This document shows, in pieces, positions 1 through 64,000 of a DNA stretch of 64,000 nucleotides. Under the pieces are notes generated by a model. It did no database searches and was not told the DNA's origin. It saw nothing but the letters and a program-made list of their open reading frames with translations. How positions within the stretch are numbered: the stretch's first letter is position 1; each line of letters opens with the position of its first letter. A program made the translations under genes and the position numbers. Origin of the DNA: Tetradesmus obliquus (taxonomy: Eukaryota > Chlorophyta > Chlorophyceae > Sphaeropleales > Scenedesmaceae); NCBI GenBank assembly GCA_030272155.1, contig CP126192.1:1708501-1772500 (forward strand). The letters are read 5' to 3'.

Positions 1-123
1 TTGTGGTGAGCAGTTGCTTATCTGTGCAACACACAAGGTGGTTGCCTCGTTGTGTTGTGGATGCACCTACACCTTGCGTTCCCTTCCGACATGTGTGGTG
101 TCCTACTGCTGCTGCTGCCGCAG
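1..123 (+). other. Intron sequence of the PAO-like gene
   Basis: The window opens inside an intron. A pyrimidine-rich CTG-containing tract ends in a CCGCAG acceptor at 118-123, and the next base starts the last exon of the Rieske-type gene with a full codon. Nothing else is seen here. Confidence 0.6.
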
Positions 124-498
124 GGCGCCTCCACGGTGCTGGCCAACCTCAACCTCACACCCCGCCAGGCCATGGACCGCTACAGCCAGCACGTGCAGCA
201 CTGCAGCCACTGCAAGGCGGCACTGTCCAAGACACAGGCGGTTGCAGCAGCTGCGCTAGCCACCGCAGTGGCCGCGCTCGCCGCCGCATGCCTGGCCGCA
301 TCAGTGCGTGCGACTGCGGCGCTGTCGCCTGCTGCTGTGCCTGGCTGGCTGCTGGGGGTGGCGGGTGCTGGGGGGCAGCTGTTTGGGCTTGCTGGGCCGC
401 TGCTGCTGCTGGGGCTGGCAGCGGCTGGCGTGCATGTGGTTGCAAAGAAGCTGGAGGGTCTGTTCCACTACAGGGAGTTCACGCGGCCGGCTTTCTGA
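124..498 (+). CDS. C-terminal exon of a Rieske-type oxygenase related to pheophorbide a oxygenase (partial)
   Basis: This is the last exon of a gene that begins before the window. It encodes about 124 residues ending at TGA 496-498. The start of the exon reads MDRYSQHVQHCSHCKAAL, the C-terminal CxxC segment of the PAO/Tic55/chlorophyllide oxygenase group of plastid Rieske monooxygenases. Two hydrophobic alanine- and leucine-rich helices follow, and the protein ends in a short basic tail (LFHYREF). Family members are membrane-anchored plastid enzymes that pass electrons from a Rieske 2Fe-2S centre to a mononuclear iron; PAO opens the chlorophyll ring during breakdown. The Rieske and iron sites lie upstream of the window, so the exact subfamily cannot be decided. 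The gene is convergent with the helicase on the other strand. Confidence 0.65.
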   Translation, partial: GASTVLANLNLTPRQAMDRYSQHVQHCSHCKAALSKTQAVAAAALATAVAALAAACLAASVRATAALSPAAVPGWLLGVAGAGGQLFGLAGPLLLLGLAAAGVHVVAKKLEGLFHYREFTRPAF

Positions 499-2104
499 TG
501 TCGTATGAGGATGTGAGTTGGCGTGCTGGTTGATGCGGTGGTCCACTGCGTGATGAGTGGGGTGTATTCTTTCAGGGAGCTTGCTGGGAGGCTGGGGCTT
601 GCGAGTGCAGCAACCTGTGTGCATGAGTGTGGTCACATGTGGTGGGCGTGTGTATGAAAGATGGGAAGTGGGCACGTGCTGTTTGGGCCATTGCCCTTGG
701 CACTCGATTGATGAATGAAGGGTGGTACAGGTTGCTGTCACACTTCCTCAGGTGTGGGCTTGCCATGCTGTTGCTGAGCGGATGTCGACATTCAAACAGG
801 CTTGTCACCAACTCGTGACAAGAACAGGTGTTTTCTGCTCCGCTGCTGTTTGAAGTGGCAGGTGTGCCTCTGTCGACAGTTTGTGTTTGCAGTGCACAGC
901 CAGATTGTGGACAACCTTGTGGTCACATTTGCTGGTATTGCAACGTCACTGGTTTGTCAGATTGTTGTGCCTCAGGACTGCAACTGCCCTACTTGATGTG
1001 GTGCACTGGTAGTTGGCAGGCATGCCGGAAGAGGCTGCGCTGCGTCACGCAGATGCATTGAGCGCAGCATCGGCCAGATGCGTTGAGCGCGGCGTCAGGC
1101 AGATGCATTCAGCGTGGCTTGCCAACATCACTGTGTCACCAGATAGCAGTGTGTTGCATTTGTAGTGCTCTGTGCATCTGTGCTGCTGCACCATTGTCAG
1201 GATCAGTATAAGTTGACAGCAGGTTGGGTCAGGGGCAACACACAGGGTTGCTGGTTGTGTGCAGCATGTGTGTTGTTCAGGATGCTAGTGATGACTGGCA
1301 ACAAGGAGCAGTGGCAGTTCATGCACACGCTGATCAGCATGATGAATATCATTGTTCATGTACACTGTTCATGCAGCAGAGCCTCTGGGCCTGGGTGAAA
1401 GACGATCTGCCACTGCTGCTAATGCCCCGTCATCTCCAGCAGAGCTGTATAGAGTGACTGTGTGGTGACATGTGTGCGGTGCAGTGTCGGAGGCAAGGCC
1501 TTTGAGGCCGCAGGCTGCACCACCAGCACTTTTGAGATGTCAAGTGTGGAAATGTAGCAAAGCATGCTGCTGCAGCTGATGAGGCAGACGCATACGCGGC
1601 TGTAGCTGTGCACGTGCAGTGGCTGCAGGCCCTTACGGCATGTGTTGCCTGACATGCTGGGAGATGGGCCTGCATTGGTTGTGTGCTTCATGAGTGTCAC
1701 TAAAGTTGAAGTTAATACCAAAGTTGATGGTAGCAGGCTTTCATGTATGCACCCTCGTGGTGTATTGTAAGCCGCTGTTGATGCTCACATCCTTTCAAAC
1801 AGTTGCTGCTTATCGTGCAGCGCGCATACGTGCAGCAGTACTGCGCAAAGCAATGTAGCGCACGCTGCCTGCCTGGCACTGTCAAAGTGAAGTGCACTGC
1901 TTTGAAATGCAACACCTCGAAAGGATAGAGCGTTATCCGTGTCGGAACATCCGGCCCATTCATGGGCCTGCCAAGCATCTCGCCCGTGTGCCCACATGCT
2001 CCACTACCGTTACTGCACACCCGGTGATGAGCGCTGAATAGTGGCGGCAATCACCTGCTGGCGTCCCAACCAAACAGTGTATCAAGACGGCAGGCCAGCG
2101 TGTG
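499..2104. other. Convergent intergenic/3' UTR interval, no gene seen
   Basis: About 1.6 kb lies between the stop of the PAO-like gene and the 3' end of the helicase gene on the other strand. Open frames here are short, lack splice support and show no recognisable domain. A degenerate tandem repeat built on CAGATGCRTTSAGCG occurs around 1048-1120. Confidence 0.5.
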
Positions 2105-2156
2105 CTAACTCTCCAAGCCCACCACCCTGGCGTTGCACACCCACTGTGCCCAGAGC

Positions 2157-2842
2157 TCATTCGCAGCCAGCGTCCTGCGGCTGCCCACCAGCGCGCGTCA
2201 CGGCCACATTGAGGCTCCGCGCATCAGCCACAAAGCCCAGCCTGCCGCCACTGTTGCAGCGCACAGAGCAGAAGATGATGACGTCCTTCGCACGCCCCTG
2301 CAGCAGTAGAGCAAGCAGCGTTGGTGGCAGCAACAGTGCTTGATGCATGTAGGTACAGATAATAATGCATGTGGCATACTGTCACGGTTCCAAGCAGATA
2401 GTGCCTCCAATGTGTCGCCCCAAACATTTCTCATGCACCATGCTGACCATCATGGCTGGTGACATGTACTGCAACGGCACACTTCAGGGTCATGAAACTG
2501 TCCTCATGCTACAGCTGCGCAGGGCAAGCTGATGCAAGCCTGCAGGGCTGTCGCAGGTTGTTCCAGCTTGTTGACCAACCACTGCTTGCCATGACCCGCT
2601 GGTTCATTGGCAGCACAATGATGACACGGCGTGTGTTGCAGCTACCATGTCCATCATTGATTGTTTTGGTGATAGATTGGTCCCATCCAGAGTGTATGCA
2701 CATGCTCTAGAAGCACCTGGAATGCGTCCACTGTGTTGACCTCCACCTCCCCTGCACCTGGCACCCGGGCCATCACACTGCGCAGCTCCTGCACCATGGC
2801 TTTATAGGGTGTGATGATGCCAATGCCCCTGGCCACCAGTAC

Positions 2843-2875
<33 letters not shown>

Positions 2876-5800
2876 GCTGCCGTCGCCTTTTGGGCTGAGC
2901 AGTTGCCGCAGGAGTTGATCCACAGCCTGTGCTTCGTCTCTGTTGAGCCAGCTGGAGCCTGCTGCATTTTCTCTGCCCTCAACATCGACGAGGGAGATGC
3001 CGGGCTGCAGGCAGGGCCCCAGTGTGGGGCAGGACTGTACAGTACAGCAAGAGCGACACACGCACAACCCATTTGATACCTTTTGATGCTGCAGCCAATG
3101 TTGATCTGATTTTCAGGTTCAGGTGCAATTGACAGTGTCAAGCTTGTGCCGGGAAACTGAGAAACACTCTTCCAGCATGTCTCACCTGGTTACTGTAGTG
3201 GGTGTCCAGCAGTCCTCCATAGAAGCAGCTGGAGGGCAGTGCTGCTATGCCTGGGTGCATGCGGTACTGCGTGGTGAGCATGTGCGGCTCTGCAGCCCCA
3301 CACGCCAGCAGCCGCTCAAACGACTCCTGCGCGTACAGACAGCAAGTGCGCGAGTCTCTGAGAGCATCTGAAGGGTGCACAATGCTGCAGAGGCGTGACT
3401 ACCAGAGGGCGCGCATTCAACAGGACGGTGCAACAACAGCAGCACATGCTTATAGCATACAGCAGCAGCCAACAGGGCGCATCTGACTGCTCGTGTTTGG
3501 CCATGACCATGATGTGTGGTCTGGGTACAGCATTTCAAGTAAGTGAGTGGAAGTCCAACAGTTGTAGAAGAAGAACACTGCTTGTCACTCGCAGTTGCCC
3601 TCTACTACATGCCGCAAAGTGACACCACATATCGGTTGCGTGTCGGAGTCACTCTCACTTTCAGGCCAAATTCCTCAGTTGCTGCGCTAACGCAGGGCCC
3701 CAGCTGTTTGTGGTCGCCAACCAGCACCAGCTGCTGCGCCGGCCCCAGCAGCACCGGCAGCAGGCAGCAGGGCTCCAGCACCCGCAGGTGGCGCAACCAT
3801 ATTCGTGCAGAAGCAGCATTTTTGTAAGGCACACGTGCTCAGCACACAGTGTGGGCACTTTAAGGCATGCCGTGACAGCGCCAGAGTGCACACAGAATAT
3901 GTTGCGTATGGCATGCTCCCACCTGCCGCCATGCACACTGCATGCATCCTGCTGCATGCACCAGGGTAGGCGGGTTCCCGCACCAAACACTGTGGCACGG
4001 CGCGACAGTGTCCACTTTGGTGCTTCTGTGTCGCAGCCGATGCATTGGGTTGAACGTCTGCAACACGAGATGACCCTCACCTGCGTTGCCTCATCCACAA
4101 TAACGGTGCTGAACTGGATGCCTGCTGCCTGCAGGATGCTGGCGCCAGCAGCAGCGCAAGTAGCGAACACCACGCGCTTGCTTGCCAGCTCAGCTCGCAC
4201 TTTCTTCATGTCCAGGAAGCCAGCTGCGTTGGTCAGCTTATCACCAAGGGCGTCGAGCGTGCAGCTGCAGCAGGCAATGAAATAGCAGCCGGCAGCACAC
4301 ATCATACAAAGCAACGTCCCTGCCGTAGCTTGCGGGAGTCTCTGAGTACCACAGTACTTGTCTCAAGACATACTCAGCCGTATTAGGCATATTATAGACT
4401 TTAAAAGTCGATGCTTACATGCGGCACCACAAAAGTGCATGATGATGATGATGAGTTGAAACTCGCATCTATGTGCATTTTGAAAATGTGTCAGCCCGCT
4501 ACTGCAACGCCATCTTTACATGAAGTAGCTGCCCTCAAATGACAGCTGAGTTTAATTGCATCACTAAACAAGAGTCTTATAGATATCAGACTTGCAAAGC
4601 TTGAGCCCAGGCCAAACCCCATGCTAAACTGTTGTAACATCAGAAAAAATGCAAAGTGAGTTGTGGCAACGTGCACTGTTCTGTCACGCGGTACCTCCTC
4701 AGCTCTGGAGACACCCTCCCCACATCGCCGATGCGCAGCAGCTGCGCTGTCTCAACCCTCAGCCCTGACGTTCCGTGACTGGCCTCCCCTCCAGCAGCAG
4801 CAGCCCCAGCAGTTTTGCCAGATGCAATCAGCTTGGCAAGTATGTTGTCTGTCGCTGTGTGCGTCTCAGCACACACCATGGGGTTGCTGCTGCGGGTGCC
4901 TCCCTGCTGCTGGCACAGCATGACGCGCAGCAGCTGCACAATGGTGTGCGTCTGCATGCAACCGGCAGCAGCACAAGTTGTTCATTGCGTCAGGAGATGT
5001 CCTGGTGTCTGCACAAATTTGCTTCAAAAGTATGCAATTTTTATGTCAATAATTTCAATGTATAATGTCTAAATCGCCAGGCACGCATTTGGTATGCAGG
5101 TTTTGCTGTGCTTCTGTCCAAGGCAAGCAAGTTCACATCGCAGGCTACAAGCTCCAGTGCGGACATGTGTAAAGTGGGCACCACACCGCAGACTGCAACC
5201 ACCCGAGAGCCTTTTGAGTGACCCTCAACCCACCTTGCCAGTGCCTGGCGGGCCCCATATCAGCGCCAGCCGCTGCTGTGCAGCTGCTTTGACCGCAGCC
5301 TCCTGGGCTGCATTCTGCGCCCCACCTGGCACAGCCTGCAGCTGTGCATCGCTCACTCCACCCTGCACCAATTTCTGCGCAACAGCCTGCTCCCCGGCAG
5401 CCTTCAGCTGCTGCACAAATGCATCAGCATCTGCTTCACCAACAGACATGCACAAATGCATCAGCATCTGCTTCACCAACAGACATGCACAAATGCATCA
5501 GCATCTGCTTCACCAACAGACATGCACCTTCTGTCCTGTTGCCACTGCCAGCTGGCTGTGATGATGTGCTGCAGAACTCGGTCAGGTGCTGCACTTGCTG
5601 CCCCAATGGCAGCTGCATGATAAGTACTGCCGCCGGAAGCCAGTGCCGGGAGCCCCTCAAGGCAGCGCTTGTATGTCGTCAGGTTGCCCAGGCACTGCAG
5701 CTGCCACAGCTGATCTGCGAGGCCCACGGGCTGCCATGGCAGCTCAACCACCACACCTGCCACGCTTGAACCCCTGTCCAGCTGCACCACGACACCTTCC

Positions 5801-6046
5801 ACGCTGAACCTGCTGTCAAGCAGCTGTGTTGCATCGGCTGCCTGGCTGGCCAGCCTCACCAGATCTCCCACCTGCAGCTGCGATGCTGCACCGCCCACGC
5901 TGAATGTTACAGTGCAAGGCAGATGCAGCTGCAACTTCACCTCAGCAGCAGCGTCAGCAGCTTCCTCACTGCTGGCGAACTGTTTTGTTTCTTCTTCTTT
6001 TCCTGCCGCTTCTTCTGCTTCTTCCTTGCTTTTTTCTTCTCCTTCA

Positions 6047-6102
<56 letters not shown>

Positions 6103-6300
6103 GCCTGCGCCTGCTCCTGCTGTGGCGCTGACGGCAGCGGAGACCCGCACAGCCCTGGCATTGAAGATGCCGCTGCACCTACTGCCTTGGCCGCCAGCTG
6201 CCGGCCCACCAAGCCTGCCCCCACCCTGCGACAGCTGCCGCGCTAGTGGCTGCATGCCCTGCCGGCCAGCTGCAGCTGCTATGTGGTGCGATAGCAGTAC

Positions 6301-6356
<56 letters not shown>

Positions 6357-6985
6357 GCAAGCCAGCTGTTGCTGGTTGATCTGCTGCAGAGGTTGAGCTG
6401 CTGTGCAGCTCCTGCAACATTTCCATTGTTAGTGCATGGCTGAAATGTAGCTGGTAGCTGCGTGCTGCAGGGGTCCCTGTCAGTGCTGTATTGTGCTGCT
6501 GCTGTGCAGCAGCAGCCGCATTGTCTCTTGCTTGTGCTGCTGCTGCTGCTGCTGCTGCTGCAGCCGCAATGCAAGGGAGCAGTACACATTCGGCTTCCTC
6601 TCTGTTGGGACACTGTGTTACAACTGCCTGCATGAGCTCTGCCACCCTTGCTGGAGACCACACGAAGGAGGGGCTAGCCAGCAGGTGCCGCAGAACGGGG
6701 CCTACAGCAAGCATGCCAGCATCGCACGGTGCACAGGTTGCCGTCCAGGGGGGTTCAATTGCCACGCGTGAATGATAGCCATGCTGTGCAATAGAATGAG
6801 GTGTATTGGAATGCACGGCTGTGCTGATTGCACCTGCTGGAGCACTGTGTGCCTCACCTGCAAGCTCTGGGGCGCTGCCAGCGCTCCTCATCACAGCCAG
6901 CACCAGCTCAAGCAGCACGCCATCTGTGCAGCTGCTGAGCACATCTGCAGCACCCTGTTCGGCATGCTGCTGCTGCTGTGGCAGC

Positions 6986-7018
<33 letters not shown>

Positions 7019-7142
7019 AGCAGATATGCCCACACGGTGAACACCATGCCAGGACAGCAGCGCAGGATGCCAGTGATGCTGCACATGCGCACTGCTTCAG
7101 TTACAACTGCAGCAGCTCTCACGCGGATGCTTGAGGTGTGCT

Positions 7143-7173
<31 letters not shown>

Positions 7174-8834
7174 TTGCAGTAGCAGGAGGTGCGTCAGCCT
7201 GTTGGCAGCACCTTGATCATGCAGCCGGGCTGCGCATGTGAACAGTGCTGCCCAGGTGCAGGGCCACTGCTGCCGCATTGCTGATGCTGCACGCACATCG
7301 CTGCAGCCACAGACCTGCGTGCAAGATCACAATAGTACCCAGCAAAACATGGGAGGTGACAAGTTGCACATGTGTTGATGTGCAGCAGAGCAGTGAAGGC
7401 GGTTGCTGGCAGCCAGTGCATCCAGCTGTCAGGCATGCATGAAGTGCAGGATGCTGCAGCATGTGCCCAGCACCGGGACCGCTGATGCATGCAGTCATGT
7501 TGCAGAGCTAATGTAAACTTCACATCCTGGCATAGCATTTGTAAAACAGTCTAGCTTCATCAAAGGCTGCTGCTACGTGGTTTGATAACCAAGAAGCACT
7601 TAACATGCAACTAGCATTGCCCACACTGACTGCAAACTGTGCACGGCCTCCAACTCACAGCAGCACAGAGAGCCACGGCTGCTTCCAGCAGATCACCGTT
7701 AGCCCAGGAGACCAGCAGCTCATGCACAGCACTTGCTGCATCGGCTGTTGACAGAGACGGCCGTTGCTGCTTGTGCTGCTGCTGCTGCTGCTGCTGCTGC
7801 CCAGTGGCAGCTGCTGTACAGCTAGCGCCCAGCATCAGGTGCACATGACCATTTGCTGATGCTACCGCAGATGGGGGCTTGCCCCTTCCAAGCGCGCTGC
7901 GAGGCCAAGCCTGTACAGCAGCATTGGCAACCGGCTTTGGACCTCTAGCTGCTGCAGATGCTGGCACTGCAGCATCAACTGCTGGTGTAATCATGCTGCA
8001 GGCACCGGGCAGCAGCTGCAGCAGCCGATCTGCCTCAGCTAACTGTTCCTCACTCAGCTGCCTACCAGCTGATACCAAGCAGCAGCTGCTTCTGGCTGTG
8101 CTGCTGCTGCTGCCAGTGGGTGAAGCATAGAAAGACTCCCAGGTGCCTGGCAGCTCCAGGGAAGGCAGCTGCAACTGCTCACAGCTGGCCGCATAGAGCT
8201 CGTAGCGGCTGACTGGGACTTTGGTGGTCTTGCTGTAGTGTGTGAAGGACTTGGTGGGCTCAAACCTGAGCACATCTACACTGAGCTGCAGCTGGTTCAG
8301 ATGCAGAGAGCTAGCACTGCTTCTGCTGCTGATCCTGCTGCCGTTGCTAAGCCCATTCCTGCTGCTGCTGCTGCTGTTGCTGGGAGATCTGCCTGAACCT
8401 TGCTGACCATGGTGCAGTGACTGCTGTGCATGCAGTGAAGAGGCACCTTGATGTGATCGCTTATGCTGCTGCTGCTGCTGCTGCTGCTGTCCAAGAATGC
8501 TCCTCTGGTTTGACACTAGAGACTGCTGCTGCTGCTGCTGCTGCATGCGTGCAGTCATCACAGGAGACCTGACCAGCCGCAGCCAGAGGTATGAATTGGC
8601 TCTGCTGCTGGGGTCATCCAATGCAGGGGCCTGCCCCGGGTGCAGCCTGCGTGGCCTGTAAATCTGCAGCCGCTGCTCACTGCTATCAAGGTCAATGTTC
8701 TGTCCTGACAGGAGCTGCTTCCTGCTGAAGCCATCCACGCCAAAGGCCCATGTGATGGCTGACAGCTGCTGGCCGTCAGAACGGTGCGTAGCACACGGGT
8801 ACAGGCCATCGCCTGTGAGCAGCAGTAAATCCAT
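2157..8834 (-). CDS. UPF1-like superfamily 1 RNA helicase (possibly the C-terminal half of an RdRP-helicase fusion)
   Basis: Nine exons can be joined with consistent phase: 8834-7659, 7314-5514, 5430-5234, 4951-4677, 4264-4081, 3772-3659, 3326-3186, 3034-2717 and 2297-2157, giving 1,449 codons. The 4677 donor and 3772 acceptor are less certain. SF1 motifs run in order: Walker A GPPGTGK at the end of exon 3, VCAETHTATDN, VDEATQ (Walker B), LVLVGDHKQLGP, TTQYRMHP, VDAFQGRAKDVIIF and SLNVAVTRA. A weak UPF1 1B-like barrel precedes Walker A (SFxVGGAA...VGDLVRLA). The first 700 residues are mostly S-, Q- and A-rich. Start: ATG 8834 is the first in frame, but the frame is open further upstream to an acceptor at 8874-8879, so this may be an internal exon. 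The intron at 7315-7658 shows nothing else. Closest family sense is UPF1/SMUBP2/Hrr1/ZNFX1; no CH zinc domain of true UPF1 was seen. Motif VI is damaged (see findings). Confidence 0.85.
5412..5527. repeat. 37-bp tandem repeat, three copies, over an exon-intron boundary of the helicase gene
   Basis: Three exact copies start at 5412, 5449 and 5486, followed by five bases of a fourth. On the minus strand each copy holds a GTGAAG donor-like site and a GAAGCAG acceptor-like site. With a single copy the coding frame would read straight through; the two extra copies (74 bp) break it. An 83-nt GT-AG intron at 5431-5513 restores the frame. Confidence 0.9.
6048..6101. repeat. (CTG)18 microsatellite, polyalanine in the helicase gene
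   Basis: Eighteen CTG units. On the minus strand they are read as GCA codons and give a long alanine run followed by a charged EGEEKSKEE segment. Confidence 0.95.
6302..6355. repeat. (CTG)18 microsatellite, polyserine in the helicase gene
   Basis: Eighteen CTG units. On the minus strand they are read as AGC codons and give a serine run in the same exon where the 6048-6101 tract gives alanine. Confidence 0.95.
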
Positions 8835-9009
8835 GCAGGCAGGACAGTAAACACAAACACAGAGCCTGGGCAGCTGCAGTAAGTGTTTGTGTTGTTTGGA
8901 TTGCTGCGTGCTGCGACAAGCTCTGCTTTTGGCATCGCCTCCTGCAACAGCTCTGTGTGCATCACGTCACTCGGTAGCTCGGGAGATGGCATGGTGCTGG
9001 CAGCTGCGC

Positions 9010-12000
9010 TCAATGCACGGGCCGACTAGCCTGCATTGGCCTGCAATGTGGTATCTGCTGCAAACTTGCCTCGACTTCCATGCTGTCCAACTTCAGTAAC
9101 GCAGCTGCAGCTGTTGGAACACTGCGATGGAAGTACACCAGTAAGCAAGCTGTTTGCTGACCTGGGTGCTGGTGAGGCAGGTACAGCGCGATGGTCTGCG
9201 GTGGGTCGTGGCACTGCAGCAGCAGCAGCTTCTTGGTGAACTTGGTGGCTGCAGTGTGCAGCTGCTGCCAGCTGCGCTCACTTGTCACAGCGCCTGCAGG
9301 AGGGCAGCACCCAACAGCACAAGGAGTAATGTGAGCAACAAGCTGTGCCTGGCTCTGCAGGCTGTACAGCTGCACAACTGAGCGTTCTTGCTACCTGCTG
9401 TCAGCATTGCAAAGGCAAAAAAGCAGCAGCAAAGCACACATACTCATCTCATTGTACAGCAGTCCCAACACACAGACACCAAACAGCGCTTTCAGCCAGC
9501 AGATGTAGTGTGGCAGCCCCACCTGCGTCAAACAGCCTCCAGGGCAGCTGCCCCACGTCTCCCAACTGGCTGACCTGGTGGCTTGACAGCAGCTGGCTGC
9601 GCACCAGGTCGTTGAACACCAGCTCACGCGGCACGCCAGCGGAAATGGCATACTCACACTGCAGGCGCAGGCACACACAGTTTGTCCTTTGACACACATG
9701 ACTAGGTAAGTCAATCTGGGCTGTAACGTAATCTACATGTGTGATGGTGGTGATCACCGCGTGTAGCATGACCTGGGATGCTGTCTGCCCACTGGTGAGC
9801 TGAGTATGTATGTTTGGAGGTCCATGCAGTGCACGCATACTGTGCCTTTCCAGCTTCCTGTCTGCTAGCTGGCTTGCCCAAACACCACAAAACCATCACC
9901 ATCAGCACCCCGCTGAGCTTTCATACTGTTCCAGCCGTGCCTGCGTTAGCCTCAAACGGAAGTCTGAACCATTTGCCGACTGTTACCAGGCGCATGAGCT
10001 GGGGCTACGCCAGCGCACCTGCTCTGGTGTCAGCGCTGCAAAGTCGATGTTGTCAACCAGCTGCAGCAGCGCCACGCCAGCAGACGCGCCATGCTGCTGC
10101 TGCCAGCTGACAGCCAACCGCAGCAGGTCAAACTCCGTGGCTCCGACATCCCTGCTGTCAAGCAGGTCCATCATGTCGTCAAAAGACAGGCCGCAGGTGA
10201 TAGCAGACACGCCGCTGCCGCTGCTGCTGCTGCCTGACAGGCCACGCTGATACGATGCTCGTACAAAGCTTGAGGCGCGCTCTTTCAGCTGCAGCCAGAT
10301 GGATGCAGGCTTTGCTGCCCTGCTGCTGCTGCTGCTGCTGCTGGGCTTTGGCCCTGCTTCTGCTGCTTCTAGTGATGGTGGTGGTGATGCTGCAGCTGCG
10401 GCCTTGGGCAATTTGAGCCACAGCGGAATAACTGCCTTGGCGCCCGACTTGACCGAGTCCACACCCCTTGAGAACAGCCTTGCCAGCTCGACACACTCAG
10501 GGCTGCTGGGACTTTCAGCTCCGCCCTGGCCATGTAGCAGCTGCAGGGCCACAGCAGAGGCGGGCGCATTCGGGGCAGAGGTTACACTCAGCTGTTACCC
10601 AAGCCCAGTTGGCATGATGGCAGTCTGCTGAAGCCACCATTGGTGCAAGGAAAGAAAGAAAACTGCACCAGAAGAACGCAAGGCACTCACGAGTTCAGGC
10701 GCCCAAGAATGAAGGGGTCATACTGAGCAAAGTACTCGATGAGGGCCCCGTGGTCCACAGCAGCAGCTGCAGGCGCTGCAGGGTCTGCATCTGCTGAGTA
10801 ATCCAGCGGCTGCTGCAGCTGGTGCTTGGAGGGGACGAGGCGCTCGTCCCAGCATATGAAAAACTGGTCGCCATCGTAGTCGCCTGCGTAGATGCAGCGA
10901 GCAGCGCCACACACAGGAGGTAAGTGTGTAGGAGCGCTTGTGTCTAGCGCGTGGTGGTGTTTGGCCTCCTGCATGTCAGCGCACACCACTTGGAGATGGC
11001 AAGAATTGAGGCACAGAGCTGCAATCTTTGACCTTGTGGGTAGACGTAACGAGCATCTTTACAAATACTACAGCCTTTTGTCGATGTTCTCACTTCAGGA
11101 TGTGAGCATGCAATGTGATGCAAATTGGAATTTCAGCAGCAGGTGGCTTGAAAGCAGGGCTTGTAATGCTAGCAGCTACGCCTGCTGCATACGTATGCAC
11201 TCACAAGGACCCACGACCCACATACAACTATTTTCGACAAGCAGGCCTGACTTGTGCAATCATCACCACCACGCGCACCTCCGGAGCACTCGTCAGCATG
11301 GGGGCGGGGCCCCTGCACGGGCAGCACCAGCACATCCTGCAGCTGCCGCAGCTGAGGCACGTCCAGCAGCTGCAGCACCCGCAAGTCACCAGGGAAGTAG
11401 GAGGGGCTGCGCGCCTGCAGCAACAAAGACGGATCATTGCATGCCAGCATTGCTGCTGCTGTTTGCTGCAGGCTACAGCAGGTGAACGTGCCGCAGAGAG
11501 GGATGCAAGCAACAGGGAGCCGAAACACCACAAATACGAGTCTATTTGTGACACTGCTTGGCAACACGCCTGGGGTTGCAGTGCTGTGCAGCCGAGTTCT
11601 CACCACCAGCGCAAAGCCTTGCAAAGATGTTGCAGCCCCGTCCATCGTTGGCTGAAAGAAGGCCTGCCCGTACTCCAGCAGCCCGCTTGGGTCAGGTATC
11701 CCGAAAGCCAGACGGGACTGTGGGACCCTAAAGCGCAGCCTCACATCAGGCAGCTGCGACAACTGCTGCTGCAACTCCAGGCCATCTGTGTCAAATGAAG
11801 ATGGGACTGTCTTGCTGCTGCTGCATGGCGCGCTGCCTGTCCGGCTGATGCCTGTGTTGCTGCTGCTGGTGCTGCTGCTGGTGCTGCTGCTTGGTGCACT
11901 GACTGCACGGCTGATGCCTGTACCGCTGCTGCTTGGCGCGCTGACTGCCATGCTGGCTTTGCTGCCGTTCCGCGCGTTGCTGCTGCGGCTTGAAACGCTC

Positions 12001-13135
12001 TGCTGCTGTGCTGGGGTTGCTGGTACGTCCAGCCTGGGAGCAACGGCTGACTCGGCTGCCACGGCAGCAGCTGGGCTCGTGCGTTTTGGCTTGCTTTTAA
12101 CGCATGCCCTCACCTCCCTGCTGTAGATGCGCTGCATGTGGCTCATGACGGCAGGCGGCAGGCTGGAGTCATCAGGCAGGCAGGCCACCGCCTCTGCTTC
12201 TTTGTACTGCACACAAGATGCACAGACAGTTGTCAGCAGCAACAACAGCAGCAGCAGCAGGGGCAGCAGAAGCACCAATTGCATGGACAAGAGCAGCAGC
12301 AGCAGCAGCAGCACACCTGCAGGAACAACTTCACACCTTCCTCCTCATACATGCACAACATGAGCGCGTAGCGCCGTGAGTTGCAGTGCTAGCTGCAGCA
12401 GCCAAAGCTGTTGGTGGCAGATGTGCGGCAACCTTGTTGCCTCCAGCCAGGAGCTGCTTGCACAGCAGATAAGCCACCTGCACTCACCTTCTCGTCCATC
12501 AGCAGGTAACGTGTTGCCACTGACGCATCGCTGCACAGGCCTTCAAGCTCGCGGAAGTACTCTGCCTGCTGCTGCAGCAGCACATCATCAGGCACGCCCA
12601 GCGCTGACAGCAGCAGCACAAACTGCTGGTTCAGGAACCCAACCTTGTAGGGCAGGCTGACGGCCACAAGGCCTAGCGTTGCGTCAGACACGCCCCCAAC
12701 CTTGCGCATGGATTTGCGCAGCAGCAGGTCGCAGTCAGCAACAGTGGCGAGGTCCATGCCTGCTGCAGTTGCTGCTGCAGCCATGTAGGCGCCATCTGGT
12801 GTGTCGATGTGCACAACTCCCTTGTAGCCTTTGTAGCGGATCTGCATGGCAGCGGTGGCCAATGTGCAGCATCCGTTCAGCAGCCAAGATGGCATTGAAC
12901 ACAGCTGTGCCCTGAGCACTTTGGACAACATGAGCAGAATGCGACTAGGCATCCCTGGAGACAGGCTTAGCTGTAGCAGGTGCAGGGACACTGCCTGTAT
13001 GACCGCGAACATCATGCTACACTCATCAGCATTAGATCAGCTAACCAGTCCACTGCAGCCAGTGGACGCAGCAGCGCATATGCAGCGCCATGAGCTGTCG
13101 ACTGACCGTGTGAGGTGTCATACGCCACAGCAGCC

Positions 13136-13174
<39 letters not shown>

Positions 13175-14535
13175 CTGCTCATCACCTGGTACACGCTTGG
13201 CAGGTAGGTCTTGTCGTGCAGGGTGATCTTGCCCCTGCTGGCCATGACGCGCCGCGCGCAGTGCTGGCTGATGATGCCGCAGCCATCAGTGAAGGTGGAG
13301 CCGCCAGCCTCAATGTCCCCCACCTCCACTGCATTGATGGTGGGCTGCCCGCCACTGCTGCCGCTGTTGCTGCTGCTGCTGTTGCTGCGCTCAGTTGTGT
13401 CCAGGCTGATCGGGCTCACACCTGCAGACAAGCATATAAGGAGCAAAACATAGCACAGTGGATGTCAGGAGGAAAGTGCGGTCGAGGACCAGCCTGAAAG
13501 TTGCTGTGGCAGGCGTTTCCTGTGAGACAAGCGTATACGCTTGTCTCACCAGCACGACTATGTAGTCGTGCTGGTGAAAGTTGTGCATAGTTGTGCAAGC
13601 AGTGTAACCATCACGCCTGGCTGCTGAGATAGGATGCCCTGGTCAGCTGACGGCAGCCCGTGAATCAACAACATGGCCCTGTGCACTGACACCACGGTGC
13701 AGGCTGCCCAGGCACCTGAGAACATCAGGCCGATGCGCTTGTACATCTTGGCAGCCGACCCAATGCTGCCAAAGTCTCCCCAGCTGAGCAGCAGCTGCCA
13801 GGCCTGCTCTGGTGAGCTGCAGCGGTACAGCACCGCCACGCGCTCCCGCAGCTGCCCCGCGCTGGACCCTACAAAGTAGTAGTGCTCCCCATTGATGATG
13901 ACGCCTTGAGAAAGCACCTGCACATCAGGTGGCAATTTATCTGTTTGCATTTGCATAGACGTGCACGTGGCTTGGTCGATCGTCAAATCGCCAGACGGAC
14001 TCAGTTGCATGCCTGGCTGTGAGTTGGCGAAGCTTACCCTGACACAAAGCTCCAGACAACACACAAACCAGTTGGCACATCAGAGCCACCTTCAGCCACA
14101 TCTGCATTTAACCACTTCTGAAAGGTGCTTGCCACTGTCACCTGCGCTTCACCTGCTTGATGTACTGAGGTGCCTCTCGGGCCTGCTCCCAGCTGTCATG
14201 GTGGAGCTGGCTGAAGTTGATGGTGAGGAAGTTTTGCTGCCCATGCAGCAGCCGCAGCCGGCTGGACTGCTTCTGCAGTGGCTGCTGTGCCATGCTTGGA
14301 TGGCTGTCTGGTCACCAGCGCCGCTGCCGCTGCCCTCAGCATCCTTGACTATGTCCAGCTGCAGAGTGTTGCTATTCACCACTGTGATGCTGCTGCAGCG
14401 CAGTCCACCAGCAGTGGCAGTTGCTGGCCACCTGGCCACACTGCCGGTTGCTTCTTCAGGCAGTTGTACTTTCAGCAGCCCATGTGCCTGTGCTGTGATG
14501 ACATGCGCATCAGTAGGTGCTGCTGCTGCTGCTGC
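9010..14535 (-). CDS. Cellular RNA-dependent RNA polymerase of the RNAi type (RdRP, PF05183)
   Basis: Exons from 5' to 3': an N-terminal exon region 14535-14153 (internal structure unresolved), 13917 to about 13680, 13421-13186, 12841-12488, 12206-11604, 11414-11279, 10883-10691, 10586-10019, 9658-9523, 9293-9076. Signatures in order: GVIINGEHYYFVGSSAGQLR, KMYKRIGLMFSG, FTDGCGIIS, LPSVYQ|IRYKGYKGVV, LRKSMRK, FLNQQFVLLLSALGV, FGIPDPSGLLEYGQAFFQ, RSPSYFPGDLRVL, RPHADECSG|GDYDGDQFFICWDE (catalytic DYDGD at 10867-10881), and ECVELARLFSRGVDSVKSG. These are the double-psi barrel motifs of eukaryotic RdRPs that copy RNA into dsRNA for silencing; this is not a viral polymerase. A further 300 residues of C-terminal extension follow. 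In a two-gene reading the frame stops at 9010; otherwise it splices at 9076 to 8873. The phase between the 13917 and 13421 exons, and the start codon, are unresolved. Confidence 0.9.
13137..13172. repeat. (CAG)12 tract at the 3' edge of an RdRP exon
   Basis: Twelve CAG units just inside the intron after the exon ending at 13186. They are removed if the donor at 13185-13180 is used. Confidence 0.9.
13522..13577. repeat. Two overlapping perfect inverted repeats in an RdRP intron
   Basis: The first is a perfect 28-bp palindrome at 13522-13549 with half-site GTGAGACAAGCGTA. The second has 15-bp arms at 13546-13560 and 13563-13577 around a 2-nt loop, with arm core CAGCACGACTA. They share four bases. 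No coding function is apparent; the site falls in the intron between the exons ending near 13680 and starting at 13421. Confidence 0.9.
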
Positions 14536-14966
14536 CTGGCCCTACCCCTGCGCACCGCTGCCACCATGCCACTGACTTGAAGCTGGTGAGTTTGTTGCTG
14601 CATCATCCGTACACGCATCAAGTTGCCATTGTGCCCATGCTGGTGACTTTGTTGGCTGCCACCAGGTGTCAGCAACCTGAACTGCATGCTGTGTGCTTCA
14701 CCACGTCAGGTTGCTGACCGCAGTGCTCCACATTGCAAGTTGCGCTGCAAGAATAAACAAGCTTCGGCAACTATTAATCCAACGTTGGCTGCTGTGAAGG
14801 AGCGTCGAGGGCCCTGCTATCCGTGCTCCCGTAACTGTGCTAGACTGTTTATCAACGGTCGACGACGGATCAGCCCGCGCTCCCGAATGTACAAGTGCCG
14901 CGCTTGTTGGTAAATTGCAGCTCACATACGCATTTTACGTAATCTCATTGTCCAAACCACTGCATC
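14536..14966. promoter_or_regulatory. Short divergent interval between RdRP and P450 genes
   Basis: The RdRP 5' end and the P450 start codon point away from each other within roughly 430 bp. Part of this must hold the RdRP start exon: an ATG at 14687 on the minus strand opens a short frame, but its splice to the next exon is not secure. No clear TATA box was seen. A shared bidirectional promoter is an inference from spacing only. Confidence 0.35.
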
Positions 14967-17900
14967 ATGACCACCAATGCGTCCCAGCTGTGCTTCCAGC
15001 ATCTGCACCCGTCAACACTCACCAGTGGTGCAAAAGCAGAGAAGCTGTTTCCGGCACTGGCTTCTGAACTGACCGCGACACTGCTATTGCTGGTTGCAGT
15101 CGCTGTCATCTTGTTGTTCATGGCACTGCTCTTCCACCCAGCCAGCCAGCTGTGGTGCTCGTGGCGCCTGCACAGCAGCGGCCCCGCAGACTTGTCTGCG
15201 CAGCTGTTGGAAGCATCTCCAAACAAAGTTGTCACCATGCAGTGCCTGCACTGGGGGAAGATCACTTTTGTCGGCAGGTACACACCAATTCTGCTTCCGC
15301 AGGATAAGCAACAAGGGTTCTTGCTCAGACACTGCAGGCTGCAAGTTGGGCCCTGCTGCAGCGAGTGCGCTGCACAAACATCCTTAAAAAGTGCTGTCAG
15401 ACGCGCCACTGAGAGTGTGTAAGGAGCTGCTGTTTTTGTCACGTACAGTTCCACCAGCCTGATACACTTATGTCCTATTCAGGTGCCACGGGCTGCGCTT
15501 GCTTACTCACCACTTACCCAGCACTTCTGGTGCATGTGCTGCTGCTGCCGTCGTTGCTGCTGCACAACAGAAGTGACGTAGCTGCCCAGGTGCTCAAGTC
15601 AAAGTCGTTCGTCAACCGCCTGGGCTCACAGCACGGCCTCAAGCTGCTGGGCATGCACGAGGAGGGCATCATCTGGAACAACAACAACACAGGCTGGCAG
15701 GAAAAGCGCAAGTACTTTGCTGATGGTAAGAGCCTCTCAACTGAGCGCGCAACCTGGTGACTCATGTGCTTAATGTTGGCCACCTATTCTGCTGAGCACG
15801 AAGCTTGCTTGCAGTTCTGCAGTTTGTACTGACAGGGAGCCGCACGAGTGCGGATATGCCTTCTGCACAACACAACAGCAGCCAGGGTATTCATCCCCAC
15901 AAAGGCTGAAACAAGCTTACTGCAAACCGTGCACCAGTCACTTGTTGCAAACCGCGCGCTGTCACTGACAAAAGTGCTGCCCACTGTGCTGCTGTGTTGC
16001 GCAGGAATCCAAGCACTGGCAGTCAAGAACGCCAATCACGCTGCAAGCTGACCACGCTCGCCGCCTTCAAACTTACACTGGCAGAGCACTGCTGCGCAGC
16101 AGCAGCGGCAGCACCCTCCAGCGCTCCCACATCATCATACACTGCGGCCCAGCTGCCACCAGTTCCTGAGCTGGCAGCTTTGCCGCTCTCTGAGCTGGCA
16201 GCACAGGTGTCAGGCCTCAGCCTGGACCTGCTGCCTGATGGCAGGGACTTCCTGAGGCTCATCACCTTCCGGGTGACGGCTGCGCTGGCCTTTGGGCTGC
16301 CTGTTGACGCAGTGGGCAAGGATGAGGCGCTCAAGGTGGTGCACCAGGTGGCAGACTACTTTAAGGTGAGAGAAGCTGTCTATATAACTGTCACGATGCT
16401 GCCTTGGCAGGTTCCTGATGCCTTTTCAGGTGGCCAGCGATGGTTGGTTGCTGTCGCCGTCAGTGCAGTTCCTGGTTGAAGCATGCATGTCTAGTGTCCA
16501 GCCCTGGCAGTGTTGTGCAACACCCTGGCAAGCAGCAAAGTGCAGGGCTTCTGAAGGGCACATGCTGTCTTTATCGCTTATCACATGCTGCTGTCGCCGC
16601 TGCTGCTGCTACTGCAGGCTTGGGACTACTTCCTGCTGCGCCCTGACTGGCTCTGCCGCCGCACCAGTCACACCGCAGAGCACCGCAAGCATCTGGATGC
16701 AGTGCATGCCTTGCAGGATGCCACGGCACACCTCATCATGTGCATGCCTTGCAGGATGCCACGGCACACCTCATCATGCTGGCAGCAGCTCGGCGCACCA
16801 GCACCAGCCTGCCAAATCTCGATGAACTGCAGCCCCACGGCACTGCCACTGCGGCTGGTGCTGCTGCATCTGGCCCAGCAGAGCCGTGCTTCCTCTGCCA
16901 GCTGCTGGCTGACCAGGCAGCCGGCAAGCTGAGTCAGCAGGCAGTGCAGCAGCTGGCGCTTGAGATGCTGCTGGCAGGCACAGACACCAGCAGCATCAGC
17001 CTGTACTACTTGATGGTGCAGCTGTCAGATGACCCGCAGCTGGAGCAGCAGCTGCTGGCAGCAGTAGGTGAGCTGGCCGGCTAGGGGAGCCTCGGCTGCA
17101 CCAGCTACTCATGACCTGCGTTGCAAGCCGCCTTGCTGCCAATAGCTGTCACAAAGTTCCCTCAACAGGCAAAAGAATCAGCGCTGCTAAAAGTTCTTTG
17201 CCTTCCCTGCAGCTGACAGCCTGATAAGTTCACAGCAACAACTGCAGGTATCATGTACATGTTTTTTACAGCCTCCTTGCTCAGCACATGCTGCTCTCTC
17301 TGCACTGACCTCCCGCACCCCCCGTTGGGTCACTACAGGTGACATCCACCAGCTGTCTGACATGCAGCTCGCTGCAGCCCTGCCCACCAGCGCCGGTGAT
17401 GACGCACGGCTGCCCAAGTGCCAAGCATCACTCTGCGAGGCACTCAGATTCAAGCCTGTGGGCCAGTCAGCATCCGCCAAGCCACAGAGGCCGTCACCCT
17501 CAGCTACAAAACAGCTGAAGGCAGCAGCAAAGAAGAGCACCTGCAGCCAGGCGACACTGTCGTTGTGAGTCTAGCAACCATGCACAGAGACCTCACCTTC
17601 TTCCCTGACCCTCACAGCTTCGACCCGGCTTCTAACTTTGCCGGCAGCTATCCACAGTCAGCAGCAAGGACAGCCACTTCACAGCACTGCCCTGCTGCCA
17701 ACAGCCGTTCCAGCGCCATGGCAGCTCGCTCTGTGGCAGAGCATGCAGTGTCAGCGGCTGTCTGTGGCAGCGATGCAAGCGACGCCTTCAGGCCGTTTGG
17801 TCATGGCCGCAAGGGCTGTGTGGGCATGCAGCTCGGGTGGCTAGAGATGAAGGTGATGCTGGCCTGCTGGTTGCTCACAATGCGCTTCAGGCAGGACACC

Positions 17901-17975
17901 AGCAAGCCTCAGCTGCAAGCCAGTAGTGCAGCAGCAACAGCAGGGAATGGGCAGCAGGTGTGGGGCAGGTTTGCT

Positions 17976-18006
<31 letters not shown>

Positions 18007-19202
18007 CCGGCAGCAGCAGCTCCAGCGCAGCAGGCACGGCGCAGTCAGGCCTGCTAAGCAAGATGCAGACACGCTGGCAGGTGGCTGCGCAGCCGGTTCA
18101 GCCGCTGCCGCTGCACGTGCGCTGTGTGCCACTGGCAGGAGGCAGCAGGCGCAGCAGCGGGCTACGCAAGCTGTATGTGGTGGGCCCGCATGGCTCAGGC
18201 AAAACCACACTGTGCAATGCACTGCTGCAGGCGCTGGCTCCAGCTGCTGTCGGAGGTGGCATAGCAGCTGCAGCGCCTGCTGGCCCAGAGGATGGCAGCA
18301 TGTACAGCAATACACCAGCTGCACCTGCGGCTGCAGCACTACACAATCAGGCAGCAGACACACGCACGGCAGCAGCAGCAGCAGCAGCAGTGGGTGTCAA
18401 GTGGGTGCTCATCACAGAGACAGCGCGACATGTTATGGCTGCACATGGTATCAGGCGCGAGCAGTTCATGCTGTGTAGCAGCACCGCCGCTGACCCCCTG
18501 ATCGCAGCAGAGCGCAGCGCAGCGTTCCTGCAGCTGCAGCAGCTCATCACAGCTGAGCAGTTGAAGCGTGAGCGCGCTGCATCTGCTGCTGCCAAACCTG
18601 TTCTGTCAGACAGGGCCATCATTGATGTGCTGGCATATGCGACAGAGCGCTGGGGCATCCAGTCTGCAGAGGTACGATGCGTGTAGTGGCTGTGGTAACA
18701 ACACCTGTATGCTGACGTGTTTGCAGCTGTGTTCGGCTCATTGCGTGCTGATGAATCATTCACAATAGCTTGTTCAGAAAGGAGGCAAACAATCCAGGGT
18801 ATCAGCCTGCTAGAAGCTACTGCTGCAAGCCACAAAATTTATGCATGGTGCATTTGTTTTGCTCGGTCAAGCATACCAGAGCAACGACCTAATGAACGCA
18901 GTCTTCTGTTGCTGAATGATGCTCTGCCGTAGGTGCAGCAGCTGCTGGCGCGGCCCGAGATGCAAGAGATGCTGTCCAACTGCCGTGCTGCAACTTCCGT
19001 GGTGCTGCTGCTGCCGCCTTATGATGCCGGCCAGTGCGGGCCTGTTGATGATGGTGTGCGCATGACCACCCCAACAGCTGACCTGATGGTGGCATTCGAA
19101 GTGGTGATGCAGCAGCAGGGTGTGCCATATGATGTGGTGAGGAGCAGCAGCGTGCACGCGAGGGTGGGTGAGGTGCTGGGGCTGCTTGGCGTTGGCAAAT
19201 AA
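14967..19202 (+). CDS. Cytochrome P450 fused to a C-terminal NadR/TTD14-like P-loop domain (AAA_28), with frame lesions
   Basis: Exons: 14967-15277, 15571-15725, 16005-16365, 16618-17067, 17339-18671, 18933-19202. The N terminus has one membrane anchor (LLLLVAVAVILLFMALLF). P450 landmarks follow: GMHEEGIIWNNN, the I-helix oxygen site LAGTDTSS near 16974, TMHRDLTFFPDP, and the haem loop FRPFGHGRKGCVG with Cys at 17817-17819. The P450 fold ends near VRCVPL. About 15 residues later, in the same uninterrupted exon, comes KLYVVGPHGSGKTTL (Walker A), then ITETARHVM and LSDRAIIDVLAY, and after one more intron VVLLLPPYDAG and DDGVRM, typical of the AAA_28 kinase-like family. P450 similarity is closest to the CYP19 type. 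Three lesions interrupt the frame: near 16049, a 38-bp duplication at 16702, and a missing base near 17463. The fusion point itself lies in an intact frame (17418-18671). Confidence 0.85.
16702..16777. repeat. 38-bp exact tandem duplication inside P450 exon 4
   Basis: Units 16702-16739 and 16740-16777 are identical. One copy reads in frame (LDAVHALQDATAHLIML); the second copy shifts the frame because 38 is not a multiple of three. Confidence 0.95.
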
Positions 19203-22142
19203 CCAGAGAATAAGCAGAGGCTGTGCCACAAAGCCATGCCTGGCAAAGGCGGCTGCACTTGTGTGTGTGGCTGCATTGCAAGTGTACACAACTGACACGT
19301 TGACATCCAGATCTTAGAGAGACCCAGCGTCGCAGTGGAATTGCTGAAGGCCTGCGGCGAATGAGAGATGACAGGTGGATTGCATGTTCAACATATGCAC
19401 GCAAGGTAACCACGTTTTGAGTTGTACGGAGAGAGCACGGGGATGTTGAGGAGGGTTAGCTGAAGATTAGCTATAGCCGCCAGTTGTGAGAGTGTGGCCT
19501 GGGTGACACTTACGAATAGAGGCCTTCTTTTTGGCAATGCTTTACTTTGCGTCAGCAGCAATGGGACAAATGTGTATGTAGTGTAGCAGCACCCTGGTGT
19601 ACTGGCACACCATGATGCTATGCATGACAGGCGCTAGCGATGTACACCAAAGCCTCTGTGAAGGCAGCACATGCTTACACACGTCCGCAAAGTCCACGCA
19701 AAAGCAAGATGCACCAGCCCTACGTGGTATTGTACTCCACCACCATCAACTAGCACAACACGTAAGCAAATCTGCAATCAAGGAGAATATGAAGCGGCGA
19801 GTGGCGAGTGTACAGTAGTGCGTTGCTGCTTGAAGCCGCCACTTGACAGTTGAAGCTAGCTAGCAAAGGGCACACGTGTGTCCCAGCCTGGGGAGAAACA
19901 AAATACAAGAGGAAATCTGGCATTGATGCAGCGTGATCCGATACAGCAAACCACGAGTGGCGTTTGTCAGCCACCAACACAAGCAATGCCAACAGGGGTC
20001 ACTCCATGCATTTGCAGGCGAACAACACATTGCGCGTCCTCTGCAGGCAGGCCGCGTCTCCAACAGCACAGTGCGTAGGTCCACGCCAGGCAGGCAGCAG
20101 TAACGGGATGCAGGCCATAACCTGGTCAGCTGCCGCCTGCGTAGGCTGCTGCAGCAAGCAACACAGCCCCCAATGGCTTACAGACGACACGCCTGAATAG
20201 CAGCCAATTCCATGCACCCCATGCACCCATGCAGAGCTACCACCACTTCTGGAGTGAGCAACCTGGCAGTGGGAGCCGACAACATGCACCGCTCGTGGTT
20301 GCCTCCTATGCACCATGAATGACAGCCACACACTGCACCTACAGCTGCAGAGCATGGCATCTGATGTGTCCTACACATGCACTCAATGCATGGACGTGCT
20401 CCTGCATGCTGTGCAGCGGCTGCAGGCATATGGGTGCCGCTGCGGCAGCAAAAAACTGACAGGCAGTCTAACGGCAGCTGCTGATAACCCCTGGCCAACT
20501 GGCTACCAAGCCTGAAGCTGCAGCAGCACTGCTGGCCTCTTTAAGGCCCTCATGGGAAATCTGAGCTTTTGGCGCATGCACCTTGCCAGATCGACACCCT
20601 ACCTAACCCATCTTGCAATGCGCAACAACACCTGTGCGGATGCCAATTCTGATTAGCTGGCCCTTTCAAGCAACAAAAAGGTGCGCAACACCAAGGAACA
20701 GACTTCCTGGACGGCAGTTCATACATCAGCCAAACTCCTGGCCGGCAATCAAAACAAAAGCCAATTCTCACAAACCGCGCCCCTTGCACTACACACAAAC
20801 AACCATGACTTGCTTGGTAACATGATCTTGTTGATGGTGATGGTGATGACGATGATGAACAAAACCCCTGCACTGAACAAACAGGCCAGCCACTGCTGTC
20901 ATCTGTCTGCTACAGCCAACATATACTTGCTGCTTGTGGTTGGAGCACGAGCTGCGCTGCGGTTTGGCTGCACTCGCTGTAGGGCTTTGTAAAGAGTATA
21001 CGTATGCTGCGAGGTATTTGGAGGCACCGTACACATGCGTGGAAGTGGTGAGCGAGTATGCACGCGCCCGTAAAATACATGCGGCACCAGCACAGCCTAG
21101 TGCAGCGCAGCCATTCCAAGGTGCACATGTCAAGTCGCTAAAGCAGAGCACAGATGCAAGACTCCCGACTGCATGAAAACATTAACCACAATCTCACACC
21201 TCCATCCCAATGAAACCGGGATCCTGTAACCCCTCTTTGGAAAGCCCACGCCTGGCTAAGCTGCCATCCCTGAGCTGCACCGCCCACAGCAACCTCTCAG
21301 CAGACCTGCAGCACACACTCTGACAGGCTTTTGCAGCTGAAAGAAGATGACATCACGGCCTGAGCGTGAGTCTTTGACACAGCCTGCCACTATGATCATC
21401 GCCCACTCCAGAGCTGTGCGGCGCACAACACGTGCAGCCACCCTGAGAGCTGCCATGCAGCCACCAGCTTGTCTGTGCTGGCCTCCCCAACTCTTCCAGT
21501 GCAGTGCCCCAGCGGCATGCCGCCCGCATGCAGATCAAGCTGCTGCATGCTGTGCTGCTTGCAAAGCTCCCCTTCCCCCGCCATGTTGCTTTCGCTATAT
21601 CAAAGCTGAGGACCCAAGCTGCAGCACCACTGCCATGCTGTGCCACACATCTGGCCCAGCCGGCAGTCAACGAAGCCACTAGCCCCGCATGCACCTGATG
21701 CATTGGCTGCAGCAGCACCCCGGCCTTCACGCCGCAGCACCCCAACGAGCCAGCATGCGCCGCCTGCATGCATCAAAGTGACTCATGCGCCAGCACCCTC
21801 GTGCGCAGCTGCCCCTGACAGTGCTTCCACCTGGCAATGCGCCCCATACTGAAACAGGCGTTACACCCTAACCAAAGGAACCAGCTGTAACATGCAGGCG
21901 CTTGTTGCCTGGCTCCTGCCACAGCACCGCCGGCCGCTGCGCCAGCACAGCACCAATCTTTACAGCCTCCTGCAGGCAGCCTCAGCCAAGCGTTGCACCT
22001 GCTGCGCCAGGCCGCAGGCAGGCCCAGGTCCAGGAGAGCAGCCCGGCCTGCTGCAGCCCAGCCGACCCCATCCAGCAGGCATCGGCTCACTCCATCCAGC
22101 CCGCTGCAGCCAGCAGGCAATGGCCTGAATTAGCCGGCCAGC
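19203..22142. other. Convergent gene-free interval
   Basis: About 2.9 kb between the stop of the P450 fusion gene and the stop of the B3 gene, which converge. Frames here are short and alanine/cysteine rich, with no domain, no splice-consistent model and no long repeat. It probably holds the two 3' UTRs and spacer. Confidence 0.5.
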
Positions 22143-24050
22143 CTACTCCAAGCGCTGCACCGCCTGCGCGCGCGACACGCGCTTGCGCTTGGCCGGCGGC
22201 CCGTCTGCTGCGGGCGGCCCGTCGCCCTTGACCAGGCTCACGTGCAGCACGCGGCGCTCCTCGCCACGCCGCTCAAACACGACCGTGTCGCCTGCAGGAG
22301 CAGCAGCAGCAGCAGCATTGATCAGCATGTGCAAGCAGTAAGGTGCTGAAGCGCTGAGCGGCCCTGCAAACTACTTGTGACGCGTTGCTTAGCTGCAGGT
22401 CACGCCGCGCATGTCGCTCCGGGTGACGTCAGCTATGATTTCTGGCTCCACTGCTCTTTGCTGCATGCCAGTGCCAGCATAAGGGCTGGCCAGCCACACT
22501 GAACAGCAGCAAGGCAATGCCTGCCGGCAGACTCACCAACTTCCACGTTGTGTGCGCGGATGTAGTCGCGCCAGCCGCTGGTCAGCCGCAGGTGCTTCTG
22601 CGCGTTGCAGCTCACGCCCTCGTACTGCACCCTGAAGCGCCCACCCTCCCTGTCCACAATGCTGACCTCTTCCTTGAACAGCAGCTCGTAGCTGCTGCCG
22701 CCGGGCCTGCTGCCGCCGCCGCCGCGCGGGGAGTCGCCCGCGTCGTCGTCTGCTGCGTTGCAGCCGCCGCTGCCGTGGCGCTGCGGCGGCGCGTGCAGGT
22801 CGTGGTGCGGCAGCAGGTGCTCCGCCATGGGCTGCGTGATGTTGAGGCGCTTGAGGTAGGTCTTGCAGGAAATCACGCGAGAGTACCTGTTTTGAGGCGC
22901 AGCACGGTGGAGAGGGGAGGGGGAACGGGGCAGTAGTGAGGCAGGTGTGGGAGGCATGCAGCATACGAGGCGCGTGTGGGTGGTGCGAAGATACACATGC
23001 ATGGTTGCTGTGGTTGCACACATTCAAACAGCGCAGATATGCCAGCATCTGTTAAACGAGCAGGAGACGTGACCTAAAACACAACACAGGTGCGCTGCTC
23101 GCTGGTGGCATGCTTATGGCTGCTTTGCCGAACAAGCATGCATTGTACATGCCGTACGCGATTGTCCCAGTGAGCCGTACTTCTCAACCGCTGCGCCAGG
23201 CAGCTGCAGCGTAGCGCAGCATCACCAGCAACGCTCACCTGACCACCTCCCGGTTGTCAACTGCCCCGCCTGCTTGCATGCCCGGCATCATCACCTGCTG
23301 CTGCTGCTGCCCCATGCCAGCAGTAGCACCAAACTGCCCATTCAGCCAGCCAGTACCACCACCACCACCACCAAACCCGCCGGCAGCACCACCCAGCCCG
23401 CCCTGCTGCTGCCAGTGCTGCTGCATGCCGCCAGGCAACCCCATGGGGCCAGGCCCAAAGCTCATGCCTGCTGCTGCTGCTGCCGCTGCTGCTGCCGACG
23501 CCGTGGGCGTGCCAATCGTATCAAGCGTGCCAAACTGTAGTGCTGCGTACTGCCGTGCGCCGGCCTCCCGCATCAGTTCTGCATTGACCTGCCCCAGCAG
23601 GCCATCCAGTGTGTCCTGCTGCGCCTGACCCATGCCCAGCAGCCCACCAAGCACGCCACCTAGTTGCGGCGGCAGCTGCTGCTGCTGCTGCTGTGGGATC
23701 TGCTGCTGCTGCTGCATCTGCAATTGTGGCATCAGATGCTGCTGCTGCTGCTGGGCAGCGCCTGGCTGCAAAGTAGATCCTGCTTGCATGGCCATTCCAA
23801 ACACGCCAAGGTCAGGTGGGGCCACCTGCTGCTGCTGCTGTTGCTGCTGCTGCGGAGGCTGCAGCAGGCGGTGCTGCAAGGCTGCTGCGCGCAGCGCACT
23901 CAGCCGTGGCCGCAGCTGCGGCTGCTGCTCCTGGTTGCGGGCCGGCAGGATGTTGAAGGTGTCTGCAGGGTGGAGCAGCAGCGGCGGCTGCAGCGCACCC
24001 GAAGCCATGTGCGTGGCAAACACGCTGCTGGCCACATCTGTGCACACCTC

Positions 24051-24083
<33 letters not shown>

Positions 24084-26197
24084 GTGGTGGTGTGGGTCCG
24101 CATGGTGGGAGAAGATTGCTGCTGTGGTCCTGCTGGTGAAGCTGGGTGGCTTGCCTAGTGTGCGCGGCCCCAGGGTGATGCCAGGAGCACATGCTGCTGC
24201 TGCCGCAGCTGCTGCTGCTGCTGGTGCTAGTGGGCTGACAGGCGTGCTGCTGATGACGCGTGTGGGGTGCACGGCATCGCCACCAGGCAACAGGCTGTGC
24301 CCTGAGAAGGGGGTGACCACAGGGACAGAGCGGGGCGTGCCCATTGGAGGGTGCTGCTGCTGCTGCTGCTGCATGCCTGGCTGTGCAAGTGGCTGCAGCT
24401 GCACATGCTGCACTTCCTGCTTTGGTTGCACCTGCTGCGCCTGCTGCTGCTGCTGCTGCCCATCCTGCTGCTGTGTGGGTGCCCTGGGGGCTGCGTCGTC
24501 TGCTCCAAGTGCCAGCAGCTCTGAGGGCGCCTCCATGAACAGCTGCAGCGAGCCCAGGCCTGAGATGGTGAAGGGCAGCGCTGAGTCCAGGCCCTGCAAC
24601 AACAGCAACAAGGGGAAGGATTCAAGGGTGATGATGTGCCATTACATACAGAATGTCTGTCGCTGCATGACACATCAGCTCGTGGGAAGCTTGAATGTGT
24701 AAAAGAAGCCTTGGAGAGCTGGCTTGTGGAAGGTAAGTGCTGGGCGCTGACTGGTGGACCAAAAGATGTAGGCAAGGCACCTGAAGCATTGCAGCCATGG
24801 GCCAGAGGCTGACCACAGCCTCCTCTTCCCGCTCCTTATTGCAGTATAACGTTTTTATTACTACAGCTAGGGCTGCAACGATGCTAGAGACCGATCAGCG
24901 ATGTCGGACATAAATTATCGACTGCTGCTGCCCAATGTTGGCCCAAAGCCTGGGAACGGCGTTACGTCAAGCACGTGTGTCGATTTCACTCGCAAATTGC
25001 TGTCTAGTGCATGAACGTGATATTCTGTCAACTGCCAACTTCCTCGGCGCTTTGAGATGGGGATGCGCCGGGCTCACGGCGCGACTCGTACGACCTCCCA
25101 CCGGCCTTCCATCACACGACCCAAATCCCAAGTTCACACTTTTCAAACTCAAACCAACATAATAACGCTCGAACGTGACCAAAACCACATGCTCGGCCCA
25201 GCATGCGGGTGCAGCTGTGCAGAGACACAGGTGGCGGCAGTTTCTGTCATAGTTGTTGCAGCCCTGCACTCAGGCAACTCCCCAGAACTCACCTTCAGCA
25301 AGGTGCTGTCCATTGCAGCAATCTCCCTCAGGCAGTCCCGCACGCTGTTCATGCCGCCTTGTGCGAGAGCAGCATCCAGCGCTGCCTGCACTGGGTCCAC
25401 CACCCCGCTCAGCTCCCCACACACCATGTCTGGCAAGCTGTCGCTGCGCGGCAGGCCAGCTGTCAGCATGCCACCCTCCACACGCGCTGCCTCGCTCAGC
25501 AGCGCATCCACCAGGCTGCCGCTGCTGCTGCGGCAGATAGTTCCTGCAAGCCGCAAGTTGGCGCCGGCAGGGCCATGCCGCACCGCGCCTGCAGCGGCAG
25601 CCAGCTCGCGTGTCTTGTAGGTGGCCTGCGACCTCAGGCTGCCAGGCAGCAAGCTGAGGTTCCCTTTCAGCCCGCCCAGCTGCGCTGCATCACTGTCCTC
25701 CTGCTGCTGCGCCAAGGTTTGCAGCGGCGGCAGAGGCGATGCTGGCAGGTGCCGCGTCTCTGAGAGCGCGGCAAACGCACTGGCGGCTGCTGCGGTTGAC
25801 AGCAGGCCGTCAGCGTCCGTCAAGCTGTCAGCTAGCTCCTGCGTGCTGTCTGCTACAGCTGGCTGGGCAGCTGCTGCCGCTGCTGCTGCTGGCAATCCTG
25901 CTGCCACTGGTGCCCCCTGCTGGCTCATTGGCAGCAAGGCTCCTGAAGAGACTGCACTGGAGGACTTGATGGGGCTGCCCGACTGCTGCTGCTGCTGCTG
26001 CTGCTGCTGTTGGTCTACTGTGTCCATGCCTGCGACCATCTGCAGCAGTGCAGCCTGTGCTTCAGGGGTCATGCCCTGCATGCCGCCTATTGCCTGCAGC
26101 AGCTGCTGGCGCGCTGCAGTGTTCAGCGCTGCTGCTGCTGCAGCAGCCTCTGATGTCAGTGTGCCGGTCGTTTGGGTTACTGCAGGTGTAGCTACCA

Positions 26198-26229
<32 letters not shown>

Positions 26230-26480
26230 GCTTGTGGTACAGGCAGGCCACCGCCGCCGGCCTGCACTGTAGACTGCATATTGGCGTCCACACATTGAGG
26301 CTGCTGCTGGCAGCTGTAGCCTAGCCTTCCAGGCTCCACTTTTCCCAGTGGGACCTGGCTGGCAGGCAGCACGTCTGCATCCTGTGCTGTATCCCTGAGT
26401 TGTTCCAGGTTCATGTTGAACGGCGAGGGCACTGCCCCCTCATCAGCAAACGACCTGTTGCTGTGCGGAAAGGAGTCCAT
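22143..26480 (-). CDS. B3-domain transcription factor with long Q/A-rich N-terminal region
   Basis: Four exons join with exact phase: 26480-25293, 24593-23239, 22886-22537 and 22291-22143, giving 1,013 residues. The C-terminal 140 residues form a plant B3 DNA-binding domain: SRVISCKTYLKRLNIT, MAEHLLPHHD, VSIVDREGGRFRVQYEG, LRLTSGWRDYIRAHNVEVG and DTVVFERRGEERRVLHVSL. A glycine- and aspartate-rich insertion of about 35 residues sits after MAEHLLPHH. The domain is followed by a basic tail (PPAKRKRVSRAQ) that could be a nuclear signal. The first 850 residues are low-complexity Q, A and S with short conserved-looking patches (QAALLQMVAGMD; LREIAAMDSTLLK). ATG 26480 is the first in frame. Introns at 24594-25292 (699 bp) and 22887-23238 (352 bp) show nothing else. 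B3 factors bind DNA directly and act in the nucleus; the target and subfamily cannot be read here. Confidence 0.85.
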
Positions 26481-27944
26481 CAAACGCTGTTTGCTGCCAC
26501 AGGTGCGCTAGGTGCGCTGGGTGAGTGCGCCTGTGCTGCAGCTGCTGGTGAGAGCAGCACCCTGGTCGTACAACGCAACACTTAGATCTGCACCAAACGC
26601 GTTTAGTTTAACATAGAAGTGATTGAACACACTGTACACGGAGAGGCTGAACGAAAAACAGCTCTCTCTGATTCACGACACGAATCCCTGCTGAGCAATG
26701 AGGGCTGTACGTTTCAGATATTCGCTGATTAACCAAGGATCGTTCCTTGATGTGCCTGATGTGCTGGCATAATGAGCCCAAAACACCGAGCCCAAACAAG
26801 GTCCCATACTTGTCAGGTTTGAAGCATTAGGCAAGTGCATCCATGTGCATTCCTTTGTCGACGCTCGTAAATGATCAGTATTTGTGTATGCGGCGCCGGA
26901 AGCGCGGCTTGCCTCTGAAGTGATTGGCAGCTTGCAGGAGATGCAGCAGGCACCAGGATGTAACCAAGCTTGATCTCAAGATGTGCTGCATCCTCGTATG
27001 CCGCCCGTGTCGGTTGAACAACAAGATACTCCGTGCTCTCGTCAGTTTCGTACTGGTCAGCATGGCCAGCCCTGCTGGCTTTGGGCAGGAAAGCTAGGAG
27101 GAGCAGGCTACGTGCTTTGCTTTGAACAGAGCATGCTCAGCCACAACGCCCCCTGGACATTAACTAAAAGTTGCAAACACGAACGCTGATAAGCATATCA
27201 ATACATTACAGCTCTAGTCTGGCGCTCAATCCGGCCAGGACCCCCACCAACAGCACCCCTCTTTGGAGACATGCCCCGCGTGCCACTCCCGCCTGGCGCC
27301 ACGCCCCACTGGTGCAGCTGCTGCCATTGTTTTGTGCTGCGCTCTGCCTACGCATACTGGATTCAATTTTAGCTGCATGCACGTGCGTCCCAGTCACCTC
27401 GTGGCACAATCTGTGTGACATTGAGTCACTGCCAACGTTCCCATGTGGAGCAGGGTTCTGTGCTGCCCTTGGTCAAACCCAACCCCAGCCGATAGTTCGT
27501 TGCAGCCCATACGCTGCACAGCAATGCAGTGACATGTTGGTTTGGTGATGCGAGTATTGCCTTTGCCTGTAAGGTCGCCAACGTCGCAGCATCCAACGGT
27601 TTGATCACAGTCTTTGTAGCAGACCCGCTTAGATGAAGCAGGCACGTGAACGCGCCAAGGATACCAGTTAATCTGTAACAGAAGCGCCGGCAGAAGCATT
27701 CACTGATACTGCTGTTGCTGCTGCTGCTGCTGCTGCCTTTTTGCTGTCTGCAGCAACTGCTGTCTTTCCAGCAATTTAACGAGGCTAAGGTAGGCCAACC
27801 AGTAACAACCGCTGTATTTGACCTGAGATAATAGTCAGAATCTTCATCAACGTGTCTTCTGTTGTTAGGCTCCCATGGCATGTCGAGCACTCTTTCAACG
27901 CTGGCTGTTGCCATGACGCGCCCCGCGTGTGCGTGCTGCTGCAG
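26481..27944. other. Divergent interval upstream of the B3 and MYND genes
   Basis: About 1.5 kb between the B3 start and the first recognisable exon of the MYND gene on the other strand. It should hold the B3 promoter and probably undetected 5' exons of the MYND gene. No domain-bearing frame was found. Confidence 0.45.
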
Positions 27945-28156
27945 GTGCTGCTGTCCAAAAGCGATCAGCAGTCGCGCCTCAGGGGCCTGGCGCTGGTGCT
28001 GCATGGAAACTTCAACGCAGTGGGGTGGCCCTACATGGATGCGGACCTCATGCCCATAGTGAGAGCTGCACTGCAGCAGCAGCAGCAGCACTGTGTAGCC
28101 GTGCCTTTGTGCAAGGATACCTGCAGCAGAAGTGTTGAAGAGCAAAGTGCATTGCT

Positions 28157-28246
28157 GGTCACCGCGGTGCAGCAGATGCACATGCGCCCTGCAGGTGGTC
28201 ACCGCGGTGCAGCAGATGCAGGTGGTCACCGCGTGCAGCAGATGCA
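28157..28246. repeat. Imperfect tandem repeat of a 24-bp unit at a 3' splice site of the MYND gene
   Basis: Copies begin at 28157, 28197 and 28224; the third lacks one G. Each contains GTGCAG followed by CAGATGCA, the same bases used as the acceptor and start of the exon at 28239. Confidence 0.85.
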
Positions 28247-28675
28247 CAGCGACAGCGCCAACTTCACCAGCATCACTCGGCCCCACGGCAGGATCGCAAA
28301 GATCTGCAGGCTGAAGCCGGCGCACTACATCCTGCTGTGAGTATGCTAGCCTGCGCCAGCAAGGCCCAGCAGTTGCTGCTGCACACAGCTTGCAGTGAAC
28401 AGCAGCAGCTGGCTGGCCCGGTGGCCAGAGGTCAGGCGCTCCAGGAGCCTGTTGGCTTGTCAGGAGCATGCTGTCAGTGCTGGCAACCACTTTGCAGGGG
28501 TTCAGCTAAATCTAGCAACCCTGGAATGCATGCAGCTGCTGTCGCCATGTTGCTGTTGCAGCACGCACACCTCCCAACCTCCATGCTTGAAGTAGCCCGC
28601 TTGTACCAAGTGCGTAAGGCACCGGATGTGCTGTGCAGCGCTGTGCTGCTGTTGACCAACTGCTGCTGTTGACCA

Positions 28676-28676
<1 letters not shown>

Positions 28677-28713
<37 letters not shown>

Positions 28714-28715
28714 AG
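28677..28715. repeat. (CTG)12CAG tract forming a 3' splice site
   Basis: Twelve CTG units run directly into the CAG acceptor before the MYND exon at 28716. Confidence 0.85.
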
Positions 28716-30855
28716 GATGGCTGGGGAAGCACTGGCTATGGCATTGGGCTGGCAGAGGCGCAGCCTGAGGGCAGCACGCTGGAGGCGCAGATGAGCCTGG
28801 CATAGAACCTGAGCGTGCGGGACCTGAAGACGGCGCTCACACAGCTAGGTAGGCACCGGTGCGCCCCTTGCGCAGCCTGGAGGGCACAGCTGCTGTAGCC
28901 TGGCGCAATCCCACAGACGCATGTTTTGACTTGTATCGTAGCAGCTGGGTGTAGACGCAGCACACCTGGCTAGCTGCTGGTTCAGAGGCACACCTCCATC
29001 GGCGGCGCCGCCACCGCCCCTGGCGCACCAAGCCACCTGCGCTGACTCCTTGTTGCAGCGTTCCCTGTGTTGAACTGAGCAGCGCCAACTTTGTAGCCGC
29101 TGTATTGCTGCTCAGGCATGTTCTGCTGCCCGCTGTCCGTCTCTGCCACTGCGGCCAGATGCGGACCACAGCCACTGTGTGGAGAAGGCAGAGCTGGTAG
29201 CCCTGTTTGCTCAAGCATACACCAGGGGGCCGCCACGCACCCAGCAGCAGCAGCAGCAGGCAGCCAGCTCTGATCCTCTGCAGCAGCGGGAGCCTTGCGA
29301 CATCAGCGCCTGGCTGCACATGGCGCTGTTCTTTAAAGCAGAGGCAGGGGAGGCGCAGCAGGGCCGCAGCGCAGCCGTGCAGGACATGTACCGCGCTGCT
29401 GCCGCTGCTGCCGTGCGCTGTCCTGGTGGCGACGAGCTGTACCAGCTGCTAATCGCCTCAAATGTGCTGCGGGTGCTGGTGGATGGAGGCACGCCCTTCA
29501 AGGTGCGGCCTGCTGCTGCTGCTGCTGTGTAGATGCACAGAAGATGCCTGCAGCTGCACCTAGTTCACAGACGTCGCAGGAGGGCTGTGCTCTTGCTCAT
29601 GCCGTGACACATGCATGCTATGCCTAATGCCGTTGCTGGGCAGACAGAGCGTTTAGAGTGTGGTTTTAACGAGCTTATGTATGCTGCTGCAAAGCGATGC
29701 ATGTCGCCTGCACTTATGCAGTATGCATGGCAAGCCATTGCTCTGCAGCAAACTCATACACACCTGCATCACCGCCATGCATCTGCTGCTGCTACCGCTG
29801 CCGCCGCTGCTGCTGCTGCTGCTGAATCGCCAGGCTAGCGAGGGCCTGCAGCTGCTGGAGCGTCAGCGCCAAGGCGCAGCTCAAGTCGTGGTTCAGCTAC
29901 GGCATCGTGGCCCCGCGCGTGAAAGTGTACTACAAGGAGACGGAGAAGTTCTTCAAGGTGCGTTGGGGATTGGCTGAACCCACTGCCCACAGTAGCAGAC
30001 AGCCGCGTCAATGTATCATAAGCTGACCTGTGCTGACTGAGTTATGTAGGACTGTGCCGGCAGTGCACTGGCCTGCGGGACACGCTGGCTAATGCCTGCT
30101 GTGTAGCAGGCATGCTACAGCATAACAGCAATACTACTATAGTACCACTCTGTGCAGTTTCCAAGGCTGCTTACTTTACCCCGGGCGCCCTGCATGGCTC
30201 ATGTTTCCCTGCAGACCCTCATCGCTGCCGCACGCAAGGAGGCGCAGCAGCAGGCAAGCAGCAGCAGCGGCTTCACCATTGTCAATGCAGATGTGCGGGC
30301 GCTGCTGCAGCCTGGAGAGGAGGGCCTGCTGCTGCTGCCGCACCCGGCGCGGGCCAGCCACAACATGCAGTCGGTGACCCCTGTGGAGCCTCCTGCAAAG
30401 CCGCGTGGCAACTGCGGGAAGTACTTCCACTCGCTGCTGCGCTGCAAGGCCTGCCAGAGTGTGGCGTACTGCGGCAGGGACTGCCAGGTGGGCTGTGTTT
30501 TGGCAACTGCCTGGATGGTGGCGATGTTGGGGTTCGCATGTTGCGCTGTGTGCAGCGCAGCCTGCAGCTGGTGGCCTGGGCTTGCAACACCAGCTGCTGT
30601 GCATTGTTTGTAGCAGCAAATGCGAATCTGGTTCTTCTCTACAGTGCTTGGGCAGGCAGAACTGACACTGGGGTTTATATGTAGTGCTTTTAGCATTGTA
30701 AACACGCTTTTATCCACCTGGGCGTTCTGCACTTCTGCTTGCTGGTGCAGCTGGCACACTGGAAGTCCCACAAGCAGCAGTGCAAGCAGGTGCAGCAGGA
30801 AAAAGAGGCTGCAGCCGCAGCTAAGGCTGCAAAGGCAAAGAGCGCACAGCACTGA

Positions 30856-32890
30856 CGCCGGGCGCCGCCAGGGCAGGGGTGGCGCATTGAAATGCTTGGT
30901 TTTAGTGGCATGTCCAGGTCGAAGACCTGGAAAATTGGAACAGCAGCAAGCTCAAGCCTGCAGGGTAAGGTCTAGGGCTTACTGCTCAACTCAGCATACT
31001 TACGTAAGTCAGTTGGCATGGCCATGGAAGCGCGGCCATGGAAACAGTGATGTTGTGACTTGGTTCAACTACTTTTTGGCGATTACGCACTGTGAAGGAT
31101 GGCAGGACCGTCAACCAATACATTCTGCCATTGACAGCTGTTCCTTGGTGTGTTGCATTTGACTCGTACATGTGCATTTTGCCATTGGTGTGATTTCTGA
31201 CCGTTGCGCCACTGGTGGCAAGTTGCTGTCTGACGGATTAGCTTTCTGGGTCATCGACACTAACGCATCATTGCGGAGCACATTGCACGCTTTATTTGAT
31301 TGGCAAGTCTTGCATGTGCGCAGCTGCTGGATGCGCCGCCCGGCGGTCTGCTGCATCCATGTTGTCTTCGTGACAGCTGGGGTGGTGTGGCAGGGGCTCA
31401 AAGCTTCCATGTCAATGGCTGAACAAAGCGTTTGTGCATGGCATTGCTGCAGAGCTTTGCAGCATGTGCTTGAACTGAGTTGTTTTGCTCCTCCTGTGAG
31501 GTGCGGGCTCATGTTGTCCCTTAGGGTTCTTTGGTGCTGAATGTTGTGAGTGTGCTGCATGCACATACCGACCACAAGCGTATGAAGTAATTGACATGTT
31601 CACGACACCTGCTTTACCACAGAATATGACAGTATCATAGTGCACACAAATCACTCTGTTGACTGCGACAGCTCGCATCACACTCGAGCGCTCTCTCGCT
31701 CGCATCGCCATGGCGGCTCAGTGCTCAGCTCTCACAGGAATGCATGCTGCCAGACAGCTCACTGCAACACCTCGATTCTTCACTTTGAGCCTTTGTGTCG
31801 TGCCACCTTGCAGCAGCCCTAGAACGTTCGGCTACAACAGCTGCATCAGCCTGTGGAATGGAGATGATGTGTGTGCGTTGGCTGCCAGCAGGCATAAATC
31901 ATATGGCTGCTGACGCATCACTGCACAACAGCAATCTGACCATCAACACCAGATCAACGTTCCAGAGGGCCATGCATGCTGGAAGCCCCCGGGTGCTCAC
32001 ACCACGCACCGCAGCAGCCAGGGCCACAACAACCCCGCCCAAAGCGCAGACCCCACCAATAAAACGCATGCTCTGACGAGAGCATTGACGCTGTCTACGC
32101 CTGTGAGTGGATGTGGAGCGCTTCGTGGGGTTAAAAGCCGGTGAACAAGCAGCAGCACGGCACTGCGTCCCCCTCAGGCAGTCTGAGGTAAGCTGACAGT
32201 TGGCATGCTAGCTTGCCAGCCCAAGGAAACAACAGCCCGCCAACTGCGCGCGTGGTGCAAACATGTCAGTACCACCAAAACCGCTGTGCTGCAGCAAATG
32301 CAGCCAGCTCACACGTCCACCCAATGCAGCATGCTGATTGCGCAGGAAAACCCTTGCAGAGGTGCAGCAAGGAGCCAGGCGCTGCAGCAGAGGCTGCATT
32401 GGGACCTGGCCACGTATGGCACAGCCGAGCACAACCCCAGCTTCAGCCGATGCAGCTGGGCCCTCACACCAAGTCATAACACGCCACCGCTACCAACGCA
32501 CATGTCTCAGTAACAGCCACGCCCTCAGAACACACCGCAGACCCAAGTGCAACGAACAGCAATCCCTCAAACGGCGGCAGTCCCTCAAACGGATTCAGAA
32601 GCACCCTCCCCTTTGTACAACAGGCAGGCAACCACCAGCATGCCCAGTGCTGCCTGCACCCGAGCAGACTAGTGCAAGTCTTCACACCACCCACGCTCTT
32701 GTTTAAGGCTTAACACCACAACGCCACTGCGTGCCACTAGCGCCACTAGCGCATTGAATGCGCAGCCGGGCGCAGCACCAACCACAGCAGTGCTACAGCG
32801 CGCGTCAGCATCATCATAACCAGCAGCAGCCAGCACTCATGTCTCACATCTCTCCCCTCAGCAGCAGCATCAACTCCACATGTGCATATG
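30856..32890. other. Convergent gene-free interval
   Basis: About 2 kb between the stops of the MYND and GATA genes. No frame with a domain or splice-consistent structure was seen; probably 3' UTRs and spacer. Confidence 0.5.
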
Positions 32891-35800
32891 CTAAGCCTTG
32901 CCCGCAGCAGCTGCAGCGGCTGGTGCTGCCATGCCTGCTGCACCTGCTGCGCCTGCCTGCGCGCCCTGCTGCTGCTGCTGGTCATTGCACACCACTATCA
33001 CAACAGGCTGCACTGGCTGCGGCATGCACATGTGGCCGTACGCGTGTGCTCCAAAGCCCAGTGTCTGCCCAGCAATGCCTGGCAGGGATGCAGGCACAGT
33101 CACAGGCGGCCAGGCAGCCCCAGACATGGGCCCTGATACAGGCTGCTGCTGCTGCTGCTGCTGCGGCGGCTGCGCAAAGGTTGCTGCAGCTGCGTTGTCC
33201 TGTGGCGGCGCCATGCTGCAGACGCCTACTGGCTCGCCCGGTGCAGTTGCTGCTGCTGCCTCCTCTAGGTTTGCTGCTGCTGCAGCTGCTGCCTGCTCTG
33301 CTGTTGCTTTGACCGGTGAGATGGCCATGGCAGTGACGCCATCCGCATCTGCTGCTGCTTCGCCATCAGCTGCTGGGTCACCTAGTGATAGCTGCAGCTG
33401 GTCCTGCTGCTGAGGCATGGGCGCACTGTGTGCCTGCTGCTGCTGCAGCTGCAGCTGCTGGGGGTCCGATGCCTGCTGCTGCGCCGCCTGCTGCTGCTGC
33501 TGCTGCATGTGCAGCTGCTGCTGGTAGTACATGTGCTGCTGCATGAACATGTGCTGCTGCATCATCATCTGCTGCTGCCACTGCTGCCACTGCTGCTGGA
33601 AGGCCTGGAAGCTGCGGTCCATCATGCCAGGCATGGCACCAGGCATTGCTCCGGGCATTGCTCCTGGCATTGCCCCGGGCATAGCACCTGGCATTGCCCC
33701 AGGCATTGCTCCTGGCATGCCGCCCGGCATGCCACCAGGCATAGCGCCTGGCATTGCTGGCATGGGGCCGAAGCCAGGCATCATTGCAGCAAAGCCAGGA
33801 GGCGCAAAACCTCCAGGCATGGCTCCAGGCATCTGGAAAGGGCCCTGCGGCTGCCCGCCTGGCTGCTGCTGCTGCTGCTGGCCTGCAGGAGGCATGCCAG
33901 CTGGCGCACCCACAGCAGCTGGCGCTGCAGGGCATGCTGCTGCTGCTGCATCGCCGCCTGCTTTGGCTGCGGCTTGCTGCTGCTGCAGCTGCTGCTGCTG
34001 CTGCTGCAGTATGTACTGCTGCTGTTGCTGCTGCTGGAAGTGCCAGCTGAAGTGGATGACAGGTGCCATCTGCAGGCCCTGCATGTGCAGGTGGTCGTAG
34101 GCAGGCATGGCGGTGCCCTGCGCAGGCTGCTGCTGCTGCTGCTCCTCTTTGTGCTGCTCCTGCTGCGGCTGTGGCAACTGCTGCTGCTGCTGCTCCTGCT
34201 GCGGTTGCAGCTGCTGGCTCGGCTGCTGCATCTCAGGCTGCTGCTGCTGCTGCTGCTGCTGTGGCGCGCCCATAGCAGGCGGCCCCATTGCTGGTGTGAA
34301 GGGCATGCCAAAGCCCTGCTGCATGGGGCCAGGCATGCCATAAACCCCAGCAGGGTTGAACCCCATGGGGCCCCAGCCAGCCATACCCTGGTGAGGCATG
34401 CACGGCTGACCCCAACCAGCTGCTGCTGCTGCTGCTGCTGCTGCGCCTCCTGGTGCTGCTGCAGCACCAGGCACTGCTGCTGCAGAGCTCATGGCAGGGC
34501 CTGCACAGCCGCCGGCTGCTGCTGCTGCCATGCCCGGCATCTGCTGCTGCTGTTGCTGCTGCTGCAGCAGCTGCATGTGTGCACCGTGTACTGCCATGGG
34601 GTACTGCGGCATGACTGGGATGCCCTCAGCTATGCCGCCCGTCGCTGCTGGCGCTGCGCCTTGCGATGCTCCTGCTGCTGTGCCTGAGCCCTGCGGCTCT
34701 GAGCAGGACGACTCAGCTGCAGCGTAAATAACAAGGCAGCAGGTGCAGCAGAGAGGCAGAGTAACACTCTATTAGAACGGGGCCAGTCGGCAGTCAACAT
34801 GTCAGCAACATGTTCAAAGCCGCAGGAGCATGTAAGTGTGCCTGTAGCTAGTGCGTTGTGAGCATGCTGCAGCAACAAGCAGTAGCTTGAAACAGCTGAG
34901 ACAGCTGTGGCAGGACTTCTTGACGCCACTGCAGCACACACGCAGCTGCACACAAACACACACACAAGCAAGCCCCTACCTGTGTCGCCGTTGCAAGCGC
35001 AGCTGGGGTCCCCTCCAGGCATGCCCAGCCTGCTGCCGCCGCGCTTCAGACTGCCGCTGCGCGCGCCACCGGCTGCTGCTGCTGCTGCTGCTGCTGCCAG
35101 CTCATCCACTGGTGACTCTGGCGCTGCTGGCTCACTGAAGGGTGCAGAGAAGCCGACCAGGTCATCTGCTGTCAGCTCAGCCGCCAGCTCAGCAGCACCT
35201 AATAACATGTCCAGGTCAGCATGGTGGTCACCCAGCAAGCCCTTGCCACCCCCTGCTGCTGCTGCTGCCGCCTTGGATGCGATGGTGGGTGACGCCAAGC
35301 TGCCTGCAGGTGACTTGCCGGGTGCAAGTGCTGCTGGATCATGCTGCATTGCTGGCACAGGCGCTGCAGCAGCTGCTGCAGGGTCCAGCGCACAGCCATC
35401 GGCCTGCCACTCCAAGTGCTGCTGCTGCAGCGCCTTGCTCGCCACGCTGCACTCAACCATGACGTCGCCAACATCCGCGGCAGCCGCAGCAGCAGCAACA
35501 TCAATGCCGCCATAGAACACCTGCTGCTGCTGCAGGTCGCCGTCCTGCTGCTCGTCCTGCATCTGCTGCTCATCGTCAACCTCCTCAGGCTGCTGCTCCT
35601 TACGCAGCCGCGAGTCCTGCCGCCGCGGCTGCTTGCGCTCCTGCGAGCTCTGCTGCTGCTGCTGCTTCTTCGGTGGCTTGCCAGGCTTTGGCAGCCCCGG
35701 CTTGGACTCCACTGCTGCTGCTGCTGCTGCTGGCGAGCCATCCGCCTCGCCCTCAGTGCCGGACCCCGGCCCCTTTGCAGCATCATCCATAGCCTGCTGC

Positions 35801-37342
35801 TGCTCTGCAGCCCGGCTCAGGTCCATCAGCGTCTGCGCAGCCTGCGGCGGCCGCTCCGGCAGCCCTTTTGTCTTGCGGTAATGCAGCCCGCATGCATTGC
35901 ACAGCGTGGGCTTGTCAGGCGGCCCGCCACGCCACTGCGGGCTGAACTGGCTGCCGCAGTGGTGGCAGCCGGAGAAGTGCTGCGCGAGGCTGCGGCGCTT
36001 GCGCTTGGGTAGGGTTTTGGTCTTGCGGAAGTGGCGGCCGCAGGGGTCGCAGAGCACGGGGTGCTCCGGGGGGCCGCTGCGCCACTGCGGGGACTCCTCG
36101 GCGCCGCAGTGCCCGCAAGGGCCCTGGCAGGGGAGCAAATCGCACAGCACGGCAGCAGCAGCAGTACACAGCAATGAGCGGGCTGACAAAGTTGTGCCGC
36201 AGGGGCCAGATGATGTTGTTCTTCAAAACTGCAGGCACATAGCAGCAGCTGCTACTGCTACACGGCCGTGACGGTATGCTTGCGCACGCTGCCAGTTTCC
36301 TTGCACAGCACGCCAGCCACACACAAGGCAGCATCAACTGCGCCACCTTGAGGCACTGCAACTGCAATGCTACTTCTGCTCTGCAGCCCCTTCCCCTTCC
36401 CCGATCTCGCACTCCCGCACTCACCGAGAGCGCGCCCGCCACCTGGCAGGTGTGGTCAGGCAGGCTGGACACCTTGCGGTAGTACAGCCCACATGCATTG
36501 CACAGCACCGGCTTGTCTGGCGGCCCGCTGCGCCACTGGCTGCTGATTGTGGTGCCGCAGTGGTAGCACGGCCCACGTAGCGCCAGGCTGCGCCTGCAGC
36601 CAGCCTGGCCCGCCTGGCCGGCTGCTGCTGCTGCGTCAGCCTCGCACTTGATGACCCCTGCTGCAGCTGCGCCGCCGTTGGCGTCCAAGCTGCCACTGCC
36701 TGCGGCTGCTGCTGCTTCTAGGCTGCCAGGGGCTGCAGCGGCAGCAGCAGCAGCACCTTCAGCTGCATCTGCTGCTGTTGGGGTGCCGTTGCCCATGTGC
36801 ACATGGCCTGGGGGGCCCATGAGTGGGTAGGCCATGATCTGCGGCTGGGCCGGCTGCTGCTGCTGCTGTTGCTGTGCTGCTGGGAAGAAGATGTTCCCCG
36901 TGTTTGCTGCTTGCGCTGTTGCGTTCATCAGCGGTTGGCCCTGCACCATGCACGCGCCTGGCGCCATGGCTCCCATGCCTGCTGCCTGCAGGTGCAGCAG
37001 CATTTGCTGCTGCTGCAGGAGCATCAGGGGCTGCTGCTGATACTGCTGGTACGCCGGCTGCTGCTGCTGCTGCTGCTGCCGGCGCATGTGGGGCGAGGGC
37101 GGCCCTGCAGAGGGTGTGCTGTGCTCTGGGTGTGGTGTGCCATCACTCTCTGAGGAGCCCAGCACCTGACCTGGCTTGCACTTGCCTGCTGTGCCTGCAA
37201 TTGCCAGCAGCCCCGATGCTGCCGCCAGTGATGCACTGCCTGTGGAGACCTCTGTTTGTGTTGGTGGCTGGTTTTCATGCTGCTGTGCTGCTGCATGCCT
37301 ATCAATCTGAGTGGCATCTGGTGCCTGCTGGGGTTGCGATCC
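32891..37342 (-). CDS. Transcription factor with three GATA-type zinc fingers and Q/A-rich regions
   Basis: Three exons join in phase: 37342-36425, 36123-34980 and 34716-32891 (about 1,295 codons); a 5' exon with the start codon is missing from this model. Each finger has the plant-type spacing CX2CX18CX2C. Finger 1 lies at 36568-36491 ([21 protein letters not shown]); finger 2 at 36117-36040 ([21 protein letters not shown]); finger 3 at 35967-35890 ([21 protein letters not shown]). Fingers 2 and 3 are separated by [16 protein letters not shown], a basic stretch fit for DNA contact or nuclear import. The rest is low-complexity: glutamine runs, alanine runs and a Met-Pro-Gly-Ala repeat near 33630-33760. 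GATA proteins bind GATA core sites in the nucleus and often act in light or nitrogen control; the specific role is not readable. The 34717-34979 and 36124-36424 introns contain nothing notable. Confidence 0.92.
33630..33765. repeat. 12-bp tandem repeat encoding MPGA units in the GATA protein
   Basis: About ten degenerate copies of a 12-bp unit (GGCATTGCTCCT and variants). On the minus strand they encode repeated Met-Pro-Gly-Ala/Gly tetrapeptides just before a Q- and M-rich stretch. Confidence 0.85.
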
Positions 37343-38415
37343 CTGCAAGATCAGCGGCAGCAGGTGTGACGTCAGCGCTCTGCAGGGCTTACAGCAGTGA
37401 TTTATGCATCTTGGTGAAACACATAGAGTTTGCAAGGCTCTGGTTGGCACTGCTGAACCCTCGCGCAGTGTGGAACCGCACCATGGTGGATGTGGGATGC
37501 CAGCAACAGCGAGATGTGGCGCGTGCTAGGCATACACCAACGAACACAATCCGTGTTGGCTGAACAACGCCCCAAGCATCCCGTCTCGCTTACTCGTGGC
37601 CTACAGACACCCGAACAGCCAAGGATCTCAACTTGCCTTGTGAATTGGCTTACTCACCAGGGTGGAGTGCATGCCTCCTGCTCATCCAAGGATCCCAGGG
37701 CTGCACCGTGCGCACTGGCACGATGCAGGCCCCCTGCCAATTGCGTACAGCGTTTCACGTGCCTGAAGGACGTCAGGCGTGTGTATGGATCTTCCGGGGC
37801 GTCGTTTCGAGTGCAATGCAGTCAGTGTCACTGCCACCACGGTGTTGTGCAGAAGGCCAAACTCTCTCGCAGGTATTAATCAATAACAATACACGACCTT
37901 TTGGGGTATCAGTCGACACGACGAGGCTTACAGCTGCCGATGTGCAGGTGCTCCCGCCTGCTGTTCCCTCGATGAATAGCTTTTGAGTGCCTGACGTGAC
38001 GATGCGTAATTAAAGTTGAGATCCACTTCGTTTACGACTTGATTGTCTGGCTGTGGGCCTGAGAAGCAGGGAGATCTTCGTGCTTGTTACAAGCATGTTA
38101 CAAGCGAGAAAGGGAGCGAAGGTCAAGGTCTGTGCATGACAATCAAGCTAAATCAGTTTAGCTACTCTTTTCGCCCGAGATACGTGCCGACTAGCGCTGT
38201 CGACACCAGCCTCCTGGCTGACCTGTACACGAAAGATCGTTGCTGTTGTTGCCTTGACAGCCCTTGCATGGTTGTTTATGTACTTTTTACATGCTTTCGT
38301 GTTGCTTGAGTTGCCGACAGGTGCTCAAACCAACCAAACAGCATCTCGGAGATTCAGTCTGTTGAAGTTGTAGAACACACCGAACGAAGCTTGCAGCACA
38401 AGCTAGCGCGATCGC
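37343..38415. other. Divergent interval between GATA and S1-protein genes
   Basis: About 1.1 kb that must contain the missing 5' exon of the GATA gene and both promoters. Candidate minus-strand ATG codons (for example in ACCATGG near 37480) open only short frames. No other feature was seen. Confidence 0.4.
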
Positions 38416-39909
38416 ATGCTCGTGTCAACCATCAGCAAACGCCCATGTGGCTCCCTGGCCACGTGCAAGGCTGCAGCAAGTACCCACAGCACCCACACCA
38501 GCTGTGTGAGGGTTGTGCAGCATGCAGCCCCTGGGCATGATCCCAGCTCATCCCCGTGTCATCAACCTGGCGAAAAAGTTGTCGGGAAGGTCGTTAGCAC
38601 CGGGCGACACGGCTCTCGGGTGCAGCTGCAGCATGGCAACTTTGGGTAAGCAGCAAGCTGCATGGCAACACTGCAGCACGCAACACCAACACACATTGGT
38701 CTGCCTTGATACCCCCTGATATCCCGACTGCTCTGCAACAGCAGTATGCAATGCCAGGCAGTGATCGTGCCTCAGCTTGCCCACGTGTCTCTGTGTCTGT
38801 TCCTGCGAACATGCGTCATGTGCTGCCGCTGGCCCTGCTGATGCAGGTTCCTGCCGCACAAGCTAGACCCGCTGCACCTGCAGCACAGCACACACACGTA
38901 CGCGCCCAGCAGCTACAAGGGCCGCCAGGCGGGGGAGGCCTGCTGGCCTGCAGTTGGGCTTGTGCGCGAGTTCCAGGTGCGGCTTGCTGATGTACGTGCT
39001 CAGCGATTGGGCGGCATGTATGTAGGCACGACAAACGACGGCTGTACATGACAGCGCGCAACAAGCAGCAGTCAACTTTTGTCTACAGAGGTCAACGTGT
39101 AGCGCCATGCCTGGTATGCAACGTCTTTGCAGCCTTGCACACGGCCTTCACCCAGAACCATCCTTGCTGCCGCACGCTGTGCGCAGGTAGAGAAGCACGA
39201 GCAGCAGTCGCCGCTGCTGTCAGCCAGCCATGTGGACTATGCTGTCATGTACCAGCGTGCGCAGCAGGTGGCGGAGCTGTGCGGCGTGTGCGGCGTGGTG
39301 CTGGCGGCGCGCGTCACGCGCGTGCACTCGCACGGCCTGCACGCCTCGTGCCCAGGTGCGGCTGGCGGCGGCTGCAGAACACTAGGCTGCAAGCGGCAAG
39401 CACACCTCAGCACAGTAAGCGGCTGGCAGATGCACGCTGTGTTTGCTGGTTGTCAACCTACATTGCTGGCGCAGGGTTATTGGATGGTGTGGCAAGCAGC
39501 GCTGCTATTCCTGCATGCAGCCGCTTTGCAAGTCTACCCTTGTCAGCCTAGTATGCTTGCAGTGTTCTGTGCTTCTTGCAAACTTACCGATCGGTGTCTG
39601 GCGTGTGCACTGCAGGTGTCGGCGACGGCTTCATCCCGATCGGCCTGCTGCCTAAGGACCTGCGCAGCCTCTTCACTGAGCAGGTAGGCCATGCGAGGCC
39701 AGGTGCTTGCTTCATGCAGCTTGTGCTGCTGTCATGCAGCTTGTGCTGCTGTCATGCAGCCGGTGGTGGGTCTTGTCGTGGCGAGCAGTGCCGCGCTGAT
39801 TGTAGCTCGTCTTGTGCCAATGGAAGCTGCGAAATGCAGCAGCAGGGCCCCATGGCTCACCTGGCTGCCTCATTCACTGACGCCTGCATGCGCCTGGTCA
39901 GTCACATGC

Positions 39910-39953
<44 letters not shown>

Positions 39954-42108
39954 AGCGTGCACATGAGCTGGTGGGCAGGCAGCTGCCTGTGACGGTGGCG
40001 GAGGTGGTGCCAGACCTGCACCGCATCCGCTTCAACTGCATCGAAGCGTTGGCAGCGCAGCGGGCGGCGCTGCAGCCGGCAGACCTCATCACTGGCGTAG
40101 TCACAGAGGTGAGAGCAGCTTAGTGCAACGCAGCTGTGCAGATTATAGATGCTGTGCACTTGCGGTTGTGCAGTTGATCTCATTGCATGCTGCCAGCCTC
40201 AGCTTGTCACTTCCCTGCAAATCTCACCCGCGGTCGCCAGCCTACCTGCACACCCTTTGTGCCGCAGCTGCTGCCAGCTGCTGCACACCTTGCTGACTCA
40301 GCGTCACACACCTGTGTGGCATTTGTGTACGTGCTGTTTATGGCCGCAGGTTGCGCGCAGCTATGCATGGGTTGCCATGACTGGGCTGGAGCTCGGCGGC
40401 TTCAGGGCCATGCTGCACCGCAATGACTTCAGCGTCAGCCAGGGCTTTCGCAGCATGCAGGTGAGCGGGTGACTGGAGTGTGGCTGGCTTGTTGGGTTGG
40501 CTGCTGCGAGATGTTTTTAAGAGTAACATTGGCTTGCTGTGCATGGGCTGCGGCAATGCGTTCAGCGTGACGCAGGGCTTGCCAGCATGCAAATGAGTAT
40601 TGTAATCAAGCAAGTGGTTGTCAGAGACCCAGGCAGCAGTACATGAATGGGCGAGTGAGCCAGGGGCTGTGGGGGTGGCTGGCTTGCCTGGGCCCTTTGG
40701 GGTAGGCTGCTGAAAGCTATCGGCTTGTTCAGTCTTGCTATGCATGGTTTGCACTTCGTACTGGGCAAGGCAGCAGTGCAGCTGGTGGGCTGCGAGTGTA
40801 GGGGCATCTTTCGCAGCAGGAGGCCAGCAATGTGGTGGTAGTTCCTCTGCTGCTGCATCTCGTCATATCACATTACAACAGCGAGTTCAACAGCAGAATT
40901 GGTTTTTTTTTTGTTGAGCCACGATGAGTGTGCCTCGCCTTATCATAGATGCACTGCACCAGCGTTAATTGCCAAGCGCATTTGAAATCAACACATGTCG
41001 TCCATGCACTGTGGCGCGCCACTGACCTGCTCATGTGTTGCTGTGGTGCGGTCTTGCCTGTGCCTGCAGGATGTGCTGTCAGTAGGGGAGAGCATCACAG
41101 CCATGCTGCTGCGCTGCGAGCAAGATGGCAGGCGCGTCATCATCAACCTCAGCACAGCGCACCTGGAAGTGACTGCAGGAGACATGCTGCGCGACAGGCA
41201 GGCTGTGTACGCTACGGCAGCGCAGCAAGCGCAGCTGGTGAAGGCGCAGATGCAGCAGGTACGGCAGACGCATGGGCTGTTGCCTCTTGGTCGGGCAATT
41301 GCTTTCATGGTTGTTGCCTGCACCGTTTGCTGCAGCACCCGCATATGCATGTGGCGCCGCAGCTTGCTTGCACGTGTACTTGCCATTCGGCAGCAGCAGG
41401 CATGCCAGTGGCAGCATTTGAGAGCGCTCCAACCAACAGTACTGCGCTCTGCTCGTGCGTACCTTGCTGCCATTGCAGGCACAGGCTCAGCACGAGGCAG
41501 CCGCTGCAGCAGCAGCAGCAGCAGCCGCCGCTGCCGCTGAGGCGGAGGCTGTGATGCAGCAGCAGGCGCAGCAGCAGGCGCAGCAGCAGGCGCAGCAGCA
41601 GGCGGAGCTGCGGCAGCAGCAGCAGCTGGCGCAGCGCATCAAGCAGGTGCAGCCGCAGAACGGAACCGCGCGTGTGTTGATTGCGGACAGCCTGTACCAG
41701 CTGGCGCTTGCTTCGCGCGAGTACCTGTCTGGAGCTGGCGTGGGTGGCACAGGGCGGCCGGCAATGGCAGTCATGGCTGCTGCTCTGTGGCAGGCGCCAT
41801 CAAACGGCTGGCAGGCTGAGGCAGCGGCTGAGTCATCAGCAGCGGCAAGCGCTGCGGGTGGTGAGGCGCTAGCGTCTCAGGATCAGGAGCAGGAGTGGTG
41901 GTGCAGCGGGCCGCTGGCTTGGAAGGCTACCGAGGAGCGGGAGCAGTGGCAGGCGGAGAGCCAGGCAGCTGCTGTGCGCTCTACTGCTGCCGCAGATCTG
42001 GCAGCTGCTGGCACAGCGCGTCGGGTGAATGGCAATGATGGTGGGGATGGTGAGCAGCAGTGGCTGCAGCCTCCGGTGCCAGATTGGGAGCAGGCTCTTT
42101 CATTCTGA
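38416..42108 (+). CDS. Plastid-type ribosomal protein S1-like RNA-binding protein (three S1 repeats)
   Basis: Eight exons join with exact phase: 38416-38645, 38847-38976, 39187-39355, 39616-39683, 39956-40108, 40350-40460, 41070-41258 and 41479-42108, giving 559 residues. The first 50 residues are rich in Ser, Thr, Ala and basic residues (MLVSTISKRPCGSLATCKAA), fitting a chloroplast transit peptide. Three S1-type units follow: GEKVVGKVVSTGRHGSRVQL; VDYAVMYQRAQQVAEL with a GDGFIPIGLLPKDL strand; and DLITGVVTEVARSYAWV, GGFRAMLHRNDFSVS, DVLSVGESITAMLLR, INLSTAHLEVTAGDML. The last segment matches the chloroplast S1 pattern LSTKKLEPTPGDM. S1 proteins bind mRNA on the small ribosomal subunit. The C terminus departs from the family: it is an A/Q-rich coiled region plus a 120-residue tail of unknown role. 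Sequence is divergent, so it may be a paralogue of the true plastid S1. The 609-bp intron 40461-41069 holds a decayed exon copy. Confidence 0.85.
39911..39955. repeat. (CTG)14CAG tract forming a 3' splice site
   Basis: Fourteen CTG units run directly into the CAG acceptor in front of the S1-protein exon at 39956. No other pyrimidine tract is present in the last 45 bases of this intron. Confidence 0.9.
40535..40745 (+). repeat. Decayed intronic copy of the S1-protein exon 6 region
   Basis: The segment 40547-40596 matches the end of exon 6 and its donor (40418-40466) with scattered substitutions: GGCAATG, TTCAGCGT, CAGGGCTT, CAGCATGCA and TGAG occur in the same order. A second pair, GTGGCTGGCTTG, links 40480 and 40675. 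The donor equivalent is AATGAG, so the copy cannot splice normally. Confidence 0.6.
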
Positions 42109-43866
42109 TGGGCAAGCTAGTGTGCTTTGGCCACAACTAGATGCTATGGTCAGTATTCAGATCTGCTGTGTTGCTGTCACCTGTTTCACAGCAGCCTCTG
42201 CTGCAACAGCTTGGGGTTAGGGGGGGAGTTTTCGCCACATTCAAGGGTCGACATACTACTCAGACAAGTGGTCCTCACAGCAGCTTCAAGAAACAGCACA
42301 GCGCAACTTGTGTTGTGCACATTGCTTTTGTCAAGACGTGTGTGATAGTAGTATCGGGTGTTGTGTGTGTACACTATGTTGTTTGTTGGCTGTGGTGTGT
42401 GCTCTGCTTGTGTTGCAGGTGTGTTTGCTGTGTACACTACTCCACAATGAACGGAGGGGCACTTGATTGTTGCTCTCATGAACATTAGCGGGTTGCGATG
42501 CAATATACATAACTGGGTTTGGAAGACACATTGTGTTATGGGCTGCTTTGTTTTGCATGGGACATCGTGAAACATTCTGGGCTGTTTGCATCGTCTCATG
42601 CAGTGACATGCCAACCAGCACACAGTCGAAGCAGCGCCGCGCTCAACACAGGACGTGTTACTAACATATACTCTTCCGTACGGACCATGGCCTGGCCTTG
42701 GCTGCGCAGGCTTGGCTGGACAGTGTTGCGTGCTTGTTTGCTGTGGACTGCTGGTGCGATGTCCAGCGCGTTCTAGCACAGGCACACTAATGCTTACACC
42801 CCTGTATCCACCTTTTGTCTGCTGTCTTTCTTGCTGTGCACCCGTGCTCGTGTCAGAGCAATGGTGTTTCTGGTGCATACTTTACAGAACATGTGCACAG
42901 AGTTGCTGGGCTGCAGCTTTCAGCTCTCGGATGCGGCTTCCAGCCAAGCACCAGGCCCATGTGGCGCACATTAAGCATGCTCTGCTGATCAAGAGATACC
43001 AGTGTGCGATGTTATGAGTTGCAGAGGCAACTGTTATGCCTTAAAATGCCTGCGCAGTGTCGCCACTGCAGTGGCAGTGCGCGCAGCCATTTAAGACTGG
43101 TGCGAGTTGATGGTAAAGCCGGTGTTCTGCTGTCATTGATGATCACTTCATGTGACTGTAACAACACGCCGTCTGTGTTTTTGCGTGTTTGGCATATGCT
43201 GCATGCAACGCAATAACGTTTGCAGGTGGCAGCAGCAGCAGCAGCAGTGACAATAGATGCTTGAGTGATTTAAAACAGGGGCCCTGGAGGTTGACGTTGA
43301 TAAATATGATCATCTCTGTTGTTGAGCTATGATCAAAACATGCATTTCCTGTAAATATTCGTCCTTTTGCATTTGCGACTGCCGTGACCACATGCTGCAC
43401 GTGACATGCAAGCCCAACTCACTTTCTGCAACGCTTAGTACCACTCATGTCACGCATTCAAGTGGCAACGCATGCTACTACCACCACCTTTGTGTAAAGC
43501 AATCAAAACAACGGCGTGGCACACACTAAATGTGCCCCAGCGCCACAGTCGCTGGTCAATGCCTGAAACGTGCAGCTTTCGTGAAGCCTTGGCAGCAGGA
43601 AAGAGAATGCATAAATAGTATTTGCGTGCCGTAAGAAAGATGTAATAGGCAGACATGAAGCAGCTTACACTCACAGATCTTGCCCGCCAGGTTCAAGCTG
43701 CCGGCAAGGCTGGCGAGCGCTGACATAACACACGTGCGCTGTCCGTCCAAGGTATCGTTGGACCGTTATGTCGCCGCTGCTTTACATGCTCCAGCGTAAT
43801 TAACGGTATACCAGAAAGCAAAATTTTTGCGTTGATTTGAAGTTTACCGCCAAGCAGGCGGCGTCC
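42109..43866. other. Interval between S1-protein and glycosyltransferase genes
   Basis: About 1.8 kb with no supported gene. Short frames are cysteine-rich and lack splice support. It likely holds the S1-gene 3' UTR and the promoter of the next gene. Confidence 0.5.
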
Positions 43867-45012
43867 ATGCATCACCAAGTGCCGGCCACGCCTGAGAAGC
43901 AACCACATAGCGCTGCTCACGCAACCAACATGGCAGCTGCGGTCTCTGTGGTGAACGATTGTCTTGGTTTGAAAGTCCTGAAGCAGCGGAAAGATCCCAA
44001 AGGGTCTGAACACCGGACTTGCCGCACGCTGTTGCTCCTGCTGGGGGTGTTGACAGCAGCAGTGCTCTTGGTGCAGTCGGTGGGGTCCCAGCTGCGCTTT
44101 CATTGCGTACGAGAGCCTGCAAAGGTGACGCTAAAGAGCAAAATGATCCCGCCAGGCAAAGCAGCAGCTTCTGCTGCTCTTCCGTCAAACGCTAGCGATG
44201 GCTACACAAGCCAAAAAGAGCATCCATCATGCGCCTTTTTTCGACAAGGGGCCTCCAGCGTCACTGAGGAATATGCCTGGTGAGTCAGCGGTGACAATTT
44301 GCTTATCTGTCACTAAAAACCTGCAGCTTGTGCAGCACATCAGCTGCTTGACAATGATACAAACAGAGTCAACACGTACCAGCATTGCTTGCAGGTGCGC
44401 AGTTGAGCATTTACCAGGCGTACAACTGTCTTTTCATACAGCTGAGACAGGTGCAGCCCAGCTTGTTGGCCGACAAGCAGTGTGCTGGATCTACAGCAAG
44501 TGGTTTCCCCTCGACGCTGGCTGCATGGTGTCCTGTGTTACTCACAACAATGAAGAGCTGAAATATATGCATGTGAGGAGGCAGCTGCGGCGCAAAGCCT
44601 GCTGTGCCAGCAGTCCAGCACTGCTGCCGTGGCTTCAGGAACTACTCAATGTGGCAACGCTTGGCGGACACTGGCAGCCGCATGTGCTGAGCAGTTGCAT
44701 GCACTCTGTTCAAGTTAATTGCTCCACCCGGTGCTTCCCGGTGCCGGTGCGTCATGATGGTGTCCATGCTGACACGCAGGGGCAAGTACCAGCTGTGTGA
44801 CCTGGATGTGCTCGGCATGTGGCTGCAGCGTGCAGCATCCAACTGCTACAGCTGCCTGGACCCCAGCCACAATGTGTGCAAGTGAGCACCACGGCGCAGT
44901 TGCCACTCCAAGCCTCGCATGTTGCACGCGTGATTGTTTGCATCACAAAGTTGTGCTGCGGCCAGTGGCCCGGCATGCAGCCTGCCGGTCATCATCATCA
45001 GCAGCCGCAGCC

Positions 45013-45057
<45 letters not shown>

Positions 45058-48000
45058 GCAGCAGAGGCAGCAGCAGGAGCACCAGCAGCAGCAGCGACCT
45101 ACAGCATTCGGCACAGCCAGCAGTTGGCCCCTGATGTGTGCTTTCACAGTCAGGGGCTGGCTTACCCATGCATGGGCCATGACTCGAGTATCAGCAGGCA
45201 CCAGCACAGTGTTACATCCTGCTCGCAAGGACAGCTGCCATCAGCTGAAGCCTGCAACGGCATGGTCAGCCAAGATCACAAGCTTTCGCCAGGAGGACAT
45301 TGCAGCGCCACGCACAGCATAGTCTGCTGCCAAAGGGCCGACTGTCAGTCTGGCTCTGCTGAGGCGCCCTGCATCATGTTGTTTTGCCTTGCAGGAGCCC
45401 GTCCCGCCTGACGTACAACCAGTATTTGGTGAGGCTGAAGCCCGGGGCAGCACAGGCCAACCTGCTCAGCTTGAAGGCCTTCTTGATGACCCAGGTGGGA
45501 CTGGACACGCGGATGACACGCCACGCCCTGCAGCAGCCGGCCGTCATGACTGAATGTTATGCAGGCCGCATGGCTGCTTCTTGCTTGTGCTGTGGCGTAC
45601 TGTACAGCACCACGCGTGCAGCTGGGGGAGCAGCTTGCAGGACACACATGCACCTGCTGTAAAGTGCCTGCAGCTTCAGCGAGCGGCATCCCTCTGTGGG
45701 TCAGCACACCTCTGCAGGCCCTGCAGAACGCGGCTTGCTTGGTGTATAGTGGGACTGCCGCTCGCCTTCCTCCGTCCCAGGGACTGTGGCACAGTGCCAC
45801 CAATTAAAATGTATCATATGTTTGTGCACTGCACCACCATGTGTTTGCAGGACCTGCGCAGGGCCAGGATGGTGCTGTGGGTGGATGACCCGGCAGCCGT
45901 GTACACCAATGAAACGGCGGCCTTCTTTGACACATTTGCGGAGCACATCACCATCAAGCGGTTTGACTACCAGCAGGTGAGGGTGGTGGTTGGCGGCTGC
46001 AGCAGGGCTCTGCCCTGCATCAATGATGTGTGTGCCACAACACTTCCTGCTGTTGCATGCACATGAAGTTAGGCTTTAAAGTACGCCACATTACCTTGGC
46101 GCACCAGGGTGAGGTGCAGGGAGGCCAGCGCTTTGACAAGCGGCTGCAGCAACATGAGGGCGAGGACTGTGCGGTAGAATTAACTGCTGAACTGATGTGC
46201 ATCCAGGGTTGCACAAAGCCACAGCCCTGCTCTTGCGTGCAGCATGAGCTGCTGCTGTCGATTGCTGAGGCACTGCTGCAGGTCAACCATCCAGATCCAC
46301 CATCACACCCTCACAACTCTGGTTGCTGCTGCAGGAGATCCGCGGCACGCTGTGGGAGGGTGACCCCTTCTTCCGCAACGGCAGTTATGTGCGCAGCTTC
46401 ATGCCCATGGCGGGCGCCTGGTCCGATGTGGTGCGCATCCTGCTGCTGCACAAGTACGGAGACTTCTGGATGGACAACGATGTGGTGCTGTACACAGGTG
46501 TGCGCCGCGCTGCAGGCAGCATGGCTGCAGTGTCAGCTGCGCCATATGGCCATGCATGGCCGCCTGCTAGCTACCAGGATGCAGGCAGTGCCACAGCTGT
46601 GAGTGAACACAGACACAACACGCGCGGCTGCTGGCACATGGGGTCACCAGCGGCCAAGCGGTGTTGGCCATCAGTCGCGAGACTCAAACAGCATGTTTAT
46701 GCCATGCTAGCACCTGCCTGATGTGCTGGTGTTGTACACCTTATTGTAGCTTCTCACCGCTGCTTCTGCTGCCTCGCTTGCTTCTGTGCTTGACGCGGTG
46801 CAACCCTGCTGCGCCTCAGACGTGACGCACCTGCTGGACACCAGCTACCAGTTTGTGATGAGGTGAGGCTGCTGACAGCCGGCCAGCGCTGCTGGCTCAG
46901 CTGCCCTGCACAGCACAGCAGCTGCTACAATAGTGTTCATGCGCCTGCCGATTGCGACTACTGCTTTTGCACCCGTCAGTAATGCGCGAAACAGGCCATG
47001 CTTGCGCCCAGCATGTGACTCACTGCTGCTGCTGCTGCTGCGCCGCAGGTGGATGAACCTGCACATCATGCGCATGCAGCCCGGGTCAGAGCTCACGCAT
47101 CGCGCCATGCGGCTGGCCACGCTGCTGCCGCTGGACCACCCGCGCTTCCAGCAGGACGTCATGGACAAGCTCTGCAAGCCCAATGGCTACATGCCGGTGA
47201 GCGCTGCGCACTGCGCTGGCAGCAGGCCGAGGGTCGCCCCAGCAGGGCTGAGCAGCTGCTGCACAGCAATGAGGGTGTCGCTGCTGTATGCTGTGGCCCT
47301 GCTGCAGCGGCTGATCCACGATCAAGCACCATCACCTGCCTGCTGTGCAGGAGAGTATGGCCACCCTGCAAGTGTAAGACGAACCTTTGATTGACGGCAT
47401 ATGCAGTCACAGCTTGGGCACAATCATTGATGTTGGACATCATCTGGCGTTCAAACCGTCACCTCATGGTGTGAGCGTCCGCACCCAGGTTGCACCTGCT
47501 CCCTGCCTTGCAGGCGCACCCAATGTATAAGGGCACCGACATCTACAACTCCTGCCTGCACCGCGTGCTGCTGCGGGTGAACAACACGGGCCCGCCTGGC
47601 GCGGTGCTGTACGACTTGCCGCTGGGCTGGTGGGACCACGACTGGGCGGGCTGCTTCAACACGCGCAAGGCCATCAACGACAGCGACTGGCGCAGGGTGG
47701 CAGGCAGCTTCCTGGCAATGCACAATAGGTGCGCTCAGCGCTGGGCCTGCTAGCACACTGATAAAGTCACCCAACATGTGTACACTGTCATTGTGTCTGA
47801 AAACAATGCGCAACACTGCCGGCAACTTGCTGCTGCTGGGCAAAGTTGCCAACATTGAGTCACTGGCCGTGACCTGATGTGCTGCGCTGGCAGGTACCCA
47901 AAGGAGCCGGACCTGGGGGATGCACAGCCACCCAGCCCGCTGCGGCGAGTCATCGAGATAGTGGATGACTTTTTTGCCCTCTGCGCCTCCGCCGACTGCA

Positions 48001-48128
48001 TGCCAGTCGACGGCATGCCGCTGCTTGCTTATGAGGGCATTCGTGACGCGCCAGGCAAGGTCAGGAGGACGGCACTGCGCCATTTGTCGCATCACCTGCA
48101 GGCTGCACTGCCACGGCCTCTAGTGTGA
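43867..48128 (+). CDS. Type II membrane glycosyltransferase with DXD motif (GT32-like)
   Basis: Ten exons: 43867-44279, 44395-44572, about 44755-44881, 45395-45494, 45851-45976, 46335-46497, 46820-46862, 47049-47196, 47514-47728 and 47894-48128. All junctions agree in phase except the entry to exon 3, whose acceptor is unresolved, so the N-terminal two exons could belong to another gene. Exon 1 gives a short basic cytosolic tail and one signal anchor (TLLLLLGVLTAAVLLVQS). The catalytic core has RARMVLWVDDPAAVYTN, AGAWSDVVRILLLHKYGDFW and MDNDVVLYTD, the SD...R...YG..W.D.D pattern of DXD sugar transferases of the Gly_transf_sug/GT32 type, which use nucleotide sugars and Mn2+ in the Golgi lumen. 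Later landmarks are YNSCLHRVLLRVNN and LPLGWWDHDWAGCFN. Donor and acceptor sugars are unknown. Introns 44882-45394 (with a CAG tract), 45495-45850 and 46498-46819 hold nothing else. Confidence 0.75.
45014..45052. repeat. (CAG)13 tract in a glycosyltransferase intron
   Basis: Thirteen CAG units inside the 44882-45394 intron, followed by interrupted CAG repeats to about 45090. Not translated in this model. Confidence 0.9.
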
Positions 48129-49199
48129 TGGCAAAAAGGGCATCACAACCTTGCTTAGCCTATGAACAGCAGCAGATCGATGTGGCCAATGACTGGCTTG
48201 AAATGTGTCTGCCTGACCTTCAGCATCTTGGTAAATCATCTGATGAGAGTAGGGGGTACAAGTAGCAGTAGTAGTGCAAAAGGTCATGGATATGGCCTCA
48301 CTTTAATATATTGTGAATTGGTCATTGGTGTGATGTGTAGGCCTTCATAAATGTCAGCCTGACATCAGCCGGGCTGCTGACGTTGGAACCACCAGAGCAG
48401 CAATGCATTACGCAATGTGTTGACTAGGTTGAACATCAGGACAGCATTTCCCTGTGATTTGCAGCATGATGCAGCATGATCCTGCACCAACAGTATTGCA
48501 AAGGCACAGCATTGGGGTACCTGTAAAGGTACAGGCACGGTGCCTGGTATCTGATTCGCACATGACAGCAGTTGCTCAGATGACGTGCTTCAAGGTGCTG
48601 CAGCTGAACGACGACCTGTACCAGATGATATTGATGCAGTGAAGCTTCATCAACACAAGCTGATCCCCGTGAACGCCTTTGATGTCGCAGGAGTAGGTGC
48701 AGTGCAACACATCACTGCTGTGGCTGCTGCATCTGCAGGTACACCGTGTAAAAGCAAATAATAAATTGTAGAAATGCAGAAACAAAAGTTGTTGCCACCA
48801 TAGTACGTGTGCTGCAGGCTCCTGAGTTCAACCAATTTTAAATTTGCACTAATGCCGGAACCCTTGCCCCAGTTCAGCTGCTTGTGAGCTGGGTGCTGCA
48901 ACAGCAGGCGAATGTGCCGGGTGGTTCGTTGGGGACTATTTGAGCGTGGTTTGCCATAGACAGGGGCGCAGTGGGCTCGGGGACTGATGCGACTTCACTT
49001 ATGGCATAGGCACTGCTGCTAGCTGCTTTACGAAAGAAGTTTTTAGATAACCTGGCAGGCAGTTAAACATTCTGGGTGCCGTGTCATGGGCAACGATTTG
49101 AATATCTCTCAGTTGCAGAGCCGAGTTTGCATCACTTGTCCATCCTGAGCCACCGCAACACACACAACGGCATTAATTGTATCGATAAATAGCTGTTAC
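48129..49199. other. Interval between glycosyltransferase and giant Q-rich gene
   Basis: About 1.1 kb, noticeably more AT-rich than its surroundings, with no supported gene. TGTAA, the usual green-algal polyadenylation signal, occurs at about 48523 and 48747, and either could end the upstream transcript. Confidence 0.45.
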
Positions 49200-50311
49200 A
49201 TGGAGGCAGAGCAGGAGAATGTCAAGGTGGAGATTCAGCTTGCTGCTAGGGACTCGAACACCCGCAAGCTAGTCAGCCAGATGGGCAAGCGACACAAATG
49301 GGTAGCCACAGATATCAGGTAAGCAGCATGAGGCGCCGCAGAGCCCGTGAAGTAGCGATCCTGGCCCTCCCCAGCTCCCCAGCTTGCCCAGCTACCCTGT
49401 CAGTGCAACAGCATGCGCCTGTACTGCTGCGTTGTGTGGCTGTTTAGCAGCTTAGCAGACCGATACATCGAGTGTAGCAGCATATTTTTCACCCCTAAAG
49501 GCTGCATGGCCCTATCACATGGGTGCTCCAGCAACAATGCCATTACGCCCTCCCCGCACCAAGCCTGCATGCTGTGTGCACTGTGGACCCGTACCTTCAG
49601 CACGAGCCGGCAAGTGCTGTCGGTCGCCAGCATCATCCTGCGCAACCTGGGCGTGGACTCACAGCACCAGGTCATCCTGTACCCCGACATAAGGGTGCAC
49701 AGCCACCTCAAGTTCACGCCGATCAGCTGGGGCCCCACCTTTGACCCAACGCTGCCGGTGAGCACGAGCACAGATGCTGCATGCCAACAACAGCCTGTGC
49801 TCATGCGGTTCATAACCCACACACTTGCACAGTACTCTGGACAATCGCAGTTGGTGCCACAGCAACTGCTGAGCAAGGCGGTGCCTGGGCTGCGGCCAGT
49901 GATTGTGAGCACGTTGGCGCCCTGCTGGCTGGCGCTGGGAGCTTTCCTGGCTTCTCTCCTCGCGCTGTTATTGCATGTGTTCTCCCGTCAACAATGTGCC
50001 GTCCTGCCTTACACCTGCTGCTGCTGTGCTCGCAGCTGCGCGACCTGCACAAGATCTTTGGCTGCCCGGCCAAGCTGCACTTCCTGTACCACCTCATCAC
50101 CCCGGAGGTGATGTCGCCGCCAGCCAAGGCGCCGCCGCGCCTGCAGGGCCTGCAGCAGCAGGCCGGCCAGGGCGGCGAGCAGCAGCTGCAGCCGCGGCAG
50201 CTGCACTTCGCACAGGGCACAGGCAGCAGCCAGCAGCAGCAGCAGCCGGCAGGAGTGCAGCAGCAGCAGCAGCAGCAACAGCAGGTGCTGCAACAGCCTC
50301 AGCCAGAGCCC

Positions 50312-50345
<34 letters not shown>

Positions 50346-50841
50346 CAGTGAGCGTTGCACATGGTCAAGCAGCAGCTTGGTCTGCTCCTGGCTGGCAGCA
50401 GCAGCAGCAGCCTCCGGCATGTCAGCTGCCGCCATCAACAGGCGCCATGTGGCAGCAGCAGCTGCAGTACCACCAGCACGCAGCTCATGCAGAGACGCAA
50501 CAACAGCAGCAGCAGCAGCAGCTGCAGCAGCTTGGTTTGCAATCACAGCAGCTGCCACACAGCCAGCAGGGCTGTCACCTGCAGCAGCAGCAGCAGCAGC
50601 AGCAGCAGCACTTGCCCCTCAGGCAATTGCATGACAACATGCAGCAGCAAAACTGGGTGGGCGCTGGCGCACAGCAATTGCAAGGTAGCAGGTGCGAAGC
50701 TGCAGCTGCAGGCCAGCAGCACTTCCCACCACATAGTATGCAGCAGCAGCAACAAGGCCTGTCAGAACAGCTGCAGTTCAACCAGCAGCAGCTGCATCTG
50801 GTTGTACAACAGCCATCATTGCTACCAAGACAGGAGCAGCC

Positions 50842-50884
<43 letters not shown>

Positions 50885-50966
50885 CAGCATCAGCAGCAAG
50901 CAGGCATGCCGACGGCTGCCCCTCAGCCTGGACTGCAGCCGCGTGCACCAGAGCACCAGACTGATG

Positions 50967-51004
<38 letters not shown>

Positions 51005-52092
51005 GATCCACACATAGCTGACCAGGCGGGTTCCTGGGGCATCAACACATGGAATGGCCAGCAGCAGCCCAACAGCAACGGTGATATGCGGGAGCAGCTT
51101 CAACAGCAGCAGCTGCGCCACCACTACCAGCAGCAACAGCAAGAGCAGCAGCAGTGTGTGTCGCACCAGTCGTCTCAGCACAGCTGTGGGCACATGCAGC
51201 AGCAACAGCCACAGCCACAGCCGCAGCAGCACCAGTGCGCGCCTGCAGGAGCCGCACAGCAAGGACTGCAGGCATGGCCTCAGCAGCAGCAACAAGTGCG
51301 GCAGCAGCACCAGCAGCAGCATACATGGAGCCTTGCCATGCACTCGAGCACAGCTGGCGGCAGCCCCTTTGCGCCTGCTGGTGCAGCTGTGGTCCAGGTG
51401 CAACCGCCAGCATCTCTGGGGTTGGTAATGCAGCAGCAGCAGCTACTGCCATCACAGCAGCAGCAGCAACTGCCACAACAGCAGCAGCAACTGCCACAAC
51501 AGCAGCAGCAGCAGCACCATGATGCGGGCCTGGCACAGTCACAGCAGCATCATCATCAGCAGCAACAAGCACAGCAGCAGCTGCAGCAGCCGCGGCAGCG
51601 AGACAGCCAGCCTGGTCAGTCAGGCCAGCAGCAGCAGGAGCAGGAGCAGGCAACAGACCAGCCCCAACTTCCTCAGCAGGCAGGATCTCAGCAGCAGCTT
51701 GGCAGCCGTCTTGAGCACCCGCCAGCAGCAGCAGCAGCGCCAGCGCCGCCACCCGGCCAGGCCACAGTGCGGCTTGCAGTGCAGGCTGCTGACGGCAGCA
51801 CCATAGAGCTGCCGCTGCTGTGCAGCACTGAGGGCGGGCGGCTGGTGCTGATGCCTGACCTGGGCATGCAGCAGCAGCTGCAGCAGCAGCTGCAGGCGCA
51901 GCAGCAGCAGGGCCTGCAGCCGTCCACACAGCTGCTGACGCTGCTGCAAACCTTGCAGGCTGCCGCTGCGCCTGCTGCCACCCAGGCAGCAGCTAGAAAT
52001 GCAGCTCAGGCGGTCAGTGATCCTGCCCGGCCAACAGCAGCCGCAGCTGCTTCGCAGCAGCAACTAGGCGATGGGCAAGAGCACCTGCCATT

Positions 52093-52146
<54 letters not shown>

Positions 52147-52625
52147 CATGTCAGCCACAGTACGCTCAGGCATGCAGCCGCAGTGTCAGCAGCAGCTGCC
52201 TCCAGCGTCACATCAACAGCTGCTGTTCCAGCCCCATCAGCAGCTCCCTCTGTCTGCAGCATTCGACCATCACCAGCCACAAGGGCTGCCTGCATCAGTG
52301 CACATGGAGCCGCAACAGCAACAGCAGCTACAACAGCACCACCAGCAGCAACACCTGCATCACTACCAGCAGCAGCACCACCAGCAGCAGCACGGGGACA
52401 GACTGGTGCTGCACGAGCTGCCAGTAGCACAGCAGAGCGCAGGGCCTTGCAGCGGAGGCGCTGCGGCAGTCTCAGCAGCAGCACTGTCTGGCTGTGCTGC
52501 GGTCAGCAGCGCAGGCGGCACCTCAGCAGCGGCGTCACCTGCGCTGCAGGCTGCCGCCTCGCCTGCTGGCGACCTGCGCTCGCACTGCAGCTCTGTCAGC
52601 TGCGGAGGAGGCGCCAGCGGCGGCT

Positions 52626-52659
<34 letters not shown>

Positions 52660-53328
52660 TGGATTGCCAGCTGCAATGCAGCGGCACAGGCTGGCTGCTC
52701 AGGCTGGCTGTGGCCCAGCAGCAGGTGGTGATGCAGCGAGGCGTGGTGAGGCGTGCCAGGTCATTGCTGGCGGCAGCGGCAGTGCCACACGCACCTCGCA
52801 GGGCCGGCGGCTGGCGGCAGACGCTGCAGATGCTACCGCTGCTGCTGCTGCTGCTGCTGAGCAGCAAGGATGGCACTGTGAGCCGCAGCCACAGGAGCAG
52901 CAGCAGCAGCACTCGCGCCGCACCAGTGACGCGGGCGTGGGCGTGCTGCAGCCGCGGCAGCTGCAGCTGCAGCATGCGCTGCCGCCCAGCAGGCAGCAGC
53001 TGCAGCAGCAGCTGCAGGATGGCGGCGGCCCGCTGCAGTGGCGGCCGGCGCTGCAGTCCATCCTGGAGCAGGAGGGCAGCAGGGACTCCGTGCCCAGCGC
53101 CTCACCCCCAGCCAGCACAGGGCCGGGCACCTTGCCTGCTGCTGCTGCTGCTGCTGCTGGCCTGCAGGGGCACGCGCTAGCTGCATTAGCAGGCATGTCA
53201 GCGGGCGTGTCAGCAGGCATGTCAGCAGGCGTGTCAGCAGGGCAGGGCACCACGTGTGGGGATGGCGGCGTGTCAGGCGCGCTCGAGCTGCAGCTGGATG
53301 ATGAGGCCTGCTGCCCCGGCATGCAGGC

Positions 53329-53362
<34 letters not shown>

Positions 53363-56300
53363 GATGTGGCTGGCCTGCCGAGCGCCGTCAGCTTGAGTGC
53401 TGCTGTTGGGGAGGACCCTGCGGGCCGTGGTGGTGCTGGTGGCGCTGCTGAGGGTGATGCAGCTGGTGCAGCTGACGGCAGCTTTGAGGACTACTGCAAT
53501 GACGATGATGGGTTTGGTGATGATGGCGAGTACGATGATGCGGGGATTCCTAGCCCCAGCCCTCAGCAGCAACACCACCAGCAGCAGCAACAGCAGCAGC
53601 CTGGGCTTGGTGACTCATACCACCAGCAGCAACAGCAGCAGCGGCAGCAGCAGCAGGCATGCCTTGTTGAGCCACCCGCCCGGCAGCAGCTCAGTGCGCA
53701 GGCCCTGCAGGACCAACAGGCACTGCAGCAGCACAGCCAGCAGCACAGCCAGCAGCACAGCCAGCAGCACAGCCAGCAGCACAGCCAGCAGCCGGGCGGT
53801 TCTGCACAGCAGCACAGCCAGCAGCAGCAGCAGCAGCAGCACCCCAGTGAGGTGCGCAGCTTGCAGAGCCCCGCCAGCCACCACAGCGCAGCCCACTCCA
53901 AGCAGCAGCAACAGCAGCAACAGCAGTGGCAGCAGCAGCAGCAGCAGCCGGTGGTGAGCAGCAGCACAGCGGCTGACTCGCTCGCTGCTGCCAGCCCAGC
54001 TGACAGTGCTGCACGGGGTAGCAGCAAGCGCGGGCATGGCCAGCTGCAGCAGCAGGGCCTCGGCGCTGCGCCAAGCCAGCAGCCTGCTGCTGCTGGCAGC
54101 ATGCAAGGCATGCCAGGCCATCAGCTGGCATCATCCGCCATGGGGCCGCCAAGCGGCGGCGGGCTGGGCGGCATGCAGCCACCCAGCAAGCGGCCAGCCC
54201 TCAGCAAGGCTGCTGCTGCTGCTGCTGCAGGCAGGCCCGCAGCACCCGGCAAGCCTGGCAGGCGGCGCAACAGCATCAGCAGCGCCGCCGGCGGCTATGG
54301 CGGCTCCTACCCGTGCTTCCAGTACCCGCCGGGGCAGTACCCGCGGGTGGCCTCAGGCCTGGTGCTGCCTGGCGAGGCGCAGCTGGGCCTGCCCAGCATC
54401 ATCAGCAGCGGGGCCAGTGCACGCGGCACTTGGCACGCCAGCACCGGCGGCTGGGACAACCGGCTGGAGCAGACGCCGCTGAAGCCGGATGAGATGGGCG
54501 TGGGCAGCATCTTCTCCGTGGCGGAGCTGATGAAACAACAGCAGCAGCAGCAGGGTGCCAAGCAGCGGGCCGCGGCTGCACCAGCAGCTGGCAGCAAGCG
54601 AGGCCTGGCTGGGCCAGCAGCTGGCAGCGGGCGGCAGCCCAAGCAGAGCCGCACAGGCAGAGAGCCGTCGCCTGGTGCTGCTGCTGCTGCTGCTGCTGAT
54701 GGCGGAGCTGTGTCTGCTGGCGGCCCCTGCTCGCAGCCTGGCTCGACCAGCCTAGGCGGCTGGTGTGAAGGCGCGACAGCTGCCACAGCCACTGGTGCAG
54801 CTGGCGGCGGCTCTGCTCCCACCAGCACAGCCGGAGTGGCTGGCTCAGCGGCAGGTGCTGCTGCTGGCGAGGCTGAGGTGGGCTGCCAGCAGCATGCTGC
54901 TGCTGCTGCTGATGACGCTGATGCAGTGCTGGCAGAAATCGACAGGGTAGTGGCAGAGGCTGAGCAGGCTGAGCAGGCGGCTGCAGCTGCAGCAGGATCA
55001 AGGCAGCAGGCTGAGGCCAAGCAGCAGCAGCAGCAGCAGCAGCCCAAGCAGCAGCAGCTGCCCAAGCAGCAGCAGCTGCCCAAGCAGCAGCAGCAACAGC
55101 AGCAGCAGCAGAGTGGTCGCTGGCCTGGCTTCCAGGCAGCAGCAGCACCCAGCGAGGGCGGCACACCAGACTGCGTGCTGCCAGACTTGACAGCTGGTGC
55201 TGCTGCTGCTGTGCGCCCGTCAAGCGCTGGGCGCACCCCTGAGGTGCACGGCGACGCCCTAGACATTGACACAGCAGGGCTGGATGCGGTGCTGAATGCA
55301 CAGTCGCTGCTGGACCTGGAGCATGCCCAGGAGCGGCAGCAGCAGCAGCAAGGCCGGCCAGCAGGCAGTGCCGGGGCTGGGCCAGCTGGCGGCATCAGCA
55401 TGCACGATGCGCTGAAGGCGGCTGGCATCCTGCCACCCTCACAAGAGCCCGGCAGTGTGCAGCAGCAGCAGCAGCAGCAGCAGGCAGGTTACTGCCAGCA
55501 GCAGCCATTCTATGGAGGCCCACTGCCTGTGCCAGACGGCGCTGAAGTGGCTGATGACGGCCTACTGCTCGGGCCGCCTGCCGAGCAGCACGGCGCTGGC
55601 GTTGCTGCAGCGGCAGCAGCGCAGACCAGCGCCAGCACGGGCAGCGGCAGCGAGCCTGCCGCGGCAGCTGCTGCTGCCAGCGGCGGCGGCAGCAGCGCGC
55701 CAGCACGCCGCAGCGCGCGCCGCGCCGCAGCTGCAGCTGCGACTCCGGCTTCCTCTGGGGGTGCTGTGAGCGGCGGCGAGTGCTCTGCGGGAGAGGTTGG
55801 GCAGAGCCGCAAGCCTAAGGGCAAGGGCAGCAAGCACACCTTCAAGTGCAGGGCGCCGCTGCCATCGCTGCAGGAGACGCTCATCTTGTCCGCGCAGGCG
55901 CAGGCGAATGCAGGAGTGCCGCTTGGGCCGAGCAGGGCGCCACTGCCGCCCCCACCGTCAGTGCTGCAGCGCGTGACAATGTCAGATGGCAATGTCGTGT
56001 TTGTCGCTGGAGCACGGCCAGGGGCAGCAGCAACACAGCAGAGCAGGCAGCAGCAGCAGGCAACTGCAATGGCGATGTCACAGCTGCCACTGTTGCCACA
56101 GCAGGTGCTGCAGCAACAGCAGCAGCAGCTGCTGCAGCTGCAAGCGCTGCACCAGCAGTTGGCTGCTGCAGCTGCTGTTGGCGCTTCAGGCAATGCTGGC
56201 AGCACAGCACCAGCACCAGCAGCAGCAGGCTCCAGTACTCCTGGCTTGATGGCACCACCGCCACCTCCAGCGGCCGCAAGTGCTGCAGCAGCAGCAGCAC

Positions 56301-57608
56301 CAGGAGGTGTCTCACCCGCCCAGCTGGCTGCAGCACTGAGCAACGTCGCCAGCAGCGCAGCCGCGGCTGGCACCACAGCAGTTGGCAGCACGCCTGCTGC
56401 CGCCACGCCTGCTCATGGCGCTGGTGTTTCGCGGCCGCAGTCTGCTCAGCCAGGCACAGGATTAGCTGGCCTCATCACGCCCGGCTTCATGTCACCCAGT
56501 GGGCTCTTCTCGCCTGGCGCTGGCGTTGGCGGCGCATGCGGCACTGGTGTTGGATTGGGCAGCGGCGGCATGCAGACCACTGACTGCCTTGAGGCGCTGC
56601 TGGCTGACTCTAATCTGATGGGTCTGTTGTCTCCAGGTGAGACTGGCTGCTGCTTGATACCTGGTTGGCTGTGTCCTGATGCGTTGCAGGGAGTGCGTGC
56701 GACTGGATGCAGCAGTTATGTCCAGGCACCAGGTGCAGGAGCCTGGGATGTGACTTGCTGAGCATGTGTGCGTGTGTGTGCGCGCGGCGTTCCAACATAA
56801 GGCACAAGGAATTTTGAGTTGTTGGCAGCGAGCAGCTTGTAGATATTTGTAGGAGAGTTGCCATCACTGCTGTCACTCTGAACTCTGCTGTTGCTTGATC
56901 TGCCGCGTGTGTCGCGCCTGCAGCCAAGACCGGCAGCCTGTTCCTGTTCAACAGCAGCACGCTGGGCGGCCTCAGCTGCCTCACCAGCCCCTCACACATC
57001 CTGTGCAGCCCGGCGCCTGCTGCGGCAGCCGCAGCACAGCACGACCGCAGCCAGCAGCAGCTGCAGCAGCAGGGCGGTGAGCCAGCAGCCGCTGCGGCTG
57101 CCGCTGCGGGTCTGGGCAGGGCAGCCAGCGGCACCGACTTCCACCACCTCTTCCAGGCCTTCAGGGAGGGTGCCAGTGGCGATGCAGCTGCTGCAGGGCA
57201 GGGCACAACCGCAGCTGCTGCTGGTGTAGCAGCAGCAGCAGTGGCAGGGGCCGCTGGTGATGACGCTGGCTCAGGGCCAGCTGACCAGCAGCAGCAGCTG
57301 GATGGCCAGGATGGCCAGGTGGGGGAGCTGTGCCAGTTCCTGCTGGGCAGCGGCAGCGACAGCTGGCTGGCGCCGCCTGCAAGAGCGCCTGCAGGCGCAG
57401 CAGCAGCGGCTGCGGCGCTGGGCGCTGCGACTGGGGCGGCAGCAGCTGCAGCTGCAGCAGCAGCTGCTGCAGCAGCAGCACCTACGGGCAAGCCCAGCAG
57501 GAAGGGGGCCAAGGGCGCTGCCAAGCAGCAGGGAGCAGCCGCTGGCACTGACAGGAGCCAGGCGAGGCGAGCTGCTGCTCCAGCTGGCGCTGCTGATGGC
57601 AGCAGCTT

Positions 57609-57652
<44 letters not shown>

Positions 57653-57834
57653 GGCGCAGGGCTTCGAAGGCGGCTGCAGGCCAGGCTGGCCGCACAGGGG
57701 GTGCTGGCGGCAGCAAGCAGCAAGCAGAGGGCGGCGCTGCTGCTGCCGGCAGCCAGGGGCAGGCTGTCTTCAACCCTGAGAAGCCGTTTGCAGCCCTATT
57801 CCCTGGCAATGGCAGCAAGCCCACAGCCTCATGA
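49200..57834 (+). CDS. Giant glutamine-rich protein with a small conserved-looking N-terminal domain (unknown function)
   Basis: Four exons join with exact phase: 49200-49318, 49601-49757, 50036-56636 and 56924-57834, giving 2,595 residues. The third exon is a 6.6-kb uninterrupted frame. The first 120 residues look globular: VKVEIQLAARDSNTRKLV, MGKRHKWVATDI, RQVLSVASIILRNLGVDSQ, VHSHLKFTPISWGPTFDP, LHKIFGCPAKLHFLYHL. I do not recognise this fold. The rest is Q, A and S runs with islands: an acidic patch DDDGFGDDGEYDD near 53500, GGYGGSYPCFQYPPGQYPR near 54295, KPDEMGVGSIFSVAELMK near 54480, and KHTFKCRAPLPSLQETLILS near 55835. Short repeats include HSQQ units (53728-53790) and SAGM/SAGV units (53197-53245). 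The composition suggests a nuclear transcription or chromatin cofactor, but that is inference only. Confidence 0.7.
52094..52144. repeat. (CAG)17 microsatellite, polyglutamine in the giant Q-rich protein
   Basis: Seventeen CAG units read as glutamine. It is the longest pure tract of this exon; another of 13 units lies at 50843-50881. Confidence 0.95.
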
Positions 57835-58875
57835 CGCATGCGGCATGAGCGTAGCAGGGTGGCAAACAGGAAGGCCTGAGTTGCTGGTTCCATGCTTTGC
57901 GCAGTAGTGACTTGGCAGTTGCGGGGCGCCTGCCTGCCGCCGCCAGCTGCAGCACAGGGTGTGCACGGCGGTAGACATTAAGTGCAAGCACTGTTGACCA
58001 TGTAAGCATCTGCAAGGTAGCACATTTCATGACTTCTGAACTTGAGGTGTGGAGGCATGGAAGATTTGAAGTTGGGGTGTTGACGGCTGCTTGTTAGGAT
58101 GCCATGTTGTGCTGCAGAGCCGCTACAGGTGGACGCGTGCTGGTGCTCACTGTGTGCTGCACAACAGCAGCTTGCATTATTCCCATGGCGCATGTTGCTG
58201 CAGCGATTAGTTGATGTCTGGCACTCATTTGCTGGTGGCGCCAGCTGGCCAGCAGCTTCTAGCATGCTGGAGACTGCTCCCTGCCAGCAACTGGCATGTT
58301 TGTGTTGTTCCGTTTGCGTGATCTGTAACACATGTGTTAGCCGGAGTATGCCCTGTGCCACCTCTCCTAAGCCATGCCCAGTTGATCGCACTTGGCTGCG
58401 CAAGTAGCTGTCGGTCCTGCAACATTACACGCTGATGCCACGCCGTGACACCGTGACGGTGGTTTGGCGTTGGACCAATGTTTGACCTAGCGCAGCCTTC
58501 CTGCCACCCTGCAAACCCCTGGTTTCTGCACCGGCAGATCTCGGATCCCTTCATTGTGTCGCTAAAGTACAAGCCCTGTGTAGTCCAATCAACCAGAGCG
58601 AAAATGGCTTAATCAGGGCATCATGCAGTTACACCCCGATGTGACAGCAGCACCGCCTCCTCGTCCACTGCTACGCGGCCGCTTGAATGTACCGAGAAAG
58701 CATTTGTCGCACTGTGCAAGTCTTTCAAGTGTGCTGACAAGGCGCTGTTGGCAACACGTGTACCGTCTGTGTCAGCAGGGCTTCCTATCTGGACTATGTA
58801 GGCTACACGTGTTCACGCCTCTGGCGTTTTCACAACGTTTGAGTTTTGTAAGACTGGCGGCCGCGCCTCCTTGCC
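57835..58875. other. Interval between Q-rich and TIGR01589 genes
   Basis: About 1 kb with no supported gene; expected to hold a 3' UTR and the next promoter. Confidence 0.5.
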
Positions 58876-60740
58876 ATGTCTGCAGTCAAGCAACAGCAGC
58901 AGCAAGGGCCTGGCGCCCGAAGGGTCACTCTGGAGCAGATAGCTGCAGTGCAGACAATGATTGAGAGGTGCATGCAACTGTACATGGCAAAGGATGAGGT
59001 GATGGCGTGCCTGAAGGACCAGGCCAACATAGAGGTGAGCTAGTGCCTTCAGCCATGCGCTGTCTCATGCAGCCAGGTTGCGCCACTGGTGGTTAACATG
59101 ATTGATATTGAGCGTTCCCTAAACGGTAATGGCAACAACACAAATCTTCAGGCAGTCAAGAGCATTGGTTGCATGCAGCGTGATGAATGCCGCAGCTCTG
59201 CTGCTGCAGCGGTTGAGCTTGCAGACCTGCCACACTGCCCTGCATGCCACGTCAACACCCCAACAGCCCAACACCTGCTTGGCAAGTATTGGATCATCTC
59301 GGTTACTCAATTGCAGTGTTGTTTCTGCTGCAGCCCAGCTTCAGCCAGCTGGTGTGGCAGAAGCTGGAGGAGCAGAACGCCGACTTCTTCCGCGCTTACA
59401 ACCTGCGCGTGCAGCTGAAGAACCAGGTCGTGCTGTTCAACCTAATGCTGCAGCAGCAGATGCAGGTGCTGGAGTCGCTGCAGCACAACAACAGCTGGAC
59501 AGCATCCCAGCCGGTGCAGGGCGCCCCTGGCCAGGCCCCAGCGGCTCTGCCTGGCACATCTATGCCACAGCCGGCAGCGCCTGTTCCTGCAAGCAGCGCT
59601 GCAGCAGCTGCAGCACCGGGTCCTGCAGCCAGCCAGGCACCCAGCCCTGTCACCACAGCACTAGAGCAGGAGCAGTTCCAGCAGGAGTTCAACCGCCACC
59701 TGCAGCAGCACGTGCAGCGCCACCTGCAGCAGCAGCTGGCCAATGGCTGGCCGCTGCCCTTCGGCCCGGCAGCAGCACCAGCAGGCATGCCACTGCAGGC
59801 GCTGAGTGGGCTGCCCTACCAGACCTTCATGCCAAACCCCGCAGCACTGGCGGCAGCAGCAGCTGCTGCAGCTGCGGCCCCGTCTGGTGCCGCTGGGCCT
59901 GCCATGGCGCAGACGCACTCGCAGCGCACAGCATCAACCGGCACAGGCGGCACAACACCCATGGCAGCTGCGGCGTCCAATTCTAGAGGATTTGCCGGAT
60001 CCACTACAGATATGCTGGCTGCATGGGGCCTAGGCAACAGCCCAGCACTGGCAGCAGCAGCAGTTGCAGCAGCGGCAGCAACAGCAAGCACCGGCGATGC
60101 AGCAGCACCAGCAGCTGCACCAGCAGGCAGCACCCAGCAGCAGCAGCAGCAACAGCAGCAACAGCAGCAACAGCAGCAGCTGGCCCCAGCCAACGCAGCA
60201 GCAGCGGCGGCGGCGCCCCAGCAGCCGGCTGCAGCGTATATGCAGCAGTCAGCGCCAGCCGGCGCGCTGCCTGGCAGCAGCGGCATGCATCTTGTGAGCA
60301 GCTGTGCGATGCTTGATGTGCTGCCTGCTGCTGAGCAGATGCCTCTGGCCTCGCTGCCCAAGCCATTCAGCATGAGCGATCTGAATGCACTGGACATCCC
60401 CGGACAGATCGCCAACGATCTCGGCGACTTTTCGGGCCTGCCGTACCCAGGAGACGCTGATGCCGGCAGCAGCGCAGCCGCGGCGGCTGCAGTAGCGGCC
60501 ACAGCAGCAGCAGCACCAGCAGCAGCAGCAGGCGGGCCGCCTGACCGGCAGCTGCTGGGCATGTCAGCAGCAGACTGTGGTGTTGGGCCTGGCATGCAGA
60601 ATGCTGCTGGCGGTGGCGGCAGCGGCGGCAGTGGCGGGGATGGTGGCGGGTCGGGGCAGCAGCAGGTGGATGGAATGCCTGCCGGCTTCACACTGGCTGA
60701 CCTGGGGCAGCTGGACATGGTGATGGACATGCTGCGCTGA
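58876..60740 (+). CDS. Plant-specific TIGR01589 (A_thal_3526) domain protein with Q/A-rich tail
   Basis: Two exons, 58876-59034 and 59334-60740, join at phase 0 and give 521 residues. ATG 58876 is the first in frame. The N-terminal domain is split by the intron: VQTMIERCMQLYMAKDEVMA, CLKDQANIE, then PSFSQLVWQKLEEQNADFFR, AYNLRVQLKNQVVLFNLMLQ. This matches the about 57-residue plant domain TIGR01589 almost position by position (IERCLQLYM, VWQKLEEEN, LKNQI..FN). It is predicted all-helical and of unknown biochemical function. The remaining 420 residues are A-, Q- and P-rich, with a short pattern near the end (LPKPFSMSDLNALDIPGQIA and GFTLADLGQLDMVMDML) that resembles acidic-hydrophobic activation segments. 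The protein may be a transcription cofactor; this is inference. Confidence 0.88.
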
Positions 60741-62231
60741 TGACGGTGCTTGCAAGCGCTGCGGCTTGCTGATCACCTTGGTACACGGCTTGCCACACAT
60801 GATTACCGTAGATGATGCTCAAGGTGTGAGCTCAGTGCGGATTTGCTTGTTGTCAGGTGCTGCAGCGGCCGCGGGGTGTGCGGTGGACAGCTGCAGGCTG
60901 CGTCGCCTTGATCGGGACGTGTGCGGTGTGGTGCGCCTGTATGAACCGACTTAGTAATTGCTTGTAGCACTGCTGCTAGTGTACGTCTTGATGGCCCATC
61001 TGGCCAGCTTGTCAAGGTTTTGGCCAGCCTGTCTCGTTTTGTAGTAGGTCACGATTGCCTCTGTCTGCCCTGCTGCGGTTGTATCCCGGGCTCCACTTGT
61101 GATGATGCTGTTCTGTCGAGACAAGTCAGTCCGCCAAATGCGTAATGTGGGCGTATTGTTCGTTTGATGTGCATGCTGCAGGGGTGTTATTTGCTTGTCT
61201 GTGGGGTTGCATGTCGTCACACATGAATAGCAGTTCTCATGCAGACAACCGTCCACAGATTGTCCTCTGCTTCGCGGCTGTCACTCTCCTGTGTACTCTG
61301 AGGTCTGGCTGTCATAGTATTGCAACAAAGCAGCCTTAGTGTCCCAGCACTGGCAGCTTGCAGTACGCCGTAGCAGTACACCTCTCTCTAGTGTACTGCT
61401 GCACCGATTGTTGTGCTTGCGCATCCTATTCCAGGTGTGAGCACGTGTTGTGAAGAAGGAAGGCACACTGCGCTTGTGCAAGCAAGTTTGTGGGCTGCCG
61501 CGTCTGTAAGGGAGTGCCCCAGCACACTCCTTACTTGATCGAGCAATCCTGTTGATTGGATGCATCTGCAGTGGCTTTGTTGTGGTTCGCAACTCGTCAG
61601 CATGTATCGGCCAGAGCATAGCAACTATCAGGTCAATGGTGTGACGGTGCTGTGCATAACATGGTGGGTGGTTGCACAGGATGCGTGCTGCTGCTGGGCT
61701 CGCTTTTTTGAGCTCTTGTGCAAAAGCTCTGTGTTGTGCTATATCTGATTATATACAAGCTCGGTCCTTGTCGCGTGCTTTATGTTCTTGCTCTGCGCAG
61801 AGCAGAGAGAACAGGCATGCCTGTATCTGATGTTCTGTGGACAGGTAGTGTGCCACACTCTGGTTGCCGCCAGCGGCCTGCGCTGCCTGCAAAGGTGTGT
61901 ACGGTAATACTTGAGATGTATGCCTGATGAGCGCTCTTATACTGGGGATGCAGGCCATTGGTGAAAGCAGTTCATCCCTGGATGCCCTGGGCTGGCTGTA
62001 ACACAGCAGCAGCTGTTACTGACACTCTGGCCATGCACCTGGCAACTGGTTTGATGCCCCGACTTGTAAATGTAACGGGAACTGTTTCGTGGGGTGCAAG
62101 CGTTGCAAGCTATCCAGCTACGCATGATCAGAGCTGCTGCTCCCGCCATACCAGCACTTTGAACAAAAGAGTGCTTTGTATCGAGCTTAGTGCAGCAAGC
62201 CCAGGGGCGTTCTACATAGCAAGAATACATA
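60741..62231. other. Interval upstream of TBCE
   Basis: About 1.5 kb with no supported gene. TTGTAA-like and TGTAA motifs occur, but no clear transcript end can be picked. Confidence 0.45.
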
Positions 62232-63977
62232 ATGTATGTTGAAGTAGGCGAACGGCTGATAATAGCCAAGCACAGAGCAACTGTGCGATACGTGGGCCCC
62301 GTGGAAGGCCAGGAAGGCACCTGGGTGGGCGTAGAGTGGGACGATCCCAGCAGAGGCAAACACGATGGTACCACAGGGGGCAGGAGGTACTTTTCATGCG
62401 GCTGCGACAGCCCTACAGCAGCATCATTCGTGCGCATCAGCAAGGTCAGCAGGGGCAGCAGCGTGGTGGATGCACTGGTGCTGAGGTACACCAACCAGCT
62501 GGCAGAAGGCCAAGCAGCAGCAGATGGACAGGTGTTCCTGCATACCTCCAGCCACCGCAAGGTGTGGGTGGAGCTGGTGGGGGAGCAGAAGGTCACTGAG
62601 CGTCTGAGCAAGACGGAGCTGCTGCAGGCAGCACGCCTTGTGGGCGCCAATGCATCGCATGTGGTGAGTGGCTTGGAGGGGCGTTTATCAACGCGCCAGA
62701 GACATGTAAACATCATAATCATGTTCATCATGGCACCCGTTTGGTGTACATCTTCGATGCAGGCCAAACTCGTGTGTGCCGCTGCGGTCCATGCCATGCG
62801 CTGCTGACGATGATGTTACACGTCCATGCGCTGTTGTGTGTTGCCTCTGGTGCTGCTTGCCCTGCAAATGTCCCACAAGTACTATGTGAAAGCACAACAG
62901 GGTACCAACAGGTGAACTGTATGCTGCCTGTGTTGTAGGCTTGTCTCCAGCAGCCACATGTCTTTCCTGCTGCCGCTGCTCTGTAGTATCTCTCGAATGG
63001 CAATAGGCATGCACCACTGTGATTGCTCCTGCAGGGCCCTGCCGGCGCGCTGGCAGCCGCCGCGCCCAACCTGGTGCAGCTGGACCTCACAGACAACCTG
63101 CTGAGCAGCTGGGGCAGCGTGGCGCGGATCTGCAGCGAGCTGCCGCAGCTGCACGTGCTGCAGCTGAGCAACAACAGGCTGGCACTGCCCTGCAGCATGC
63201 ACAGTGGCGGGCCTGATGCTGTGCAGGTGCTGCCTGGGCTGCAGTGCCTGGTGCTCAACCAGTGCAGCATCAGCTGGCAGCAGGTGAGGAGTGCTGTCCT
63301 ACACACCTCTTGCAGGACAGGCAGCGCTTGCATGGCTTGAGAGGCCTGTCATGCAGGCTGTGTATAGAAGGGACATATTCATACAGTAAATGCAAAGCCG
63401 CGCACCTGTGTGGCGCATGCCTTAGTACTACAAGTAACATTACGGCCTGCAGGAAGCGTGCAGCCCTATACGTCAGCAGAGAGGCAATGCACAGACGTGT
63501 CGCCTTCATGTGCTACACAGCAGTGGTCGGCAGCCCAGGTGCATGCGCTTGCCCACACACTCGCCTGTTGTACTGCTGCTGCTGCTGCTGCTGCTGCTGG
63601 CCAGGTGGGCGTGCTGCAGCACTGCCTGCCGAACCTGCTGGAGCTGCATGTTGCTGGCAACAACATCAGCAGCCTGCGGCTACAACTCCACTTGCAGGAA
63701 CAGCAGCAGCAGCATGCGGCAGAGCTGCAGCAGCCATCAGCTGGGCAGCCACAGCAGCAGCAGCAGTGTGACAGCAGCGGTGTGGACGGCAGCCTGGCTG
63801 GCTTCAAGAGCCTGCAGGTGAGCCGCTGCTGCTGCATGGGCAAGCCTGCAATGCAGGCCTGCCAAGGATGCTCCAGCCATCACTGTGTTACTGTGCACAT
63901 ATGTACATGCTGCATGCACAACCAACACACACACTTCACAGGCGCTGCAATCACTCCCTGACTGCAGCATGTTGCAG
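62232..63977 (+). CDS. TBCE: Tubulin-specific chaperone E (tubulin folding cofactor E), N-terminal part
   Basis: Exons 62232-62663, 63035-63283, 63605-63817 and probably 63942-63977 join at phase 0; the gene continues past the window. Residues 1-75 form a CAP-Gly domain: GTWVGVEWDDPSRGKHDG, then TTGGRRYFSC and SFVRISK. Leucine-rich repeats follow: LVQLDLTDNLLSSWGSVARI, LPQLHVLQLSNNRLALP, LPGLQCLVLNQCSISWQQ and LPNLLELHVAGNNISSLRLQ. CAP-Gly followed by LRRs is the layout of TBCE, which holds alpha-tubulin and works with cofactors C and D to assemble the tubulin heterodimer. The C-terminal ubiquitin-like domain would lie beyond the window. A Q-rich insertion between LRRs (about 63695-63780) is unusual. 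The acceptor at 63605 follows a CTG tract. Introns 62664-63034 and 63284-63604 hold nothing else. Confidence 0.88.
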
Positions 63978-64000
63978 GTGGCTGGATTGAGCAGACAACA

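Follow-up and report, generated by a model that had tools for sequence, protein, structure and literature searches.

The question raised by this locus of the green alga Tetradesmus obliquus is whether an RdRP and a UPF1-like SF1 helicase, encoded on one strand of the 64,000-nucleotide stretch analysed here (the window), are parts of one polypeptide or products of neighbouring genes. The reading that we prefer, with a probability of about 0.72, is that an RdRP, a long linker and a C-terminal UPF1-like SF1 helicase are, or until recently were, encoded by a single minus-strand gene extending from about 14.3 kb to 2.1 kb.

Two domains on one strand

Profile searches of the window bore out the initial annotation in its basic layout: an RdRP and a UPF1-like SF1 helicase lie head to tail on the minus strand, with matches to PF05183, AAA_11 and AAA_12, and 175 bp do separate the RdRP stop (9010) from the ATG in the helicase frame (8834). 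A 21-exon GT-AG model reads openly from the one into the other, and in all 21 exons the frame of the model is the top-scoring one (0.10 to 0.35 bits per codon) under a coding model trained with this locus held out. The main features are the following.

9162..14293, minus strand: RdRP half, with 11 modelled exons, a PF05183 match, PDB matches and exon coding scores
14293-14153, 13917-13716, 13421-13186, 12841-12488, 12388-12317 and 12206-11604, minus strand: RdRP exons 1-6 of the model
11414-11279, 10883-10691, 10511-10019, 9658-9523 and 9293-9162, minus strand: RdRP exons 7-11 of the model
10867..10881, minus strand: RdRP catalytic motif DYDGD, read in the model frame
7659..8812, minus strand: exon lying between the RdRP and helicase regions, with an in-frame coding score of 0.21 bits per codon
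5514..7314, minus strand: modelled exons 7314-6858 and 6701-5514, with coding scores and long H, Q, A and S runs before the helicase
2157..5430, minus strand: UPF1-like SF1 helicase core (GPPGTGKT, DEATQ, GDHKQLGP, QYRMHPG, VDAFQGR, NVAVTRA)

The first half is an RdRP of the eukaryotic type, matching PF05183 at 307.7 bits (cut-off 23.8, E 2.4e-91) and, among PDB sequences, a plant-type RDR at 131.9 bits and QDE-1 at 64.9 bits; its DYDGD motif, of the form DxDGD, sits within CSGGDYDGDQFF. Three RdRP places are listed in the genome, and among the matches listed only the present locus has a helicase match nearby.

The helicase half matches AAA_11 (E 1.8e-34, 120.1 bits) and AAA_12 (E 8e-41, 140.2 bits), and its alignment to UPF1 spans motifs I to VI. 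The helicase is SF1-type and C-terminal, and an N-terminal SF2 DEAD-box helicase was not found in the model from 14293 onward. Against PDB sequences it scores 153.1 bits with UPF1 and 57.5 bits with ZNFX1 (one ZNFX1 chain sequence among the matches listed), and the NFX1-type zinc fingers that are a feature of ZNFX1 gave no Pfam match in four scanned pieces, some low-complexity stretches being excluded. The earlier proposal of a built-in RDRC, drawn from Hrr1 and ZNFX1, thus stands as analogy only, and a built-in Hrr1 is unsupported because the helicase scores higher against UPF1 than against ZNFX1.

The exon at 7659..8812 could be either a C-terminal extension of the RdRP or the N-terminus of the helicase. 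It has no second match in the genome and, scanned as 8941 onward minus its low-complexity end, no Pfam family above cut-off; the RdRP tail together with this exon retrieved nothing from the PDB (best E 1.1), and the predicted structure of 8094-8939 has a mean pLDDT of 38.6. Its portion at 8812-8100 may resemble the C-terminal part of mushroom RdRPs.

Integrity of the reading frame

The model is not free of irregularities, which centre on the following places.

2105..2191, minus strand: probable remainder of the helicase C-terminus (LVGSRRTLAANELWAQWVCNARVVGLES, then a stop), read in a different frame after a change of coding-signal frame
5415..5525, minus strand: perfect 37-bp unit in three tandem copies, breaking the frame unless removed, for example as a modelled 83-nt intron
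3773..3787, minus strand: start of the exon after DEATQ, with CTGCGG (3787-3782) at the expected place of the acceptor

The helicase-frame stop at 2157, where the initial annotation had set the left end of its feature, comes straight after motif VI (NVAVTRA), and the coding signal there moves to another frame, which probably contains the remainder of the second core domain. Bridging the frame change with X carries the AAA_12 match on from profile position 184 to 194 of 195 and raises its score from 145.2 to 149.8 bits; the 28 residues of the continuation searched alone gave no match. The 37-bp triplication adds 74 nt. After DEATQ the modelled AG lies 9 nt past CTGCGG, and an acceptor at the CTGCGG place would keep VLEPCCLLP. 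In the RdRP half, a change of frame near 10517 separates CYMARAELK from SPECVELARLF, which the model sidesteps by way of a weak AG at 10512; the frame there is perhaps damaged, and such damage would truncate the protein ahead of the helicase.

The assembled frame therefore appears to be damaged in two places, motif VI and the triplication, and perhaps in the RdRP as well, which leaves present activity uncertain. That the fused gene is in decay, its helicase half and perhaps also its RdRP having lost activity, is compatible with our preferred reading and has somewhat worse than even odds: the frame change, the triplication, the CTGCGG and the frame difference near 10517 all speak for it, but the gene model otherwise contains more than 2000 open codons with coding signal, base errors in the assembly or splicing (the 83-nt repeat intron, the AG at 10512) could account for part of the irregularities, and there is little to choose between the two frame scores near 10517 (0.05 and 0.07).

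The junction

The fusion proposed in the initial annotation is, in our judgement, likely, although the splice offered for it is weak proof and the zinc knuckle is unsupported; it is likely because published RdRPs carry the same extra domain and because the gap is far below the distance usual between neighbours in two other green algae. Joins across the gap were scanned with donors at 9290-9013, acceptors at 9100-8701 and introns of at least 50 nt, and were ranked by splice and coding score.

8813..9161, minus strand: top-scoring candidate intron from the RdRP to the next exon (CAG/GTCAGC ... CACAG/GC, phase 1; alternative acceptor 8942)

This join, 9161/8813, ranks first at 32.2 bits, followed by 9161/8942 at 31.6 bits, and we infer a single mRNA that would use donor 9161 with acceptor 8813 or 8942. 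The acceptor at 8813 scores 1.3 bits, under 15 of 16 leave-one-out values. A gene finder that we wrote placed the boundary at 9162/8812 in both of its initial passes; it ran adjacent genes together and later diverged, and is not counted as evidence.

The mere existence of an in-frame splice had to be rejected as proof of fusion, since the scan returned 107 joins that keep the frame and meet no stop, and dinucleotide shuffling of the gap gave a join at least as good as the best real one in 484 of 1000 cases. The 9076/8873 splice of the initial annotation does exist, in frame and without a stop, and yields CVYCPACMD, but it is only 12th among these joins. The zinc knuckle suggested for CPAC and PCATH is not supported, its CPAC half lying in sequence without coding signal, although a 9161/8942 join would retain it. 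The gap has no coding signal in the helicase frame: the segment 8939-8814, which contains CVYCPAC, has -0.14 bits per codon, lower than any of the 79 exon windows scored in frame, and 54 of the 145 intron windows reach or exceed it. For read-through in the RdRP frame from 9159 to 9013 the value is 0.01 bits per codon; a score this low occurs in 1 of 59 coding windows and one this high in 11 of 120 intron windows.

Two separate genes, with the RdRP ending at 9010 and the helicase starting at ATG 8834 from its own promoter in the gap, are an unlikely arrangement. It would require no splice, its coding score before splice scores (9.1 + 14.6 bits) is near that of the fused reading (24.1 bits), and the shuffles make the best fused join no better than chance. 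Yet 175 bp would have to accommodate the 3' UTR of one gene and the promoter and 5' UTR of the next, whereas collinear monocistronic ORFs lie a median 2.5 to 3.4 kb apart in other green algae, two of which were compared (3415 nt in Chlamydomonas and 2518 nt in Auxenochlorella, PMC11291117), and the RdRP read-through that would end the first gene has the low score given above. The ATG at 8834 has T at -3, unlike the A or G given for these two algae, and does have the favoured G after the ATG (PMC11291117).

The poly(A) signal UGUAA is present at 66.4% of Scenedesmus 3' ends according to an extract of PMC1868727. On the minus strand TGTAA is absent from 9010 to 7106, past the RdRP stop; the marker is also missing behind the helicase, over some 3.1 kb that run from its stop to a point roughly 1 kb beyond the left end of the window. 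TGTAA was unenriched at 17 sampled ORF ends, with 3 carrying it within 400 nt (mean for other permutations 2.6) and 5 within 800 nt (mean 4.4); it occurred at two of three LHC gene ends (701 bp examined).

A bicistronic mRNA carrying both ORFs, of a type found in green algae, is very improbable: 175 nt does resemble the Chlamydomonas bicistronic inter-ORF median of 183 nt, but first ORFs there have a median of 357 nt and are bypassed by leaky scanning, start codons being scarce ahead of the second ORF (PMC11291117), whereas the RdRP model is 2698 nt long with 40 ATGs over all frames, 16 of them in frame.

Known systems and relatives

The putative fused architecture appears to resemble that of Fgrdrp5 (FGSG_09076) of Fusarium graminearum, which in the portion of PMC11237814 consulted has an RdRP domain, DEXDc at 1277-1478 and AAA PF13087 at 1475-1677, termed DEAD-like and AAA by its authors; these domains would correspond to a UPF1-like helicase placed after the RdRP domain. 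The likeness, an RdRP combined with a helicase domain and AAA PF13087 in a single chain, is one of described domains, and the locus shares the order expected of such an RdRP with AAA_12, RdRP first and UPF1-like helicase second on one strand. Fgrdrp5 differs in being fungal, and its deletion phenotype is reduced ascospore discharge (PMC11237814). A figure legend in PMC6396948 describes amphioxus BL02069 as an RdRP with an extra AAA_12 domain; it too is a eukaryotic RdRP described as having AAA_12, but an animal protein. With a fungus and amphioxus preceding it, the algal protein is not the first RdRP reported with an AAA_12-type domain.

According to extracts of PMC4791657 and PMC3661229, Dictyostelium, oomycetes, Hydra and Nematostella have a DEAD-box helicase and an RdRP in one chain, but there the DEAD-box part is N-terminal (as stated for the oomycete), whereas the algal helicase is UPF1-like and C-terminal. 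Fission yeast Hrr1, with an RdRP and Cid12, and nematode ZNFX-1 likewise exemplify cooperation of an RdRP with an SF1 helicase, but as separate proteins (PMC9276528, in part), and the algal helicase is closer to UPF1 than to ZNFX1.

Among the viral contigs, phages and genome contigs searched, no relative with an RdRP-helicase locus was found. The viral contigs gave no RdRP, one contig with ORFs read as phage-like and one short helicase match of 22 residues; the phages gave none. The genome contigs gave none in a first search, and a later one returned two loci in one MAG (titled Deltaproteobacteria, read as fungal), in which RdRP matches fell only on the contigs of these two loci and AAA_12 on two other contigs. 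The algal RdRP-helicase is a new relative of a known design rather than a new system, most likely as one fused protein.

Significance

In such a protein the RdRP would copy single-stranded RNA into double-stranded RNA for small-RNA silencing, and the attached helicase would travel 5' to 3' along the template being copied, where it might strip protein and structure from the template or, alternatively, bring the RdRP to the template's 3' end. One possibility, which we consider less likely than not, is that the RdRPs with a UPF1-like helicase of green alga, fungus and amphioxus descend from one ancient fused enzyme; this would have been a one-piece amplifier of small-RNA silencing that most lineages later broke up or dispensed with. 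Should the fusion prove real, the RdRP-helicase architecture would be common to a green alga, a fungus and an animal, the unity of silencing RdRP and helicase in early eukaryotes would become testable, and there would be a single protein on which to measure how the helicase influences RNA copying.

Gene model and domain content

An RdRP is followed by an SF1 helicase on the minus strand, and from 14293 to 2157 they could be modelled as 21 exons separated by 20 GT-AG introns, some with weak acceptors, giving a predicted protein of 2315 residues in the initial version and 2272 once the junction was revised. Profile scores are 307.7 bits for the RdRP piece (PF05183) and, for the helicase piece, 140.2 bits (AAA_12) and 120.1 bits (AAA_11). 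Coding potential was scored with a three-periodic model whose training set was 65 long ORFs (unverified as genes) from 304 kb, with the RdRP-helicase locus held out; the frame of the gene model had the top score in all 21 exons (0.10 to 0.35 bits per codon). One modelled RdRP intron contains two perfect palindromes side by side (13522-13576), each with 14-bp arms as judged by eye. Elsewhere, the plus strand carries a single open frame of 2338 codons (49745-56758) with a strong coding score of 775 bits.

Judged by sequence similarity, the helicase is UPF1-like: against PDB entries it scores 153 bits with human UPF1, about 142 to 144 with yeast NAM7, 114 to 120 with SMUBP-2 and SEN1, and 57.5 with the one ZNFX1 sequence among the entries listed. 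The link to Hrr1 and ZNFX1 drawn in the initial annotation finds no support as orthology in these pairwise scores.

Genomic setting

The genome comprises 104.66 Mb in 17 contigs, the window being 1708501-1772500 of contig 2. Family PF00504 (chlorophyll-binding), with 52 matches, and the TTTAGGG-type telomere repeats (among the ends listed, both of contig 1, the right of contig 2 and the left of contig 3) are consistent with a green alga. Adjoining a contig 1 telomere (G000:C1:1170-4753), the telomere motif recurs at 889-bp spacing, likely a subtelomeric satellite. Three RdRP places were listed, the window locus and two others (G000, this genome; C, contig):

G000:C2:2738253-2741502, further RdRP place, plant-RDR-like
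G000:C10:2050192-2050365, further RdRP place

Among the matches listed, which are lower bounds, and the ORFs read, only the window RdRP has a UPF1-like helicase close by. It scores 131.9 bits with plant-type RDR and 57 to 65 with QDE-1 entries, as against 134.6 and 24 to 27 for the contig 2 RdRP at 2.74 Mb, the two queries differing in length. Two fungal-looking contigs of NYXK01, a MAG titled Deltaproteobacteria, carry an RdRP, resemble each other in the ORFs listed, and are probably contamination.

The junction

The RdRP stop at 9010, the ATG at 8834 and the in-frame join 9076/8873 proposed in the initial annotation are all present. The last is, nevertheless, one of 107 in-frame, stop-free joins, and ranks twelfth when coding, donor and acceptor scores are summed, with splice matrices built from 16 other introns of the locus (donor/acceptor):

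9161/8813, minus strand, first-ranked join, 32.2 bits
9161/8942, minus strand, second-ranked join, 31.6 bits
9076/8873, minus strand, twelfth-ranked join, 26.2 bits

When the 349-bp candidate intron was randomised 1000 times with dinucleotides preserved, the best join equalled or exceeded the real one in 484, so splice signals neither support nor oppose fusion. In the helicase frame 8939-8814 scores -0.14 bits per codon, lower than any of 79 in-frame exon windows; sliding scores place the onset of coding at about 8810-8840, and the 35 codons directly after 8813 are exon-like (0.23 bits per codon). The ATG at 8834 and the CPAC motif, proposed as half of a zinc knuckle, therefore probably sit in non-coding sequence, although acceptor 8942 (6.3 bits) is stronger than the weak 8813 (1.3 bits), which tells against this. 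The RdRP-frame read-through 9159-9013 (0.01 bits per codon) falls between exons and introns, 1 of 59 exon windows scoring as low and 11 of 120 intron windows as high.

One protein or a bicistronic mRNA

Two published proteins resemble the algal locus in combining RdRP and AAA_12: amphioxus BL02069 (PMC6396948) and Fusarium Fgrdrp5, described with an RdRP domain, DEXDc at 1277-1478 and AAA (PF13087, which is AAA_12) at 1475-1677 (PMC11237814). We infer that in Fgrdrp5 the RdRP comes first and that DEXDc and AAA together form a UPF1-like helicase. Fusions of RdRP with DEAD-box helicases were known earlier from Dictyostelium, oomycetes, Hydra and Nematostella (PMC4791657).

Given these proteins, the 175-nt gap, and the helicase neighbour found only at the window RdRP among listed matches, a single fused protein is likely (probability roughly 0.7), and is rated no higher because the Fgrdrp5 domain order is inferred. 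Collinear monocistronic ORFs are reported at median spacings of 3415 nt in Chlamydomonas and 2518 nt in Auxenochlorella, against 183 and 40 nt for bicistronic ORFs (PMC11291117), so the gap points to fusion or to one mRNA bearing both ORFs. The latter, with which the spacing is in keeping, is disfavoured since leaky scanning requires few ATGs, whereas its first ORF, the RdRP, would contain 40 over a length of 2698 nt or more.

Frame integrity

The assembled frame looks damaged at four places. Past helicase motif VI (NVAVTRA) the coding signal switches to a frame encoding LVGSRRTLAANELWAQWV; bridging both frames with X moves the AAA_12 match end from 184 to 194 of 195 and the score from 145.2 to 149.8 bits, and the 28 other-frame residues, searched alone, gave no match. 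At 5525-5415, within the helicase coding region, a 37-bp unit stands in three perfect tandem copies (+74 nt), which puts the reading out of frame unless something such as the splicing of 83 nt corrects it; it is possibly a recently arisen intron, a length polymorphism or a misassembly. The exon after DEATQ has CTGCGG, without AG, where the usual spacing (by eye against UPF1) would be kept. Near 10517 in the RdRP, CYMARAELK and SPECVELARLF match adjacent parts of plant RDR by eye and lie in different frames, between which coding scores do not discriminate. These places may reflect base errors, unusual splicing or decay.

Significance

Similar proteins have already been reported in a fungus and an amphioxus, and no algal fusion of RdRP with a UPF1-like helicase was found among the open-licence literature matches listed; the green-alga occurrence would be the new part. 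Tempered as it is by the damaged frame and a joined mRNA that is only predicted, the interest of the locus is that the RdRP-helicase architecture would extend to a green alga.
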